The notes under the pieces are model-generated. The model made no database searches and was not told the DNA's origin. It saw nothing but the letters and a program-made list of their open reading frames with translations. A stretch of DNA of 64,000 nt from Desulfuromonas sp. CSMB_57 (GTDB lineage Bacteria > Desulfobacterota > Desulfuromonadia > Desulfuromonadales > Syntrophotaleaceae), in the NCBI RefSeq assembly GCF_020194955.2, contig NZ_JAFCIY020000006.1:186001-250000 (forward strand), given 5' to 3'. Below are positions 1-64,000 of the stretch, piece after piece (position 1 is the first letter of the stretch; the number at the start of each line of letters is the position of its first letter). The translations under genes were made by a program, and so were the position numbers.

Positions 1-790
1 TGCGATTCAAGCGTACCAGCAGACGCACCAGTTGCTGCCTGAATACACTCTCCTCGGGGTTGTTGCGAATGCCCATCCGGAAAACTTCGACGGCTTGGTT
101 CGGCGCCCCCTGCTGCAGGTGAAGATTGCCCAACTCGACATAACCGGCCACCATCTCGGGGTGCAGCCGGATCATCTCCTGGTAGGCCTCCTTGGCCAGC
201 ACGGTCAAGCCGATGCGATGATACAGCCGGCCCAAGGCCAGTCGGCCGGTCACGGACTCGGGCTGTTGCTGCAACAGGCGTTTCAACACCTCGGTGGCCG
301 CCGCGGCGTCGTCATTGCGCAGGTGGGCGACACTCAGTTCCAAATAGACCTGTTCCTGGGAGGGGTCCAATTCCAGAGCGCGTTGCAGCTTTTCAATGGC
401 TTGCGGGTATTTTCCCTGATTAAAAAAGATATTGCCGAGAAAAAGATGTCCCTCCAGATAATCCGGCTGCTGTACCAGAGCCTCCTCCGCTGACCGGACC
501 GCCCTCCGTTCGTCATCCTGCACCAGATATAATTCGGCCAGACCCAGACGCAGGTATGCGGAACGGGGATCGGCCGCAACCGCCGCTTCCAGGGCCTTGG
601 CCGCGGCAGGAAAATTGCCTTCAAGGGCCAGCAGCCGAGCGACGGAAAAATGCAGCAGGGCCGCTTCCTGGTTGCCGGACCGCTGGCTGCGGACCAAGGG
701 CCGGGAAGCGGCCGTGGCAGAGTTGACAGGGGTGGCACATCCGGGCAAACAGAGCAACACCGCGGAACAGAGGACAAGTCTGGTAAGCAT
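1..790 (-). CDS. TPR-repeat lipoprotein, C-terminus beyond the left edge
   Basis: This minus-strand reading frame opens at an ATG at 788-790 and stays open to base 1, so about 263 residues are visible and the stop lies outside. The first 18 residues are a short positive N-terminus, a hydrophobic core and a lipobox ending LPGC, so it is probably a lipoprotein anchored through that Cys. From about residue 40 the chain is tandem 34-residue helical repeats of TPR type (for example RLGLAELYLVQDDERRA and VAGYVELGNLHLQQGAPNQA). TPR lipoproteins scaffold envelope complexes; the partner cannot be told from here. It is divergent from the kinase gene at 1026. The TPR call is firm, the role unknown. Confidence 0.8.
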   Translation of the reverse strand, partial: MLTRLVLCSAVLLCLPGCATPVNSATAASRPLVRSQRSGNQEAALLHFSVARLLALEGNFPAAAKALEAAVAADPRSAYLRLGLAELYLVQDDERRAVRSAEEALVQQPDYLEGHLFLGNIFFNQGKYPQAIEKLQRALELDPSQEQVYLELSVAHLRNDDAAAATEVLKRLLQQQPESVTGRLALGRLYHRIGLTVLAKEAYQEMIRLHPEMVAGYVELGNLHLQQGAPNQAVEVFRMGIRNNPEESVFRQQLVRLLVRLNR

Positions 791-1025
791 CAAAAGCCCC
801 CATCGGGCAAGGGAGGAAAACCGGAGGCAGTGACTTTTGGAAAATGCCTTGGCTGCAGACCCGGCAGCATGGCTGTCCATCGCACCGGACCGTTGGTTGA
901 TTGTGAAGTTAACATACCATACCTGGAGCGTCAATGTCCTTGCCGGACACAAAAAGCTTTCCCATCCCCCCCGGTCATGTGCTAAAGTCTAGTGCAATAT
1001 CGACTATTTACAATCAGGAGTCGGA

Positions 1026-2606
1026 ATGGACCCGCAGACCTTGCATCGCGCCATGCTGCTGCCACGCACCTATCCCGGCGAACCGGGACCGGTCCGGTTT
1101 CGGGAAACGCATGTTTCCCGTCTCTACTTTGTCGGCGATCTGGTTTACAAGGTAAAAAAACCCGTCGATTTCGGATTTCTCAATTTCACCAGCCTGGATC
1201 GCCGCAAATTCTACTGTCATGAAGAAGTGCGTCTCAACCGGCGTTTCAGCCCCGGCGTTTATCTTGACGTGGTCGAGATCCGTTTGAACGGCAGGCGCAT
1301 CTGCGTGGGCGGTTCGGGCCGCATCATCGATTATGCGGTACGCATGAAACGGCTGCCCGAGGCGGCCATGCTGTCCTATCTGCTGGAACGTCAGGACCCG
1401 TCTCTGCCGGAACGCATGACCAGGCTGGCCGGCCATCTGGCCGCCCTGCACGCCGGCCTGGAGCCCCATCGCGAACCATCGGGGTCGTCCCACCTGGATG
1501 TAGTCAACCACAACTGGGAGGAGAATTTCACCCAGACAGAGCCGTTTATCGGGCGCACCCTTACCGCCGCAACTCACTCCCGGCTGTCGGCCCATATCCG
1601 GGAGTTCCTCGCCCGGCAGGCGAATCTCATCCTCAACCGTGAGCAACAGGGCTGGGTTCGGGACGGCCACGGGGACCTGCATTGCGAGCATATCTGCTTT
1701 CTCGATCCGGACATCGTCATCTACGATTGCATCGAGTTCAATCGACGCTTCCGGATCGCGGACGTTCTCGCCGATCTGGCCTTTTTGCTCATGGACCTGG
1801 AATATCGGGGCCGTCCCGACCTGGCCGACCTGGTCCGACGGAACTATCTCGGCGTCGAGGCGCAACAGGATGCCGACATCCGTTCTCTGCTGCGATTTTA
1901 CCAGATCTACCGGGCCTACGTGCGCGGCAAGGTGGAGTCTTTTCTGTTCGCCGACCCCAATGCCGGCGAACCCGCCCGCCAGGTCGCCGCGGCACGTGCC
2001 CGGCGCTATTTCCAGTTGGCGCTGGGCTACCTCTGTCCGGCGTCCCTGATCATGACCTGCGGCCTGATGGGCAGCGGCAAGACCACCCTCGCCCGCCACC
2101 TGGCAGGCGCTCTGGCGGCGCCGCTGTTGCGCTCGGATCAGCTACGCAAGGAGCGTTTTGCCGTTGCCGCCGGGCAGGGGCGTGACGATGCCTTCAACCG
2201 CGGTCTCTACCAGCCGGATATTACCCGCCGCACCTACCAGGAACTGCTGGAAAGGGCCGGCGCCGTGCTGGCGGAAGGACGCACGGTGGTCATCGACGCG
2301 TCCTTCGCCCGTCGCCAGGAACGCGACGCCTTCCGCCAGGCCGCCCGGGAAGCCGGCATCCCGACATGGCTGCTGTTCATGGATTGTGACCGGGATACCG
2401 CCCTGCAGCGCCTGGCGCAGCGTCAGCAGACAGGCCAGGATCTGTCCGATGGCCGCCCGGCCTTGTATGATGCCCAGGCCGCCTGTTTCGAAACTCCTGC
2501 CGAGGGTCCCGGAGTCCTGCACCTCGATGCCGGGAGACCGGTCGAGATCCTTGCCGAGGAGGTTCTGGAAGCCATGTTGGCGGCAAGGTCAGGGGCCGCC
2601 GAATGA
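1026..2606 (+). CDS. Bifunctional aminoglycoside-phosphotransferase-like / P-loop ATPase protein
   Basis: A 526-residue two-domain protein. The N-terminal half has the phosphotransferase fold signature: HGDLHCEH near residue 214 (catalytic Asp), followed by a metal-binding stretch IYDCIEF and IADVLADLAFLLMDLE. The C-terminal half is a small-molecule kinase-like P-loop domain, with GLMGSGKTT near residue 346 and later Arg-rich lid segments (SFARRQERDAFR). This fusion is a known conserved family (COG2187 plus COG0645) with no established substrate; antibiotic resistance should not be assumed. The start follows an AGGAG five bases before the ATG. It precedes the STAS/RsbW pair by 100 bp, so co-regulation is possible but unproven. 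Confidence 0.88.
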   Translation: MDPQTLHRAMLLPRTYPGEPGPVRFRETHVSRLYFVGDLVYKVKKPVDFGFLNFTSLDRRKFYCHEEVRLNRRFSPGVYLDVVEIRLNGRRICVGGSGRIIDYAVRMKRLPEAAMLSYLLERQDPSLPERMTRLAGHLAALHAGLEPHREPSGSSHLDVVNHNWEENFTQTEPFIGRTLTAATHSRLSAHIREFLARQANLILNREQQGWVRDGHGDLHCEHICFLDPDIVIYDCIEFNRRFRIADVLADLAFLLMDLEYRGRPDLADLVRRNYLGVEAQQDADIRSLLRFYQIYRAYVRGKVESFLFADPNAGEPARQVAAARARRYFQLALGYLCPASLIMTCGLMGSGKTTLARHLAGALAAPLLRSDQLRKERFAVAAGQGRDDAFNRGLYQPDITRRTYQELLERAGAVLAEGRTVVIDASFARRQERDAFRQAAREAGIPTWLLFMDCDRDTALQRLAQRQQTGQDLSDGRPALYDAQAACFETPAEGPGVLHLDAGRPVEILAEEVLEAMLAARSGAAE

Positions 2607-2668
2607 TGGTTCGGCACCCATTATCCGCCATGGCATGCTATGCTTTGCAGAGCCCGACCAAAAAAGTC

Positions 2669-2678
2669 ATGACGTCAT
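2669..2678. promoter_or_regulatory. Palindrome upstream of the STAS gene
   Basis: ATGACGTCAT is a perfect 10-bp palindrome, overlapped by GTCATGAC at 2666-2673 and followed by a further TCAT-containing half at 2681-2688. It lies about 30 bp before the STAS start, where an operator would sit. No regulator can be named. Confidence 0.3.
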
Positions 2679-2706
2679 TTCATGTCATCGCAACAAGGGG
2701 TCATAA

Positions 2707-3048
2707 ATGAATCTGCAAATTGAAAATCTCGGTGATATTGTCGTTATCGGTCTTCGGGAAGAACGCCTGGATGCCCATAACAGCACGGACTTGAAAAGCC
2801 AGATGCTCAACCTGCTGGAAACCGGCCATACGCACCTGGTCGTAGATCTTCAGGATGTGCGCTTCGTGGACTCATCGGGGCTGGGCGCCCTGGTATCAGG
2901 ATTCAAAAATGCCACCGCCCGCAATGGCGCCCTGAAACTATCCAGCCTGCAGCCCCAGGTTCAATCCATGTTCGAACTGACCCGACTGCATCGGGTGTTT
3001 GAGATTTTCCCCAATATCGACCTGGCCGCGGCAAGTTTTCAGGGCTGA
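2707..3048 (+). CDS. STAS-domain anti-sigma factor antagonist
   Basis: A 113-residue single STAS domain of the SpoIIAA/RsbV type. The diagnostic loop VDSSGLGAL is at residues 54-62; the conserved serine (S56 or S57) is the residue phosphorylated by the partner kinase in this family. In the family, the unphosphorylated form binds the anti-sigma kinase and frees the sigma factor. The next gene, 17 bp downstream, encodes just such a kinase, giving a classical partner-switching pair. An AGGGG ribosome-binding site precedes the ATG. No sigma factor or PP2C phosphatase gene is adjacent, so the output target is not known. Confidence 0.9.
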   Translation: MNLQIENLGDIVVIGLREERLDAHNSTDLKSQMLNLLETGHTHLVVDLQDVRFVDSSGLGALVSGFKNATARNGALKLSSLQPQVQSMFELTRLHRVFEIFPNIDLAAASFQG

Positions 3049-3065
3049 AGGCCACCGGGGGCATC

Positions 3066-3488
3066 ATGGAGGAGCGCATCGAACTCGACATCCGGGTTCC
3101 CAATTCCACCTGTTACCTGGGAATGATCGGCCATATCGGCGAAGCCATGGCCCGTACCTTGCGGGATTACCATGGCGATCGGGAGGAACTGGCCTACCAC
3201 CTGAACCTGGTGCTCACCGAAGCCACCGCCAACGCCATGAAGCACGGCCGGAGTCAGATCCCGGAAACGCCCCTGCGCATCACCATCACTGTCGCCGGCA
3301 ACTGCCTCGTCATCAGGGTTTTTGATCAGGGGCGCGGCTTCGATTTTGCCGCCCTGCCCTGCCAGGACGAGCACAATCTGCCGGAACATGGCCGGGGTCT
3401 GTTCATTATCCGGACCCTCATGGACCGGGTCTGTTACCGGAAATCCAACGGCGGCCACGTGCTGGAAATGGAAAAAAAGCTGGACTGA
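3066..3488 (+). CDS. RsbW-type anti-sigma regulatory factor (Ser/Thr kinase, HATPase_c_2)
   Basis: 140 residues with the GHKL ATPase motifs of anti-sigma kinases: N box LTEATANAMKHG (about 50-61), G1 box DQGRGFD (about 87-93) and G2 box HGRGLFII (about 108-115). In this family the protein holds a sigma factor or another effector and phosphorylates its STAS antagonist. It sits immediately after that STAS gene with a GGGGG ribosome-binding site, so the two are surely one operon. It converges on lgt with only 39 bp between stops. Confidence 0.9.
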   Translation: MEERIELDIRVPNSTCYLGMIGHIGEAMARTLRDYHGDREELAYHLNLVLTEATANAMKHGRSQIPETPLRITITVAGNCLVIRVFDQGRGFDFAALPCQDEHNLPEHGRGLFIIRTLMDRVCYRKSNGGHVLEMEKKLD

Positions 3489-3527
3489 TTTCCGCCCTGC
3501 CAGACCATGGCGGCGCGTCCCCCACCG

Positions 3528-4313
3528 TCACGACTGCGACTTGCGCCGCGCCAGAAATCCCAGACCACCCAAACCGAATGCAATCATGGGCAGCGACAGC
3601 CATTGGCCCATGGTCCAACCCGCCGCCAGCAAACCGAGATGGGCATCGGGTTCCCGGAAAAATTCCATGGCCCAGCGGAACACTCCGTAAAGCAGAAAAA
3701 AGGTGAAAAATGCCGTTCCCGTTCGCGCCTGCCGGCGATGCAACAGCCAGAGCACCGCAAACAGCAGCACCCCTTCCAGGCCGGCCTGGTACAACTGGCT
3801 GGGATGGCGCGGCAAAGGACCGCCATCGCGAAACACCATGCCCCAGGGCATGGTGGTGGTGCGCCCCCACAACTCCCCGTTGATGAAATTTCCCACCCGG
3901 CCCAACCCCAGACCCACCGGCGCGGCCGTCACCAGCAGATCGCCGATAGCCAAGGGGTTTTGCCGGTAGCGCCAGCAGAAATAGCAGGCGCCGGCGATGA
4001 CCCCGAGCAAGCCGCCGTGAAAGCTCATGCCCCCCTGCCAGACCGCCAGAAGTTCCAAGGGATGACGCAGGTAATAGGCCAGATCGTAGAATAAAACATA
4101 TCCGAGACGGCCGCCGAGCACCACCCCCAGAACGGCGTAGAACATGAGGTCGGAAAGGGCGTCCTTGCTCAAGTCAATGCGCCGCCAACGTGCCAGATGG
4201 CGGATAATGAAGTAGCCGGCAGCGAAACCCGCCAGATACATGACACCGTACCAGCGAATCGCCAAGGGGCCGATTTGAATGATGACGGGATTGATTTCAG
4301 GATGAACCAGCAT
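3528..4313 (-). CDS. lgt: Prolipoprotein diacylglyceryl transferase
   Basis: Inner-membrane enzyme that transfers diacylglycerol from phosphatidylglycerol to the lipobox cysteine of prolipoproteins, the first step of lipoprotein maturation. 261 residues, about seven hydrophobic segments, with the family signature GRVGNFINGELWGR near residues 138-151, the conserved GGMSFHGGLLG segment near 94-104 holding the essential His, and HPSQLYQAGLEG. Length is normal. Two likely lipoproteins (the TPR protein and the Wza-like exporter) lie in this window as potential substrates. It follows the pseudouridine synthase gene by 81 bp on the same strand. Confidence 0.97.
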   Translation of the reverse strand: MLVHPEINPVIIQIGPLAIRWYGVMYLAGFAAGYFIIRHLARWRRIDLSKDALSDLMFYAVLGVVLGGRLGYVLFYDLAYYLRHPLELLAVWQGGMSFHGGLLGVIAGACYFCWRYRQNPLAIGDLLVTAAPVGLGLGRVGNFINGELWGRTTTMPWGMVFRDGGPLPRHPSQLYQAGLEGVLLFAVLWLLHRRQARTGTAFFTFFLLYGVFRWAMEFFREPDAHLGLLAAGWTMGQWLSLPMIAFGLGGLGFLARRKSQS

Positions 4314-4394
4314 GAATCCTCTCTTCTTCGTTTCGCATGTTCGGGAATAGCAGAATACCTGACCACCAACACCGGCCCCGGAAATCCGGCCGCA

Positions 4395-5342
4395 TCACAT
4401 CCCCAATTCAATCGGCAACGGACCGCCATTGCAGGGATACCTCCTCAGCAACCGTTCCAGGTCTTCCGGCAGGGGCGCGGTCAGCGTCAAGACCCGTTGG
4501 GTCACGGGATGGCGCAGCTGCATTTGCCAGGCATGCAGCATCTGCCGCGGGACGGGTGCATCCCGCCAGGATGACGGCCCACCGTAGCGAGCATCGCCGA
4601 GGAGGGGGTGGCCGGCTTCGGAGAAATGTAACCGAATCTGATGGGAACGACCAGTCGGAATTTCGACAGCCACCAGATCCGCATCGCCCCATGACGCCAG
4701 GACCCGATAGCGGGTAATGGCCAACTTGCCGCCCCGTGCCACGGAGGTCATAAGATTGCTGCTGTGTTTGCGGGCTATGGTCGAGCGAAATTCACCGACC
4801 GGTTCCGCCAGACCACCCCGGACCATGGCCAGATAACGCTTGGTCACCTGTCCTTCGGCGAACTGCCGCGTCAGGGGACCATGGGCCTTGGGATGGATGG
4901 AAAAAACCAGCAGGCCGGAGGTGTCACGATCCAGGCGCTGAACCATGCCGAGGCCGGGCTTGTCCAATGGCCGGTTGGGATTGGACAGATAATTCAACAG
5001 CGCTTCGTAAAGGGTCCCCTTGTAGCGTGCCGGTGTCGGCTGGGTGGCCACCCCGGCAGGTTTGTTGATGGCAATGAGGTAACCGTCCCGAAACAGCACC
5101 AGGGACTCATCCAGGACAAAAGGCTCGCCGCCGTCATCGAGAAAGACCTCGATAGCCGACCCGGCATTCAATACCTGCCCGCAGCGACGCTGGCGGCGGC
5201 CATCGAGGTGCACGCCGCCAATATCGATGATGCGACGAATCTGACCCCGGGAAAAGCCGTTCATGGCTCCGGCCAAAAACCGGTCCAGGCGCTCGCCATG
5301 GTTCTGCGGATCAACAGTCAGGCGAAAAACGTTTTGTTTCAT
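4395..5342 (-). CDS. RluA-family pseudouridine synthase
   Basis: Isomerises specific uridines in rRNA or tRNA to pseudouridine. From the ATG at 5342 the product is 315 residues: an S4 RNA-binding domain (about 17-50) followed by the catalytic domain with NKPAGVATQP (93-102) and QRLDRDTSGLLVFS (135-148), in which D138 matches the catalytic aspartate. An in-frame extension upstream to 5468 exists but lacks family similarity and has no good ribosome-binding site, so I chose the internal ATG. Which of the RluA/RluC/RluD targets it modifies cannot be settled by eye. Confidence 0.92.
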   Translation of the reverse strand: MKQNVFRLTVDPQNHGERLDRFLAGAMNGFSRGQIRRIIDIGGVHLDGRRQRRCGQVLNAGSAIEVFLDDGGEPFVLDESLVLFRDGYLIAINKPAGVATQPTPARYKGTLYEALLNYLSNPNRPLDKPGLGMVQRLDRDTSGLLVFSIHPKAHGPLTRQFAEGQVTKRYLAMVRGGLAEPVGEFRSTIARKHSSNLMTSVARGGKLAITRYRVLASWGDADLVAVEIPTGRSHQIRLHFSEAGHPLLGDARYGGPSSWRDAPVPRQMLHAWQMQLRHPVTQRVLTLTAPLPEDLERLLRRYPCNGGPLPIELGM

Positions 5343-5461
5343 CTCAGGATTTTGCTTTCCCCGCGCCCACCCGCAGGAAACTGCCGCTGCAGATGAAAAA
5401 GCTATGTGCCACGGTTCGATTGTCTCGGCAGGTGAGCACCATAAAAAAAGATGACGACAAT

Positions 5462-5489
5462 TTGACAACCGCCGATTCCTTGTTAGTAT
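5462..5489 (+). promoter_or_regulatory. Sigma70-like promoter for the 5.5 kb structured region
   Basis: TTGACA at 5462-5467 is separated by 16 bp from TAGTAT at 5484-5489, putting a start near 5496. It points into a region with no protein-coding gene on the plus strand, so its product would be an untranslated RNA. Confidence 0.5.
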
Positions 5490-5495
5490 ACCAAC

Positions 5496-5755
5496 ACGCA
5501 GGGCGCTACAGCCCGCGACGAATCTGGGATGACCGGCATACTTTCAAAAAGCTGACCAACACACCTTCAAGGAGCACCTGATCCTGGCCGTGGTGTGCCA
5601 GCCCACCGCGCAGTGGGACGCCTGAAATGGCCGTCAGGGCTCGAAAGCTATGGCGACCGGTCGCCTTTTGCGGTAAAGCCGGCATCCCGGAGCCATTCAG
5701 GTATCGGCAGACCTGACACACCAAGGGCCTCGTTCCGCCGGAACGAGGCCCTTGG
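5496..5755 (+). ncRNA. Candidate structured non-coding RNA
   Basis: No conserved protein fits either strand of this 260-bp gap. The sequence is dense in complementary segments. GGGATG-a-CCGGC (5526-5537) matches 5678-5688; CACACC (5560-5565) matches GGTGTG (5592-5597); CCCAC (5602-5606) matches GTGGG (5613-5617); CCTGAA-a-TGGC (5621-5631) matches GCCATTCAGG (5692-5701); a 14-bp palindrome lies at 5652-5665; CAGGT/ACCTG at 5698-5715. The 5526/5688 and 5621/5701 pairings cross, so they form either a pseudoknot or two exclusive folds. A promoter precedes it and a 16-bp hairpin ends it. It does not read as tmRNA, SRP RNA, RNase P or a GEMM riboswitch. A 6S-like RNA is possible from the ~185-nt closing distance, but unproven. 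Confidence 0.45.
5721..5755. terminator. Strong 16-bp hairpin between the thioesterase gene and the candidate RNA
   Basis: Arms CCAAGGGCCTCGTTCC and GGAACGAGGCCCTTGG pair perfectly around a GCC loop. It lies 22 bp past the thioesterase stop on the minus strand and at the end of the candidate plus-strand RNA. Neither side has a proper T run, so it may be a bidirectional stop or an RNA 3' stabiliser. Confidence 0.6.
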
Positions 5756-5777
5756 ACGTTTCAAGTTGTTATCAACG

Positions 5778-6164
5778 TCATGCTTCCAGGATATGTCTGG
5801 CCAGGACAAAGCAGGTGAAGGTTCCTTCGAACACCGTCTTCTCTCCGTCCATGACGCGGCAGTGCACTTGCCGCTTTTTTCCGGCCGTCTCGACCATTTC
5901 GGCCCGGGCCTCCAGTTCCGCCCCGACCCGCACCGGCGCCAAAAACCGAACCTCGGCCCCGCCGAGAACCACATGGGGATCATTGACCGCCAGCATGGCC
6001 GCGAAATCGGCAAGTCCGAAGGTAAACCCGCCATGAACCAGGCCCTTTTCGTCGGCCGCCATTTCCGGGCGGGTCAGCAGGCGCGCTACGGCCCGTCCTT
6101 CCGCCAACGTCACGCTACGTCCGACCCATTCCGGGGAAATCGCCAAATGCGTGTTGACATCCAT
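5778..6164 (-). CDS. Hotdog-fold thioesterase (PaaI-like)
   Basis: 128 residues with the hotdog thioesterase pattern: GLVHGGFTFGLADFAAMLAV (about 41-60) is the central helix with the catalytic-site loop, followed by the beta-sheet segment ARFLAPVRVG-like (EVRFLAPVRVGAELEARAEM). These enzymes hydrolyse acyl-CoA or acyl-carrier thioesters; the substrate cannot be told. The ATG lies 3 bp after the ihfB stop, with GGAG inside the end of ihfB, so the genes are translationally close and co-transcribed. Confidence 0.8.
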   Translation of the reverse strand: MDVNTHLAISPEWVGRSVTLAEGRAVARLLTRPEMAADEKGLVHGGFTFGLADFAAMLAVNDPHVVLGGAEVRFLAPVRVGAELEARAEMVETAGKKRQVHCRVMDGEKTVFEGTFTCFVLARHILEA

Positions 6165-6167
6165 GGG

Positions 6168-6449
6168 CTACTCCAGGTCAACGCGTTCGCGAAGTTCTTT
6201 TCCGGTTTTGAAGAATGCGGTTTTTTTGACGGGAATGGAAACCACTTCCCCGGTTTTTGGGTTGCGGGCCTCGCGGGCATCCCGCACCCTTACGGTAAAG
6301 GACCCGAACCCGCGGATTTCGACCCGCTCGCCCTCCACCAGGGCATCACGAATGCTGTCCAGCAGGGTATTGACCACCATTTCCGATTCGCGCTTGCTGA
6401 GCAGACCGTTCTCAACAGAAAGCTTTTCGATCAATTCACTTTTGGTCAT
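6168..6449 (-). CDS. ihfB: Integration host factor beta-type subunit (HU/IHF family)
   Basis: 93-residue DNA-bending protein. The HU/IHF signature runs from GFGSFTVRVRDAREARNP to the KKTAFFKTGKELRERV tail, with the Arg-Asn-Pro-Lys beta arm (about 61-65) that intercalates into the minor groove. Start chosen at ATG 6449, which has GGAGGGG about nine bases upstream; a GTG nine bases earlier sits too close to that site. Placement after rpsA and sppA agrees with the usual rpsA-ihfB linkage and favours the beta-subunit name over HU. Confidence 0.9.
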   Translation of the reverse strand: MTKSELIEKLSVENGLLSKRESEMVVNTLLDSIRDALVEGERVEIRGFGSFTVRVRDAREARNPKTGEVVSIPVKKTAFFKTGKELRERVDLE

Positions 6450-6472
6450 GCAGCACACCCCTCCGAAATAAA

Positions 6473-7357
6473 TTATTCAGACCACAAAAATTGGGCTCCC
6501 CCAACTGCCTCGGATCCCAGGCCCCGGCGCAGATTGTGCAGGGTTTCACTCACCAGATAATCCACCAACCGCGCCTTTTTTTTGGGAGGGTAAACCAATT
6601 TCGGTTCACCTTTGATACCGGCCAGTTGGCCGGCCACAGTGGCGGCATCGTAAAGGCTTCCCAGTTCATCGACCAGACCAACGGTGACGGCCTGCCGGCC
6701 GGTAAAGATGCGCCCGTCAGCCAGCACCTTGACCTTGGCCGGCGCCATCTGCCGAGCTTCGGCCACTGCATCGACAAACTGCTCATACACATCGTCGATG
6801 ACGCCCTGCAGGATCCTGCGATCGGAGTCGCTCATGCCACGCAGCGGCGAACCGATGTCCTTGTGTTCCCCGCTTTTGACAACCTGACTTTTGACGCCGA
6901 CCTTCCGAAACAGTTCCTCGATGTTGGTCACTTCCATGATCACACCGATACTGCCGGTGATGGTGCCGGGATTGGCCAGAATCCGCGCCGCCGGCAGACT
7001 CACATAGTACCCCCCGGAAGCCGCCACGGAACCCATGGAAACCACCACCGGTTTAACCTTGGCAACCCGGGCGATCTGATCGTGAATCTCCTGAGAAGGC
7101 GCCACCCCGCCGCCGGGTGAATCCACCCGCAGGACAATGGCTTTGATGGAATTGTCGTCCCGAAAGGCCACCAACTGTTCGTTGATTTCCTGGGAGGAGG
7201 TCAAAACCCCGGTGATCTCGACGACACCGACCTTCTCTCCCATGGAAAACCGCGCCCCACCCCCGGAACAACGGCCGAGCAGGGCGGCAAAAACCACAAA
7301 CAAAATAAAGATGGCCCCGAACGTCACCAGGGCCATCAGAAAAGGTCTCTTCTTCAT
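6473..7357 (-). CDS. sppA: Signal peptide peptidase SppA (S49 family)
   Basis: Membrane serine protease that degrades cleaved signal peptides. From ATG 7357 the product is 294 residues with an N-terminal membrane anchor (about 5-30), DSPGGGV, the nucleophile loop MGSVAASGGYYVS, and GEHKDIGSP, which carries the Lys of the Ser-Lys dyad in the short (36K) class. This is the half-length bacterial type, not the double-length E. coli form. The upstream in-frame extension to 7408 is not family-like. It follows rpsA by 60 bp on the same strand. Confidence 0.94.
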   Translation of the reverse strand: MKKRPFLMALVTFGAIFILFVVFAALLGRCSGGGARFSMGEKVGVVEITGVLTSSQEINEQLVAFRDDNSIKAIVLRVDSPGGGVAPSQEIHDQIARVAKVKPVVVSMGSVAASGGYYVSLPAARILANPGTITGSIGVIMEVTNIEELFRKVGVKSQVVKSGEHKDIGSPLRGMSDSDRRILQGVIDDVYEQFVDAVAEARQMAPAKVKVLADGRIFTGRQAVTVGLVDELGSLYDAATVAGQLAGIKGEPKLVYPPKKKARLVDYLVSETLHNLRRGLGSEAVGGAQFLWSE

Positions 7358-7417
7358 GAGTATCGCTAGCAGACAGGGGGACCGGAACGCGACTCCGGTC
7401 CCCGTCACGCAATGGGA

Positions 7418-9154
7418 TCAGTTCTGATCTTTTTCGCTCGCTTTGTTCAACGCGCCCTGCAGAATATCGCCAAAGTTGGAGGTAGCGCTTTTCTGGGCGC
7501 CCAGGAAAGCATCCACTTCGGCTTTTTCCCTGCGATCGGCCACATGCTTGATGGACAAGGCAATCTTTTTCTCTTCCGTATCCACGTTCAGCACCACCGC
7601 ATCAAGCGTATCGCCGACCTTGGCGAAGTCCTTGGGCGACTCGACCTTCTCCTTGCTGATCTCGGAGACGTGGATGAGCCCTTCGATGCCTTCCTCAACT
7701 TCCAGGAAAATACCAAAGTCGGTCACGGAAGTCACGTTGCCGCGAATTACCGTACCGGGGGCATACCGCTCCAGTATGGTCTGCCAGGGATCGGAAGCCA
7801 ACTGCTTGATACCCAGAGAGAACCGCTCGTTGTCCTGATCGATATTCAGCACCACGGCGCGCACCACATCACCCTTCTTGAACAATTCGGAGGGATGCTT
7901 GATACGCTTGGTCCAAGACAAGTCGGAGATATGCACCAGGCCATCGATGCCGTCATCCACGCCGACAAAGATCCCGAAGTCGGTGATATTCTTGACCTGG
8001 CCTTCGATGATGGTGCCGATGGGGAATTTTTCGCCGATCACTTCCCAAGGATTGCGCTCGACCTGCTTGAGGCCCAGGGAGATGCGCCGATTGGCCACAT
8101 CCACCGCGAGCACCACGGACTCGACTTCGTCCCCGATATTCAGCATCTTGCTGGGATGCTTGACGCGCTTGGTCCAGCTCATTTCGCTGACGTGGATCAG
8201 GCCTTCCACCCCTTCCTCGAGTTCGATGAACGCCCCGTAATCCGTCAGGCTGACCACCTTGCCGGTGACCCGGGTATCCGTCGGGAAACGCTCGGCGACA
8301 CTCAGCCAGGGGTCGGGCGTCATCTGTTTCAGGCCCAGGGAGACGCGCTCCTTTTCACGGTCGAACTTGAGGACCTTGACCCGAATCTTGTCGCCGACGG
8401 CCAGCACATCGGAAGGATGCGCCACACGGCCCCAGGACATGTCGGTAATATGCAGCAACCCGTCGATACCACCCAGATCGATGAAAGCCCCGTAGTCGGT
8501 GAGATTCTTGACCACGCCGTCGAGTTCCTGACCTTCGGCCAGGGTTCCGAGAGTATCCTTGCGCAGGCTTTCACGCTGATCTTCCAGCAGCACCCGGCGC
8601 GAAAGAACGATGTTGCCGCGCCGTTTGTTCAGCTTGATAATCTTGAACTGGAAGGTTTCTCCCAGCATCTTGTCCAGATTCCGCACCGGCCGCAGATCCA
8701 CTTGAGAGCCGGGCAGGAAGGCGTTCACGCCGATATCGACGGACAGACCACCCTTGATACGGGCAGCGATACGGCCTTCGACCACGGCGCCTTCTTCAAG
8801 GTTGTTCCAGACCTTCTGCCGATCGGCTTTTTCCTTGGAAAGACCGATGAGCCCGTTTTCGTTTTCACTGCGCTCGAACAGGACGTCGATGCGGTCGCCG
8901 ACCTTAACGTTGATCTGACCGCTCTCGTCCATGAACTCACTGATGGGAATCATGCCCTCGGACTTGTAACCGACATCGACGATGACGGAATCGCCGACAA
9001 TCTGCAGCACGGTTCCTTCCACCACATCGCCGACATTGAGTTCCTTCATGCTGCTTTCAAACAGCTCGCTGAAACTCATCTCCCCATCATCGAACTCGTC
9101 GTCCATGAAGTTGTTGCCGTTCTTACCCTGGATTGTTTCGTTGCTTTCCACCAT
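7418..9154 (-). CDS. rpsA: 30S ribosomal protein S1
   Basis: Binds mRNA on the small subunit and helps initiation. 578 residues from ATG 9154, with about six S1 RNA-binding repeats: recurring blocks such as VVKNLTDYGAFIDLGGIDGL, VVSLTDYGAFIELEEGVEGL, VKNITDFGIFVGVDDGIDGL and VTSVTDFGIFLEVEEGIEGL. The N-terminus begins with an acidic stretch before the first repeat. AGGGGG lies upstream of the chosen ATG. An earlier in-frame start at 9226 would run through two upstream hairpins and is unlikely. Confidence 0.97.
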   Translation of the reverse strand: MVESNETIQGKNGNNFMDDEFDDGEMSFSELFESSMKELNVGDVVEGTVLQIVGDSVIVDVGYKSEGMIPISEFMDESGQINVKVGDRIDVLFERSENENGLIGLSKEKADRQKVWNNLEEGAVVEGRIAARIKGGLSVDIGVNAFLPGSQVDLRPVRNLDKMLGETFQFKIIKLNKRRGNIVLSRRVLLEDQRESLRKDTLGTLAEGQELDGVVKNLTDYGAFIDLGGIDGLLHITDMSWGRVAHPSDVLAVGDKIRVKVLKFDREKERVSLGLKQMTPDPWLSVAERFPTDTRVTGKVVSLTDYGAFIELEEGVEGLIHVSEMSWTKRVKHPSKMLNIGDEVESVVLAVDVANRRISLGLKQVERNPWEVIGEKFPIGTIIEGQVKNITDFGIFVGVDDGIDGLVHISDLSWTKRIKHPSELFKKGDVVRAVVLNIDQDNERFSLGIKQLASDPWQTILERYAPGTVIRGNVTSVTDFGIFLEVEEGIEGLIHVSEISKEKVESPKDFAKVGDTLDAVVLNVDTEEKKIALSIKHVADRREKAEVDAFLGAQKSATSNFGDILQGALNKASEKDQN

Positions 9155-9181
9155 TAACAAACGTACCCCCTGACAATTTTC

Positions 9182-9214
9182 CTGTCGCCCTGCGACAGCA
9201 TGACCTCTGGTCAT
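9182..9214 (-). promoter_or_regulatory. Twin hairpins in the rpsA leader
   Basis: CTGTCGC/GCGACAG (9182-9198, 3-nt loop) and ATGACC/GGTCAT (9200-9214, 3-nt loop) sit side by side just upstream of the rpsA ribosome-binding site. S1 mRNAs are autoregulated through structured leaders in E. coli; a similar role is an inference only. Confidence 0.35.
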
Positions 9215-9257
9215 TTTGACGGTCAACCTAGCATGAAATTCTTAAAAAAACAAACAA

Positions 9258-10097
9258 TTATTTGCGGATGGCCGAAACCCGTTCCACGACCTGGTCGATG
9301 ATCCAGCGCGGGGTCGAGGCGCCGGCGGTGATGCCCACCGTTTCCACCCCCTCGAACCACTCATCCCGGATCTGCTCGGCGGTCTCCACGTGGTAGGTGC
9401 GTGATTGCAGCGCTTCGCAGATCTGAGCCAGGCGGGTGGTGTTGGCGCTGTTGAAGCCGCCGACGACCAGCATCAGGTCGGCTTCCAGGGCAATTTTGCG
9501 GGCTTCATCCTGGCGCACCGAGGTGGCATCGCAGATGGTGTTGAAAACCCTCACCTCTTTGCTCTTTTCCAGGCACACCGCCGCAACCTGGCAAAGGTTC
9601 TGAAAGGACTGGGTGGTCTGGGCCACCACTCCGACCTTGGCCTTGCGCGGCAGGCGTTGCGCCTCGCGCGAATCGGCGACCACGAATACTTCCCCGCCGC
9701 GGGTATAGGAAATGATGCCCTGCACTTCCGGATGATCCTTTTCTCCGACCAACACCACGGAATAGCCTTCATTGCAGAGCATGGTGGCATAATCCTGGGC
9801 CTTTTTCACAAAGGGGCAGGTCGCGTCGATGATACTGAGCTGGCGGTTGTGAATCTCCTCCAGTTCCGCGGCGGTGATGCCGTGGGAACGGATAATCACC
9901 GCGCCCTCCTCGATGTCCTGAACCTTGTGAATGACTTTGACGCCCTTTTCCTCGAGCTTTTTGACCACCTGGGGGCTGTGAATAATGGGTCCCAGGGAGC
10001 AGATGCAGGGATATTCGCCGGCCGCTTCAAAAGCCAGATTGGTGGCACGCTTGACGCCGAAACAGAAACCGGCGCTGTCAGCCAGGATGATCTTCAT
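9258..10097 (-). CDS. ispH: 4-hydroxy-3-methylbut-2-enyl diphosphate reductase
   Basis: Last enzyme of the MEP isoprenoid pathway, reducing HMBPP to IPP and DMAPP with a [4Fe-4S] cluster. 279 residues with the three cluster cysteines in conserved context: GFCFGVKRA (C12), DATCPFVKKA (near 95) and ICDATSVRQDEA (near 193), plus the SHGI motif at 69-72 region. The ATG overlaps the cmk stop by four bases, so translation is probably coupled. Dxr of the same pathway is encoded at 43.1 kb. Confidence 0.97.
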   Translation of the reverse strand: MKIILADSAGFCFGVKRATNLAFEAAGEYPCICSLGPIIHSPQVVKKLEEKGVKVIHKVQDIEEGAVIIRSHGITAAELEEIHNRQLSIIDATCPFVKKAQDYATMLCNEGYSVVLVGEKDHPEVQGIISYTRGGEVFVVADSREAQRLPRKAKVGVVAQTTQSFQNLCQVAAVCLEKSKEVRVFNTICDATSVRQDEARKIALEADLMLVVGGFNSANTTRLAQICEALQSRTYHVETAEQIRDEWFEGVETVGITAGASTPRWIIDQVVERVSAIRK

Positions 10098-10801
10098 GGG
10101 ACGGTCCTTTCCAAGGCCGTTCCGGACCGCTCCACCTGACCCTGCACGACCGCCAGGATTCGTTCCAGAACCTGCTCTATATTCAAATGCGTGGTATCGA
10201 TGGCCACGGCGTCCTCGGCCTGCACCAGGGGCGCATGCTCCCGGGAACTGTCGGCGGCATCGCGAGCCATGACGTCGGCGACGGTCTGATCCAGATTGAC
10301 CTCCAATCCTTTGGCCTGCAGTTCGGCACAGCGCCGCCGGGCCCGCTCAACGGGATCGGCTTGAAGAAAGATTTTCACCTCGGCCTCGGGAAAGACCACC
10401 GTGCCGATGTCGCGACCTTCCAAAACCACGCCGCCGCCCGCGCCCATCTGCCGCTGCAGGGTCAGCATGGCACGGCGCACGCCGGGCAGGGCCGAAACTT
10501 GCGAAGTCCGCATACTGTTTTCCGGGGTCCGGATGGCTTCGGTGACATCCTCGCCGTCGAGCAGCACCCTTTCCTGGCCGTCGTTGCGCAGAAACTCCAG
10601 TCGCAGGCCACGGCAAAGCCGGACCAGGGCTTCCTCGTCGGTCAGGTCGACACCCCTGCGCCGGGCAGCCAAGGCCACGCAGCGATACATGGCCCCGGTA
10701 TCGATGTTCACGTAATTCAACCTGTGCGCCAGCAGCCGGCTCAGGGTGCTTTTACCTACCCCGGAGGGACCGTCGATGGCGATGATCATTTTTTTTTGCA
10801 T
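10094..10801 (-). CDS. cmk: Cytidylate kinase
   Basis: Phosphorylates CMP and dCMP with ATP. 235 residues with the P-loop DGPSGVGKST (about 9-18), INIDTGAMYR-like segment NIDTGAMYRCVAL, and the family motif GRDIGTVVFPEAEVK with R binding CMP, then RARRRCAEL lid. Length is normal. It lies between aroA and ispH, the usual cmk-ispH-rpsA arrangement; the start is ATG 10801. Confidence 0.96.
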   Translation of the reverse strand: MQKKMIIAIDGPSGVGKSTLSRLLAHRLNYVNIDTGAMYRCVALAARRRGVDLTDEEALVRLCRGLRLEFLRNDGQERVLLDGEDVTEAIRTPENSMRTSQVSALPGVRRAMLTLQRQMGAGGGVVLEGRDIGTVVFPEAEVKIFLQADPVERARRRCAELQAKGLEVNLDQTVADVMARDAADSSREHAPLVQAEDAVAIDTTHLNIEQVLERILAVVQGQVERSGTALERTVP

Positions 10802-10840
10802 GAAGGAAATCCTGTCGTGCTGCGACCCGGAGTCGGCGAC

Positions 10841-12133
10841 TCAGAGTTCGCGGCTTTGTTCGAGCAACTGCCAGAAACCGGGAAAGGAGGTTTCGGTGCA
10901 ATCCGTATCGACAATGGTCACCGGTTCCGCGACTCCCAAGGCCGCCACCGCCATGCTCATGGCGATGCGATGATCGCCGTGGGAGGAGGCCGTCCCGCCG
11001 CCGAGGGCAACGCCGCCCCGAATGGCCATGCCGTCTTCCAGGGCCGTGACCTGTGCCCCGAGGCCGCCCAGTTCGGCGGTCATGGCCGCGATGCGGTCGG
11101 TTTCCTTGACCCGCAACTCGCGAGCATCGCGAATCACCGTCTCGCCTTCGGCAAAAGCCGCCGCCACGGCGATGACGGGAAATTCGTCGATGGCCCTGGG
11201 CACCAGGTCACCGCCGATTTCAATCCCCCGCAAATGGCTGCTGCGCACCAGGATATCGGCCACCGGCTCCCCGGAGCATTCCCGTTGATTCTGTAACTCC
11301 AGGCTCCCTCCCATGGCCAGCAGAATATCGATGATGCCGCTGCGGGTGGGATTGACCCCCACATGGCGGATCAGCAGTTCCGATCCGGGCCGAATCAGGG
11401 CGGCCACCATGAAAAAGGCCGCCGAGGAAATATCCCCCGGCACCTCGACCTCGCGCCCCTCAAGGTGCCGGCCCGGGATTAATCGGGCACCCGTGGCCAA
11501 GGATTCGAGGCGGGCCCCGAAATAGCGCAGCATGCGCTCACTGTGATCCCGGGACAGATGGGGTTCGTGGACCACCGTTTCGCCCTCGGCATACAGTCCG
11601 GCCAAAAGCAGGGCCGACTTGATCTGGGCGCTGGCAACCTGGCTTTGATGGGAAATCCCCTGCAGGGCCGTGCCGCGGATGGCCAAGGGCGCCAATTCGC
11701 CGCCGTTGCGACCCCAGATCTGGCCGCCCATGCGTGTCAGGGGTTCCACCACCCGCTTCATGGGCCGCCGCCGCAGGTACCGATCGCCGGTCAGCACGGT
11801 GAAAAAACGTTGTCCGGCAAGCAGGCCCGTCATCAACCGCATGGTGGTGCCCGAATTGCCGCAATCCAACACCCCGTCGGGCTCCCGCAGGCCGTGCAGA
11901 CCGACCCCGTGGATCAGCAGACTGCCATCGGCCGGCTCTTCGATCCGGACGCCCATGGCGCGAAAGGCCTGCAGGGTCGCCAGATTGTCTTCTCCGCGCA
12001 GCAAGCCCCGGACCCGGGTCGTGCCGGTCGCCAGGGAGCCGAGCATGATGGACCGGTGGGAAATGGACTTGTCCCCCGGAACCCTGATTTCGCCGCGCAG
12101 GCGGCCGCCGCCCGTTACCATCTGCTGTTTCAT
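10841..12133 (-). CDS. aroA: 3-phosphoshikimate 1-carboxyvinyltransferase (EPSP synthase)
   Basis: Sixth step of the shikimate pathway, joining PEP to shikimate 3-phosphate. 430 residues from ATG 12133 (GAGGG just upstream). Signatures: PGDKSISHRSIMLG near residue 20, LDCGNSGTTMRLMTGLLAG near 92, and VKETDRIAAMTAELGGLGA near 340. The upstream in-frame extension to 12205 runs across a terminator-like hairpin and is rejected. It follows tyrA by 84 bp. Confidence 0.96.
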   Translation of the reverse strand: MKQQMVTGGGRLRGEIRVPGDKSISHRSIMLGSLATGTTRVRGLLRGEDNLATLQAFRAMGVRIEEPADGSLLIHGVGLHGLREPDGVLDCGNSGTTMRLMTGLLAGQRFFTVLTGDRYLRRRPMKRVVEPLTRMGGQIWGRNGGELAPLAIRGTALQGISHQSQVASAQIKSALLLAGLYAEGETVVHEPHLSRDHSERMLRYFGARLESLATGARLIPGRHLEGREVEVPGDISSAAFFMVAALIRPGSELLIRHVGVNPTRSGIIDILLAMGGSLELQNQRECSGEPVADILVRSSHLRGIEIGGDLVPRAIDEFPVIAVAAAFAEGETVIRDARELRVKETDRIAAMTAELGGLGAQVTALEDGMAIRGGVALGGGTASSHGDHRIAMSMAVAALGVAEPVTIVDTDCTETSFPGFWQLLEQSREL

Positions 12134-12152
12134 CGCACCCTCATGTCTTGCC

Positions 12153-12188
12153 AAAAAGTCCGCAGGTCGGGAAAATCGGACCTGCGGG
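12153..12188 (-). terminator. Hairpin with T run between tyrA and aroA
   Basis: On the minus strand a 9-bp stem (GACCTGCGG with its complement) is formed by 12159-12168 and 12079-type partner 12179-12188, closing a 10-nt loop, and is followed by ACTTTTTGG. This looks like an intrinsic terminator or attenuator between two cotranscribed genes. Confidence 0.55.
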
Positions 12189-12217
12189 ATGAGAAAAAAT
12201 GTCAAAAAATCCAGAAC

Positions 12218-13108
12218 TTACCGGATGGCATCGCGGCGCTGCTTGGAGCGCTGAAAGAATTCATACAGCGCCTCATCCTGCTGACCGGCGATATCCCGTT
12301 TCAATTCGGCCAAGGTCGCCTCAAAAATCTCCAGGGTCTCCAGCAGGGCGGTGCGGTTGCTTATGGCGATATCGCGCCACATGGTGGGATCGGACGAGGC
12401 GATGCGGGTAAAGTCGCGAAACCCGCCGGCGGAAAATCGCAGCACGTCCTCGCCTTCACGACCGCAGGCACTCACCGCGTTGACCAGAGCATAGGCCACC
12501 ATGTGCGGCAGATGGCTGGTCGCCGCCAGCACCCGGTCATGCTGTTCCACATCCATCAGCACCACTTCACTGCCGGCGGTCTGCCACATGCGCGCCACCA
12601 GATCCAGGGCGGCGGCGGCGGTGCGGGCGGTGGGGGTCAGAATACAGCGCCGCCCCTCGTAAAGAGTCGGAAAGGCCGCCGCCGCTCCGCTCTGCTCGGT
12701 GCCAGCTACGGGATGCCCGGGAACAAACTGCACCCCATCGGGAAGGAGAGGTTCGATGGCGGCCACCACCGATGCCTTGACGCTGCCGCCATCGGTGAGA
12801 ACCGCCCCGGATTTCATGTGCGGCAGGGCCCGGGCCGCGACCTGGGGCAGAGTCAGAACCGGCGTGGCCAGAAACACCACATCGGCATCCGCCACCCCGG
12901 CCTCCAGTTCCTGGGTAAACCTGTCGACCACTCCCAAGCTTCGGGCGGTCCGCAGATTTTCCAGTCCACGGCCGATGCCGACCACTTCGCCCACCACCCC
13001 GGCCCGCTTCAGGGCCAGGGCCAGGGAACCGCCGATAAGTCCGACCCCGACGATGGCCAGGCGATCAATCCACAGGGGCGCAACCGGGGTCTGCATGTCA
13101 TTCACCAT
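12218..13108 (-). CDS. tyrA: Prephenate dehydrogenase
   Basis: NAD(P)-dependent oxidative decarboxylation of prephenate toward tyrosine. About 296 residues, starting with the dinucleotide-binding motif AIVGVGLIGGSLALALKRAG, followed by GGSVKASV and HPVAGTEQSGAAAA, which are family signatures; no fused chorismate mutase or ACT domain is visible. Three in-frame ATGs (13117, 13108, 13096) are possible; 13108 has AGGA eight bases upstream and is preferred. It directly follows pheA. Confidence 0.93.
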   Translation of the reverse strand: MVNDMQTPVAPLWIDRLAIVGVGLIGGSLALALKRAGVVGEVVGIGRGLENLRTARSLGVVDRFTQELEAGVADADVVFLATPVLTLPQVAARALPHMKSGAVLTDGGSVKASVVAAIEPLLPDGVQFVPGHPVAGTEQSGAAAAFPTLYEGRRCILTPTARTAAAALDLVARMWQTAGSEVVLMDVEQHDRVLAATSHLPHMVAYALVNAVSACGREGEDVLRFSAGGFRDFTRIASSDPTMWRDIAISNRTALLETLEIFEATLAELKRDIAGQQDEALYEFFQRSKQRRDAIR

Positions 13109-13121
13109 GAAATTCATCCTG

Positions 13122-14195
13122 TCAGGCAGAGCGGGGATAAGAGCCGAGCACCTTGAACTGGCGGCAACAGGCCCGCAACTCCTCCAGTGCTTCGGCGACC
13201 AGGGGTTCGTCCGCATGCCCGTCCAGGTCGACGAAAAAAACGTATTCCCAGGCCTTGGTCTTGATGGGCCGACTCTCGATCTTGGTCAGATTGATATTTC
13301 GACTGCTGAAGGGTGCCAGCATGCGGCACAGTATCCCCGGCTGGTCGGCGATGCTGAACATCAGGGAGGTCTTGTCGCGCCCGCTGGGCTCCGGCATGGT
13401 GCGGCCGATGACCAGAAACCGGGTGTAGTTGTTGGCGTTGTCTTCAATGCGCTTTTTCACCGGCTGCAAGCCGTAAAGGGAGGCCGCAATTTCGCTGGCG
13501 ATGGCCGCCATGCTGCCGTCTTCGGCAGCCATCTGCGCTGCCAGACCGGTGCTGGCCGCCTCCATCAACGGCACCTCCGGCAGATTCTCCTCCAACCAGT
13601 GGCGGCACTGGGCCAGGGCCTGGGGATGGGAGGCCACCTGGCGGACATCCTCCATCCGTCCGGACAGGGACAGCAGATCGTGGGAGATTTCGAGGAGAAT
13701 TTCGGCGATGATCTTCAGATCCGAGGATATGAACATGTCGAGGGTGTGGGAAACCACCCCTTCGTTGGAATTCTCCACCGGCACCACCCCGTAGGGCGCG
13801 CGACCGCGCAACACATCTTCAAACACACCGGGGATGCTTTTCTGGGGCACCAGTTGCGCCGAAAATCCGAATTGGCGCAAGGCCGCCTGATGGGTGAAGG
13901 TGGCGGGCGGTCCGAGAAAGGCGACCTTGATGGGCTGCTCCAGGGACAGGGAGGCGGAAATGATCTCCCGGTAGACCCGGCGCACGGCATCATCGGGAAA
14001 GGGTCCGCGGTTGCGGGTCGTCAGACGCTCGAAGACTTCCAGTTCCCGACCCGGAACATAGAATTCCAGACCCTGCCCGGCCTTGGCATGGCCCACCGCC
14101 AAGGCCACTTCGGCACGCTGGTTGAGTAATTCGAGAATCTGATCGTCGATGGCATCTATCTGCCGCCGCAGGGAAGGTAGGTCTCGATTATTCAC
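13122..14195 (-). CDS. pheA: Bifunctional chorismate mutase / prephenate dehydratase (P-protein)
   Basis: Converts chorismate to prephenate and then phenylpyruvate. 357 residues in three parts: AroQ-type chorismate mutase (about 1-85: LRRQIDAIDDQILELLNQRA), prephenate dehydratase (about 92-270: FLGPPATFTHQAA, VVPVENSNEGVV, and the TRFLVIGR triad), and a C-terminal ACT domain (about 275-350) with the ESRP phenylalanine-binding motif (TKIESRPIK), so feedback inhibition by Phe is expected. It is the first gene of the minus-strand cluster, divergent from the aminotransferase. Confidence 0.96.
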   Translation of the reverse strand: MNNRDLPSLRRQIDAIDDQILELLNQRAEVALAVGHAKAGQGLEFYVPGRELEVFERLTTRNRGPFPDDAVRRVYREIISASLSLEQPIKVAFLGPPATFTHQAALRQFGFSAQLVPQKSIPGVFEDVLRGRAPYGVVPVENSNEGVVSHTLDMFISSDLKIIAEILLEISHDLLSLSGRMEDVRQVASHPQALAQCRHWLEENLPEVPLMEAASTGLAAQMAAEDGSMAAIASEIAASLYGLQPVKKRIEDNANNYTRFLVIGRTMPEPSGRDKTSLMFSIADQPGILCRMLAPFSSRNINLTKIESRPIKTKAWEYVFFVDLDGHADEPLVAEALEELRACCRQFKVLGSYPRSA

Positions 14196-14288
14196 GGTTT
14201 TCGGGCTCCATGCGCAATGACTTGAGCAGGTTAGGTTATCTTATCAAGGACAAAAATGCAAACTAAAGTCCGGCCTGACCGCGGACTC

Positions 14289-14317
14289 TTGACCCGGAAG
14301 TCGCCTGCCGCTACACT
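14289..14317 (+). promoter_or_regulatory. Promoter for the aminotransferase gene
   Basis: TTGACC (14289-14294), 17-bp spacer, TACACT (14312-14317). It lies 55 bp before the aminotransferase ATG on its strand. Confidence 0.55.
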
Positions 14318-14371
14318 GCGCCCATCCATGACCATGCAGTTTTTTTGTCGTTCAGCCCTTTGGGAGGACCC

Positions 14372-15565
14372 ATGACCATTTCCGCCAAAGTCGCCGATTG
14401 CATCGAGCGGGCTTCCTGGATTCGCAAGATGTTCGAGGAGGGCAACCGCCTGCGGGCCATCCATGGTGAAGACCAGGTTTTCGACTTCACCCTGGGCAAT
14501 CCGGACACGGAGCCGCCGCCGGCTTTTCACCAGGAATTGTTACGCCTGGCCCAGAATCCGCCGCCGGGCATGCATCGCTACATGAGCAATGCCGGTTATG
14601 CCGAAACCCGCGCGGCCGTGGCGGCGCATCTGTCCCGCCAGACGTTGCGGCCGGTTTCCGCCGAGCAGGTGATCATGACCTGCGGCGCCGGCGGCGCACT
14701 CAACGTCGCCTTGAAAACCATCCTCAATCCCGGCGAGGAAGTCATCATCCTGGCGCCCTACTTCGTCGAATACCTGTTTTACATCGACAACCACGGCGGG
14801 GTGCCGAAAATCGTCTGGACCGATCGAGATACTTTTCAGCCCGACATCGGGGAACTGGACAAAGCCATCGGTCCCAATACCCGGGCCATCATCGTCAACT
14901 CACCCAACAATCCCACCGGCGCCATTTACCCGGCGGCGAGCCTGCAGGCCCTGGGTGAGCTGCTCGACCGCAAGTCACGGGAGTTGGGCCGCACCATCTA
15001 CGTGCTGTCCGACGAACCCTACGCCCGTCTGGCCTACGATGACGAACCGGTTCCGAACGTGTTCAACCACGTGCGCAATGCGGTCATCATCAACTCCCAT
15101 TCCAAGGATCTGGCTCTGCCCGGAGAGCGCATCGGCTACCTGGCCGCCAACCCGGACATGGATCAGGTCGAGCGTTTCATGGAGGGAGCCATATTCTGCA
15201 ACCGGGTTCTGGGTTTCGTCAACGCCCCGGCCCTGATGCAGCGCCTGGTGACCCGTCTACAGGAGGAAAGCGTCGACATCGCCGCCTACCGGGAAAAACG
15301 CGACCTGCTCTATGAACATCTGAGCGCCTGCGGCTTCCGCATGGTCAAGCCGCGCGGCGGGTTCTATCTGTTTCCCGAGTCGCCCCTGGCGGATGATGTC
15401 GCATTCGCCGCCAAGGCCCTGGAGCACCGCATTCTGGTGGTACCGGGACGCGGTTTCGGCGCGCCGGGCTACTTCCGCATCGCCTACTGCGTCTCCATGG
15501 AGAGCATCCGGCGCAGCCTGCCGGCCTGGGGAAAGCTGGCCGAGCAACTGCAACTCGCCCGCTGA
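14372..15565 (+). CDS. Pyridoxal-phosphate aminotransferase (class I/II)
   Basis: 397 residues of fold-type I aminotransferase. Visible: the glycine-rich PLP phosphate loop MTCGAGGALNVAL, NSPNNPTGAIYP contacting the cofactor ring, and NSHSKDLALPGERIGYLA with the PLP-linked lysine (about 239). GGGAGG precedes the ATG. Substrate is not decided by motifs; a family of this kind in anaerobes is annotated simply as pyridoxal phosphate-dependent aminotransferase. Placed divergent from pheA it could be an aromatic aminotransferase completing Phe/Tyr synthesis, which is inference from position only. Confidence 0.88.
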   Translation: MTISAKVADCIERASWIRKMFEEGNRLRAIHGEDQVFDFTLGNPDTEPPPAFHQELLRLAQNPPPGMHRYMSNAGYAETRAAVAAHLSRQTLRPVSAEQVIMTCGAGGALNVALKTILNPGEEVIILAPYFVEYLFYIDNHGGVPKIVWTDRDTFQPDIGELDKAIGPNTRAIIVNSPNNPTGAIYPAASLQALGELLDRKSRELGRTIYVLSDEPYARLAYDDEPVPNVFNHVRNAVIINSHSKDLALPGERIGYLAANPDMDQVERFMEGAIFCNRVLGFVNAPALMQRLVTRLQEESVDIAAYREKRDLLYEHLSACGFRMVKPRGGFYLFPESPLADDVAFAAKALEHRILVVPGRGFGAPGYFRIAYCVSMESIRRSLPAWGKLAEQLQLAR

Positions 15566-15572
15566 CATCTCA

Positions 15573-15602
15573 AACCCGGAGCTCATGGCTCCGGGTTTTT
15601 TA
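15573..15602 (+). terminator. Intrinsic terminator after the aminotransferase gene
   Basis: AACCCGGAGC (15573-15582) pairs with GCTCCGGGTT (15588-15597) around a 5-nt loop and runs into six or more T. It sits at the convergent junction with recJ. Confidence 0.85.
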
Positions 15603-17393
15603 TCTTCGGAGATCCGGACCAGTTCCGTCAGAGTGAGCTAAATTTTCCTCTTCAACAATCCGTCCTGGGCTGCATGTCTCCGCCGGACGAAAATCCCGCA
15701 CCTGCAACTGGACACTGGTTCGTCCCCGCCAGTCGTTGAGGGTGGGCACGCAGAGCAAATCCATGGGTCCGTGCAGTTCATCGGCCCGTTCGGCCAGACC
15801 GAAGGCGATGCAGGGCAGGCTGTAGCCGCCCTGACAGGCGGTGAAGCGCAGATGATTGTCACCAACCCGCTGAACCTGCCGCAGGACCAACTGCCGCGCC
15901 AGGACCACCGGCTGCGGATTGCCGGGCCCGAAAGGCGCCAGGCCGGCCAATTCCTGTACCGTGGCCTCGGTCAGCTCTTCCAGTTCGACTTCCGCATCGA
16001 AAAACTGCCGGGGCTGCAGGTCGTCCTCGCTCAGCCACTGCCGGGCCAGAGCCTCGAATTCCCGGGCAAAATCCTCGACCCGTTGGGCGGCAATGGACAG
16101 GCCGGCAGCGTATTCATGGCCGCCGAAACCCTGCAGGCTGCCGCTGCAGGACTGCAAGGCCCGGAACAGGTGAAACCCGCGGATGGAGCGGCCGGAGCCC
16201 TTGCCGCTGCCCCCATCCAGGGCGATGAGTACCGTCGGACGATGAAAGCGTTCCACCAGGCGGCTGGCGACGATGCCGATCACCCCCGGGTGCCAATCGG
16301 CGTCGGCCAGCACGATACTGTTACGGGTCCTCGGATCCCAGCCGGCAAGCCGGTCCAGGGCCTGTTGCAGGGTGCGCTGCTCGACGGCCTGTCGTTCCCG
16401 GTTGACGGCGTCCAACTGCTCCGCCACCAGGACGGCGCGTTCGGCGGAGCTTTCAAGGAGCAACTCCACCCCCTGACGGGCGTCCTCCAGACGTCCTGCC
16501 GCATTCAGCCGCGGCGCCAGGCGAAACCCTACCGTACCGCAGGTGACCTGTTCCACGCCGGCGACCTTTTTCAGCGCCGTCACCCCGACCCGTCGGGATT
16601 GTTCCAGCAAGGTCAGGCCGATGCGGGTCAAACTGCGGTTCACCCCGCGCAGGGGCACGATATCGGCAATGGTTCCCAAGGCCACCAAATCCAGGGCGAA
16701 GCGCAGGTCCGGCTCCCTGCCTGCCGTCCAAATCCCTGCGTTGCGCAACCGCTGACGCAGGGCCACCAGCAGCATGAAGGCCACGCCGACTCCGGCCAAG
16801 TCCTTGCAGGGATAGGCGCAGTCGGTGCGCCGAGGGTTGATGATGGCCAGCGCTTGCGGCAACCTGTCGGGGGGCTGATGATGGTCCGTGACAATCAATT
16901 CCAGCCCCAGTTCCGCCGCCCGGCGGGCCGCATCCAAGGCGGAAATGCCGCAATCCACGGTGATCACCAGCTTTACCCCGTCGGCGGCAGCCTGCTCCAA
17001 GGCGGACACCGACAGGCCATACCCCTCGGTCAGACGCAGGGGGACGTGAAATACCACATCGGCACCAAAGATGCGGAGGTTTTCCACCAGCAGGGCGGTG
17101 CCGGTCACCCCGTCCACGTCGTAATCACCATGCACGGCAATGCGTTCGCCGGCGCGAATGGCCTGAACCAGTCGCGAGACCGCGGCCTCCATATCCTGCA
17201 GCAGAAAGGGATCGGGCAGGTCGGCCAGGCGCGCTTGGAGAAATTCCCGGCCCTGTTCGGCATTGACGATACCCCGGGCCGCCAGGACACGGGCGGTTAA
17301 AAGCGAAATGCCCAGGCTCCGCTGCAGCCCTTCATCGTCCGCCAACTCCACGGCCTCGCGCTTGTCCCACCGACACGCTTGTCCCGGTTCCAC
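15600..17393 (-). CDS. recJ: Single-stranded-DNA-specific exonuclease RecJ
   Basis: 5'-3' exonuclease of recombination and mismatch repair. 597 residues with DHH-family motifs in order: HGDYDVDGVTGTALL (motif I, near 99), ITVDCGISALDAA, VTDHHQPP (DHH motif, near 155), then the DHHA1 domain with GGSGKGSGRSIRGF (near 400) and a C-terminal OB-like domain. Start is GTG at 17393 with GGGGGA upstream. Its stop overlaps the terminator of the convergent aminotransferase gene. Confidence 0.95.
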   Translation of the reverse strand: MEPGQACRWDKREAVELADDEGLQRSLGISLLTARVLAARGIVNAEQGREFLQARLADLPDPFLLQDMEAAVSRLVQAIRAGERIAVHGDYDVDGVTGTALLVENLRIFGADVVFHVPLRLTEGYGLSVSALEQAAADGVKLVITVDCGISALDAARRAAELGLELIVTDHHQPPDRLPQALAIINPRRTDCAYPCKDLAGVGVAFMLLVALRQRLRNAGIWTAGREPDLRFALDLVALGTIADIVPLRGVNRSLTRIGLTLLEQSRRVGVTALKKVAGVEQVTCGTVGFRLAPRLNAAGRLEDARQGVELLLESSAERAVLVAEQLDAVNRERQAVEQRTLQQALDRLAGWDPRTRNSIVLADADWHPGVIGIVASRLVERFHRPTVLIALDGGSGKGSGRSIRGFHLFRALQSCSGSLQGFGGHEYAAGLSIAAQRVEDFAREFEALARQWLSEDDLQPRQFFDAEVELEELTEATVQELAGLAPFGPGNPQPVVLARQLVLRQVQRVGDNHLRFTACQGGYSLPCIAFGLAERADELHGPMDLLCVPTLNDWRGRTSVQLQVRDFRPAETCSPGRIVEEENLAHSDGTGPDLRR

Positions 17394-17421
17394 ATTTTCC
17401 CCCGATCAAGACCCAAAAGAC

Positions 17422-17450
17422 TCGGGCCGGAAGCAAGACTTCCGGCCCGA
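17422..17450 (-). terminator. Hairpin after secF
   Basis: Twelve-base arms TCGGGCCGGAAG and CTTCCGGCCCGA enclose a 5-nt loop, 26 bp past the secF stop. On the minus strand it is followed by GTCTTTTGGG, a weak T run. Confidence 0.65.
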
Positions 17451-17475
17451 ATTCCGATTTATCACTGACTGCGGA

Positions 17476-18393
17476 CTAGCCTTTGGCACCTCGCCGGCGG
17501 GCCCGATATTCGTCCCAATAGAGCAGCACCGGGCTGGCCACGAATACGGATGAATAGGTTCCGACCATGATGCCGATAAACAGGGCCAGAGCAAAGTTCT
17601 GAATCACCCCGCCGCCGAAGATCAGCAGAGCCAAAACCACCAGCAGGGTGGTGCCCGAGGTCATGATGGTACGGGACAGGGTTTCATTGATGCTGCGATT
17701 GATGACGCTGGGGAAGCTTTCCTTTTCGATTTTGCCGGTGTTCTCCCGAATCCGGTCATAAACGATGATCGTATCGTTGAGAGAGTAGCCGACAATGCCG
17801 AGAAAGGCGGCGATGATGGGCAGGTCGATCTCCTTGTTGAGGAGGGAAAAAATCCCCACGGTAAACAGCACATCGTGCAGCAGGGCGAGAATGGCGCCGA
17901 CGGCGAAACGGAACTTGAACCGCCAACTCACGTAGATGAGGATGCCGATCATGGCGTAGAGGACTGCCAGCAGGCCCCGGTTGCGCAACTCCCGGCCGGC
18001 TTGGGGGCCGACCATCTCCATGCGCCGCAGTTCCAGCTGCCCTTCCCCGAAGGATCCTTCCAGCGCCTCCGTAATCCGGTGGGAAAGGCCTTCCAGAGCT
18101 GCGCTGCTTTCCTGGGCGCGCAGCAGGAATTCATCGCCTTCGCCCTCGAAGCGCTGCACCGTCAAGCCGCGCAGATTCAAAGGCGCCAGGGCGCCGCGGA
18201 TGGTGGCGGCATCCGTAGGCTGATTGAACTTGACCTGAATCAGGGTGCCGCCGGCAAAGTCGATGCCGTAGCGCGGCCCGCCCTTGGCGACCAGGGACAC
18301 CAGGCCGGCCAGAATCAGGACCAGCGACAGCACGATGGCCAGTCCCTTTTTGCCTACAAAATCGATATTGATATCCGGTTTGATGATTTGCAT
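17476..18393 (-). CDS. secF: Protein translocase subunit SecF
   Basis: Inner-membrane partner of SecD that uses the proton gradient to aid late steps of Sec export. 305 residues with six expected membrane segments; the family signature GIDFAGGTLIQVKF is at about 43-56, and the conserved SLNDTIIVYDRIREN stretch at about 205-219 lies in the RND-like core. It follows secD by 9 bp, as in the standard yajC-secD-secF operon. Confidence 0.97.
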   Translation of the reverse strand: MQIIKPDINIDFVGKKGLAIVLSLVLILAGLVSLVAKGGPRYGIDFAGGTLIQVKFNQPTDAATIRGALAPLNLRGLTVQRFEGEGDEFLLRAQESSAALEGLSHRITEALEGSFGEGQLELRRMEMVGPQAGRELRNRGLLAVLYAMIGILIYVSWRFKFRFAVGAILALLHDVLFTVGIFSLLNKEIDLPIIAAFLGIVGYSLNDTIIVYDRIRENTGKIEKESFPSVINRSINETLSRTIMTSGTTLLVVLALLIFGGGVIQNFALALFIGIMVGTYSSVFVASPVLLYWDEYRARRRGAKG

Positions 18394-18402
18394 GCCGCCC
18401 TC

Positions 18403-20001
18403 CTAAATTCTCAGCCGCTTGACCTGGAAACGTTCCAGGACCAGATCGAAGACCAACCTCGAAACAAATACCGCCGTAAACAGGGAGGACGCGATACCGA
18501 TGGACAGCGTCACCGCAAAACCCTTGACCGGCCCGGTACCGAACTGGAACAGCACCAGCGCGGCGATGAAGGTCGTGATGTTGGCATCGATGATGGTCAA
18601 AAAGGCCTTGCTGTAGCCGGCATCGATGGCGGCGCGCACCGACATCCCGTTGCGCAGTTCCTCGCGGATGCGTTCGTAGATGAGCACATTGGCATCCACG
18701 GCCATGCCCAGGGTCAGAACGATGCCGGCAATGCCCGGCAGGGTCAGGGTGGCCTTGAACAAGGACAGCAGGGCCAGCAGGAAAACCATGTTCAGCACCA
18801 GGGCCAGGTTGGCGACCAGGCCGGAGACATTGTAGTACAGGGCCATGGCCAACACCACCAGCAGGCCGCCGATGATCACGGAAGTCATGCCCTGTTTGAT
18901 GGAGTCCATCCCCAGGGACGGACCGACGGTGCGGTCCTCAAGCACCTTGACGGGGGCCGGCAGGGAACCGGCGCGCAGGGCGATGGCCAGGTCGGCGGCT
19001 TCCTGTTCGCTGAAGGAACCGGTGATCTGGGCGCTGCCGCCGGAGATGCGCTCGCGGATCACGGGCGCCGAATAGACGGTGTCATCCAGAACGATGGCCA
19101 TGCGGCGGCCGACATTGGCGCCGGTGATGCGGTCGAAGCTTTTGGCCCCCAGGGCATTGAAGTCCAGGGAGATGTAGGGTTCGTTGAAGCGCGGGTCGAT
19201 GCGAACCTGGGCGTCGGCAATCAGATCGCCGGTCAGCACCGTCTGATCGTAGACCACGATGGGGGTCTGGGCCACCGCGCCGCTGCGGCGATTGAGCTGC
19301 CGCTCGTAAAGCAACTGGGTTCCCGGCGGCAGCATGCCCCGCGCGGCTTCCATGGGGTCAACCTGCTCCGCCACCAGCTTGAACTCCAGACGGGCGGTTT
19401 TTCCAAGCAGGGCCACGGCCCGTTTCGGATCCTTGACGCCGGGCAACTGCACCAGAATACGGTCCTCGCCCTGACGCTGCAGGACCGGTTCGCTCAGACC
19501 GAACTGGTCGACGCGGTTGCGCAGGGTTTCCACCGCCTGGCGCACGGCGTTACTCTTGATGGTCTCCACCGTCCTGGAGCTGAGGCGATAGCTCTTGGCA
19601 ACGGCGCCGTCCACCGTTTCGCCCGCCTGCGGTTCCAGATCGGGATAGTTCGCCGACAGCCACTCATCGATCTGTCGTACCGTATCCTCTTCGTAAGCCA
19701 CAATCTTCAGCTGCGATTCACCGATGCGTTCCACCCGCCGAACCACCAGCTCGCGGGATTGCAGCTCGGCCTCGAGTTGCCCGACCAGGCTGTCGACCCG
19801 GCTTTCCACGGCCTTTTCCGCTTCCACCCCCAGCACCAGGTGCATCCCGCCCTGCAGGTCGAGACCGAGGTGAATGGGATCAAAAGCCTTTTTCCACCAG
19901 GCCGGAAGACGATCCGGAACGAAGGTCGGCGCCAGCGCCAACAGGGCCAGAAGCAGACAGCCCGCTACCACTCCCCCCCGCATTACAATGCTTTTGGACA
20001 T
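18403..20001 (-). CDS. secD: Protein translocase subunit SecD
   Basis: 532 residues from ATG 20001. N-terminal membrane segment, then HLGLDLQGGMHLVLGVE (the SecD signature), a large periplasmic P1 region, and a C-terminal block of five membrane segments containing GMAVDANVLIYERIREELRNG. The chosen ATG has AGGAG 11 bases upstream; the earlier ATG at 20025 places that site inside the coding region and is rejected. Works with SecF and YajC. Confidence 0.97.
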   Translation of the reverse strand: MSKSIVMRGGVVAGCLLLALLALAPTFVPDRLPAWWKKAFDPIHLGLDLQGGMHLVLGVEAEKAVESRVDSLVGQLEAELQSRELVVRRVERIGESQLKIVAYEEDTVRQIDEWLSANYPDLEPQAGETVDGAVAKSYRLSSRTVETIKSNAVRQAVETLRNRVDQFGLSEPVLQRQGEDRILVQLPGVKDPKRAVALLGKTARLEFKLVAEQVDPMEAARGMLPPGTQLLYERQLNRRSGAVAQTPIVVYDQTVLTGDLIADAQVRIDPRFNEPYISLDFNALGAKSFDRITGANVGRRMAIVLDDTVYSAPVIRERISGGSAQITGSFSEQEAADLAIALRAGSLPAPVKVLEDRTVGPSLGMDSIKQGMTSVIIGGLLVVLAMALYYNVSGLVANLALVLNMVFLLALLSLFKATLTLPGIAGIVLTLGMAVDANVLIYERIREELRNGMSVRAAIDAGYSKAFLTIIDANITTFIAALVLFQFGTGPVKGFAVTLSIGIASSLFTAVFVSRLVFDLVLERFQVKRLRI

Positions 20002-20114
20002 GACGGCATTAAACTCCTTTCGCATTCAAATCCAGCCCTGTTCGACCCCGGAAACCAAGGCAGCGGTTCCAGGCGACGAGGCCCCAAATTGCCAAAACCA
20101 GGCGCCGGAATCGG

Positions 20115-20429
20115 CTAACCGGCCAGGGTCGAGACGATGGAACTGCGATTCACCTTGATCTTGACGCCGGTGGCCACTTCGACGGTAACGATGCCGTCCT
20201 GCAGCGCCGCAACCTTGCCGTGAATGCCGCCGGCAGTAACCACCTGATCCCCGACCTTCAGGGATTCGATGAGTTCCTTATGTTCTTTGGCACGCTTTTG
20301 TTGGGGCCGGATGAGCAGAAAGTAGAAAATGGCGAACATCAGTACCAGCATGATGAGGCCGGAATAAGGATTGTTGCCCTGCCCCGCGGCCGTTCCGGCC
20401 ATGGCATGCGCTTCGGAAATCCCAAACAT
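20115..20429 (-). CDS. yajC: Preprotein translocase subunit YajC
   Basis: 104-residue membrane protein: short N-terminus, a single membrane helix (SGLIMLVLMFAIFYFLLIRP, about 23-42) and the YajC signature RPQQKRAKEHKELIESLKVGD, followed by a small beta domain (VVTAGGIHGKVAALQDG). Accessory subunit of the SecDF complex and first of the three genes; 140 bp separate it from tgt upstream. Confidence 0.96.
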   Translation of the reverse strand: MFGISEAHAMAGTAAGQGNNPYSGLIMLVLMFAIFYFLLIRPQQKRAKEHKELIESLKVGDQVVTAGGIHGKVAALQDGIVTVEVATGVKIKVNRSSIVSTLAG

Positions 20430-20570
20430 ATACGTTCCTCCTTGATGGGTTGACGGCCCGCCAAAAGTTTGGCGAACGGCTTTACATTAGCACAAAAATC
20501 GGCTGTCTACAGTAATTTCAGACCTGCTCGGGACCCGATCCTGCTACACAATGGGTCCGGGGACCGATGG

Positions 20571-22743
<2,173 letters not shown>

Positions 22744-22816
22744 GTAATAATCCTCGGGGGACGGTCGGGGTCGGCGGTCGCCCCTGAAAACCGTTCCAAT
22801 CAATGAGTTGTGCGTA

Positions 22817-23002
22817 CTATCCCCGCGCCAGATATACCAGCAACAGCCCCAGCAGCATCCACACCAGACCGAGCAGGCGCAGACTGGCCTCCGGAACCGC
22901 CAACAGCAACCGCATCAAGGCCTTGACGCGCAATGGCGATAAAAACCAGGGCAGCCCTTCCACAATCAGCAGCAAGCCCAAAAATGTCAACAGGTCTGCC
23001 AT
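22817..23002 (-). CDS. DUF2065 small membrane protein
   Basis: 61 residues with two hydrophobic stretches (LLTFLGLLLIVEGLPWFLSP and LLGLVWMLLGLLLVYLARG). This matches the DUF2065/YjeT-like family, whose function is unknown. It lies between the YgiQ-type gene and queA in the same orientation and is probably in their operon. Confidence 0.8.
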   Translation of the reverse strand: MADLLTFLGLLLIVEGLPWFLSPLRVKALMRLLLAVPEASLRLLGLVWMLLGLLLVYLARG

Positions 23003-23072
23003 GGCCGTTCATCCCGCTTCCACTGTGCCAGCCTACAAAATGGGACATCATAATCTTCGCGCGCCGACGCTG

Positions 23073-24968
23073 TCAAGCAGGGCCGCGGCGTTTCCTGCGG
23101 GGAGGGCCGGGCCGGAATCCTGGCCCATCCTCCAATTTTGGACGGCGGGCTCCAGTGACGGGCGCCAACAATTCCCGGGCATCGGCCAGGCGGCCGCAGG
23201 CCTGCAGGGCAAGGCGGATATCTTCCCGGTTTTCCGGGCGATGCCAAAGCAAAAGGGCCTTTTGCCGGCGCCGTTCCTGCTGAGTGCGCGCCACATAAAG
23301 GGTCTCGCCGGTAAGGGGATCACGACCGGTATGATAGATACATGTCGCCAGGGTTCCCGGGGTGGGCGTGAACTCCTGGACCTGCTCCACCCGGAGCCCG
23401 TGGCGGCGCAGAAACAGGGCCGTCTCCACCATGTCGTCGAGAGTGCAACCGGGATGTCCGGCCATCAGGTAGGGCACCACCGCCTGACGCCGGTCCAGCC
23501 GCACGCTGGTTGCCCGGAACTCTTCGAGAAACCGCTCAAAGACCTCCGGGCCCGGCTTGCGCATGACCCGGGCCACTTTGCCGCAAAGAGTTTCGGGCGC
23601 CACCTTGAGCAATCCGCCGACATGCTCGCTGAGCAACTGCCGGAGATAGCGCGGTTGGCGCGGCAGCAGATCGGTGCGCACCCCGGAGGCCACGAACACG
23701 TGCCGCACCGCCGCCAGGTTGCGCAATCGACGCAACAGGTCCGTCGGCAGGTCGTCGGCAATGTGCAGGTTGCGACAGGGCTCGGGCCACAGACATCCCA
23801 GGCGGCGGCAGTTCCGGAGGCTCTCGGGATCGGCGCAGGACATGCCGTACATGTTGGCCGTCGGTCCACCGATATCGGTCAAAGTGCCGCTGAAACCCTT
23901 CTCGCCGGCCATGTGTTCCGCTTCGGCCAGAATGGATTCGGCCGAACGCGACTGGATGATTTTGCCCTGGTGCAGGGCAATGGCGCAAAAGGCGCAGCCG
24001 CCACAGCAACCGCGATGGCTGGTGATGGAATGGCGAATCTGGGCAAAGGCGGGAATAGGCTCCAGGTAGGCTGGATGCGGGCGACGCAGAAAAGGCAGGC
24101 TGTAGATCCGGTCCAGTTCCACTGTCGTCAGGGGCCGGGCCGGCGGCAGGACCACCACCCAACGGCCGTCATGTTCCTGGGCCAGGGGGCGACCGCAGAA
24201 GGGATTGGCCTGCTCCACGGCCAGTCGAAAGGCGCGGCCGTAGGCCTCGGTATCCTCCCGCACTTCGGCGAAGGATGGCAGCAGCACGGCGTCCGACGGC
24301 GGAGCCTCGCTCAAAAAGGCGGTGCCGGAAACGTCCCGCAGTCCGCCCGGTTCTTCACCGAGGGCACAGCGTCGCGCTACTTCAAGCAAACTGAGCTCGG
24401 CCATGCCATGCACCAGCAGGGCGGCCTTGCTGTCCACCAGGATGGAGCGACGCACGCCATCATCCCAATAGTCATAATGGGCCAGGCGCCGCAGGCTGGC
24501 CTCGATGCCGCCGATGACCACCGGCAAACCTTTGAAGGCGCCCTTGAGGGCCGCCGTGTAGGCGATGACGGCGCGGTTGGGCCGGGCTCCGGCCCGTCCG
24601 CCGGGCGTATAGGCATCGTCGCGGCGCACCTTGCGGGCGGCGGTATAGTGGGCGACCATGGAATCCATGGCGCCCGCGGCCACCGCCGCGAACAACCGCG
24701 GCCGCCCCAAGACCTGGAATGCCTCGGCCTGCCGCCAATCGGGCTGGGCCAGCAACCCGACCCGATAGCCTTCCGCCTCCAAAAGACGGGCCAGGAGCGG
24801 CACGCCGAAGGCCGGGTGGTCGATGTAGGCATCGCCGCTGACGAACAGTACATCGATGCCGTCCCAGCCGCGCTGCTCCAAATCCGCCCTGCAGGTGGGA
24901 ATAAAGGGGCCGGTCGGTTCCCCGCCGGCCCGGTTGCTGACGGCCCTGCCCGCCCTGCCCTGGCGCAT
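23073..24968 (-). CDS. ygiQ: YgiQ-family radical SAM protein
   Basis: 631 residues. The radical-SAM cluster motif CX3CX2C is in HRGCCGGCAFCAI near residue 315, preceded by a vitamin-B12-binding-like N-terminal region (DVLFVSGDAYIDHPAFG) and followed by GGPTANMYGM and the conserved YLMAGHPGCTLDDM. The family is widespread with no established reaction. It is shorter than the E. coli protein mainly at the C-terminus. The ATG lies 4 bp after the argC stop. Confidence 0.9.
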   Translation of the reverse strand: MRQGRAGRAVSNRAGGEPTGPFIPTCRADLEQRGWDGIDVLFVSGDAYIDHPAFGVPLLARLLEAEGYRVGLLAQPDWRQAEAFQVLGRPRLFAAVAAGAMDSMVAHYTAARKVRRDDAYTPGGRAGARPNRAVIAYTAALKGAFKGLPVVIGGIEASLRRLAHYDYWDDGVRRSILVDSKAALLVHGMAELSLLEVARRCALGEEPGGLRDVSGTAFLSEAPPSDAVLLPSFAEVREDTEAYGRAFRLAVEQANPFCGRPLAQEHDGRWVVVLPPARPLTTVELDRIYSLPFLRRPHPAYLEPIPAFAQIRHSITSHRGCCGGCAFCAIALHQGKIIQSRSAESILAEAEHMAGEKGFSGTLTDIGGPTANMYGMSCADPESLRNCRRLGCLWPEPCRNLHIADDLPTDLLRRLRNLAAVRHVFVASGVRTDLLPRQPRYLRQLLSEHVGGLLKVAPETLCGKVARVMRKPGPEVFERFLEEFRATSVRLDRRQAVVPYLMAGHPGCTLDDMVETALFLRRHGLRVEQVQEFTPTPGTLATCIYHTGRDPLTGETLYVARTQQERRRQKALLLWHRPENREDIRLALQACGRLADARELLAPVTGARRPKLEDGPGFRPGPPRRKRRGPA

Positions 24969-24972
24969 GGGC

Positions 24973-26010
24973 TCAGGGGAACAGGGGCAAATCGTGCAGA
25001 CCGCAGGTTTCTTCCCAGTCCAGCATCAGGTTCATGTTCTGCACTGCCTGACCGGCCGCCCCCTTGAGCAGGTTGTCGATGGTGGAGACCACGATCACGC
25101 GGCCGGTCCGGCTGTCGCTGACCAGCCCGAGGTTGCAGCAGTTGCTGCCCCGGACGTGAAGGATGTTGGGCAGATCGCCGGCGGGATGCATCCGCACGAA
25201 GGGTTCCCGGCCGTAGCGCTGCTGGAAGATTTCCAGCAGTTCGGCCGTACTGTGGGTTCCTCTCAGAGCCGCGTAACAGGTCGAAAGAATGCCGCGACTG
25301 ACCGGCAGCAGATGCGGCGTGAAGCTGACCTGCACCTCCCGCCCCGCCAGATATGCAAGGGTCTGCTCGATTTCCGGAGTGTGCCGGTGAGAAGCCACGC
25401 CATAGGCCTTGAAGCCTTCGTTGACTTCGCAATAGAGACTGCCCACCTTGGCGGAGCGTCCGGCGCCGCTGGTGCCCGACTTGCTGTCGATGATCAGGCT
25501 GTCAGGATCGATAAGGTCCATTTCCAGCAGGGGTGCGAGGGCCAGGGCGACACTGGTCGGATAACAGCCGGGATTGGCCACCAGGCGGGCCTTGCGCACC
25601 GCATCCCGGAACAGTTCCGGCAAACCGTAGACCGCCTCTTCGAGGAGTTCCGGACTGGTGTGGGGCTGATACCAGGCCTCGTAGACCGCCGGATCGCGCA
25701 AGCGGTAATCGGCGGACAGATCGACGACCCGCTTGCCGGCGGCCAGCAGATCGGGAATGATGGCCATGGCCGCCTGATGAGGCAGCGCCGTAAAAATGAA
25801 GTCGGCCTGACGGACGATGAGATCCGTATCCACCGGATCGAAGCGCAGAGGGATGCGTTCCAGCAGGGAGGGAAACACCTCGGCGATGGGGGTCCCGGCA
25901 TGCTGGCGGGAGGTGACGCAGGTGATCTCGACCCGGGGATGATTGAGCAGCAGACGAATCAGTTCGACGCCGGTATAACCGCTGGCTCCGACAATGGCTA
26001 CCTTGAGCAT
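24973..26010 (-). CDS. argC: N-acetyl-gamma-glutamyl-phosphate reductase
   Basis: Third step of arginine synthesis, NADPH-dependent. 345 residues from ATG 26010 with GGGAGG seven bases upstream. N-terminal [18 protein letters not shown] binds [17 protein letters not shown] carries the catalytic cysteine (near 149); HRHTPEIEQ is the conserved His region. A much longer in-frame extension overlapping rpsI is not family-like and was rejected. It is separated from rpsI by a perfect 30-bp palindrome. Confidence 0.96.
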
Positions 26011-26029
26011 GAATTCCTCCCTGAATGCA

Positions 26030-26059
26030 GAAAAGGGAAACCCGCGGGTTTCCCTTTTC
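26030..26059. terminator. Perfect 30-bp palindrome between rpsI and argC
   Basis: Fifteen bases starting GAAAAGGGAAACCCG are followed by their exact complement, centred on CCCGCGGG. On the minus strand it follows rpsI by about 50 bp and precedes the argC ribosome-binding site. The T4 in the arm gives terminator character, so argC may be partly uncoupled from the ribosomal genes. Confidence 0.65.
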
Positions 26060-26111
26060 CTCTCTCCTGAACGGCACGGAATCCCAAAGGCTTCCCATGC
26101 CGTAGAACTTC

Positions 26112-26504
26112 CTAGCGCTTGGAGAACTGGAACCGCGCGCGGGCCGCGCGACGACCATATTTCTTGCGCTCTTTGGCCCGGCTGTCGCGGGTGATGAAGC
26201 CGGCCTTTTTCAGGGTCGGCCGCAAATCGGCGGCGGCCACCAGCAGGGCCTTGGTGATGCCGTGCTTGATGGCGCCGGCCTGCCCGGACGGACCGCCTCC
26301 GCAAACATTGACCATAATGTCGAACTTGCCGACATTGTCCGTCAATACCAGCGGCTGGCAGACCACCATCTTGGAGGTCTCGCGGCCGAAGTACTCATCC
26401 AGGCTGCGGCGATTGATGACGATATTTCCTGCGCCGGGCTTCAACCATACGCGAGCCACCGACGTTTTCCTTTTTCCGGTTGCGTAAAACTTCTGTTCGG
26501 CCAT
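26112..26504 (-). CDS. rpsI: 30S ribosomal protein S9
   Basis: 130 residues with the S9 pattern: [18 protein letters not shown] at the N-terminus, [19 protein letters not shown] in the core, and the basic tail ending in QFSKR whose last Arg reaches the P-site tRNA. CAGGAG precedes the ATG. It follows rplM by 27 bp, the universal L13-S9 pair. Confidence 0.98.
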
Positions 26505-26531
26505 CCTTGTCTCCTGACTTGACTCTCGATC

Positions 26532-26960
26532 CTAAAAGACCAGTTCTTTGGGCTGTTGCGCCGCATGGGGATGGGCCGCCCCGCAATAGACCTTCATCTT
26601 GCGGAACATGTCGCGGCCCAGCTTGTTCCGGGGCAGCATGCCCTTGACCGCTTTCCTGATCAGTTCCTCGGGCTTGGTCTCCAGCATCTTGGCGGCGCTG
26701 GTGGAGCGCAGTCCGCCGGGATAACCGGAATGCCGATAATACATTTTGGCGGCCAGCTTGTTGCCGGTCAGCTTGACCTTGTCCGCATTGAGAACCACGA
26801 CGAAATCGCCGGTATCCACGCTGGGACTGTAGATGGCCTTATGCTTGCCGCGCAGAACCCGCGCGATTTCGGCCGCGGCCCGACCCAGAACTTTACCTTC
26901 CAGATCGACGACGAACCAGCTTCTTTTCACTTCCGCTTTCTTGGCTACCTGGGTGCTCAT
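26532..26960 (-). CDS. rplM: 50S ribosomal protein L13
   Basis: 142 residues from ATG 26960 (GAGGA upstream). Signatures [20 protein letters not shown], the [18 protein letters not shown] stretch and the C-terminal [20 protein letters not shown], all characteristic of L13. The upstream extension to 27017 adds no family sequence. Confidence 0.98.
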
Positions 26961-27090
26961 GAAATTCCTCTCTATGCATAACTGTGAAGTGCGTAACGGG
27001 GACTCACAGAGATGCAAAGGCTAGCGAAACGAGCCCGAACTGTCAAGGACTTTTTGCATTTTTCAGGGCCGGTTTCGAACCTTTCGATCC

Positions 27091-27825
27091 TCAGTACCAG
27101 ACTTCCATGAGGCACAGTCCATGGGCGGGAGCCGTGACCCCGGCAGCGCAACGTTCCCCGCCCAACAACAGATCGCGAACCTCCGCGACACTGCGGCGCC
27201 CCTGCCCGACTTCGACCAGGGTGCCGGCCAGGGTCCGCACCATGTGACGCAGAAAACCCGAGCCGCGCACGTCGATGCACAGCAGTTCGCCATTCTCGTT
27301 GAGGGTGATGTCGAAAAGTTCCCGCACCGTGCTGCGGGCGGCACAGCCGGCGGCCCGAAAGGCGGCAAAATCATGCCGACCGACCAGCAATCGGGCCGCC
27401 GCCCGCATGGCGGCCAGATCCAGCCGCCCCCGCAGATGCCAGGCGGTGCGGGCATGCAGAGGGGAACGCACCGGGCTGCGATACAGAGAATAACGATACC
27501 ATTTGCCGCGCGCATCGAACCGGGCATGAAATCCGGGGCGTTCTTCCATGGCGTCCCGAACCGCCACCGTCGCGGGCAGATAGCGGTTGACGCCATCGCG
27601 AAAGGCCCGCAGGGGTTGTGTGCCGTCGGTGGTGAAATGCGCCACCATGCCCCGGGCATGGACGCCGGCATCGGTGCGACCGGCCGACAGCAGTTGCGCC
27701 GGTGCGCCCAGAACCTGTTCCAGAGCCTGCTCCACGACTTCCTGGACCGAAATGCCGTTCGGCTGGCGTTGCCAGCCGACAAAATCGGTTCCGTCGTATT
27801 CAAGCACCAGCTTGATGGTTCGCAT
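27091..27825 (-). CDS. truA: tRNA pseudouridine(38-40) synthase TruA
   Basis: Modifies uridines 38-40 of the tRNA anticodon arm. 244 residues from ATG 27825: LEYDGTDFVGWQRQPNGISVQ at the start, the catalytic AGRTDAGVHARG (Asp near 53), and FLRHMVRTLAGTLVEVGQG at the C-terminus. An in-frame upstream extension overlaps asd and is not family-like. It follows asd by about 100 bp, with a hairpin between. Confidence 0.95.
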   Translation of the reverse strand: MRTIKLVLEYDGTDFVGWQRQPNGISVQEVVEQALEQVLGAPAQLLSAGRTDAGVHARGMVAHFTTDGTQPLRAFRDGVNRYLPATVAVRDAMEERPGFHARFDARGKWYRYSLYRSPVRSPLHARTAWHLRGRLDLAAMRAAARLLVGRHDFAAFRAAGCAARSTVRELFDITLNENGELLCIDVRGSGFLRHMVRTLAGTLVEVGQGRRSVAEVRDLLLGGERCAAGVTAPAHGLCLMEVWY

Positions 27826-27867
27826 GCCTCGGGCCTTTTGAACTGCCGCCATTTTCGATCTGAAACA

Positions 27868-27898
27868 CAGCGGAGGAGACCGATGGCCTCCCCCGCTG
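27868..27898 (-). terminator. Hairpin between asd and truA
   Basis: CAGCGG-a-GGAG (27868-27878) faces CTCC-c-CCGCTG (27888-27898) with one internal mismatch. On the minus strand it lies about 30 bp past the asd stop and is followed by TGTTTC, so it is a weak terminator or processing site at most. Confidence 0.45.
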
Positions 27899-27926
27899 AA
27901 GTTACCCTTTTTCACCACAGGTGGTT

Positions 27927-28946
27927 TTAGAGATACTTTTCCACCAGCAACTCGGCAATCTGTACTGCATTGGTTGCCGCGCCCTTGCGGAGGTTGTCGG
28001 CCACCACCCAGAGATTCAAGCCGTTTTCGATGGACTCGTCCTCGCGGATGCGGCCGACGAAGGTCAGATCCTGGCCGGCGGCCTCGACAGCCATGGGATA
28101 GACGGCATTGGCCACATCGTCGACCACCAGGACACCCGGCGCTGCCGTCAGCAACTCCCGAGCCTTGGCGGCGGTCAGTTTGCGTTCGGTCTCGATATTG
28201 ACGGCTTCGCTGTGGCTGTAGAACACCGGCACCCGCACCGTGGTGGCGGTCACCCGGATTTTTTCGTCGCCGAGAATCTTGCGGGTCTCGTTGACCATTT
28301 TCATCTCTTCCTTGGTGTAGCCGTTGGGCAGAAACACATCGATATGGGGCAGGCAATTGAAGGCGATCTGGTGAGGATACACCTTGCTTTCGGCCGGTCG
28401 CCCGTTGAGCAGTTCGCCGCATTGGATGCGCAACTCATCGATGGCATGGGTGCCGGTACCCGATACGGCCTGGTAGGTGGAGACCACGATGCGGCGAATG
28501 GTGGCAAAATCGTGCAGGGGCTTGAGGGCCACCACCATCTGGATGGTCGAACAGTTCGGATTGGCGATGATCCCCTTGTTGCGATACAGGGCTACGTCAT
28601 GGGGATTGACCTCGGGCACCACCAGGGGAACTTCGGGGTCCATGCGCCAGGCGCTGGAGTTGTCGACACAGACCGCCCCCGCCGCGGCGGCGATGGGGCA
28701 GAATTCCTCGCTGCGCGATCCGCCGGCACTGAACAGGGCGATGTCGATGCCCTTGAAGGAATCCTTGCCCAGCACCTGCACCGGCAACTGCTCGCCGCGA
28801 AATTCGAGAAATTTGCCTTCGGAGCGGGAAGAGGCCAACAGGCGCACTTCCTTGACGGGAAAATTCCGTTCCTCCAGCACCTCGAGCATCTGGTTGCCGA
28901 CCGCTCCCGTGGCACCTACCACCGCAACATTGAACGTTCTGGACAT
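27927..28946 (-). CDS. asd: Aspartate-semialdehyde dehydrogenase
   Basis: NADPH-dependent reduction of aspartyl phosphate, shared by the Lys, Met, Thr and diaminopimelate routes. 339 residues: VAVVGATGAVGNQMLEVLEE at the N-terminus, ANPNCSTIQMVVAL with the catalytic cysteine (near 130), and VSTYQAVSGTGTHAIDEL with the conserved Gln and His region. Length is normal. It follows leuB in the same direction. Confidence 0.96.
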   Translation of the reverse strand: MSRTFNVAVVGATGAVGNQMLEVLEERNFPVKEVRLLASSRSEGKFLEFRGEQLPVQVLGKDSFKGIDIALFSAGGSRSEEFCPIAAAAGAVCVDNSSAWRMDPEVPLVVPEVNPHDVALYRNKGIIANPNCSTIQMVVALKPLHDFATIRRIVVSTYQAVSGTGTHAIDELRIQCGELLNGRPAESKVYPHQIAFNCLPHIDVFLPNGYTKEEMKMVNETRKILGDEKIRVTATTVRVPVFYSHSEAVNIETERKLTAAKARELLTAAPGVLVVDDVANAVYPMAVEAAGQDLTFVGRIREDESIENGLNLWVVADNLRKGAATNAVQIAELLVEKYL

Positions 28947-29124
28947 GTACTGATCTCCCTTTGTTTCTTTTCAGATTTCCGGACCGATCCGGTCGTGTTC
29001 CATTCCCGCAGGGCGCCAAAAAGCCCCTGTCGACCTGCTCAAAAACATTTTGTTGCAGAAAAAAACGCCATCCCGATGGGAGACCCGGCCTTGGCCTTTC
29101 TGACCCTGCGCATCACCACCCCGT

Positions 29125-30222
29125 TCAGGCGCGCCGCAGATTGGCGACGATGGCATCCCCCATGCCGCTGGTTCCCACCAGGGTTTCCCCGGCCCCGCCC
29201 ATGAAGATGTCCCGGGTCCGCAACCCCTGCTCGAGCACCGCGCCAACGGCATCTTCGATGGCCTGGGCGGCTTCCGGCATCCGGCAGGAGTGCCGCAACA
29301 GCATGGCAGCGGAAAGGATCTGGGCGAGAGGATTGGCGATACCCTGTCCGGCAATGTCGGGAGCGCTGCCACCGGCCGGTTCATACATGCCGAAAGTGCC
29401 CTCGGCCAGGGAGGCGGAAGGCAGCATGCCCAGGGACCCGGTCAGCATGGCCGCTTCGTCCGACAGGATATCGCCGAACATGTTGGGACACAGCATGACG
29501 TCGAACTGCTTGGGGGCCTTGACCAGTTGCATGGCGGCGTTGTCCACATACATGTGGGTCAACTGGACATCGGGGTACTCCGCCGCCACCTGCGCCACGA
29601 CTTCGCGCCACAACACGGAGGTCGACAGCACGTTGGCCTTGTCGATGGAAACCAGGCGCTGCTGTCGTTGCCGGGCGGCCGCAAAGGCTTTGTGGGCAAT
29701 ACGGGTGATCTCCCCTTCGGAATACAGCATGGTGTCGAAGCCGCGGCGCTCCGGGGCCGTCCCATCGATGCCCTTGGGCTGGGCAAAATAAACGTCGCCG
29801 GTCAGTTCACGCACAACCAGGATGTCGAAGCCGCCGGCGATGACCTCTTCCTTGAGGCTGGAGGCAGCGGTCAGGGCGGGAAACACGATGGCCGGACGCA
29901 GATTGCAGAACAGGCCGAAAATCTGTCGCAGAGGCAGCAAGGCCCCGCGCTCCGGACGTTCTTCAACCGGCAGAGTCTCCCATTTGGGTCCGCCGACGCT
30001 GCCGAAAAGAATGGCATCCGCCGCCTTGCACACCTCGATGGTATGTTCCGGCAAAGCCTTACCGGTGGCGTCGATGGCCGCGCCGCCAACCAGAGCCTCG
30101 GTACGTTCAAAACGCACCGAAAAAAGGTTTTCGATGGCGTCCAACACTTTCAGGGCCTCGTCCATCACTTCCGGCCCAATCCCGTCACCGGCCAGAACAG
30201 CCAGTTTGAATGTATTCTGCAT
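29125..30222 (-). CDS. leuB: 3-isopropylmalate dehydrogenase
   Basis: NAD-dependent oxidative decarboxylation, third step of leucine synthesis. 365 residues: [20 protein letters not shown] at the start, [16 protein letters not shown] with the substrate-binding Arg and Tyr, and the metal-binding segment [20 protein letters not shown]. Length is normal. It has its own promoter at 30296-30325 rather than depending only on the leuA T-box transcript. Confidence 0.97.
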
Positions 30223-30295
30223 CGTCTATCTCCGTTGAAAAACCCGCGGATCAATAAAAAAAACGTTGGAAAACCGGCGAGTTCAAACTGGGGCC

Positions 30296-30325
30296 ATCAT
30301 AGGTAGAGGGCCGGCAGGTTGTCAA
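30296..30325 (-). promoter_or_regulatory. Promoter of leuB
   Basis: On the minus strand TTGACA (30325-30320), an 18-bp spacer and TATGAT (30301-30296) form a near-consensus sigma70 promoter about 75 bp before the leuB ATG. It would drive leuB-asd-truA downstream of the leuD terminator. Confidence 0.65.
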
Positions 30326-30384
30326 AGGGTTTTTCCACAGATTTTGTCTTCGAACCGAACCTGTGTCGAAACCATACCAACTAT

Positions 30385-30402
30385 TGTGCCAACCGTGGCA
30401 CA
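30385..30402. promoter_or_regulatory. Palindrome upstream of the leuB promoter
   Basis: TGTGCCA-accg-TGGCACA, seven-base perfect arms with a 4-nt spacer. It sits about 60 bp upstream of the -35 element of leuB and just after the leuD terminator, so an operator is the simplest reading; the protein is unknown. Confidence 0.45.
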
Positions 30403-30410
30403 GTTTGGGC

Positions 30411-30439
30411 AAAAACCAACCGGGCCGAGGCCCGGTTGG
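30411..30439 (-). terminator. Intrinsic terminator after leuD
   Basis: CCAACCGGGCC (30416-30426) pairs with GGCCCGGTTGG (30429-30439); on the minus strand the stem is followed by TTTTTG. It lies 7 bp past the leuD stop. Confidence 0.88.
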
Positions 30440-30445
30440 CAAATC

Positions 30446-30976
30446 TCAATATCGCTGGTCGGCAAATTCCACCCAGCCGCCGGCCTGCACCAGCGCCTTG
30501 TCGAAGGGGGAAATCTCGAAACCGCACTCGAACTTCTGATCTCCGGCACAGGCTACCACACGCTGGGCCGCCAGATCGACGGACACCTGCACTTCTCCCG
30601 CCGTCTGCAGGGCAAACAGCCGCTCCAAATCGGCGGCCGGCAATTCGATGGCCAGCATGCCGCAGTTGAACATGTTCTGACGGAAGATGCGCGCGTAGCT
30701 TTCGGCGATGACGGTGTGAATGCCGTTGACCTCCAGTGCCCAGGGAGCATGTTCCCGCGAGGAACCGCAGCCGAAATTGCGGCGGGTCACGATCACCGAG
30801 GCCTGCTGCAAGGCCGGACCTTGAGGATCGAAACCGTCGAGCAGCAAATCCTCCAGCAAATAAGGCTTCAGCGCATCCTTGGTGACCTCGGTGAGATAGC
30901 GCGCCGGAATGATTTCATCCGTATTGATATCGGAGCGGTCCAAAAACAGGGCCGTTCCACCGAAAGTTCTTTCCAT
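30446..30976 (-). CDS. leuD: 3-isopropylmalate dehydratase small subunit
   Basis: Swivel domain of isopropylmalate isomerase. 176 residues with NTDEIIPARYLTEV at the N-terminus and NFGCGSSREHAPWAL (about 67-81), the family signature. The compact size matches the shorter LeuD class that pairs with 420-residue LeuC. It follows leuC by 39 bp. Confidence 0.96.
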   Translation of the reverse strand: MERTFGGTALFLDRSDINTDEIIPARYLTEVTKDALKPYLLEDLLLDGFDPQGPALQQASVIVTRRNFGCGSSREHAPWALEVNGIHTVIAESYARIFRQNMFNCGMLAIELPAADLERLFALQTAGEVQVSVDLAAQRVVACAGDQKFECGFEISPFDKALVQAGGWVEFADQRY

Positions 30977-31015
30977 ATTTTCCTCAGCTCCTTCGTATCG
31001 TTGCGTTCAGCCGGA

Positions 31016-32296
31016 TTACAGCGTCCGCGGATCGGTAATCACACCGGTCACCGCGCATGCGGCAGCCGTCGCCGGACTCATCAGGTGCACCATGCCCCCC
31101 TGCCCCATGCGACCCTGGAAATTCCGGTTGCTGGTCGCGGCGCAGGATTCACCGGGCGCCAACACCCCGCAACTCATGCCAAGACAGGCGCCGCAGGTCG
31201 GATTGGTGACGCAGAACCCGGCATCCATGAAAATGGCAATCAGTCCCTCTTCCAGAGCCTCCCGGAAAATTTTCGGCGTTGCCGGCGACAGGATACCGCG
31301 CACCGTCGGGGCAATGGTGCGCCCCTTGAGGATTTCCGCCGCCTGGCGCAAATCCTCCAGTCGGCCATTGGTACAGGTGCCGATATAGACCTGGTCAATG
31401 CGGGTACCGGCCAGTTCACCCACCGGCTTGACGCAATCGGGCTTATAATCGTAGGTGACCTGGGGCTCCAGATTGCTCACATCCAGATCCAGTACCCGCT
31501 CGTACACCGCGTCGGCATCCGAATGCCAGCGCCGGAAGTCCTCCAGGGCCGCCGCCTGATTGGCATAGTCGTCCTTGATGAAGGGCCACAGGTATTCCAC
31601 CGTGGTCTGGTCGGGCAGGCAGATGCCACAGGTGCCGCCGGCTTCGATGGCCATGTTGGTGAGGGTCATGCGCGCGTCCATGGACATGGCATCGACCACC
31701 GGTCCGCGGAACTCGATAACGCGGTCGGTGGCGCCATTGACGCCCAGAATACCGATGAGGTGCAGGATGACATCCTTGGAGTAGACGCCCTCGGGCAAGG
31801 TCCCCTGCAGATTGACCAGGATGCTGGCCGGTTTGCGGAAGGCGCACACCCCCTTGAGAATACCGACCTCCAGGTCGGTGGTGCCAACCCCGGCGGCAAA
31901 GGCGCCAAAAGCACCATGAGTACAGGTGTGGCTGTCGCCCATGATGACGGTGAAGCCGGGGCGGATGAAACCCTGCTCGGGAAACAGGGCATGGCAGACG
32001 CCGTTGCGCCCGACATCGAAAAAGTCCTTGATGTCGTGACGACGGGCCCATTCCCGCAGAATTTTGCCTTGAATGGCGGTCTTGCTGTCCTTGGCGGGGG
32101 TCACGTGATCGATGACCGCCTTGATGCGGGTCGGATCGAAAACCCGGTCCTTGTTGCGCCAGACCAAATCGGCGATGGCTACCGGTGTGGTGATTTCATG
32201 GCACAGCACCCGGTCCAGATCGAGCACGTAAGTACCCGGAAACGGTTCGTCCCGCAAATGGGCGGCAAATATTTTTTCAGCGATGGTCTTTCCCAT
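31016..32296 (-). CDS. leuC: 3-isopropylmalate dehydratase large subunit
   Basis: [4Fe-4S] subunit of isopropylmalate isomerase. 426 residues; GDSHTCTHGAFGAFAAGVGT, YIGTCTNGRLEDLRQAAEIL and NPTCGACLGM hold the three cluster cysteines. This is the shorter class (about 420 residues) found in archaea and many anaerobes rather than the 466-residue enterobacterial type; that class also contains homoaconitase relatives, but the leuA-leuC-leuD-leuB order supports leucine. Confidence 0.95.
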   Translation of the reverse strand: MGKTIAEKIFAAHLRDEPFPGTYVLDLDRVLCHEITTPVAIADLVWRNKDRVFDPTRIKAVIDHVTPAKDSKTAIQGKILREWARRHDIKDFFDVGRNGVCHALFPEQGFIRPGFTVIMGDSHTCTHGAFGAFAAGVGTTDLEVGILKGVCAFRKPASILVNLQGTLPEGVYSKDVILHLIGILGVNGATDRVIEFRGPVVDAMSMDARMTLTNMAIEAGGTCGICLPDQTTVEYLWPFIKDDYANQAAALEDFRRWHSDADAVYERVLDLDVSNLEPQVTYDYKPDCVKPVGELAGTRIDQVYIGTCTNGRLEDLRQAAEILKGRTIAPTVRGILSPATPKIFREALEEGLIAIFMDAGFCVTNPTCGACLGMSCGVLAPGESCAATSNRNFQGRMGQGGMVHLMSPATAAACAVTGVITDPRTL

Positions 32297-32349
32297 GATT
32301 CTCCCAATCCATCTTGATTATGAAGGCGAAGAGTCACCTTTGGCTCGGT

Positions 32350-33891
<1,542 letters not shown>

Positions 33892-34131
33892 GGAGACCTC
33901 CTGCCTTATCTGCCCCCTCGATCAGCCGATGCGGCCATTCAGGGCGGCTGTGGTTATCTGTTGCCTACGGTCACGAGCCCGCTTCCGCCATGTGCGGCGA
34001 CATTCCAGGTCGCCTAGGTCCGATTCCACGACACCACCCCCTCTCCCCGATTCCGCTCTGCGGCCAAAAATGGAAAAATAGTCCTTTTTAGCCTTGTGAC
34101 CTGCCGATGCGGCCGAAAAAACCTGCACCGC

Positions 34132-34395
34132 CCGATAAAAAAAAACCCCCGACCCGTTCAGGGGCGAGAGCTGAGGCTTCGCGGTACCACCCTGATTCGA
34201 CTCCCCGGAGAGAGTCCTTGATTGGCCTTTTACGCAGGCTTACGTCAACCGCTAGCCGACAGAGCGCCGGGTTCACGGTTGCGGCTCCGAGGCGAGTTCG
34301 GCCCTCCTGATACCGGCTCGCAGCGACCGCCGGCTCTCTCCAATCAGGGCTGTGGCTTACTACTCCTCATCACGGCCTTTCCAATCTGTTGCTTC
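34132..34395 (-). promoter_or_regulatory. T-box riboswitch of leuA, CUC (Leu) specifier
   Basis: Read on the minus strand, the leader has the T-box order: AGTAGTAAG in lower stem I, AGAGAG followed by the GGTCGCTGCGA distal loop region, the specifier-side GAACTCGCC with codon CTC at 34296-34294, then the antiterminator core GGGTGGTACCGCG (34192-34180), then a GC hairpin and nine T (34145-34137). The CTC codon means uncharged tRNA-Leu would bind and prevent termination. T-box leaders on leuA are known in Geobacter relatives. The terminator ends 245 bp before the leuA ATG, a long distance; nothing else was recognised in that stretch (33892-34131). Confidence 0.9.
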
Positions 34396-34400
34396 TCAGT

Positions 34401-34430
34401 AATAAAGCAGATATAAGCCGACCCTGTCAA
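34401..34430 (-). promoter_or_regulatory. Promoter of the leuA T-box transcript
   Basis: TTGACA on the minus strand at 34430-34425, an 18-bp spacer, and TTTATT at 34406-34401. The implied start near 34395 is right at the beginning of T-box stem I. Between this and psd (34431-34602) I see no gene or clear signal. Confidence 0.55.
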
Positions 34431-34602
34431 GGTAGCAAATATTCCCCACCGCCATCTCGCTGTGTTTTTTCCATGCGGCCAGACGGTTTTTGACGGGTCG
34501 GAAAATCAACGAACCCCGGAAAGGGAAACCAAGCGGTTCCGAAGGTTGCGGCCGGCGGTGGCCGGCATCCCTACCGTCCGACCCCCGGCCCTGCCGGATC
34601 CT

Positions 34603-35247
34603 TTACTTAAGATAACCCAGTACCGTTTCGCCGCCGCGCACCCGATCACCGACATGTACCAGCACATCCGCGTCCTCGGGCAGATAGACATCGACTCGCG
34701 AGCCGAATCGGATCAGTCCGTAACGGGCACCGCGCTGCACCAGATCGCCGATCACCGGATAGGTGACGATGCGCCGTGCAATCAGTCCGGCAATCTGCAC
34801 CACCAGCAGGCGCGGGCCGCCGGGATGTTCCAGCAGCATGCCGGCCTGTTCGTTCTGCAGGCTCGCTTTGTCCAGGGAGGCGTTGAAAAACTCTCCGCGA
34901 TTGTAAAACAGATCCGCGACCCGCCCGGTGATGGGAGCACGATTGACATGAACATCGAAGACCGACATGAAGATACTGACCTTGATGGTCTCGGCCTTGA
35001 GGCAGCGCTCCTCCCAGACCTTGTCGACACAGATCACCCGACCGTCCGCCGGCGCCAGAACCGCCGCTTCCTCGGCATCGGAAAACCGTTCCGGATTGCG
35101 AAAGAAGTAGGCGGTAAACAGAGTCAACGCCAGGCACAGCACGGTCAGGAATCCCCATCCGAGCAGGGCGAAAATCAGGGTGACAAAAGCGAACAGGCCG
35201 ATGAACGGGTAGCCCTCGACCACGACCGGTTGGTTCTGATTGCGCAT
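34603..35247 (-). CDS. psd: Phosphatidylserine decarboxylase proenzyme
   Basis: Makes phosphatidylethanolamine. 214 residues of the short Psd class: N-terminal membrane segments (about 12-45), HVNRAPITGRV in the core, and IRFGSRVDVYLP near residue 180, whose Gly-Ser is the self-cleavage site generating the pyruvoyl group. GGGAGG precedes the ATG. In related genomes a phosphatidylserine synthase gene (pssA) usually sits next to it; none is present between psd and leuA here. Confidence 0.94.
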   Translation of the reverse strand: MRNQNQPVVVEGYPFIGLFAFVTLIFALLGWGFLTVLCLALTLFTAYFFRNPERFSDAEEAAVLAPADGRVICVDKVWEERCLKAETIKVSIFMSVFDVHVNRAPITGRVADLFYNRGEFFNASLDKASLQNEQAGMLLEHPGGPRLLVVQIAGLIARRIVTYPVIGDLVQRGARYGLIRFGSRVDVYLPEDADVLVHVGDRVRGGETVLGYLK

Positions 35248-35274
35248 GCTGAGGATCCTCCCGAAAATGAAACA

Positions 35275-35302
35275 GCGGGAACAGGACCAGGCCTGTTCCC
35301 GC
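35275..35302 (-). terminator. Hairpin between ilvC and psd
   Basis: GCGGGAACAGG and CCTGTTCCCGC form an 11-bp perfect stem with a 6-nt loop, 18 bp past the ilvC stop. On the minus strand it is followed by TGTTTCATTTT, an imperfect T tract. Confidence 0.6.
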
Positions 35303-35319
35303 CGGACAGGTTGCCGCGG

Positions 35320-36351
<1,032 letters not shown>

Positions 36352-36470
36352 TTATGGCTGTCCAGCACTTTGTAGATTGCGAAAGCTCATTTATATAGCA
36401 CAGCGGCCCAAAGGGCGCCAGCGTCTTTTATTGGCTGCCGCCCGGTTCCTCTGCCCTCAGGGCATTCCGC

Positions 36471-36977
36471 TCAACCTTTGATATCCTTGCTGCCGCGGCA
36501 CAGGGCAACGGGACCGGAGCGAACCAGTTCCTTGATGCCCATGGGCCTCAGCAGATCGATGACGGCTTCGATTTTTCCGGGGGCTCCCGTGATCTCCAGG
36601 GTATAGGAGCGCGCCGTGACATCCACCACCTTGCCTCGAAAAATGTCGGCAATTCGCAAAACTTCGGCCCGGGTTTCATCCGTGGCCTGAACTTTGATCA
36701 AGGCCATTTCCCGCTCGATGAATTCCATGCCGGTAAAATCCATGACCTTGATGGTATCGATGAGCTTGTTGAGTTGCTTGGTAATCTGCTCCAGCACCCG
36801 TTCATCACCGCTGGTTACGATGGTCATGCACGAGACGCTGGGGTCCAGGGTCGGGGCGACGGTCAGACTCTCGATGTTGAAGCCTCGTCCTGAGAACAGC
36901 CCCGCGACCCGGGCCAGCACGCCGAATTCGTTTTCGACCAGAACCGATATGGTATGTTTCATATTGGCAATATCCAT
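36471..36977 (-). CDS. ilvN: Acetolactate synthase regulatory (small) subunit
   Basis: 168 residues: an N-terminal ACT domain (SVLVENEFGVLARVAGLFSG, about 9-28) that binds valine in this family, and a C-terminal ACT-like half (VQATDETRAEVLRIADIF). The ATG at 36977 has GGGGGCGG directly upstream; an internal ATG at 36962 is less likely. It begins 8 bp past the ilvB stop, so the subunits are made together. Confidence 0.96.
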   Translation of the reverse strand: MDIANMKHTISVLVENEFGVLARVAGLFSGRGFNIESLTVAPTLDPSVSCMTIVTSGDERVLEQITKQLNKLIDTIKVMDFTGMEFIEREMALIKVQATDETRAEVLRIADIFRGKVVDVTARSYTLEITGAPGKIEAVIDLLRPMGIKELVRSGPVALCRGSKDIKG

Positions 36978-36985
36978 TCCGCCCC

Positions 36986-38683
36986 CTAGGAAGCCAGCAC
37001 CATTTCATTGATAGCCGCCCCGGCCGGCACCATGGGCATGACATTTTCCTCCCGATCGATCTTGAACTCCATCAGCACCGGCCCCGGAGTCTGCAGGGCC
37101 TTCCGAATGACCCCTTCCACCTCCTCGGGCCGGGCGGCGGTCAGACCGGTGGCTCCATAGGCCTCCGCCAGCTTGACGAAATCGATGGGCAATTCCATCG
37201 GAGTCTGGCTGTAGCGCCGACGGAAGAACAGTTCCTGCCATTGCCGCACCATGCCCAGATAATTGTTATTCAGGATGGCGATCTTCACCGGCAATTGGTA
37301 CTGCACCAGGGTCGCCAGTTCCTGGGAATTCATCTGAAAGGAACCGTCGCCGCTGACATCGATGACCTGCCGATCCGGACAGGCCACCTGCGCCCCGAGA
37401 GCTGCCGGCAGGCCGAAGCCCATGGTACCCAGACCGCCGGAGGTCAGGAAAGTGCGCGGCTGGCTGAACTGGAAGAACTGGGCGGTCCACATCTGGTGTT
37501 GTCCGACTTCCGTGACGATGATGGCATCGTCGTCAGTCAGTTCACGAATCTTCTCGATGACGTACTGCGGCTTGATGACGGTTTCACTGTTTTTGTAGGT
37601 GACGGGATGGGTCCGGGTCCATTCTCCGATCTCTTCCCGCCAGGCGACCGTCATGCCGGGCAGTTCCGCGGTGGTCTCGGCATGCGCCTGCAGTTCCTTG
37701 TTGATTTTGACCAGGACATCCTTGACTTGCCCGACAATCGGCAGATCCACCCGGACGTTCTTTTTGATGGAAGTGGGATCGATGTCGATGTGGATGATCT
37801 TGGCGTGGGGCGCAAAGGATGCCACCTTGCCCGTGACCCGGTCATCGAAACGCGCCCCCACGGCGATCAGCAGATCGCTGTTGGTCACGGCCATATTGGC
37901 GGAATAGGTGCCGTGCATGCCCAGCATGCCCAGCGCCAGAGGATGGCGCCGCGGAAAGGCGGACATCCCCATGAGGGTGGTAACCACCGGCGCCTGAATC
38001 TGTTGGACGAAATCCATGAGTTCCGACGAGGCCTCGGAGGCCGTCACGCCGCCACCGACATAGACCACCGGTTTGCGGGCGGCCAGGATCATGCGTACGG
38101 CTTTTTCCACCTGACGCACGTTGCCGCTGTAGGTGGGCTTGTAGCCACGCAGGCTCACCGAGTCCGGATAGGCGAAACGGGTGCTGGCCAACTGGATATC
38201 CTTGGGCAGATCGACCAGAACCGGACCGGGCCGCCCGGTCCGGGCGATGTAGAAGGCTTGCTTCAGGATGCGAGCCAGGTCCTTGATATCCTTTACCAGG
38301 TAGTTGTGCTTGGTGATGGGCCGGGTAATGCCGACGATATCCGCCTCCTGAAAGGCGTCGTTACCGATGAGGGGCGTCGGCACCTGGCCGGTAATCACCA
38401 CCATGGGGACGGAATCCATGTAGGCGGTGGCAATACCGGTTACAGTATTGGTGGCACCCGGCCCGCTGGTGGCGATGACCACGCCGACCTTGCCGGTAGC
38501 CCGGGCATAGCCGTCGGCGGCATGGACAGCGGCCTGTTCATGCCGAGTCAGTATATGGCGAATGGGATAGTCGAGGAGGTCATCATAAATATTGATGACC
38601 GTCCCGCCCGGATAGCCGAATACCGTATCGACACCTTCCAGCATCAGGCATTCGAGCAGAATCTGGGAACCGGTTTTTTTCAC
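36986..38683 (-). CDS. ilvB: Acetolactate synthase catalytic (large) subunit
   Basis: Thiamine-diphosphate enzyme at the head of Val/Leu/Ile synthesis. 565 residues from GTG 38683, which has GAGGAGG six bases upstream; an overlapping ATG at this site is in another frame and stops at once. Visible: [19 protein letters not shown] with the catalytic Glu, [11 protein letters not shown], and the ThDP motif [20 protein letters not shown] to NNN. 225 bp separate it from ilvD with no gene seen there. Confidence 0.96.
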
Positions 38684-38908
38684 ACCATGCCTCCTCTTGA
38701 ACGTGGGACCCCATACCGAGTCGCGCCACCCCGGGGGGAATATCAGGGGTTCATGGCCCCGCCGCTGCATCATGGCCGAAGATCAGGGCGCGATCTCGGT
38801 GGAATCCTGGCAGTCAACCAGCATGAAGGAAACCATCGACCAAGGCCCCGCAGAGGCCGGACGCCGGGCTCAAGCCATCATATAAGGCTTGTCCATACCT
38901 TTGAAAAA

Positions 38909-40579
38909 TCAGCAGGGCCGACAGACGGCGCCGGTATTGGCCGAGGTGACCACCGATGCATAGCGGGCCAGCCAGCCCTTCTTGATCTTGGGCTCGGGGC
39001 GTTGCCAGGCAGCCTGCCGGCCGGCCAAAACTTCGGCAGCGACCTTGAGTTCAAGGCGCCGGTTGGGAATGTCGAGCACGATGACATCGCCGTCTTCCAC
39101 CAGTCCGATGGGTCCGCCCTCCGCCGCTTCCGGAGAAACGTGGCCGATACAGGGTCCGCGGGTGCCCCCGGAAAAACGGCCGTCGGTCACCAGAGCCACG
39201 CTCTCGCCCAGGCCAAGGCCCATGAGCGTCGCGGTCGGCGCCAGCATTTCCCGCATGCCGGGTCCACCCTTGGGGCCTTCGTAACGGATGACGACCACGT
39301 CGCCGGCCACGATCCGGCCGTTCATCAGGGCCTGCATGGCTTCTTCCTCGGAGTCGAAGCAGCGCGCCCGTCCTTCAAAAGTCATCATGGCCTGCGAAAC
39401 GCCGGATTGCTTGACTACGGCACCGTCCGGGGCCAGACTGCCCCGCAGGATGGCAATCCCCCCTTCCGGCCGCACCGGATCGGTCAGGGGATGGATGACC
39501 TCCTCGTCCACCGGGCCGCCGGCCGCGGCGATCTCCTTGACCGACAATCCGCTCAGCGTCGGATTGTCCTGCACCATGGCGCCCAACTGGTAGAGAACGC
39601 CCGGCACGCCGCCGGCCGTGTCGAGATCCTCCATGAAGTATTTGCCGCCCGGATTCATGGAAGACAACTGGGGGGTTTCCCGACTAAGTTGATCGAACAG
39701 ATCGAGAGGCACCTCGACGCCGGCTTCGTTGGCGATGGAAAGCAGATGGAGCACGGTGTTGCTGGAGCCGCCGAGGGCCAGATCCACCCGAATGGCGTTT
39801 TCAAAGGCCGCCCGGGTCAGTATTCTGCTGGGAGTGATGCCGTCACGCACCAGGCTGACGATACGTTCTCCGGAAGCAAAGGCAATGCGCCGTTTCTCCG
39901 CCGAGACGGCCGGCGCCGTGCCGCAGCCGATCAGACTCATGCCCAGGGTTTCGGTCAAAATCGCCATGGTGTTGGCGGTAAACAGCCCCTGGCAGGAACC
40001 GGCTCCGGGGCAGGCCTTTTCCTCACAGGTCTGCAACTCCTTGGCGTCGATGGCACCGGCTTTGAAACGTGCCATGGCTTCGAAGGTGTCCGTAACGAAG
40101 GAATAGCGCCGCCCGGCGCGACCGGCACCGGTCAGCATGGGACCGGCGGTGACAACGATGGAGGGGATGTCCAGGCGTGCGGCGGCCATGAGCATCCCGG
40201 GGGTAATCTTGTCACAGTTGGTCAACAGCACCAGGCCGTCAAGCCGATGGGCTTCGGCAATGGACTCGACCATGTCGGCGATCAGCTCACGGGTGGCCAG
40301 GGAATAGTGCATACCCTTGTGACCCATGGCAATGCCGTCGCAGACCCCGGGAATGCCGAACAGAAAGGAGTAGCCGCCGCCGGTATGAACGCCCTTCTCA
40401 ATGAAGCGTTCCAGATCCCGCATGCCGATATGACCGGGGATCAGATCCGTGAAGGAGGTGGCGATACCGATCAGGGGTTTTTGCAACTCGCTGCGCGGCA
40501 CACCGGTTCCCATCAGCAGCGCGCGGTGCGGTGCCCGTTCGAACCCCTGGGTAATGGCTTCGCTTCTTTTGCCTGTCAT
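38909..40579 (-). CDS. ilvD: Dihydroxy-acid dehydratase
   Basis: Third enzyme of Ile/Val synthesis, Fe-S dependent. 556 residues from ATG 40579 (AAGGAAG upstream). Cluster cysteines lie in [19 protein letters not shown] and [39 protein letters not shown] is a further family signature. The longer upstream frame is not family-like. First gene of the branched-chain cluster on this strand. Confidence 0.97.
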
Positions 40580-40728
40580 GCTTCCTTGCCTTTCCTTTGC
40601 GGCGGCACCCATTGCCGTCAGAAAAAAAGACGCGTGCAGCCGCTGCTGCCGCGGTCCATATCCATCATCACCTGCGGTCCGACATGGTGACAAAAATTTT
40701 TTTCGGGAAATGAAACCAAGCCCCATAC

Positions 40729-40761
40729 AGAAAGGGTTCGGACGACAGTCCAAACCCTTTC
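40729..40761 (-). terminator. Hairpin after the DUF465 gene
   Basis: AGAAAGGGTT-c-GGAC faces GTCC-a-AACCCTTTCT with one mismatch and a 4-nt loop, 23 bp past the DUF465 stop. It ends the rpsB-to-DUF465 block before ilvD, although T richness comes only 25 bases later. Confidence 0.6.
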
Positions 40762-40783
40762 TCCAATTACTCAACCGATCCCA

Positions 40784-41005
40784 TTACCGTCGCCATCTGC
40801 GCAAGATCTGCTCCATTTCATCTTTTCCCGCCAGTTTCAACTTTTGCACTTTCCTTCTTTCCAGTTCTTCTTCCGGGCTTAGATACTTCTTGGTGTCCCA
40901 CTCCGCCAATTGCCGCTCGAGGATGGCATGTTCCTCGTAAAGCCTGCGATAACGCGGATTTTCGTCAAACAGACGCTGGACCACCGCCGAATGGTTCTCA
41001 TCCAT
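40784..41005 (-). CDS. DUF465 (YdcH-like) small helical protein
   Basis: 73 residues, highly charged and helical: YEEHAILERQLAEWDTKKYL and EEELERRKVQKLKLAGKDEM match the DUF465 pattern, a short coiled-coil hairpin of unknown role. AGGGAGG-like sequence (GGGAGGTGTCCG) precedes the ATG. It follows tsaB by 72 bp. Confidence 0.85.
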   Translation of the reverse strand: MDENHSAVVQRLFDENPRYRRLYEEHAILERQLAEWDTKKYLSPEEELERRKVQKLKLAGKDEMEQILRRWRR

Positions 41006-41077
41006 CGGACACCTCCCTGGAAAGGGTTGACAAAGAGCAGAAAACCAATTTCACCATAGCGAATCAACGTGGTGATG

Positions 41078-41794
41078 TCAACCTTCTATGGGCAGCAGAC
41101 CGGACTCCCGGGCCTCCATGAGCTCCGCCTCCGAGGGCCGGATATAACGCGGCAAAATACTTTCCGGAGCGCAGCCGAGACCGGCCTGACAACGGCTCAG
41201 CACCAACATGGCCGCACTCGAGGCGCGCGGTTGGTGCAACGGCCAGGGCGCGAAGTGGGCCCGGCCGGCCAGTCGCCGCAGAATCAATGTGCGATACAAC
41301 AGCGCGCCGCTGCCGACAAACAGAATTTCGCCGCTGAGTTGGTCCAGCAGACGTTCCGGTACCAGGACCTGTTCACTACCCTGCAACTGAGGTTCGCCGG
41401 TGCCACAGTGAAACAGCCCACTGTAAACCTCCTGCTTGCGGGCATCGATCAAGGCGCAAACCGGATACCGGCAGGCAGGGACCTGGGCCGCCAGGGTCGC
41501 CAGGGAGGAAACCCCCACCACCTGTTTCCCGCAGGCCAGGGCCAGGCCCTTGACGGTGGCGATACCGACCCGCAGACCGGTAAAAGAACCGGGACCGGTC
41601 ACCGCGCCGAAGACGTCGACCTGAGCCAGACCAAATCCACCCGCGGCCAGCAGACGGCCGACGGCATCGAGCAATTGCCCGGTATGATTGCGGCCGTAAT
41701 TGAAAAACAGTTCCCCCAGCAACTGGTCGCCTTGGCTGAGAGCCACGCTGCCGGCCGGAGTCGAGGTATCGATGGTCAGAATCAGATCGGCCAT
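41078..41794 (-). CDS. tsaB: tRNA threonylcarbamoyladenosine biosynthesis protein TsaB
   Basis: Partner of TsaD in making t6A37 of ANN-decoding tRNAs. 238 residues: ILTIDTSTPAGSVALSQGDQ (ASKHA fold, residues 4-23), VTGPGSFTGLRVGIATVKGLA (near 66-86), and IDARKQEVYSGLF. The ATG overlaps the rseP stop by one base (TGATG), so translation is coupled. Length is normal. Confidence 0.94.
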   Translation of the reverse strand: MADLILTIDTSTPAGSVALSQGDQLLGELFFNYGRNHTGQLLDAVGRLLAAGGFGLAQVDVFGAVTGPGSFTGLRVGIATVKGLALACGKQVVGVSSLATLAAQVPACRYPVCALIDARKQEVYSGLFHCGTGEPQLQGSEQVLVPERLLDQLSGEILFVGSGALLYRTLILRRLAGRAHFAPWPLHQPRASSAAMLVLSRCQAGLGCAPESILPRYIRPSEAELMEARESGLLPIEG

Positions 41795-43116
41795 CAGCCC
41801 CTACCCATCAAGAGACGCGCCAGGTCATTGTAAAACGCCCAGGCCATCAGCAAAATGATCAGGCCGAGCCCGATCTGTTGTGCCACCTCTCTGACTCTCA
41901 GCGGCAAGGGGCGGCGGAAAATCAATTCCAGGAACCCAAACAGCAGATGACCACCGTCCAGAATGGGAACCGGCAACAGGTTCAGGATCCCTAATTGAAT
42001 ACTGAGAAAGGCCAGAAAGGACAATACCGCGGTAAAGCCGGTATCGGCGGCCGCACCGGCCACCTGCACAACCTGAATCGGTCCGCCGATGCTTTTCGGC
42101 GAGACGCTGCCGGAAAACAGCTTGCCGACAAACACCACCGTCAGACGCATCAGTTCGATGCTGCGGCGACTGCCCTCCCGCCAAGAAGCCGCCAACGGGA
42201 AACGCTTGAAAACCGTTTCAAACTCAGGCGCCACTCCCAGCAACCAGCCGTCCCCTTCGTGACTTTCACGGGGCGTGACCGGAATGGACAGGGTTTGATC
42301 CTGGCGCCCGATGCGCAGGGTCAGGGTTTCACCGGCGCCGGCGGCAACCAGGGGACGAACCATGTACCAGGAATCGACGGGTGCTTCGCCGATGGCCAGA
42401 ATCCGGTCTCCGGCCTGCAGGCCGGCCTCGGCGGCAGGCAATCCCGGCAGCACCTGCCCGATGACTGCATCCTGGGGCGGCAGCAGGCCGAAAGCTTGCA
42501 GCCCGCCGGCCACATCGCCATTTCCCGTCAATCTGATGGTTGCCGGACCCTGGGAGCGCTCGACGGTGACCATTACCTCGCGGCCCGCCCGGCGCAGCAG
42601 CTCCTTTTCGGCTTCACTCCAGGAGGCTATCGATTGATCGTCGATGCGGGTCACACAATCGCCGGCAGCAAAGCCGGCCCGGGCACCGGGCGTGTCGGGT
42701 GCGACGTATCCGATGCAGGCTGGTCGTTCCAGGAATGCCGGCATGTCGATGCCGATGACGTAGGCCAGGGGCAGCACCAGAAAGGGCAGCATCAGATTCA
42801 TGAACGGACCGGCAGCGACAATGGCTATCCGCTGCAACGGTTTTTTTTCAGCAAAGGAGCGTTCCTTGTCGGCGGGATCGGTCAATTGTTCCGCCTCGTC
42901 GCTCCCCTCACCCAGCATCTGAACATATCCGCCCAGGGGCACCACGCAGATCTGGTAAACCGTCTCCCCCCATTGCCGGGACAGCAGCCGCGGCCCGAAG
43001 CCCAGGGAGAACTTCAATACCTTGACCCCGGCCAGTTTGGCAACGACAAAATGCCCGAGTTCATGAACGAAAATCAGCACGCCGAGCATCAAAATGCCGG
43101 TCAGGATGGTTACCAT
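41794..43116 (-). CDS. rseP: Site-2 intramembrane zinc metalloprotease RseP
   Basis: Cuts transmembrane anti-sigma factors and spent signal peptides. 440 residues: FVHELGHFVVAK (HExxH zinc site, about 17-28) in the first membrane helix, two PDZ-like segments between (GYVAPDTPGARAGFAAGD and VLPGLPAAEAGLQAGDRIL), and the LLPVPILDGGHLLF motif near 390 with the third zinc ligand. AGGGGG precedes the ATG. It follows dxr by 9 bp. Its local anti-sigma substrate is not in the window. Confidence 0.95.
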   Translation of the reverse strand: MVTILTGILMLGVLIFVHELGHFVVAKLAGVKVLKFSLGFGPRLLSRQWGETVYQICVVPLGGYVQMLGEGSDEAEQLTDPADKERSFAEKKPLQRIAIVAAGPFMNLMLPFLVLPLAYVIGIDMPAFLERPACIGYVAPDTPGARAGFAAGDCVTRIDDQSIASWSEAEKELLRRAGREVMVTVERSQGPATIRLTGNGDVAGGLQAFGLLPPQDAVIGQVLPGLPAAEAGLQAGDRILAIGEAPVDSWYMVRPLVAAGAGETLTLRIGRQDQTLSIPVTPRESHEGDGWLLGVAPEFETVFKRFPLAASWREGSRRSIELMRLTVVFVGKLFSGSVSPKSIGGPIQVVQVAGAAADTGFTAVLSFLAFLSIQLGILNLLPVPILDGGHLLFGFLELIFRRPLPLRVREVAQQIGLGLIILLMAWAFYNDLARLLMGRG

Positions 43117-43125
43117 GGCGCCCCC

Positions 43126-44283
43126 TTAGCCGCGCACTTGGATAAGGCGCCGGGCTTCCTGGCGGCCCCAAAGGTCGGCTTTCAAAACTTCGTCGATGCG
43201 CGTCAGAGCGCTTATCTGGTGATTTTCAAGAGCCGCCCGAATGATTATCGGGATGTCGAGGAAAGCGATTTCTTCCCGCAAAAAGGCATCCACCGCAACC
43301 TCGTTGGCCGCGTTCAGCACGGCGGGCGCCGTATCGCCCATTTCCAGGGCCTGGTAGGACAAGGCCAGACAGGGAAATTTTTCCAGGTCCGGTTCCTCGA
43401 AAGTCAGACATCGCAAGGCGCAGAGGTCCAGGGGCGGCAGGGTCAAAGCCAGGCGGCGCGGATAGGACAGCGCATAGGCAATGGGCGTTTTCATGTCGGG
43501 AATGCCGAGTTGGGCGATAACCGCCCCGTCGATATACTCAACCAGGGAATGAACGATGCTCTGCGGATGAATGTGAACCGCGATCCGCTCCGCCGGCACA
43601 TCAAACAACCAGCGCGCCTCGATGACCTCGAGTCCCTTGTTCATCATGGTCGCCGAATCGATGGTGATTTTGCGACCCATGGACCAGTTGGGGTGCGCCA
43701 GGGCATCCTCGCGGGTGACGGTTTGCAAGTCCGCCAAAGACTTCTTATGGAAGGGCCCACCCGAGGCGGTCAGAATCAGGCGGCGCACCTCATCCTTGCG
43801 ATGCCCCTCGAGGGACTGGAAAATAGCGGAATGTTCGCTATCCACAGGGAACAGACGCACCCCGTGGCGGACAATGGCATCCATCACCAAGGGACCGGCC
43901 GTCACCAGGGTTTCCTTGTTGGCCAGCGCGATGTCCTTGCCCGCCTCGATGGCCGCCATGGTCGGCACCAGGCCGGCGGCACCGACGATGGCGGAAACCA
44001 CCATTTCCTGCTCCGAATGGCAGGCGCAGGCGATCAGCCCTTCGACGCCGGACAATACTTCGGGCCCGTCGAATCCCAGTCGTTTCCGCAACTGCTCGGC
44101 AGACTCCTCGGCAATGACCGCTACCTGCCGGGGACGAAAGCGGCGAATCTGCTCTTCGAGTAGCGCCAGATTGTTGCCGGCCGTCAGGGTCACGACCTGA
44201 AATCGATCCGGATATGCCGCACAAATGTCCAAGGTACTGACACCTATGGACCCGGTGGAACCAAGAATCCCGATTTTTTTCAT
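43126..44283 (-). CDS. dxr: 1-deoxy-D-xylulose 5-phosphate reductoisomerase
   Basis: Second step of the MEP pathway, NADPH-dependent. 385 residues: [16 protein letters not shown] at the N-terminus, [17 protein letters not shown], and [20 protein letters not shown] with the metal-binding acidic residues. GGAG precedes the ATG. It sits between cdsA and rseP, the common order. Confidence 0.97.
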
Positions 44284-44301
44284 GGAGACTCCAGAATAGC
44301 G

Positions 44302-45150
44302 CTAGCCGATGACGATCAGCGCAAAATAATAAACCAAGGGAAAAACGAACAGCAGACTGTCGAGACGATCCAGCAGGCCGCCGTGGCCCGGCAGCAGGTT
44401 TCCCGAATCCTTGACCTGCCAGCAACGCTTGAGCAGAGACTCGAACAGATCGCCCAAGGGGGCCACCACTCCGATCAGCAACCCCAGGACCACCAGGGCA
44501 GGCCAGGACACAAAAGGGAAGAAGGTTCGCTGTGCGGCCAAGGCGGCAAGCAGGCAACCGAGCAGCCCGCCGACGGCACCTTCGACGCTCTTGTTGGGAC
44601 TGACAAGGGGATAAAGCTTGCGCCGCCCGAAGTTGATGCCGGTGAAATAAGCCGCGGTATCGCTGCTCATGACCAGCAGCAGGAGCAGCAGGATCCAGCG
44701 TTCTCCATGCGGCAAGGTACGCAGCAACCCGAGATAGCCCAGGGGCAGAGTAATGTACAGGAAGCCGAACCCAAGGAGTGCCATGTCGACGCCGGAACGC
44801 TCCAAGGGCCGGCAGCGCAGCAGGACCAGCAAAGCCAAGGCAAACAGCAGCAACAGCAAGCCGCCTTGAAACCACGCCCACTCCCCTCTGGCCAGAGGCC
44901 AGACCAGCACTGCGCCGCCAACCAGGGCGAACCGTCCTTCCCTCTTGCGGGAGGCCGGCAGGGCCATGTGATAGAATTCATATAAAGCACGACCGGCCAA
45001 GATGCAGGCCAGCCCATGCACCGCGGCCACAGGAGCCCAGAGGACAAAAGCGACCACCATGGGCAGCAGCAGCGCACCGGTAATGATTCGAGATTTGATA
45101 ACGGCCTCCCTCGACCTGAACCCGGGATGTTCATGAGACTGCGCCGCCAA
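44302..45150 (-). CDS. cdsA: Phosphatidate cytidylyltransferase
   Basis: Makes CDP-diacylglycerol for all phospholipids. About 265-282 residues, around eight membrane segments; the signature runs through SDTAAYFTGINFGRRKL, SPNKSVEGAVGGLLG and PLGDLFESLLKRCWQVKDSG. The start is odd: the expected N-terminus (IKSRIITGALLLP) has GGGAGG five bases upstream of an ATC, with no ATG or GTG there. The only conventional in-frame start is TTG 45150, seventeen codons earlier, used for the coordinates here. It lies between uppS and dxr. Confidence 0.93.
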   Translation of the reverse strand: MAAQSHEHPGFRSREAVIKSRIITGALLLPMVVAFVLWAPVAAVHGLACILAGRALYEFYHMALPASRKREGRFALVGGAVLVWPLARGEWAWFQGGLLLLLFALALLVLLRCRPLERSGVDMALLGFGFLYITLPLGYLGLLRTLPHGERWILLLLLLVMSSDTAAYFTGINFGRRKLYPLVSPNKSVEGAVGGLLGCLLAALAAQRTFFPFVSWPALVVLGLLIGVVAPLGDLFESLLKRCWQVKDSGNLLPGHGGLLDRLDSLLFVFPLVYYFALIVIG

Positions 45151-45251
45151 ACCGGCCCATCTCCATCAGAGCAAACCAAACGCCAAAAGCGTCAGCCTTG
45201 AGCCGGCTTGGCACGGTCGGTTGTCACCGCGAACGCCATGAAAAATCCGGG

Positions 45252-46001
45252 TCAATTGTCCGGTTGCACCTGCCTGGCCGTCAGGCCGAACCGCCGCTGC
45301 CGCCGGCCAAACTCCCGCAGGGCCTGACGCAACTGCGCGGGCCCGAAGTCAGGCCAGAGCACTTCGGTGAAATACAGTTCGGTGTAGGCCAACTGCCAGA
45401 GCAGAAAATTACTGATGCGCATCTCGCCGCTGGTTCGGATCAACAGATCCGGCTCCGGCATGCCGGCGGTATCGAGCACCTGAGTCAAATGGTCCTCATC
45501 GATCTGGTTCGGCTGCAACAGTCCTTGCCCGACCGCCTCGGCCAGGCGCCGTACCGCCCTCAGGATTTCATCCCGACTGCCATAGGATAGGGCCAGGGTC
45601 AGCACCATATCGCTGTTGTGAGCGGTTCGGGCCATGGTCGCTTCCAAGGTCGAACGAACCCCGGAGGGCAGTTGGCGGATATCCCCGATGACCCGCAGCC
45701 GAATGTTCTGCGCCAGCAGGCTGTCGAGTTCCTGGGCGAGGAAGCGGTTGAGCAACTCCATGAGGGAACGCACCTCGTCGGCCGGCCGACCCCAGTTCTC
45801 CGAGCTGAAGGCGTAGAGGGTCAGAAACCGAATTCCCAGTCGACGGCACTCCTCCACCATCGCCTTGGCCGCCTCCACCCCATGGTGATGGCCCAGAATG
45901 CGCGGCAGCTGGCGTTGCTCGGCCCAGCGACCGTTACCGTCCATGATGATGGCGAGATGTTCAGGCACACGCATGCCGCTGTCCAGTTCCAGGTTCTTCA
46001 C
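45252..46001 (-). CDS. uppS: Isoprenyl transferase (undecaprenyl diphosphate synthase)
   Basis: Builds the C55 lipid carrier for peptidoglycan and surface polymers. 249 residues: LAIIMDGNGRWAEQR (about 16-30, catalytic Asp), TLYAFSSENWGRP, and DLLIRTSGEMRISNFLLWQ, which bind the diphosphates. The start is GTG 46001 or ATG 45974; the first has AAGG very close. It follows the frr terminator, so it starts a new transcription unit. Confidence 0.95.
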   Translation of the reverse strand: MKNLELDSGMRVPEHLAIIMDGNGRWAEQRQLPRILGHHHGVEAAKAMVEECRRLGIRFLTLYAFSSENWGRPADEVRSLMELLNRFLAQELDSLLAQNIRLRVIGDIRQLPSGVRSTLEATMARTAHNSDMVLTLALSYGSRDEILRAVRRLAEAVGQGLLQPNQIDEDHLTQVLDTAGMPEPDLLIRTSGEMRISNFLLWQLAYTELYFTEVLWPDFGPAQLRQALREFGRRQRRFGLTARQVQPDN

Positions 46002-46090
46002 GCCTTATGTAAAATTGCAACGTTACCATAACGCCGAATTACCGGCAACACTTGCAAACAGCGGCCGGCGCAAAACATTCGTCCGGCCGG

Positions 46091-46120
46091 AAAAAAAAGG
46101 GCGCCGCTGGGGACGCCCTT
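46091..46120 (-). terminator. Intrinsic terminator after frr
   Basis: AAGGGCG and CGCCCTT arms (46097-46103, 46114-46120) with a 10-nt loop, running on the minus strand into eight T (two of them in the stem). It closes the rpsB-tsf-pyrH-frr operon. Confidence 0.9.
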
Positions 46121-46164
46121 CTGCCAAACCGATATCCAGGCGGCCGCCTGTTGGCCGAACCGCA

Positions 46165-46722
46165 TCAAATCTCCATGATTTCCTTTTCCTTGACGACGAC
46201 CACCTCATCGACTTTTTTAACGAACTGGTCGGTCAGGTCCTGAACTTCCTTTTCGCCCCGCTTCTGCTCGTCTTCGCTGATTTCCTTGTCCTTCTGCAGC
46301 TTTTTGAAACCGTCGTTGGCGTCCCTGCGGTTATTCCGGATGGCCACCTTGGTCTCTTCTCCCATCTTGCGCACCGCCTTGACCATCTCCTTGCGCCGCT
46401 CTTCGGTGAGGGGCGGGATGACGATGCGCACCAGGACACCGTCCGAGGACGGATTCAAGCCCAAATCGGATTTAAGGATGGCCTTTTCGATGGCCGGCAG
46501 CAGATTTTTCTCCCAGGGCTGAATGGTAATCAGGCGCGGTTCGGGAACCGCCAGGGTCCCGACCTGGCTCAACGGCGTCGGAGTACCGTAATAATCGACC
46601 CGCACCTCGTCCAGCAGCGCCGTCGAAGCGCGACCGGTGCGCACCCGGGTCAGATCCTTCTTCAGGGCTTCGATGGCTTTTTCCATGTTGTTGCGGGATT
46701 TCTTTATGACATCATTATACAT
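46165..46722 (-). CDS. frr: Ribosome recycling factor
   Basis: Splits post-termination ribosomes with EF-G. 185 residues: [20 protein letters not shown] and [20 protein letters not shown] are RRF signatures, with the long charged helices at both ends. ATG 46722 is preferred over 46731 because GGAG lies ten bases from the former and only one from the latter. It begins a few bases past the pyrH stop. Confidence 0.97.
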
Positions 46723-46727
46723 GACAG

Positions 46728-48378
<1,651 letters not shown>

Positions 48379-48458
48379 CTGTATTCCCTCCTCGTGCTGC
48401 AGCTTCGGCAAGGCTGCCGGCCCTCCCGAAGCCGTCGGGACATCCCCGGATATGCGAG

Positions 48459-48487
48459 AAAAAGGCGGCCAGTCAACCCGGCCGCCT
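48459..48487 (-). terminator. Hairpin with T run between rpsB and tsf
   Basis: AGGCGGCC (48463-48470) and GGCCGCCT (48480-48487) with a 9-nt loop; the minus strand continues TTTTTCTCGC. A partial terminator here would let rpsB be made in excess over tsf, as is known for this operon in E. coli. Confidence 0.75.
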
Positions 48488-48512
48488 GGTTCAAATCAAG
48501 TCGCGCCGAACC

Positions 48513-49298
<786 letters not shown>

Positions 49299-49507
49299 GT
49301 TGATGCTCCTTTTCCGATTGGTTGTTGCCTCCGCATCCGGTCGGCCCCGCGGGCCCTCCATCACCATGATGGGCACCAGCACCGCAGGTCGGGATGCGTG
49401 CGTTATGTGAACGCCAATACGTACCATGGAAGAACTGCCATGGCAAGCCTAAAATCCCTCTTAATCCCGGTTTACAGGCGCCCGCAACTGTATTAACATG
49501 CCGGGCC

Positions 49508-50695
49508 ATGTCCTCCTTTCGCCTGTATCGTTATTTTTTGCGGGAAGCCTCGGCGCCCATGGTTCTCGGCCTGACGGTGCTGACCCTGGTGCTCCTCATG
49601 GGCCGCCTGCTGCGCCTGATGGAACTGGTTGTCAACAAGGGCGTCCCGCTGCGGGAAATACTCACGCTGGTGGCCTGCCTGCTGCCCGGTTTCCTCATCG
49701 TCAGTTTGCCGCTGTCTTTTCTTTTGGGAATCATGATGGGGTTTGGACGCCTGTCGGCGGACGGCGAAATCCTGGCCATGAAATCGAGCGGCATCGGCCT
49801 GTGGTCCATGACCAAGCCGATTCTCGGCCTTGGTCTGCTGGTCTCCCTGATGACCGCCGGCTTGACCACCACCCTCAAACCCATCGGCGAGCGGGTCTTC
49901 CGGCAACGTCTGTTTCAAATCACCACCAGCCGTGCCAACATCGGCATCATGCCGCAGATCTTCAACAATGAATTTCCGGGACTGGTGCTTTACGCCAACG
50001 AAGCCGACGAACGCAGCGGCATCATGACCGGTGTATTCATCTCCGACGAACGTGCCGATGCCATGCCCAGCCTGATTCTGGCCCGAACCGGCCAGGTTCT
50101 GTCCAATCCCCGGGATCTGACCTTGACCCTGCGGCTTGAAAACGGCACCCTGCACCGCCAGTCGCGGCAGGCTTCGGGCCGTTCCTTTCAGGTGATCGGC
50201 TTTGCCACCTACGACATCAATCTCGATCTGACACCGACCGGCAACAGCCTGGAACAGGGCGAAGTGAAGCAGAAGGAAATGAAGCTGGATGACCTGCATC
50301 GTGCCTTGAAAAAATCGCCTGCCGCCGAAGAGCGACGGCAACTCAGGGTCGACTTTCATGAACGCTTGAGCCTCGCCGTGGCTCCCCTGCTGTTCGCCCT
50401 GCTTGGCGCTCCCCTCGGCATCCAGCCGTTGCGTTCCGGGCGCGGCAGCGGCTTTGCCGTCGGCCTGCTCGTCTTTCTGACCTATTACCTGCTTCACTCC
50501 CTGGCCAATACCCTGACCAGCGAAGGCGCCTTGCCCGTCTTTGCCCTTTGGCTGCCGAATCTGCTGTTCCTGCTGGCAGCCCTGGTCACCTGGCACCGCG
50601 CCAATCAGGAGCGCCCCTTGCCCCTGGCAGCTACCTGCGGCCATATTGCCGGCTGGCTGGCCGAGCGCCTGCGCCGGTGGGAGAAGCCATCTTGA
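49508..50695 (+). CDS. lptF: LPS export permease LptF
   Basis: Inner-membrane half-permease of the Lpt LPS-export ABC system. 395 residues from ATG 49508: six membrane segments in two groups of three around a periplasmic beta-jellyroll, with RYFLREASAPMVLGLTVLTL at the start and APLLFALLGAPLGIQPLRSG before the last group. This is the YjgP/YjgQ family. It overlaps lptG. LptB is not in the window. Confidence 0.94.
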   Translation: MSSFRLYRYFLREASAPMVLGLTVLTLVLLMGRLLRLMELVVNKGVPLREILTLVACLLPGFLIVSLPLSFLLGIMMGFGRLSADGEILAMKSSGIGLWSMTKPILGLGLLVSLMTAGLTTTLKPIGERVFRQRLFQITTSRANIGIMPQIFNNEFPGLVLYANEADERSGIMTGVFISDERADAMPSLILARTGQVLSNPRDLTLTLRLENGTLHRQSRQASGRSFQVIGFATYDINLDLTPTGNSLEQGEVKQKEMKLDDLHRALKKSPAAEERRQLRVDFHERLSLAVAPLLFALLGAPLGIQPLRSGRGSGFAVGLLVFLTYYLLHSLANTLTSEGALPVFALWLPNLLFLLAALVTWHRANQERPLPLAATCGHIAGWLAERLRRWEKPS

Positions 50696-51777
50696 AACTC
50701 ATTCAGCGTTACCTGCTCGACATCTTCCTGCGGCGTTTCGCCCTGGCCCTGGCGGTTTTTGTGGGCCTCTACCTGCTCATCGAATTCTTCGAACGAGTCG
50801 ACAACTTCATCGAGCACCAAGCCGCTCCGTCCCTGTATGTCGCCTACTTTCTCAACAAAATCCCCTTGATCATCAGCCAGGTCTCCCCCCTCGCCTGCCT
50901 GATGGGCGTGTTCATGACCCTGGGCGGCCTGAACCGCAGCAATGAATTGGCGGCCATGCAGGCCGGCGGCATCAGCCTGCGGCGCATCGTCGCCCCCATG
51001 TTGCTGTTCGCCGTCGGCATGACCCTGCTGATGCTGGCGGCCAACGAATACCTGGTGCCGGAAACGGTCCGGAAATCGAACTACATTTTGCGCTCCCGGG
51101 TGGCCGGGCGGCCGAGCGCCGTTTTTCGCCGCGACAATATCTGGCTGCGGGAAGGCCAGAAAATCATCCATATCCGCCTGGCGGAACCGGAAATCCAATC
51201 CCTGCAAGGTGTCACCATTTTGCAATTTGATGAACTCTTCCGGGTTCAGCAACGCACCGACGCCATGTCCGCCATTTATGCGGAGCGGGGATGGCAGGCC
51301 CGGGAGGTCACCGAACGTCAATTTGCAGTGCAGACCGGCGATCTGCTGGAAGAGCGGCGACTACCTGAAAGACCTTTGGCCCTGGCTCTGGTTCCGGACG
51401 ATTTCCGGGTGCCCGGCAACCGCCGCAACGAAGACCTGACCATCAGCGAACTGGCCAGATTGGCCTCCAAACTGAAAAAAGAGGGCTATAATCCCCTACG
51501 CTTCCAAGTCGACATGCATGCACGGATTGCCGGCCCCTTTGCCAATATCATCATGGCGTTTTTGGCCGTGCCCTTTGCCATCCGTAAAGGCCGGGGCATC
51601 AGCCTGGGCCTCGGAATCGCCCTGAGTATCGGCATCGGCACCACCTATTTCATCGTCCATGCGGCTTTGCTTGCCTTCGGCTATTCCGCGACCTTTCCGC
51701 CGCTGGTGGCAGCCTGGGCCGCCAACCTGCTCTTTGTTCTGGCTGCCGCCTGGCTGTTTCTGACCACGGACACCTGA
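50692..51777 (+). CDS. lptG: LPS export permease LptG
   Basis: Second YjgP/YjgQ permease, partner of LptF. 361 residues: IQRYLLDIFLRRFALALAVF at the start, the SPLACLMGVFMTLGGLNRSN loop, and MAFLAVPFAIRKGRGISLGL near the last membrane segments. The probable start is TTG at 50692, overlapping the lptF TGA by four bases (TTGA) with GGGAG eight bases upstream. The similar length and fold of the two genes fit the heterodimer. Confidence 0.94.
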   Translation: MKLIQRYLLDIFLRRFALALAVFVGLYLLIEFFERVDNFIEHQAAPSLYVAYFLNKIPLIISQVSPLACLMGVFMTLGGLNRSNELAAMQAGGISLRRIVAPMLLFAVGMTLLMLAANEYLVPETVRKSNYILRSRVAGRPSAVFRRDNIWLREGQKIIHIRLAEPEIQSLQGVTILQFDELFRVQQRTDAMSAIYAERGWQAREVTERQFAVQTGDLLEERRLPERPLALALVPDDFRVPGNRRNEDLTISELARLASKLKKEGYNPLRFQVDMHARIAGPFANIIMAFLAVPFAIRKGRGISLGLGIALSIGIGTTYFIVHAALLAFGYSATFPPLVAAWAANLLFVLAAAWLFLTTDT

Positions 51778-51803
51778 GGACGCGAGGCAATGCTGCGGGA
51801 GTT

Positions 51804-51826
51804 CCCCTCTCTCAGAACAAGAGGGG
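51804..51826. repeat. Inverted repeat after lptG
   Basis: CCCCTCT (51804-51810) and AGAGGGG (51820-51826) with a 9-nt loop, followed by ACGGGGGAGA and a GATCCCG/CGGGATC pair near 51840. No T run on either strand. The look, a CCCCTCT...AGAGGGG...GGGGGAGA block, recalls small dispersed intergenic repeats. Confidence 0.4.
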
Positions 51827-51922
51827 ACGGGGGAGATGGGATCCCGGCGGGATCGGAAGAGGTGTTCATGAGCGCAAAACGACAGGTCGCTGCGCAATTC
51901 AAGCGCCCGCCTGTCCGTCCGG

Positions 51923-52903
51923 TCATCGACCGGCCGCCGGCTTTCTGTGCCAGGCCCAGGCCGTCTCCAGAATCTGTTGAATGTTCCCGAAGGCCGGCTG
52001 CCAGGCCAGAGCCGTGCGAGCCAGGGTTGCATCCGCCACCAGCACCGGAGGATCACCAGCCCGCCGCGGCTGCCATTCAAAGGGGATGGAGGTACCGGTG
52101 ACCTGCTCTGCCGCACGGATAATCTCCAGGATGGAAAAGCCCCGGCCATTGCCCAGATTGAAACCATGGGCGCCCGGTTCCCGGTCCATGAAATGCAAAG
52201 CCTGCAGATGCGCCCGGCAAAGATCATGGACATGAATGTAATCACGCACGCAGGTGCCGTCCGGAGTCGGATAATCGCTGCCGAAAATCTTCAACCCACG
52301 ACCCGGATCCAGGACCGCTTTGAGAACGTTGGGAATCAGATGGGTTTCCGGGTCGTGCTCTTCACCCAGGGCCGCATCCGGATCGGCCCCGGCGGCGTTG
52401 AAATAGCGCAGACTGACGGAATGCAGCCCATAAGCGACGGCATAATCACGCAACACGTGCTCGACCATCAATTTGGTCTCACCGTAGGGATTGATGGGCT
52501 GTTGGGGGTGGGATTCATCGATCCGGTCTGCAACCGGATTGCCGAAGGTAGCGGCCGAGGAGGAAAAAACGAATCGTTTCACCCCGGCGGCACGCATGGC
52601 ATCGAGCAGGTTCAAGGTTCCGACGACGTTGTTACGGTAATATTGCGCCGGCTGCCGGACCGATTCTCCAACCAGGGATTTGGCGGAAAAATGCATGACC
52701 GCGTCAAAGCTCTGCGCTGCAAACAGCTGCCTCAGTCCTGCTTCATCAAGCAGATCTCCCACGACCAGCCGACCGCCATGCACGGCCCAGGCATGCCCGG
52801 TGGACAGGTTGTCGAAGGTGGTAACCTCGTATCCTTCCCCGACCAGCATTTTGACCATGTGCGAACCGATGTAACCGGCACCGCCGCACACCAGAATATG
52901 CAT
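51923..52903 (-). CDS. galE: UDP-glucose 4-epimerase
   Basis: Interconverts UDP-glucose and UDP-galactose with bound NAD. 326 residues, short-chain dehydrogenase fold: VCGGAGYIGSHMVKMLVGEG at the N-terminus, FSSSAATFGNP with the catalytic Ser/Thr region, and NPYGETKLMVE (YxxxK). AGGAGGGGG precedes the ATG. Last gene of the polysaccharide cluster on this strand. Confidence 0.94.
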   Translation of the reverse strand: MHILVCGGAGYIGSHMVKMLVGEGYEVTTFDNLSTGHAWAVHGGRLVVGDLLDEAGLRQLFAAQSFDAVMHFSAKSLVGESVRQPAQYYRNNVVGTLNLLDAMRAAGVKRFVFSSSAATFGNPVADRIDESHPQQPINPYGETKLMVEHVLRDYAVAYGLHSVSLRYFNAAGADPDAALGEEHDPETHLIPNVLKAVLDPGRGLKIFGSDYPTPDGTCVRDYIHVHDLCRAHLQALHFMDREPGAHGFNLGNGRGFSILEIIRAAEQVTGTSIPFEWQPRRAGDPPVLVADATLARTALAWQPAFGNIQQILETAWAWHRKPAAGR

Positions 52904-52939
52904 GCCCCCTCCTCTCCAATGCCGACGTTTTGAAGGCTG

Positions 52940-53959
52940 CTACGGCCGCAGACTGCCGAAGTAATCCCGGTACCAGGCTACGAACCGGGCCACACCCTCT
53001 TCAATGCTGGTTGCCGGTCTGAAGCCGACATCCCGGTTCAGGTCATCCACATCGGCGTAGGTGGCCGGCACGTCCCCGGGCTGCATGGGCAGATAGTTTT
53101 TATCCGCCTTCCGGCCCAGAGCATTTTCCAGCACCTCGATGAGATGCAGCAATTCGACGGGGTTGTTATTGCCGATGTTGTAAAGCCGGTAAGGTGCGGC
53201 ACTGGTGCCGGGATCGGGATGATTGCCGTTCCATTGGGGATTGGGCGCCGCGGTATGATCCAGGGTGCGCACCACCCCTTCGACGATATCATCGATAAAG
53301 GTAAAATCCCGACGCATGTGCCCATGATTGAACACGTCGATGGGGCGCCCCTCCAGGATGGCCCGAGTGAACAGGAACAGGGCCATATCCGGACGCCCCC
53401 ACGGCCCGTAAACGGTAAAAAAGCGCAGCCCGGTCACCGGCAACCCGTACAGGTGCGCATAGGTGTGGGCCATGAGTTCATTGGCTTTTTTGCTGGCCGC
53501 ATAAAGGGAAACGGGATGATCGACATTGTCGTGGACCGAAAAAGGCATTCGGGTGCTGGCACCGTATACCGATGACGAAGACGCGTACACCAGGTGTTCG
53601 ACGCCGTTATGACGACAGCCCTCGAGAACATTCAGAAAACCGACCAGGTTGCTGTCCACATAGGCGTGGGGGTTCTGCAACGAGTAGCGCACTCCGGCCT
53701 GGGCGGCCAAATTGACCACCCGGTCGAACTTTTCCGAGGCAAACAGCTCGGCCATCGCGGACCGATCCGCGAGGTCCAGCCGCACAAACCGAAAGGCCGG
53801 TTGCTCCTGCAACCGGCGAAGGCGGGCTTCCTTGAGGCTGACGTCGTAATAGGTATTGAGGTTGTCCAACCCCACCACCTGGTCGCCCCGCCCGAGCAGG
53901 ACCTGGGAGAGATGAAAGCCGATAAAGCCGGCAGCGCCGGTTACGAGTATTTTAGCCAC
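52940..53959 (-). CDS. UDP-glucuronate 4-epimerase-like NAD-dependent epimerase
   Basis: 339 residues: [20 protein letters not shown] (NAD site), [40 protein letters not shown] (YxxxK), and [19 protein letters not shown], the combination typical of UDP-glucuronate 4-epimerases (CapI/LspL type). Start is GTG 53959 with GGAG seven bases upstream. With the neighbouring UDP-glucose dehydrogenase it would give UDP-galacturonate. A dTDP-glucose dehydratase is less likely because its DE motif after TDK is absent. Confidence 0.85.
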
Positions 53960-54098
53960 AAGTCGACTCCTGAAGCTTTTCCATTGGTTGCCAACACCTC
54001 ACACTCTTTACCAAGCCGATGCCACCGGAAAGCAGGGCACGTTCCCCTAGGCCGGCGCCTTGCGTGGGAGCCATCCCCAGTCAGCAACAGCGCAGGTC

Positions 54099-55436
54099 TC
54101 AGCCGCGGCGGCCGATTCCCTGATATTCGAAACCGGACTGTTTGACCTGAACCGGTTCGTACTGATTGCGGCCATCGAAAATGATGGGTTGCCGCATAAT
54201 CTTGTGCATGGCATGGAAGTCAGGGGTCCGGAACGGTTTCCATTCCGTAACCAGCACCAGGGCGTCAACCCCTTGCAATGCATCATATTGGTGGCCGGCC
54301 AGCGTCAGGTCCCCCTGCTCGAACCACATTTGGGGCAACTGACGGCGGGCGGCGTCCATGGCCACCGGATCGTAGGCACGCACCTTGGCACCGGCACCGA
54401 TGAGTTCGTGCAACAGCGTCACGGCGGGGGCTTCCCGCAGATCATCCGTGCCGGGTTTGAAGGCCAGCCCCCAGAGACCGAAAGTCAGGCCGCTGAGATC
54501 GTGACCGAAGCGCCGGACAATTTTTTCGAACAACACGCGCCGCTGGCGCTGATTGCGCTCTTCCACGGAGCGCAGCAATTGGGGATCAAAGCGGCTGGCC
54601 TGCGCCAGGTGAATCAAGGCCTTGACGTCCTTGGGAAAACAGGACCCACCGTAACCGCAGCCGGGATAGATGAAGGAATAGCCGATACGACTGTCCGAAC
54701 CGATGCCGCGTCGAACATGTTCCACATCCACCCCCAACAGATCGCAGAGGTTGGCGATCTCGTTGATAAAGGATATCTTGGTGGCCAGCATGGCGTTGGC
54801 GGCGTATTTGGTCATTTCCGCGTCGCGCACCCCCATGTAGAGAGTACGATCACTGTTGCGGTTGAAAGGCGCATACAGCTGCCGCATGGTTTCCCGCGCC
54901 CGATCGCTGTCGGTGCCGACGATGATCCGATCCGGGCGCATGAAGTCCTCAATGGCCGCGCCTTCCTTGAGAAACTCGGGATTGCTGACCACATCGAACG
55001 CAACCTGCAGATTGCGGTCCTCAAGTTGGGCCTGGATGGCGGCACGGACTTTCTCCGCTGTGCCGACGGGAACCGTGGACTTGTCGACAATGACGGCATA
55101 GTTCTCCAGCAGGCGCCCAATCTCGCCCGCAACCCCCATCACCTGACTGAGATCGGCGCTGCCGTCGCCGTTGGCGGGCGTGCCGACGGCAATAAAAAAC
55201 ACCTGGCTGTCCGCCATGGCTTCCGCCAGTGAGCAGGTAAAGCGCAATCGCCCTTCCTTGACGTTGCGAATCACCATATCTTCCAACCCCGGTTCATAAA
55301 TAGGGATTCGTCCCTGGAGCATCTGCGCCACCTTGTCGGGATCGTTGTCGACACAGATGACGGTGTTGCCCATTTCCGCAAAGCAGGTGCCGGTGACCAG
55401 ACCGACGTAGCCGGTGCCAATGACAGTGAGGTTCAT
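54099..55436 (-). CDS. ugd: UDP-glucose 6-dehydrogenase
   Basis: Oxidises UDP-glucose to UDP-glucuronate with two NAD. 445 residues: VIGTGYVGLVTGTCFAEMGN (NAD site), VDKSTVPVGTAEKVR, SNPEFLKEGAAIEDFMRPDR and the catalytic GYGGSCFPKDVKAL with Cys at 266. AAGGA precedes the ATG. The GDP-mannose dehydrogenase relative cannot be fully excluded, but the epimerase next door supports UDP-glucose. Confidence 0.93.
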   Translation of the reverse strand: MNLTVIGTGYVGLVTGTCFAEMGNTVICVDNDPDKVAQMLQGRIPIYEPGLEDMVIRNVKEGRLRFTCSLAEAMADSQVFFIAVGTPANGDGSADLSQVMGVAGEIGRLLENYAVIVDKSTVPVGTAEKVRAAIQAQLEDRNLQVAFDVVSNPEFLKEGAAIEDFMRPDRIIVGTDSDRARETMRQLYAPFNRNSDRTLYMGVRDAEMTKYAANAMLATKISFINEIANLCDLLGVDVEHVRRGIGSDSRIGYSFIYPGCGYGGSCFPKDVKALIHLAQASRFDPQLLRSVEERNQRQRRVLFEKIVRRFGHDLSGLTFGLWGLAFKPGTDDLREAPAVTLLHELIGAGAKVRAYDPVAMDAARRQLPQMWFEQGDLTLAGHQYDALQGVDALVLVTEWKPFRTPDFHAMHKIMRQPIIFDGRNQYEPVQVKQSGFEYQGIGRRG

Positions 55437-55484
55437 GGATGGTTCCTTTGAAAAGAATCAGCTCGCCTGAAGGCGAAATGGGAC

Positions 55485-56285
55485 TTACGGATTGTAGGCT
55501 TGAGCTTTCGCCCGCCACCCTGCAATGGCGGTGGCTACACCGGTCGGCAGGGGATGGTCCTGAAAAACTTCGAGAGAACGAGGGAGATAACGCTTGAGAG
55601 CGCGGGAGCTGTGCCCGTCGCTGCCGAAGCAATCATAATGACCGGCGGCGAGATTGCGCAGAGCCTGGCTTTGCACCGGGCGACCATACCAACCCACCAG
55701 ACTGGAAAGGTTGCCCTGCATCAGGCATCCCATGCCCCGCAGGGAGGAACGCAAGCTGTCGTCCAGCAATGGCTCCCTGACCAAATTGAGGCTACGAAAA
55801 GGACGCAGGCGGCCGAGACGCTGACCAAGACGCTGCGCAAAGCCCGGAGGTTCGGACCAATCCAGCAGCGGGCAACGCTCGGGATGGGCCAGCATGGGGG
55901 TATAACCCTTGCGAACCAGTTTGAAAAGGCTTTCCTTGACCAATTCAGCATGGATCTGAATCGGCGCTTCGACCAACACCAACCGGGTCTTTCCCAAAGT
56001 CTGCAGCGGACCGATCCGATCCGGAAAAAAATCATCCAGATAGTATTCCATGCCGGGCCAGAGTCGCAGGGGAATGCCTGCCCTCTGCAACACCTGTTGC
56101 AGTTCGGCAACGGCCTTGACCACCTGCGTCGGGCTGGTCTCATAGGCACCTCGCATGCAATGCGGGGTGCAGTACACCTCCTTGAAGCCGCATTCGGCCA
56201 GCACCCGGGCCATGGCCACGGATTCATCGAGGGTGCCGGGGCCGTCGTCCAGGTTGGGCAGCAGGTGGCAATGCCAGTCAATCAT
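55485..56285 (-). CDS. PHP-type tyrosine-protein phosphatase (CpsB/CapC/YwqE family)
   Basis: 266 residues from ATG 56285. PHP metal sites: MIDWHCHLLPNLDDGP at the N-terminus (HxH), CTPHC, LAHPERCPLL, and GSDGHSS near the end. In this family the enzyme removes phosphate from the tyrosine cluster of its BY-kinase partner, and that kinase is the gene just upstream. The upstream in-frame extension to 56423 is not conserved. No strong ribosome-binding site is visible. Confidence 0.9.
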   Translation of the reverse strand: MIDWHCHLLPNLDDGPGTLDESVAMARVLAECGFKEVYCTPHCMRGAYETSPTQVVKAVAELQQVLQRAGIPLRLWPGMEYYLDDFFPDRIGPLQTLGKTRLVLVEAPIQIHAELVKESLFKLVRKGYTPMLAHPERCPLLDWSEPPGFAQRLGQRLGRLRPFRSLNLVREPLLDDSLRSSLRGMGCLMQGNLSSLVGWYGRPVQSQALRNLAAGHYDCFGSDGHSSRALKRYLPRSLEVFQDHPLPTGVATAIAGWRAKAQAYNP

Positions 56286-56382
56286 AGGGATAAAAGTACC
56301 AAAGGTGTGGCGCGGGCATGCCGAGCCGATAGGGGAAAAAGCGTACCCCGGCCGCTCCTTCCAAAAAACCGGAAAAAGCGCC

Positions 56383-56422
56383 TGCAAACTGCCTGAGGAA
56401 TGCTCCCCGCCGGCAGTTTGCA
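56383..56422 (-). terminator. Inverted repeat between the tyrosine kinase and phosphatase genes
   Basis: TGCAAACTGCC (56383-56393) and GGCAGTTTGCA (56412-56422), 11-bp perfect arms with an 18-nt loop, just past the kinase stop. On the minus strand TTTTT follows seven bases later, so partial termination could lower phosphatase levels. Confidence 0.5.
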
Positions 56423-56427
56423 AACAG

Positions 56428-58827
56428 TCATTTACGCCGGAACACGCGACTGAACAGATTGCGAACCCGGTTCATGGGTTCAATTTCGACCTGTTCGTCG
56501 CTGTAGTAGCCGTAACCATAACCGTATCCGTAACCATATCCACCATAACGGCCACCATAGTAGCCGGAGCCTTTATGGGCCTTGTCGTTGAACACCAACC
56601 CGACCAAGGGTGCACTGACATTACTCAGAATCTCCTTGACCCGGCGGGCGGCCTTTTGCGATACCGCGCCGACTTCCAGCATCCAGACCACCTGGTCGGC
56701 TACGGAGGTGAGCACGGTGGCGTCGGTCACCGCCAGCACCGGAGGCGCGTCCAACAGGATGATGTCATAACGGTCTCGCAGTTCGTCGATGAGGCTGTGC
56801 ATCCGATCCGAACCCAGCAACTCAGCCGGGTTGGGCGGGGTGGTCCCCGCCGGAAGGAAATCCAGCCGGAACAAACCGGTATGCCGGATCACGTCCTCCA
56901 CCTTAACGTCCCCGACCAGAACTTCGGTGAGGCCGTCACTGCGGGTGCCGCCGAACATGTCTTCCAGGGTCGGCTTGCGCAGGTCGCATCCCACCAGCAA
57001 TACCCGCTCACCGGTCTGGGCCAGAGTCACGGCCAGATTGCCGGAGAGAGTGGTTTTGCCTTCACCGGGAAATGCGCTGGTTACCAACAGCACCTTCTTT
57101 TCCCGACCAAGAGCCGAGAAATGCAGGGCGGTGCGCAGGCTGCGGAACGCCTCGGCGGCGGCGGATTTGGGTTTGAACTGGGCAATCAGAACGCGGCGTT
57201 TGGCGCGTTCGACAAACCTTTCGCGCCCCCGCTCCTCTTTGGAATCTTCCAGACCGATAAACGGGATGACCGACAACAGGGGCAAACCGAGCAGACGTTG
57301 CGCCGCCTCGCCATCCTTGAGGCTATCGTCCAGATAGTCGAAGAAAAAGGCCAGGCCGAGGCCGGCCATGACTCCCACCACCAGCCCCAACAGCAGGTTT
57401 TTCGCCTTTTGCGGCTTCACCGGACGATCCGGTTTTATGGCCGGATCGATGACATTGATGTTGCTGATGGTCGCGGCCCTGGCCAGCCGGGCTTCTTCAT
57501 GCTTTTGCAGCAAAAAGGTGTAGATATCGGCATTGACCTTGGCGCTCCGGGTCAAGCGGGCCAAATCCCGTTCGGCGGCCGGCAATTGCCGGGCCCGCTC
57601 TTCGTAGCCGGCCAATTCCGACTGCAGATCGCTGCTCTGGCGCTCCAACCCGGCCAGCAACTGACGATAGGTGGACAGCATTTTGTGCTGAATCTGGGAA
57701 ATCTGCCCCTGGATCATTTGCACTTCCGGATGCGCCTCGGTCAGATCGATGAGCAACCGCCGCTTTTCCACCTCAAGCTGGGCCAACCGCCCGGCCATGG
57801 AGGAGACCACCGGATCATCCATCAGCACGGCCGGAACATAGCTCTGCTGACGGGACATGGCTTCTTCCAGAGAGGCCACGGCAAATTGCGCCTGGCTGCG
57901 ACTCAGTTCGACGGCGGCGCGGCCTTTTTCCCGCTCGGTCATCAGTCCCAACAGGCTGGCCGCTTCGCTGCCCAACTCCACCACCCCCGCCGCCTGCTTA
58001 TAGTTTTCCAAATCCTTTTCAGCCGAATCCAGGTTTTCGCGTACGGTGGTCAACTGCTGAGCAATAAACTCCACCGACTTGTTCGCTTCCTGGGACTTGA
58101 GGGCGACGTTACGCTCCAGGTAAATTTCCGCCAGGGCATTGACCACCTGTTGGGCAACCAACGGATCGGTGTGCCGATAGGTTACCTCGATGATATTGGT
58201 TCCCTTGCCCACTTCGCTGGCCTTGATCCCATCGCGGAGCGCCTTCACAGGAGCCTGAAAAGGACGAATTTCCAGTTGCAACCGATCCCCTTGGGTGGCG
58301 GTCAGTTCGGCCACCAAAAGACTCAGGGGACCCTGCGCAAACAGTCTGCCGACCTGCCCCTCGCCCAGGTTGCGACCGTTGTTGTCCAGAACCTTGAAAC
58401 GGTTGGCGGCCACGACCTGCAACTCATAGTGCGGCTCCTCGGCGGTGGACACAAACTCCAGCAGTTTCAGGCTGCGTTCCTTGGGTGCGGTGATCTTCCA
58501 ATCAAGATGGAGCCGCCGGACGACCTCTTCCATGTTGGTACGTGAACGCAGAATTTCAATTTCCGTCTGTACCGGGTTCTCCCGGGTCAGGCCCAGATCG
58601 TCCAGCAGACCGGTCCCCTTGACCTTTTCGTCTCGGATATGCAGGGAGGTTTTGGCCTCGTAGAGAGGAGCGGCAAAGAAGGTATACAGGACCACAGCCA
58701 GGAAAACCCCGCCCAACCCCCAGAAAAAGGATTTGCGGCGCCGATACAGCACCTGCAGATAGTCCTGAAGATGGACCTCTTCACCCTCCAGGTAGTCCCG
58801 GCGGTCCGATTCGTTTACATATTCCAT
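56428..58827 (-). CDS. Polysaccharide biosynthesis BY-type tyrosine autokinase (Wzz + kinase)
   Basis: 799-residue inner-membrane copolymerase/kinase of the Wzc class. N-terminal Wzz domain with membrane helix (about 35-52), a long coiled-coil periplasmic region, a second helix near 470 (NLLLGLVVGVMAGLGLAFFF), and the cytoplasmic kinase: Walker A SAFPGEGKTTLSG (about 585), Walker A' VLLVGCDLRKP, Walker B DIILLDAPP. The C-terminal tail (about 752-775) is a Gly/Tyr run, the tyrosine cluster that is autophosphorylated. It controls chain length and export in this class; the matching exporter precedes it and the phosphatase follows it. Confidence 0.93.
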   Translation of the reverse strand: MEYVNESDRRDYLEGEEVHLQDYLQVLYRRRKSFFWGLGGVFLAVVLYTFFAAPLYEAKTSLHIRDEKVKGTGLLDDLGLTRENPVQTEIEILRSRTNMEEVVRRLHLDWKITAPKERSLKLLEFVSTAEEPHYELQVVAANRFKVLDNNGRNLGEGQVGRLFAQGPLSLLVAELTATQGDRLQLEIRPFQAPVKALRDGIKASEVGKGTNIIEVTYRHTDPLVAQQVVNALAEIYLERNVALKSQEANKSVEFIAQQLTTVRENLDSAEKDLENYKQAAGVVELGSEAASLLGLMTEREKGRAAVELSRSQAQFAVASLEEAMSRQQSYVPAVLMDDPVVSSMAGRLAQLEVEKRRLLIDLTEAHPEVQMIQGQISQIQHKMLSTYRQLLAGLERQSSDLQSELAGYEERARQLPAAERDLARLTRSAKVNADIYTFLLQKHEEARLARAATISNINVIDPAIKPDRPVKPQKAKNLLLGLVVGVMAGLGLAFFFDYLDDSLKDGEAAQRLLGLPLLSVIPFIGLEDSKEERGRERFVERAKRRVLIAQFKPKSAAAEAFRSLRTALHFSALGREKKVLLVTSAFPGEGKTTLSGNLAVTLAQTGERVLLVGCDLRKPTLEDMFGGTRSDGLTEVLVGDVKVEDVIRHTGLFRLDFLPAGTTPPNPAELLGSDRMHSLIDELRDRYDIILLDAPPVLAVTDATVLTSVADQVVWMLEVGAVSQKAARRVKEILSNVSAPLVGLVFNDKAHKGSGYYGGRYGGYGYGYGYGYGYYSDEQVEIEPMNRVRNLFSRVFRRK
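56501..56571 (-). repeat. Gly-Tyr codon repeat in the kinase tail
   Basis: Near-tandem GGT/GGA/GGC-TAT/TAC codons encode the kinase tail, including YGYGYGYGYGYY. In DNA it reads as imperfect hexanucleotide repeats, which could expand or contract by slippage in steps that keep frame. Confidence 0.75.
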
Positions 58828-58884
58828 GAATTCATCCCAAAAATAACGGCATTCGAGCGCGTCATGCCGCCCGGCGGCGCCCGG

Positions 58885-59967
58885 CTAATTGCGTTTCAGG
58901 TACTGGATCTGAACAAAGGGTTGCAACACGGCGCTGATGGCCTGCAGAGATGGCAGGATCTCCTGAATGGCCTGGTTCCAGGAACCGACCCGACTGCGTG
59001 GAACATACAGGATATCCCCCTCCATGAGGGCGAAGGGCATGGCCTGACCGCGCATGATTCGGTTCAAATCGACCACGATCAACTCGCCACGGGTCGGGGA
59101 CAGGGAGCGGATGATGCGCACATGACTCTCCTGGGCTCGCGCTTCCTGGATGCCGGCACTGGTCAGAGCCTGGGCGAGATTGAGACGACCGTTGGGCATG
59201 GCCACCGGTCCCGGTTTCTCGACGGCGCCGAAAACAAAAACATTCTGGTTGCGATCGTCGGGAACATAGATGACATCTTCGGCCTGCAGCCAGGTGTTCT
59301 GATCCCGATCGCCCTCCTGCAGCAATCGATAGATGTCCACCGCAATGGTCTGCCCGCTGCGGATCAGGCGCGCGCTGCGCAAGTTGGCGCTGTCCCGCAG
59401 ACCGTTGCCGAGGGCCAGACCCTCCACCAGGGACAGGGGTCGATCCATGTAATAGGTTCCGGGCGTGGTGAATTGACCGAGCAGGTACAGGGACTGGCTG
59501 CGGTAGTCGATCACTTCCACGATCACCCAGGGTTCCTGCAGATAGGTCCGGAAAGCCTTCTGCAGGCGGTTGCGCGCCTCATGGACGGTCAAGCCGGCGA
59601 CGGTCACCTCCCCGACCAGGGGCAAATGTACCCGCCCCTTACCATCCACGCGACTGCCGGCGATGCGATTGTTCCCACCGGCGGCGCCGGGACTGCTGAG
59701 ATCGGGATGGCCCTTGACGTTGATGAACAAAACATCGTTGGGACCGATGCGATAATCCTTTTCCGGTGCCGTCGTTACAGCTGCTGCGCCCAAGGCGACT
59801 TCGACCGACTCGTGTTCCAAAACCGCGGCGTGGCGGCCATCCTGAATGGAAAGAACGCTGCCTGGCGGCAGATCGGTAAAAGAACTGCAACCGGCAAGCA
59901 GCTGCAGAACACAGAAAACCCCGAGCCATCGTTTCCCGAATCGACTTGTTTGCATAGGGATGAGCAT
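58885..59967 (-). CDS. Wza-type outer-membrane polysaccharide export lipoprotein
   Basis: 360 residues with a lipoprotein signal ending LLAGC (Cys27), then the poly-export domain (DYRIGPNDVLFINVKGHPDL, about 71-90; SRVDGKGRVHLPLVGEVTVA) and SLBB-like repeats (SLYLLGQFTTPGTYYMDRPL, NVFVFGAVEKPGPVAMPNGR). This family forms the outer-membrane exit pore. The start is ATG 59967 or 59955; AAGGA is close to the first. First gene of the export group; the kinase follows by 57 bp. Confidence 0.92.
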   Translation of the reverse strand: MLIPMQTSRFGKRWLGVFCVLQLLAGCSSFTDLPPGSVLSIQDGRHAAVLEHESVEVALGAAAVTTAPEKDYRIGPNDVLFINVKGHPDLSSPGAAGGNNRIAGSRVDGKGRVHLPLVGEVTVAGLTVHEARNRLQKAFRTYLQEPWVIVEVIDYRSQSLYLLGQFTTPGTYYMDRPLSLVEGLALGNGLRDSANLRSARLIRSGQTIAVDIYRLLQEGDRDQNTWLQAEDVIYVPDDRNQNVFVFGAVEKPGPVAMPNGRLNLAQALTSAGIQEARAQESHVRIIRSLSPTRGELIVVDLNRIMRGQAMPFALMEGDILYVPRSRVGSWNQAIQEILPSLQAISAVLQPFVQIQYLKRN

Positions 59968-60027
59968 TTTCCTTCGGTGACATGAACGGCAGGCGAGGCG
60001 CCGGCCGGCAAGGTTATAGCTTTCGAA

Positions 60028-60050
60028 TGGAGGTGTTATAACACCCCTCC
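60028..60050. promoter_or_regulatory. Palindrome upstream of the polysaccharide export operon
   Basis: GGAGGTGTTATAACACCcCTCC: the 14-bp core GGTGTTATAACACC (60032-60045) is a perfect palindrome with flanking GGA/TCC support. It sits about 65 bp upstream of the export-lipoprotein ATG in an AT-richer stretch, a natural operator position. Confidence 0.45.
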
Positions 60051-60109
60051 CCTGAAATTACAATATTTAAATCAACTAATTCGGCACCCAACCGGGAACC
60101 TGATCGGCA

Positions 60110-60778
60110 CTAATTCCCCGCGGCGCCGCCCGGCTGCGCGACCCTCACCCAGATGGTCAATCCCGGGCGGGAATTGCCGATGCGACGGCCTTCCTCTTCG
60201 GCACCCGCCGGCTCGACGACGTCCATGGCTATGGCTGTCCAACAGTCGAGGGGCACCGTAACATGAGTGACGGCACCGCTGAAACGGGTGGCCTGCAAGA
60301 CATCCGGCCGGCCGCCAGGTGATATCGGAGTCTCATCGGAGACTTCCAGTTCCAGATCGACCTGGTGCCCCTGCAAGCGGGGGCGGAGGCGCAGCCCGCG
60401 GGTCATCTGCTGCAGCTCCACCTGTTGTGCATAATCACTCTGGAAGCCGCCTCCTGCCGACCAGAACGCAACATAGGGTTCCCGCCTGCCAATCAGCAAC
60501 CAGGCCTCCCGACCGGAGTTCACCCGCAGGGTCTGCATAACCTGCGGCCGGCGATTGCCGATCCGCCGGTCGCGGGAGATCCCTGCAAGGTTTTTGCCAC
60601 ATCCTGCCGCCGCTTCAATCCCATGAGCCTCGGCAGCGCCCATGGTTTGCACCACGCTGACCAGCAAGACCTCACCAAATGCTTCGGCAGGCGCCGCCGA
60701 CTCGGCACCGAGCGCCACCGACCAAACGGTCAGGGCGCCGCCCAAGAGAAGCAGCAGCCCGGCAAGCATCCGTATCAT
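60110..60778 (-). CDS. Secreted protein with a secretin-like core, function unknown
   Basis: 222 residues with a signal peptide (about 1-25, MLAGLLLLLGGALTVW). Residues about 75-150 read like the C-terminal beta domain of type II/III secretins: VNSGREAWLLIGRREPYVAF, then a Gly-rich spacer, then GLRLRPRLQGHQVDLELEVS, matching the order 'gene-end EA...IG..EPY ... GL.L.P...G..V.L.'. The usual N domains and the membrane lip of a secretin are missing, and the length is a third of a secretin. AAGGA precedes the ATG. It lies 34 bp after the glycosyltransferase stop, in one operon. No confident family name. Confidence 0.6.
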   Translation of the reverse strand: MIRMLAGLLLLLGGALTVWSVALGAESAAPAEAFGEVLLVSVVQTMGAAEAHGIEAAAGCGKNLAGISRDRRIGNRRPQVMQTLRVNSGREAWLLIGRREPYVAFWSAGGGFQSDYAQQVELQQMTRGLRLRPRLQGHQVDLELEVSDETPISPGGRPDVLQATRFSGAVTHVTVPLDCWTAIAMDVVEPAGAEEEGRRIGNSRPGLTIWVRVAQPGGAAGN

Positions 60779-60812
60779 GACAATTCCTTTCGCCCACAGG
60801 CCCCGACCACGG

Positions 60813-62006
60813 TCAATAGGTCCGCCCCTTCCAGGCTCCGCCGCGGCCGTAAACGAATCGACGGGCGGAATCCACGGTCATGAGGGTGTAGACCAGGCCA
60901 GCCAAGGGCAACAGGGCACTGAGAGCCCAAGGCAGCCGATACCAGCGTACCATGGGCATAAAGGTTCGGGTCATGATGCCCCAGGTGGCGGCGCCCGCCA
61001 GGCTCAGCCACAGGCAGGCCGTCCCATGGCCGGCCAAAGACAGCCAGATACCGCAGGCCAACGCCAGCGGCGGCCCCATAAAAAGCAACGCCATGCCAAG
61101 TACGGTGCCGCCGAGCAGGACCCACGAATGCCGCAACTGCACGAATGCGGTCCGAACCACCATGCGCCATACCGCGCCCAAGCCCTGACAGGGACGTCGA
61201 CTGACGACCTCCCGTGTAAAACCCAACCAGATGCGCCCGCCGCCGAGGCGGCCATGGTGCTTGATCAGTCTGCCCAGGGAACAGTCATCAATGAGGGCCC
61301 CCGCTATTTGCTCCAAACCACCGGCTCTTTGCAATGCGGAGCGTCGCACCAGAACGCACCCCCCGGCGGCACCGGCGGTACGGCGGCCACTGTCGGCCAC
61401 CCGCCGGAAGGGATACAGCATGGCGAAAAAATACACGAAGGCTGGAACCAGCAATCGCGCCCAGAACCCTTCGTAACGCAGCCAGGCCATGAGGGATACC
61501 AGATCGTAGTCTCCGGCGAGGGCTTGTGCCGCCAGGCGGCGCACGCTGTCCGGCGGGTGAGCGATGTCGGCATCGGTGAACAACAGCAATGGAGCACCGT
61601 TTTCAGCACTGGCCGCCACACCTTGCTGTAAAGCCCAGAGCTTGCCGGTCCAGCCCGCCGGCCGGTTGGCGGAACGAACCACAGTCAACTTATTGACCGC
61701 AGAAATGTTTGCAGCCAGATTATTGGCAACGGTTCCGGTGCCGTCCGTGCTGTGATCATCCACCAGGAGCACCCGCAAACGGCCCGGATAATCCTGGGAA
61801 AGCAGGGTAGTCAGGGTTTCCGGTAGGATGTCGGCCTCATCGCGCGCCGGAATCACCACGTCCACGGCCGGCCACAGGCCCGGGCCGGCATGCCTGCCTG
61901 CCGCCGGGAGGCGCGGAGCAATGTGCCAGAAGCGCCCGTGACCCAGCCAAAGGACCAGCCAGGCCGCCAGCGACATGAGGGACAGTACCGCAAAAACTAC
62001 CAGCAT
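60813..62006 (-). CDS. Family 2 glycosyltransferase, HpnB-like membrane protein
   Basis: 397 residues from ATG 62006 (GGAG eight bases upstream). N-terminal membrane helix, then the GT-A core: DVVIPARDEADILPETL, VLLVDDHSTDGT, LLFTDADIAHPP (DxD), ALIDDCSLGR (catalytic acid region) and FVQLRHSWVLL, followed by several membrane helices. This architecture matches HpnB, a hopanoid-linked glycosyltransferase, but no other hopanoid gene is in the window, so the acceptor is open and a role in the neighbouring polysaccharide locus is possible. Confidence 0.85.
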   Translation of the reverse strand: MLVVFAVLSLMSLAAWLVLWLGHGRFWHIAPRLPAAGRHAGPGLWPAVDVVIPARDEADILPETLTTLLSQDYPGRLRVLLVDDHSTDGTGTVANNLAANISAVNKLTVVRSANRPAGWTGKLWALQQGVAASAENGAPLLLFTDADIAHPPDSVRRLAAQALAGDYDLVSLMAWLRYEGFWARLLVPAFVYFFAMLYPFRRVADSGRRTAGAAGGCVLVRRSALQRAGGLEQIAGALIDDCSLGRLIKHHGRLGGGRIWLGFTREVVSRRPCQGLGAVWRMVVRTAFVQLRHSWVLLGGTVLGMALLFMGPPLALACGIWLSLAGHGTACLWLSLAGAATWGIMTRTFMPMVRWYRLPWALSALLPLAGLVYTLMTVDSARRFVYGRGGAWKGRTY

Positions 62007-62054
62007 TTTCTCAACTCCATGTGCAAGACACTGAAAAAACAATATAAACAGACC

Positions 62055-62105
62055 GATGCCGGCAACCGGAGCCGGCGTCGAACAAATCGCGGCCGGTTGC
62101 CGGCC
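62055..62105 (-). terminator. Two GC-rich hairpins before the glycosyltransferase gene
   Basis: GATGCCGGC / GCCGGCGTC (62055-62079) and GGCCGG-ttg-CCGGCC (62091-62105). On the minus strand they are followed by GTTTATATTGTTTTTT, so they may end transcripts coming from the nicotinamidase gene. The rest of the 62007-62359 gap shows no gene. Confidence 0.5.
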
Positions 62106-62359
62106 AGGAAACCGACGGTTCATAAACCAACAGTCAGGGTAAAAACAATACCGGTCGACCCGTGCCGTTCCGCCAAAAAAGCAACGGCGGCGGAATCATC
62201 ATGAGTCCGTGAGATTCCCCGCATCATCTACATGATCCGGCCACACATTTCAAGCATTAGGACAGCTTTTTTCCAACTCCCCGCAAGGCTGCCTAAACTG
62301 GCGCTGCACATCCCGGACCAAATTCTGCGAGGGTCCTGGACCAAAGCACGGCATGGTCG

Positions 62360-62941
62360 TCAATCTTCGAGCAAGACCGCGGCCCCGGCGCGCTCCATCT
62401 CCATCAGGGCCTGGCGGCCGGCCTTCGCATCCACAGCCCGACAGGCGCGTGCCAGCACCACCACCGCAAAGCCTTCCCGCAAGGCATCCAGCACGGTTCG
62501 CAGGACGCAAACATCCAGCGCCAAGCCACCCACCCAAAGCCTGCGCACACCCTGGCGCCGCAACTGGCGAGCCAGGCCGGTCTCATGAAAAGCCGACAGC
62601 TGATCCTCATCGAAGCGCACCCCTTTACAGACCACTTCGGCGCCCGGCGGACACAAGAGGTCCGGATGGAAAGCAGCTCCCGGAGTATCCTGAACGCAAT
62701 GAACCGGCCAGTCGCCGCCCGCTGCGCTGAAACTCGGGTGATGCAACGGATGCCAGTCGCGGGACAGGTAGATGGGTCGTCCCTGTGCATGGGCCGCCGC
62801 GATCCAGCGGTTGAGCACCGGCACCACTTCGTCGCCGCCGGGGATGGGCAATGCGCCGCCCGGACAGAAATCATTCTGCACGTCGACAACCAACAAGGCA
62901 TCGCCCTCGCGCAATCGTTCAGCCGGCAAAATCATCGGCAC
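62360..62941 (-). CDS. pncA: Nicotinamidase (isochorismatase-like hydrolase)
   Basis: Converts nicotinamide to nicotinate for NAD salvage. 193 residues with the full site: ALLVVDVQNDFCPGGALP (Asp20), K106 in VVCKGVRF, C145 in LALDVCVLRTV, and the metal ligands D62, H64 (SRDWHPLHH) and H81 (VHCVQDTPGA). All key residues are present. Start is ATG 62941 or 62935; the GAGGAGG upstream serves both. Confidence 0.93.
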   Translation of the reverse strand: MPMILPAERLREGDALLVVDVQNDFCPGGALPIPGGDEVVPVLNRWIAAAHAQGRPIYLSRDWHPLHHPSFSAAGGDWPVHCVQDTPGAAFHPDLLCPPGAEVVCKGVRFDEDQLSAFHETGLARQLRRQGVRRLWVGGLALDVCVLRTVLDALREGFAVVVLARACRAVDAKAGRQALMEMERAGAAVLLED

Positions 62942-63236
62942 CTCCTCTTACCCAAGAATGTTTCAGAATTTCCCCTGGGAACCTCCAAAACGGATTTGAT
63001 TCCTCCGGCCGTCTGCATCCGCCCGCCAGACCCTGCCACGAACATCGGACTCGCGATTAAAATATCTCAAGGCAGCCACGCAGACCAGCCTGACTGAAAA
63101 TAAGGAAAAAAACCTCGCAGACGCTTCTTTAAAAGATGTATAGCCTGCAAAACCAGACATGATAACAAATGAATAATTATAACCGGGTTACCAAAAACAC
63201 AAGTACACCTTACATGCTTTTCGCACATGCAAAAAA
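62942..63236. other. AT-rich gap between pncA and the SPOR/NlpC gene
   Basis: About 295 bp, clearly more AT-rich than its surroundings, especially 63100-63236. I see no conserved open frame or stable hairpin, only a direct repeat of ACATGC near 63210-63230. It probably holds the divergent promoter region of pncA and the right-edge gene. Confidence 0.4.
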
Positions 63237-63264
63237 TTGACAAATTACGGCGATTCACTATATT
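63237..63264 (+). promoter_or_regulatory. Promoter of the SPOR/NlpC gene
   Basis: TTGACA (63237-63242), a 16-bp spacer, TATATT (63259-63264): the strongest sigma70-like match in the right end of the window, about 100 bp before the ATG. Confidence 0.6.
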
Positions 63265-63371
63265 TTTAACCTTAATTTGGAAAGACCGGCCCCGCAGCCA
63301 CACCAATCCGGAAATACATAATCCTAAATCCAACAGGCCGGCCCATCCGCCGCACCCACAAGAGGTCGCAC

Positions 63372-64000
63372 ATGCCGATTCATTGGACCAAAAAATTAGC
63401 CATCGGGATCCTTATCCTGGTTTCTCATGCCGCAGGCTCCTGGGCAGCGCCCTTGGCGGCTGATGAAGCCTCGGAAATCCGTCGACTTGGGTATTCCATC
63501 CAGGTTGGGGCCTTCGCCCGTTATGAAAACGCCGAGCGGTTGGCGGCCAAACTTCAGGATCAGGGCATCGATGCCTACTTTTTCAAAAAAGATGACGGTG
63601 TTTTTGCGGTCCGCTTCGGTGATTATTCCACCCGCAGCCAAGCCCGCCAAGCCGCAAAAGCCCTGGCGGTTTCGCGCATCATCGAGTCCTACTATATCAC
63701 GGCACCCATCGCCGCGCCCCTGCAACCGGTCGGCACCATGCCCCCTGCCGGCGCCGCAAAAACCCCGCCCAAATCCATCTCTCACCCCAAACATACCAAT
63801 GAACTCGGCGAGGTAGCGGCCCGCACCGCGGAACGCTTTGTCGGCATCCCGTATAAATGGGGCGGCAATACGGTTGTTGAGGGGCTGGATTGCAGCGCAT
63901 TCGTCAAGGCGGTCTATTATCTTTGCGGCATCAACATTCCCCGCACCTCGGCCGAACAGTTCAAAGCCGGAAAAATGATCCCGGAGACCGACCTTGCCGA
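63372..64000 (+). CDS. SPOR-domain NlpC/P60 cell-wall hydrolase, C-terminus beyond the right edge
   Basis: 210 residues are visible from ATG 63372, and the frame is open at base 64000. A signal peptide ends near GSWAAPLA (residue 28); a SPOR domain follows (about 40-110: YSIQVGAFARYENAERLAAK ... VRFGDYSTRSQARQAAKAL), which binds denuded glycan at the septum; after a Pro/Ala linker the NlpC/P60 domain begins (about 150: RFVGIPYKWGGNT) with the catalytic cysteine in GLDCSAFVKAV (Cys174). The catalytic His lies outside. A periplasmic endopeptidase is likely; SPOR before NlpC/P60 is an unusual order. Confidence 0.88.
   Translation, partial: MPIHWTKKLAIGILILVSHAAGSWAAPLAADEASEIRRLGYSIQVGAFARYENAERLAAKLQDQGIDAYFFKKDDGVFAVRFGDYSTRSQARQAAKALAVSRIIESYYITAPIAAPLQPVGTMPPAGAAKTPPKSISHPKHTNELGEVAARTAERFVGIPYKWGGNTVVEGLDCSAFVKAVYYLCGINIPRTSAEQFKAGKMIPETDLA

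Follow-up and report, generated by a model that had tools for sequence, protein, structure and literature searches.

We propose, with high confidence, that positions 5518–5697 of the plus strand are a gene for 6S RNA (SsrS), one of three found in this genome by a search with the Rfam model RF00013, and that its RNA would hold the housekeeping RNA polymerase until the enzyme is freed by a product RNA beginning with G. Coordinates are those of the window, the whole 64,000-nucleotide stretch of Desulfuromonas DNA that was analysed, and we call this copy the rluA-locus paralogue after the gene beside it. The RNA is of an ordinary kind: an unannotated, diverged copy that many families of its order have retained. 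What makes it interesting is the set of paralogues to which it belongs, rather than the way in which it was first framed, as an undescribed structured RNA with crossing long-range helices. These 6S RNAs differ in their bubbles and promoters and have been kept over many families, and they offer a natural set for testing why certain bacteria retain more than one 6S RNA.

Identity and place of the gene

Why does a 6S gene not appear in a default Rfam scan of the window, which lists a T-box elsewhere and nothing in this stretch? The reason is its score: at a lowered threshold, 5518–5697 (+) matches RF00013 at 40.0 bits, under the gathering cut-off of 46.4 bits. The E-value of this match is 1.6e-6 (801 bases against 4227 families; 1.5e-6 when RF00013 is run against the whole genome), and the alignment is full length, covering positions 1–187 of the 187 in the model. 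Furthermore, the hold-out model R2, built only from 13 syntenic rluA-locus copies of other families (alignment A4), scores 88.8 bits at 5518–5697 (E-value 8e-22) when run against the 64-kb window, in which the next match scores 5.5 bits. The would-be new class is thus a missed 6S paralogue lying just under the Rfam cut-off. The earlier note had named a 6S-like RNA as one possibility, and this is borne out by the full-length RF00013 match, by R2 and by the covarying fold described below; the Infernal search against Rfam that it had suggested does return a known class in substance once orthologues are used, although the default cut-off is not reached. Seven other Rfam families that appeared at the lowered threshold (a SOX2OT exon, MIR families and others) scored well below their cut-offs and were rejected. 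The T-box leader (RF00230, 107.9 bits) lies at 34157–34382 (−), upstream of a 513-residue minus-strand open reading frame (32350–33891) that we take, from the way it reads, to be a 2-isopropylmalate synthase.

The stretch 5462–5755 sits between an rluA-type pseudouridine synthase gene (4395–5342; Pfam PF00849), which is divergent from the 6S gene, and a thioesterase/ihfB/sppA/rpsA run, all on the minus strand, the names rpsA and ihfB being assigned from sequence. The thioesterase gene (4HBT; 5778–6164, −; PF03061) is convergent with the 6S gene and is followed by the ihfB-like gene (6168–6458, −; PF00216, Bac_DNA_binding). Upstream of the 6S gene is the sigma70-type promoter that had been pointed out earlier, at 5462–5489 (+): TTGACA at 5462–5467, a 16-nucleotide spacer ending in TG plus one base, and TAGTAT at 5484–5489. 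Such a site is weak evidence when taken by itself, since 5300–6500 contains one promoter-like site and shuffled sequence contains 0.4 on average (sd 0.6); the evidence is its conservation. TTGACA-N16-TAnnnT with the TG is found in 29 of 35 rluA-locus copies, and three more have TTGACT with the same spacing and TG, whereas the exact TTGACA occurs in none of the 29 copies of the traB-locus class described below, whose −10 is mostly TATA[CG]T; these counts compare the best site in the ~110 upstream bases of each copy, with no shuffle control. Transcription would start at about 5496, some 7 nucleotides past the −10, and would give the RNA a short 5′ leader (5496–5517) with a small hairpin, GGGC-GCUACA-GCCC, predicted by folding.

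The absence of a downstream plus-strand gene had been taken to favor a trans-acting RNA over a riboswitch, and as far as sequence can show this is right. The genes that flank the 6S gene in the window are on the opposite strand, and the same is true of every RluA (34 found) and IhfB (33 found) among the 35 rluA-locus copies. A riboswitch or leader of a downstream gene was therefore rejected for want of a same-strand gene flanking the 6S gene in the window. A coding region was rejected as well; Pfam gave no match at E ≤ 0.01 for any of the four overlapping open reading frames that were examined.

The 6S rod and its central bubble

The rod fold typical of 6S RNA, consisting of a closing stem, a central bubble and an apical stem, is maintained by compensatory change. 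The consensus fold over 22 copies (alignment A1) has 36 pairs, 20 of which show a two-sided change. Counted with controls and leaving out a small 3′ hairpin of two weak pairs, the remaining 34 pairs are formed in 95.2% of cells, and 18 of them change on both sides compared with 10.4 in shuffled alignments, a value that none of 500 shuffles reached. Related sequences can exceed such shuffles even without structure, so that slid registers are the better control; slid along the alignment, the same structure is paired in 34–42% of cells. Similarly, the 49-pair structure derived from Rfam and placed on the window sequence is paired in 77.5% of cells (35–47% in slid registers) and shows two-sided change in 29 pairs versus 21.6 in shuffles; its poorly paired parts across copies are the inner closing stem (71%) and the lower apical stem (62%), which are helices 2 and 3 of the Rfam fold. 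Covarying pairs in relatives, proposed earlier as a check, are thus present, and they belong to the 6S rod.

The first long helix that had been noticed (5526–5537 with 5678–5688) is real and is part of the closing stem, in which 5523–5536 pairs with 5679–5691 and the 13 consensus pairs are 97.6% paired over the 22 copies. The apical stem-loop, GGUGUGCCAGCCC...GGGACGCCUGA, occupies 5586–5632 and is the portion of the gene that blastn detects in relatives. The long complementary arms and the terminal 16-bp hairpin (5721–5755, +) are likewise present as described. The segment 5498–5756 folds at −128.1 kcal/mol versus −96.2 (sd 5.5) for shuffles, with none of 200 shuffles as good, and this is partly due to the terminal hairpin: 5498–5704, which lacks it, has a z-score of −3.2, and one of 200 shuffles folds as well. 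Neither side of the hairpin carries a T-run, and the scan for terminator-like sites did not pick it out. It is placed where the 6S unit and the thioesterase/ihfB unit converge, and is probably a boundary hairpin. A terminator search over the rluA-locus copies gave no clear rule: a hairpin of at least 7 bp within 140 nucleotides is present in 21 of 35 rluA-locus and 22 of 29 traB-locus copies, and at least four T in the nine bases after the best hairpin in 4 of 35 and 16 of 29, respectively.

The second long helix, 5621–5631 with 5692–5701, would cross the first, and the earlier note had read the two as a pseudoknot or as the two exclusive folds of a switch in a new class of structured RNA. To this reading we give almost no credence. 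The segments are indeed complementary in the window sequence, over 10 Watson-Crick pairs with one bulge, and across the copies the cells of the helix are paired slightly more often than in shuffles (48.6% versus 45.4%, reached by 2 of 500), a figure to which the window sequence, the source of the helix, itself contributes. The helix nevertheless exists on paper only. At most 7 of its 10 pairs can form in any of the 21 other copies, its pairs changed on both sides number 3 where shuffles give 3.0, and its covariation score is reached by 39 of 500 shuffles. A Watson-Crick helix of this size arises in 27 of 200 shuffles, and in 191 of 200 if G-U pairs are allowed. Being neither conserved nor unusual, the crossing helix is no evidence of a pseudoknot, and it would disrupt part of the 3′ arm of the apical stem of the 6S fold. 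Mutually exclusive pairing does belong to 6S biology, by a route other than the crossing helices. On the 3′ side of the central bubble (5652–5665), GGUC at 5659–5662 would pair with the GACC of the 5′ side; when the site of product RNA synthesis is constrained to be unpaired, the 3′ side is predicted to form a local hairpin, as illustrated with five sequences. In the window copy, 5652–5665 reads GGCGACCGGTCGCC, a perfect palindrome that was seen in none of the 21 other copies aligned in A1.

GACCAAC, at 5554–5560 (+) on the 5′ side of the bubble, aligns with the start region of E. coli 6S RNA. The motif G[AG]CCAAC is present there in all 35 rluA-locus copies and in none of the 29 traB-locus copies, 17 other copies or 11 copies from outside the order, counts that draw on RF00013, which was not built for the motif and finds 25 of the 35, and on model R1, which was. 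Each of the remaining classes within the order has its own sequence at this place: GG[AT]ATA, confined among the four groups to the traB-locus class, in 28 of its 29 copies, and CG[CT]C[AG][AG]C in 15 of the 17 other copies. The 5′ side of the bubble is thus a conserved template, which the polymerase would copy. Counted along ssrS and in the Rfam frame, C5560 aligns with U44 of E. coli 6S RNA, which we take to be the start of the E. coli product RNA, and the predicted product RNA of the window copy is therefore 5′-GUUGGUCAGC, with a G start. In the traB-locus class, whose bubble is mostly GCGGAAUA, the product would start with A at the U of GGAAU; the Rfam frame is off by one base at the start of the traB copy, and the A start is a matter of judgement. 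For the third copy in the genome the Rfam frame also gives C at the start of the product RNA, and for the rest of its class the start was read from the motif alone. A G start has precedent, since the product RNA of B. subtilis 6S-1 starts with G and rises in amount with GTP, according to excerpts of the report (PMC12005410).

Distribution and relationships of the paralogues

In the genome of the window, RF00013 matches the traB-locus copy on contig C18 (233302–233481, 78.5 bits), a copy on contig C60 (121796–121975, 46.8 bits) and the window copy, at 40.0 bits the lowest of the three. The neighbors of the three copies were sought by tblastn in 60 stretches around 6S matches and in 20 more, and copies turned up repeatedly in two settings, one upstream of a TraB-family gene and the other, that of the window, between rluA and ihfB. 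Of the 35 rluA-locus copies, found in 35 genomes, 34 have RluA nearby (within 0.4 kb for 32 and at ~1.5 kb for 2), 33 have IhfB and 18 the thioesterase. For one copy, the short locus (L143) shows no RluA and a longer stretch (L224) shows it at ~1.5 kb. Nearness of RluA and IhfB is partly a matter of definition, since the class was assigned by neighborhood; their strand was no part of the definition, and wherever found they lie on the strand opposite to the 6S gene. The third paralogue (C60; 3997–4176, −, of stretch L064) is just downstream of an AI-2E transporter gene and on the same strand, and within the family it groups with the copies of L066, L081, L218, L219 and L220 (100/100).

All 58 genomes searched with RF00013, that of the window included, have a 6S match at E ≤ 1, and 55 have one over the cut-off; R1 gives at least two matches at E ≤ 0.01 in 42 of the 58, counting partial matches. 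The filters of these searches, as of the R1 searches of the class and phylum, were stricter, so that weak matches were lost. The RF00013 table of the 58 genomes contains 25 of the 35 rluA-locus copies; five are missing from it though their genomes were searched (G001, G011, G013, G015 and G040), and five are from genomes searched with R1 only. Only 16 of the 25 exceed the Rfam cut-off, so that about a third of the rluA-locus copies detected by RF00013 (9 of 25) stay hidden behind it. Three copies outside model R1 (L067, L085 and L088) were found at the same place with 121–131 bits. A DNA pattern combining the bubble and apical motifs, scanned over the contigs of named genomes, gave 37 stretches. 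Twelve of these are titled Desulfuromonadales or its genera, some of which we assign to the order through the genus name. Each of the 12 gave an R2 match with RluA close by, and several of them duplicate records of the searched genomes (for example, L184 is G037:C40, whose copy is in R2). The other 25 have no R2 match at E ≤ 0.01. In the class as a whole, R1 matches 65 of 117 genomes at E ≤ 1e-14, 50 in the order of the window and 15 in family f23 outside it, and some of these matches fall outside the rluA class; neither rluA nor ihfB was hit in the stretches examined from f23 (five) and f22 (one). At the level of the phylum, R1 matches 12 of 118 genomes at E ≤ 1e-10; in the 11 loci taken from other genomes (~3 kb each), no rluA match was seen.

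Two further observations were made with these matches. Stretch L213 contains two 6S-like matches ~300 bases apart on the same strand (G056:C15:30356–30454 and 30757–30933), possibly tandem 6S genes; this genome, G056, has 7% contamination and six R1 matches. The antisense strand of three rluA-locus copies scores weakly with R1, at 18–21 bits (L098 3751–3928, L073 3517–3698 and L115 3475–3656), as expected because the 6S rod is near-palindromic.

In a tree of 92 copies, the traB-locus copies are set apart from all others by a branch with 100/100 support. The rluA-locus copies do not form one clade in this tree, the bootstrap being unsettled: two changes are needed, and where forks are poorly resolved these copies are interspersed with those of the other class. 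It is from their place and bubble, and not from the tree, that all rluA-locus copies likely descend from one gene.

Proposed function of the paralogues and comparison with known systems

How might the rluA-locus RNA act? In the 6S family, as studied in E. coli and B. subtilis, the RNA mimics an open promoter and holds the housekeeping holoenzyme until release by product RNA synthesis, according to excerpts of three reports (PMC4211561, PMC12005410, PMC8876501). By analogy, the gene would be transcribed from its own sigma70 promoter from about 5496, and the transcript would fold into a rod whose central bubble mimics an open promoter. The rod would bind the housekeeping RNA polymerase holoenzyme and keep the enzyme off DNA promoters. 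Finally, the enzyme, starting at C5560, would transcribe the 5′ side of the bubble into the short product RNA, and the complex would come apart. The paralogues probably template different product RNAs, since the rluA-locus bubble motif is absent from the traB-locus copies, and the rluA- and traB-locus copies probably answer to different conditions, since both bubble and promoter differ. The best reading of the window copy, in our judgement, is that of a second, separately regulated 6S RNA.

Two other readings accept the 6S descent of the gene. The window copy has the lowest Rfam score of the three in its genome and a long branch in the tree (0.76), so that its evolution may be quicker than that of its sister copies, and it may be a decaying, non-functional duplicate. 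We consider this highly unlikely: the class keeps its position in many families, its promoter, an invariant bubble motif and covarying stems, and the window copy itself retains the promoter, the bubble motif, the closing stem and the apical motif. It is also very unlikely that the RNA has taken on a changed job, such as binding the core polymerase or the holoenzyme of another sigma factor. A bubble peculiar to the class and a promoter unlike that of the traB-locus 6S would fit such a change, and Ms1, which differs from 6S RNA, offers a precedent in excerpts of two reports (PMC11077062, PMC9130861), but the structural hallmarks of 6S RNA that were tested are retained and nothing points to another partner.

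If the window copy is a second, separately regulated 6S RNA, what would a genome gain from several? The Desulfuromonadales may have two to four 6S RNAs whose separate promoters and near-invariant templates split the release of the polymerase between ATP and GTP sensing, between growth states or between holoenzymes, an idea that we offer tentatively and that may well prove wrong. Under it, release would depend on an A start at the traB locus and on a G start at the rluA locus and probably in most other copies.

A search of titles and the beginnings of abstracts found no report on 6S paralogues in Desulfuromonadales, and a prior report may nevertheless exist. Among the excerpts retrieved, one reports a single 6S RNA in Oleidesulfovibrio alaskensis G20 (PMC11124144), one lists one 6S RNA, GSUR0059, among the differentially expressed genes of Geobacter sulfurreducens (PMC10599522), and one names Firmicutes with two 6S copies (PMC8414754). 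Excerpts of another report place extra diverged 6S RNAs in an additional file (PMC2864571), and its main text does not contain the words Geobacter, Pelobacter or Desulfuromonas.

In comparison to E. coli 6S RNA (SsrS, RF00013), the window copy aligns over its full length and has the closing stem, the central bubble and the apical motif in common, but its score is sub-threshold, its bubble reads GACCAAC where that of E. coli reads GCCGAU, it has C instead of U at the start of the product RNA, and it lies near rluA and ihfB, whereas the E. coli gene lies between zapA and fau. The traB-locus 6S of the same genome belongs to the same RNA family and differs in its bubble, in its type of promoter and in its separate branch of the tree. 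Ms1 of Actinobacteria, as described in excerpts, is likewise a structurally 6S-related RNA that binds RNA polymerase, but it comes from another phylum and binds the core enzyme, and it is likened here by description. Close parallels are 6S-1 and 6S-2 of B. subtilis and 6S and 6S2 of L. pneumophila, which are also diverged 6S RNAs within one genome, and different expression of the two members of each pair is reported in excerpts of PMC4211561 and PMC3048289. In contrast to these pairs, three 6S RNAs were found here, each class has a bubble sequence of its own, and two of the paralogues have fixed neighborhoods in many families of one order.
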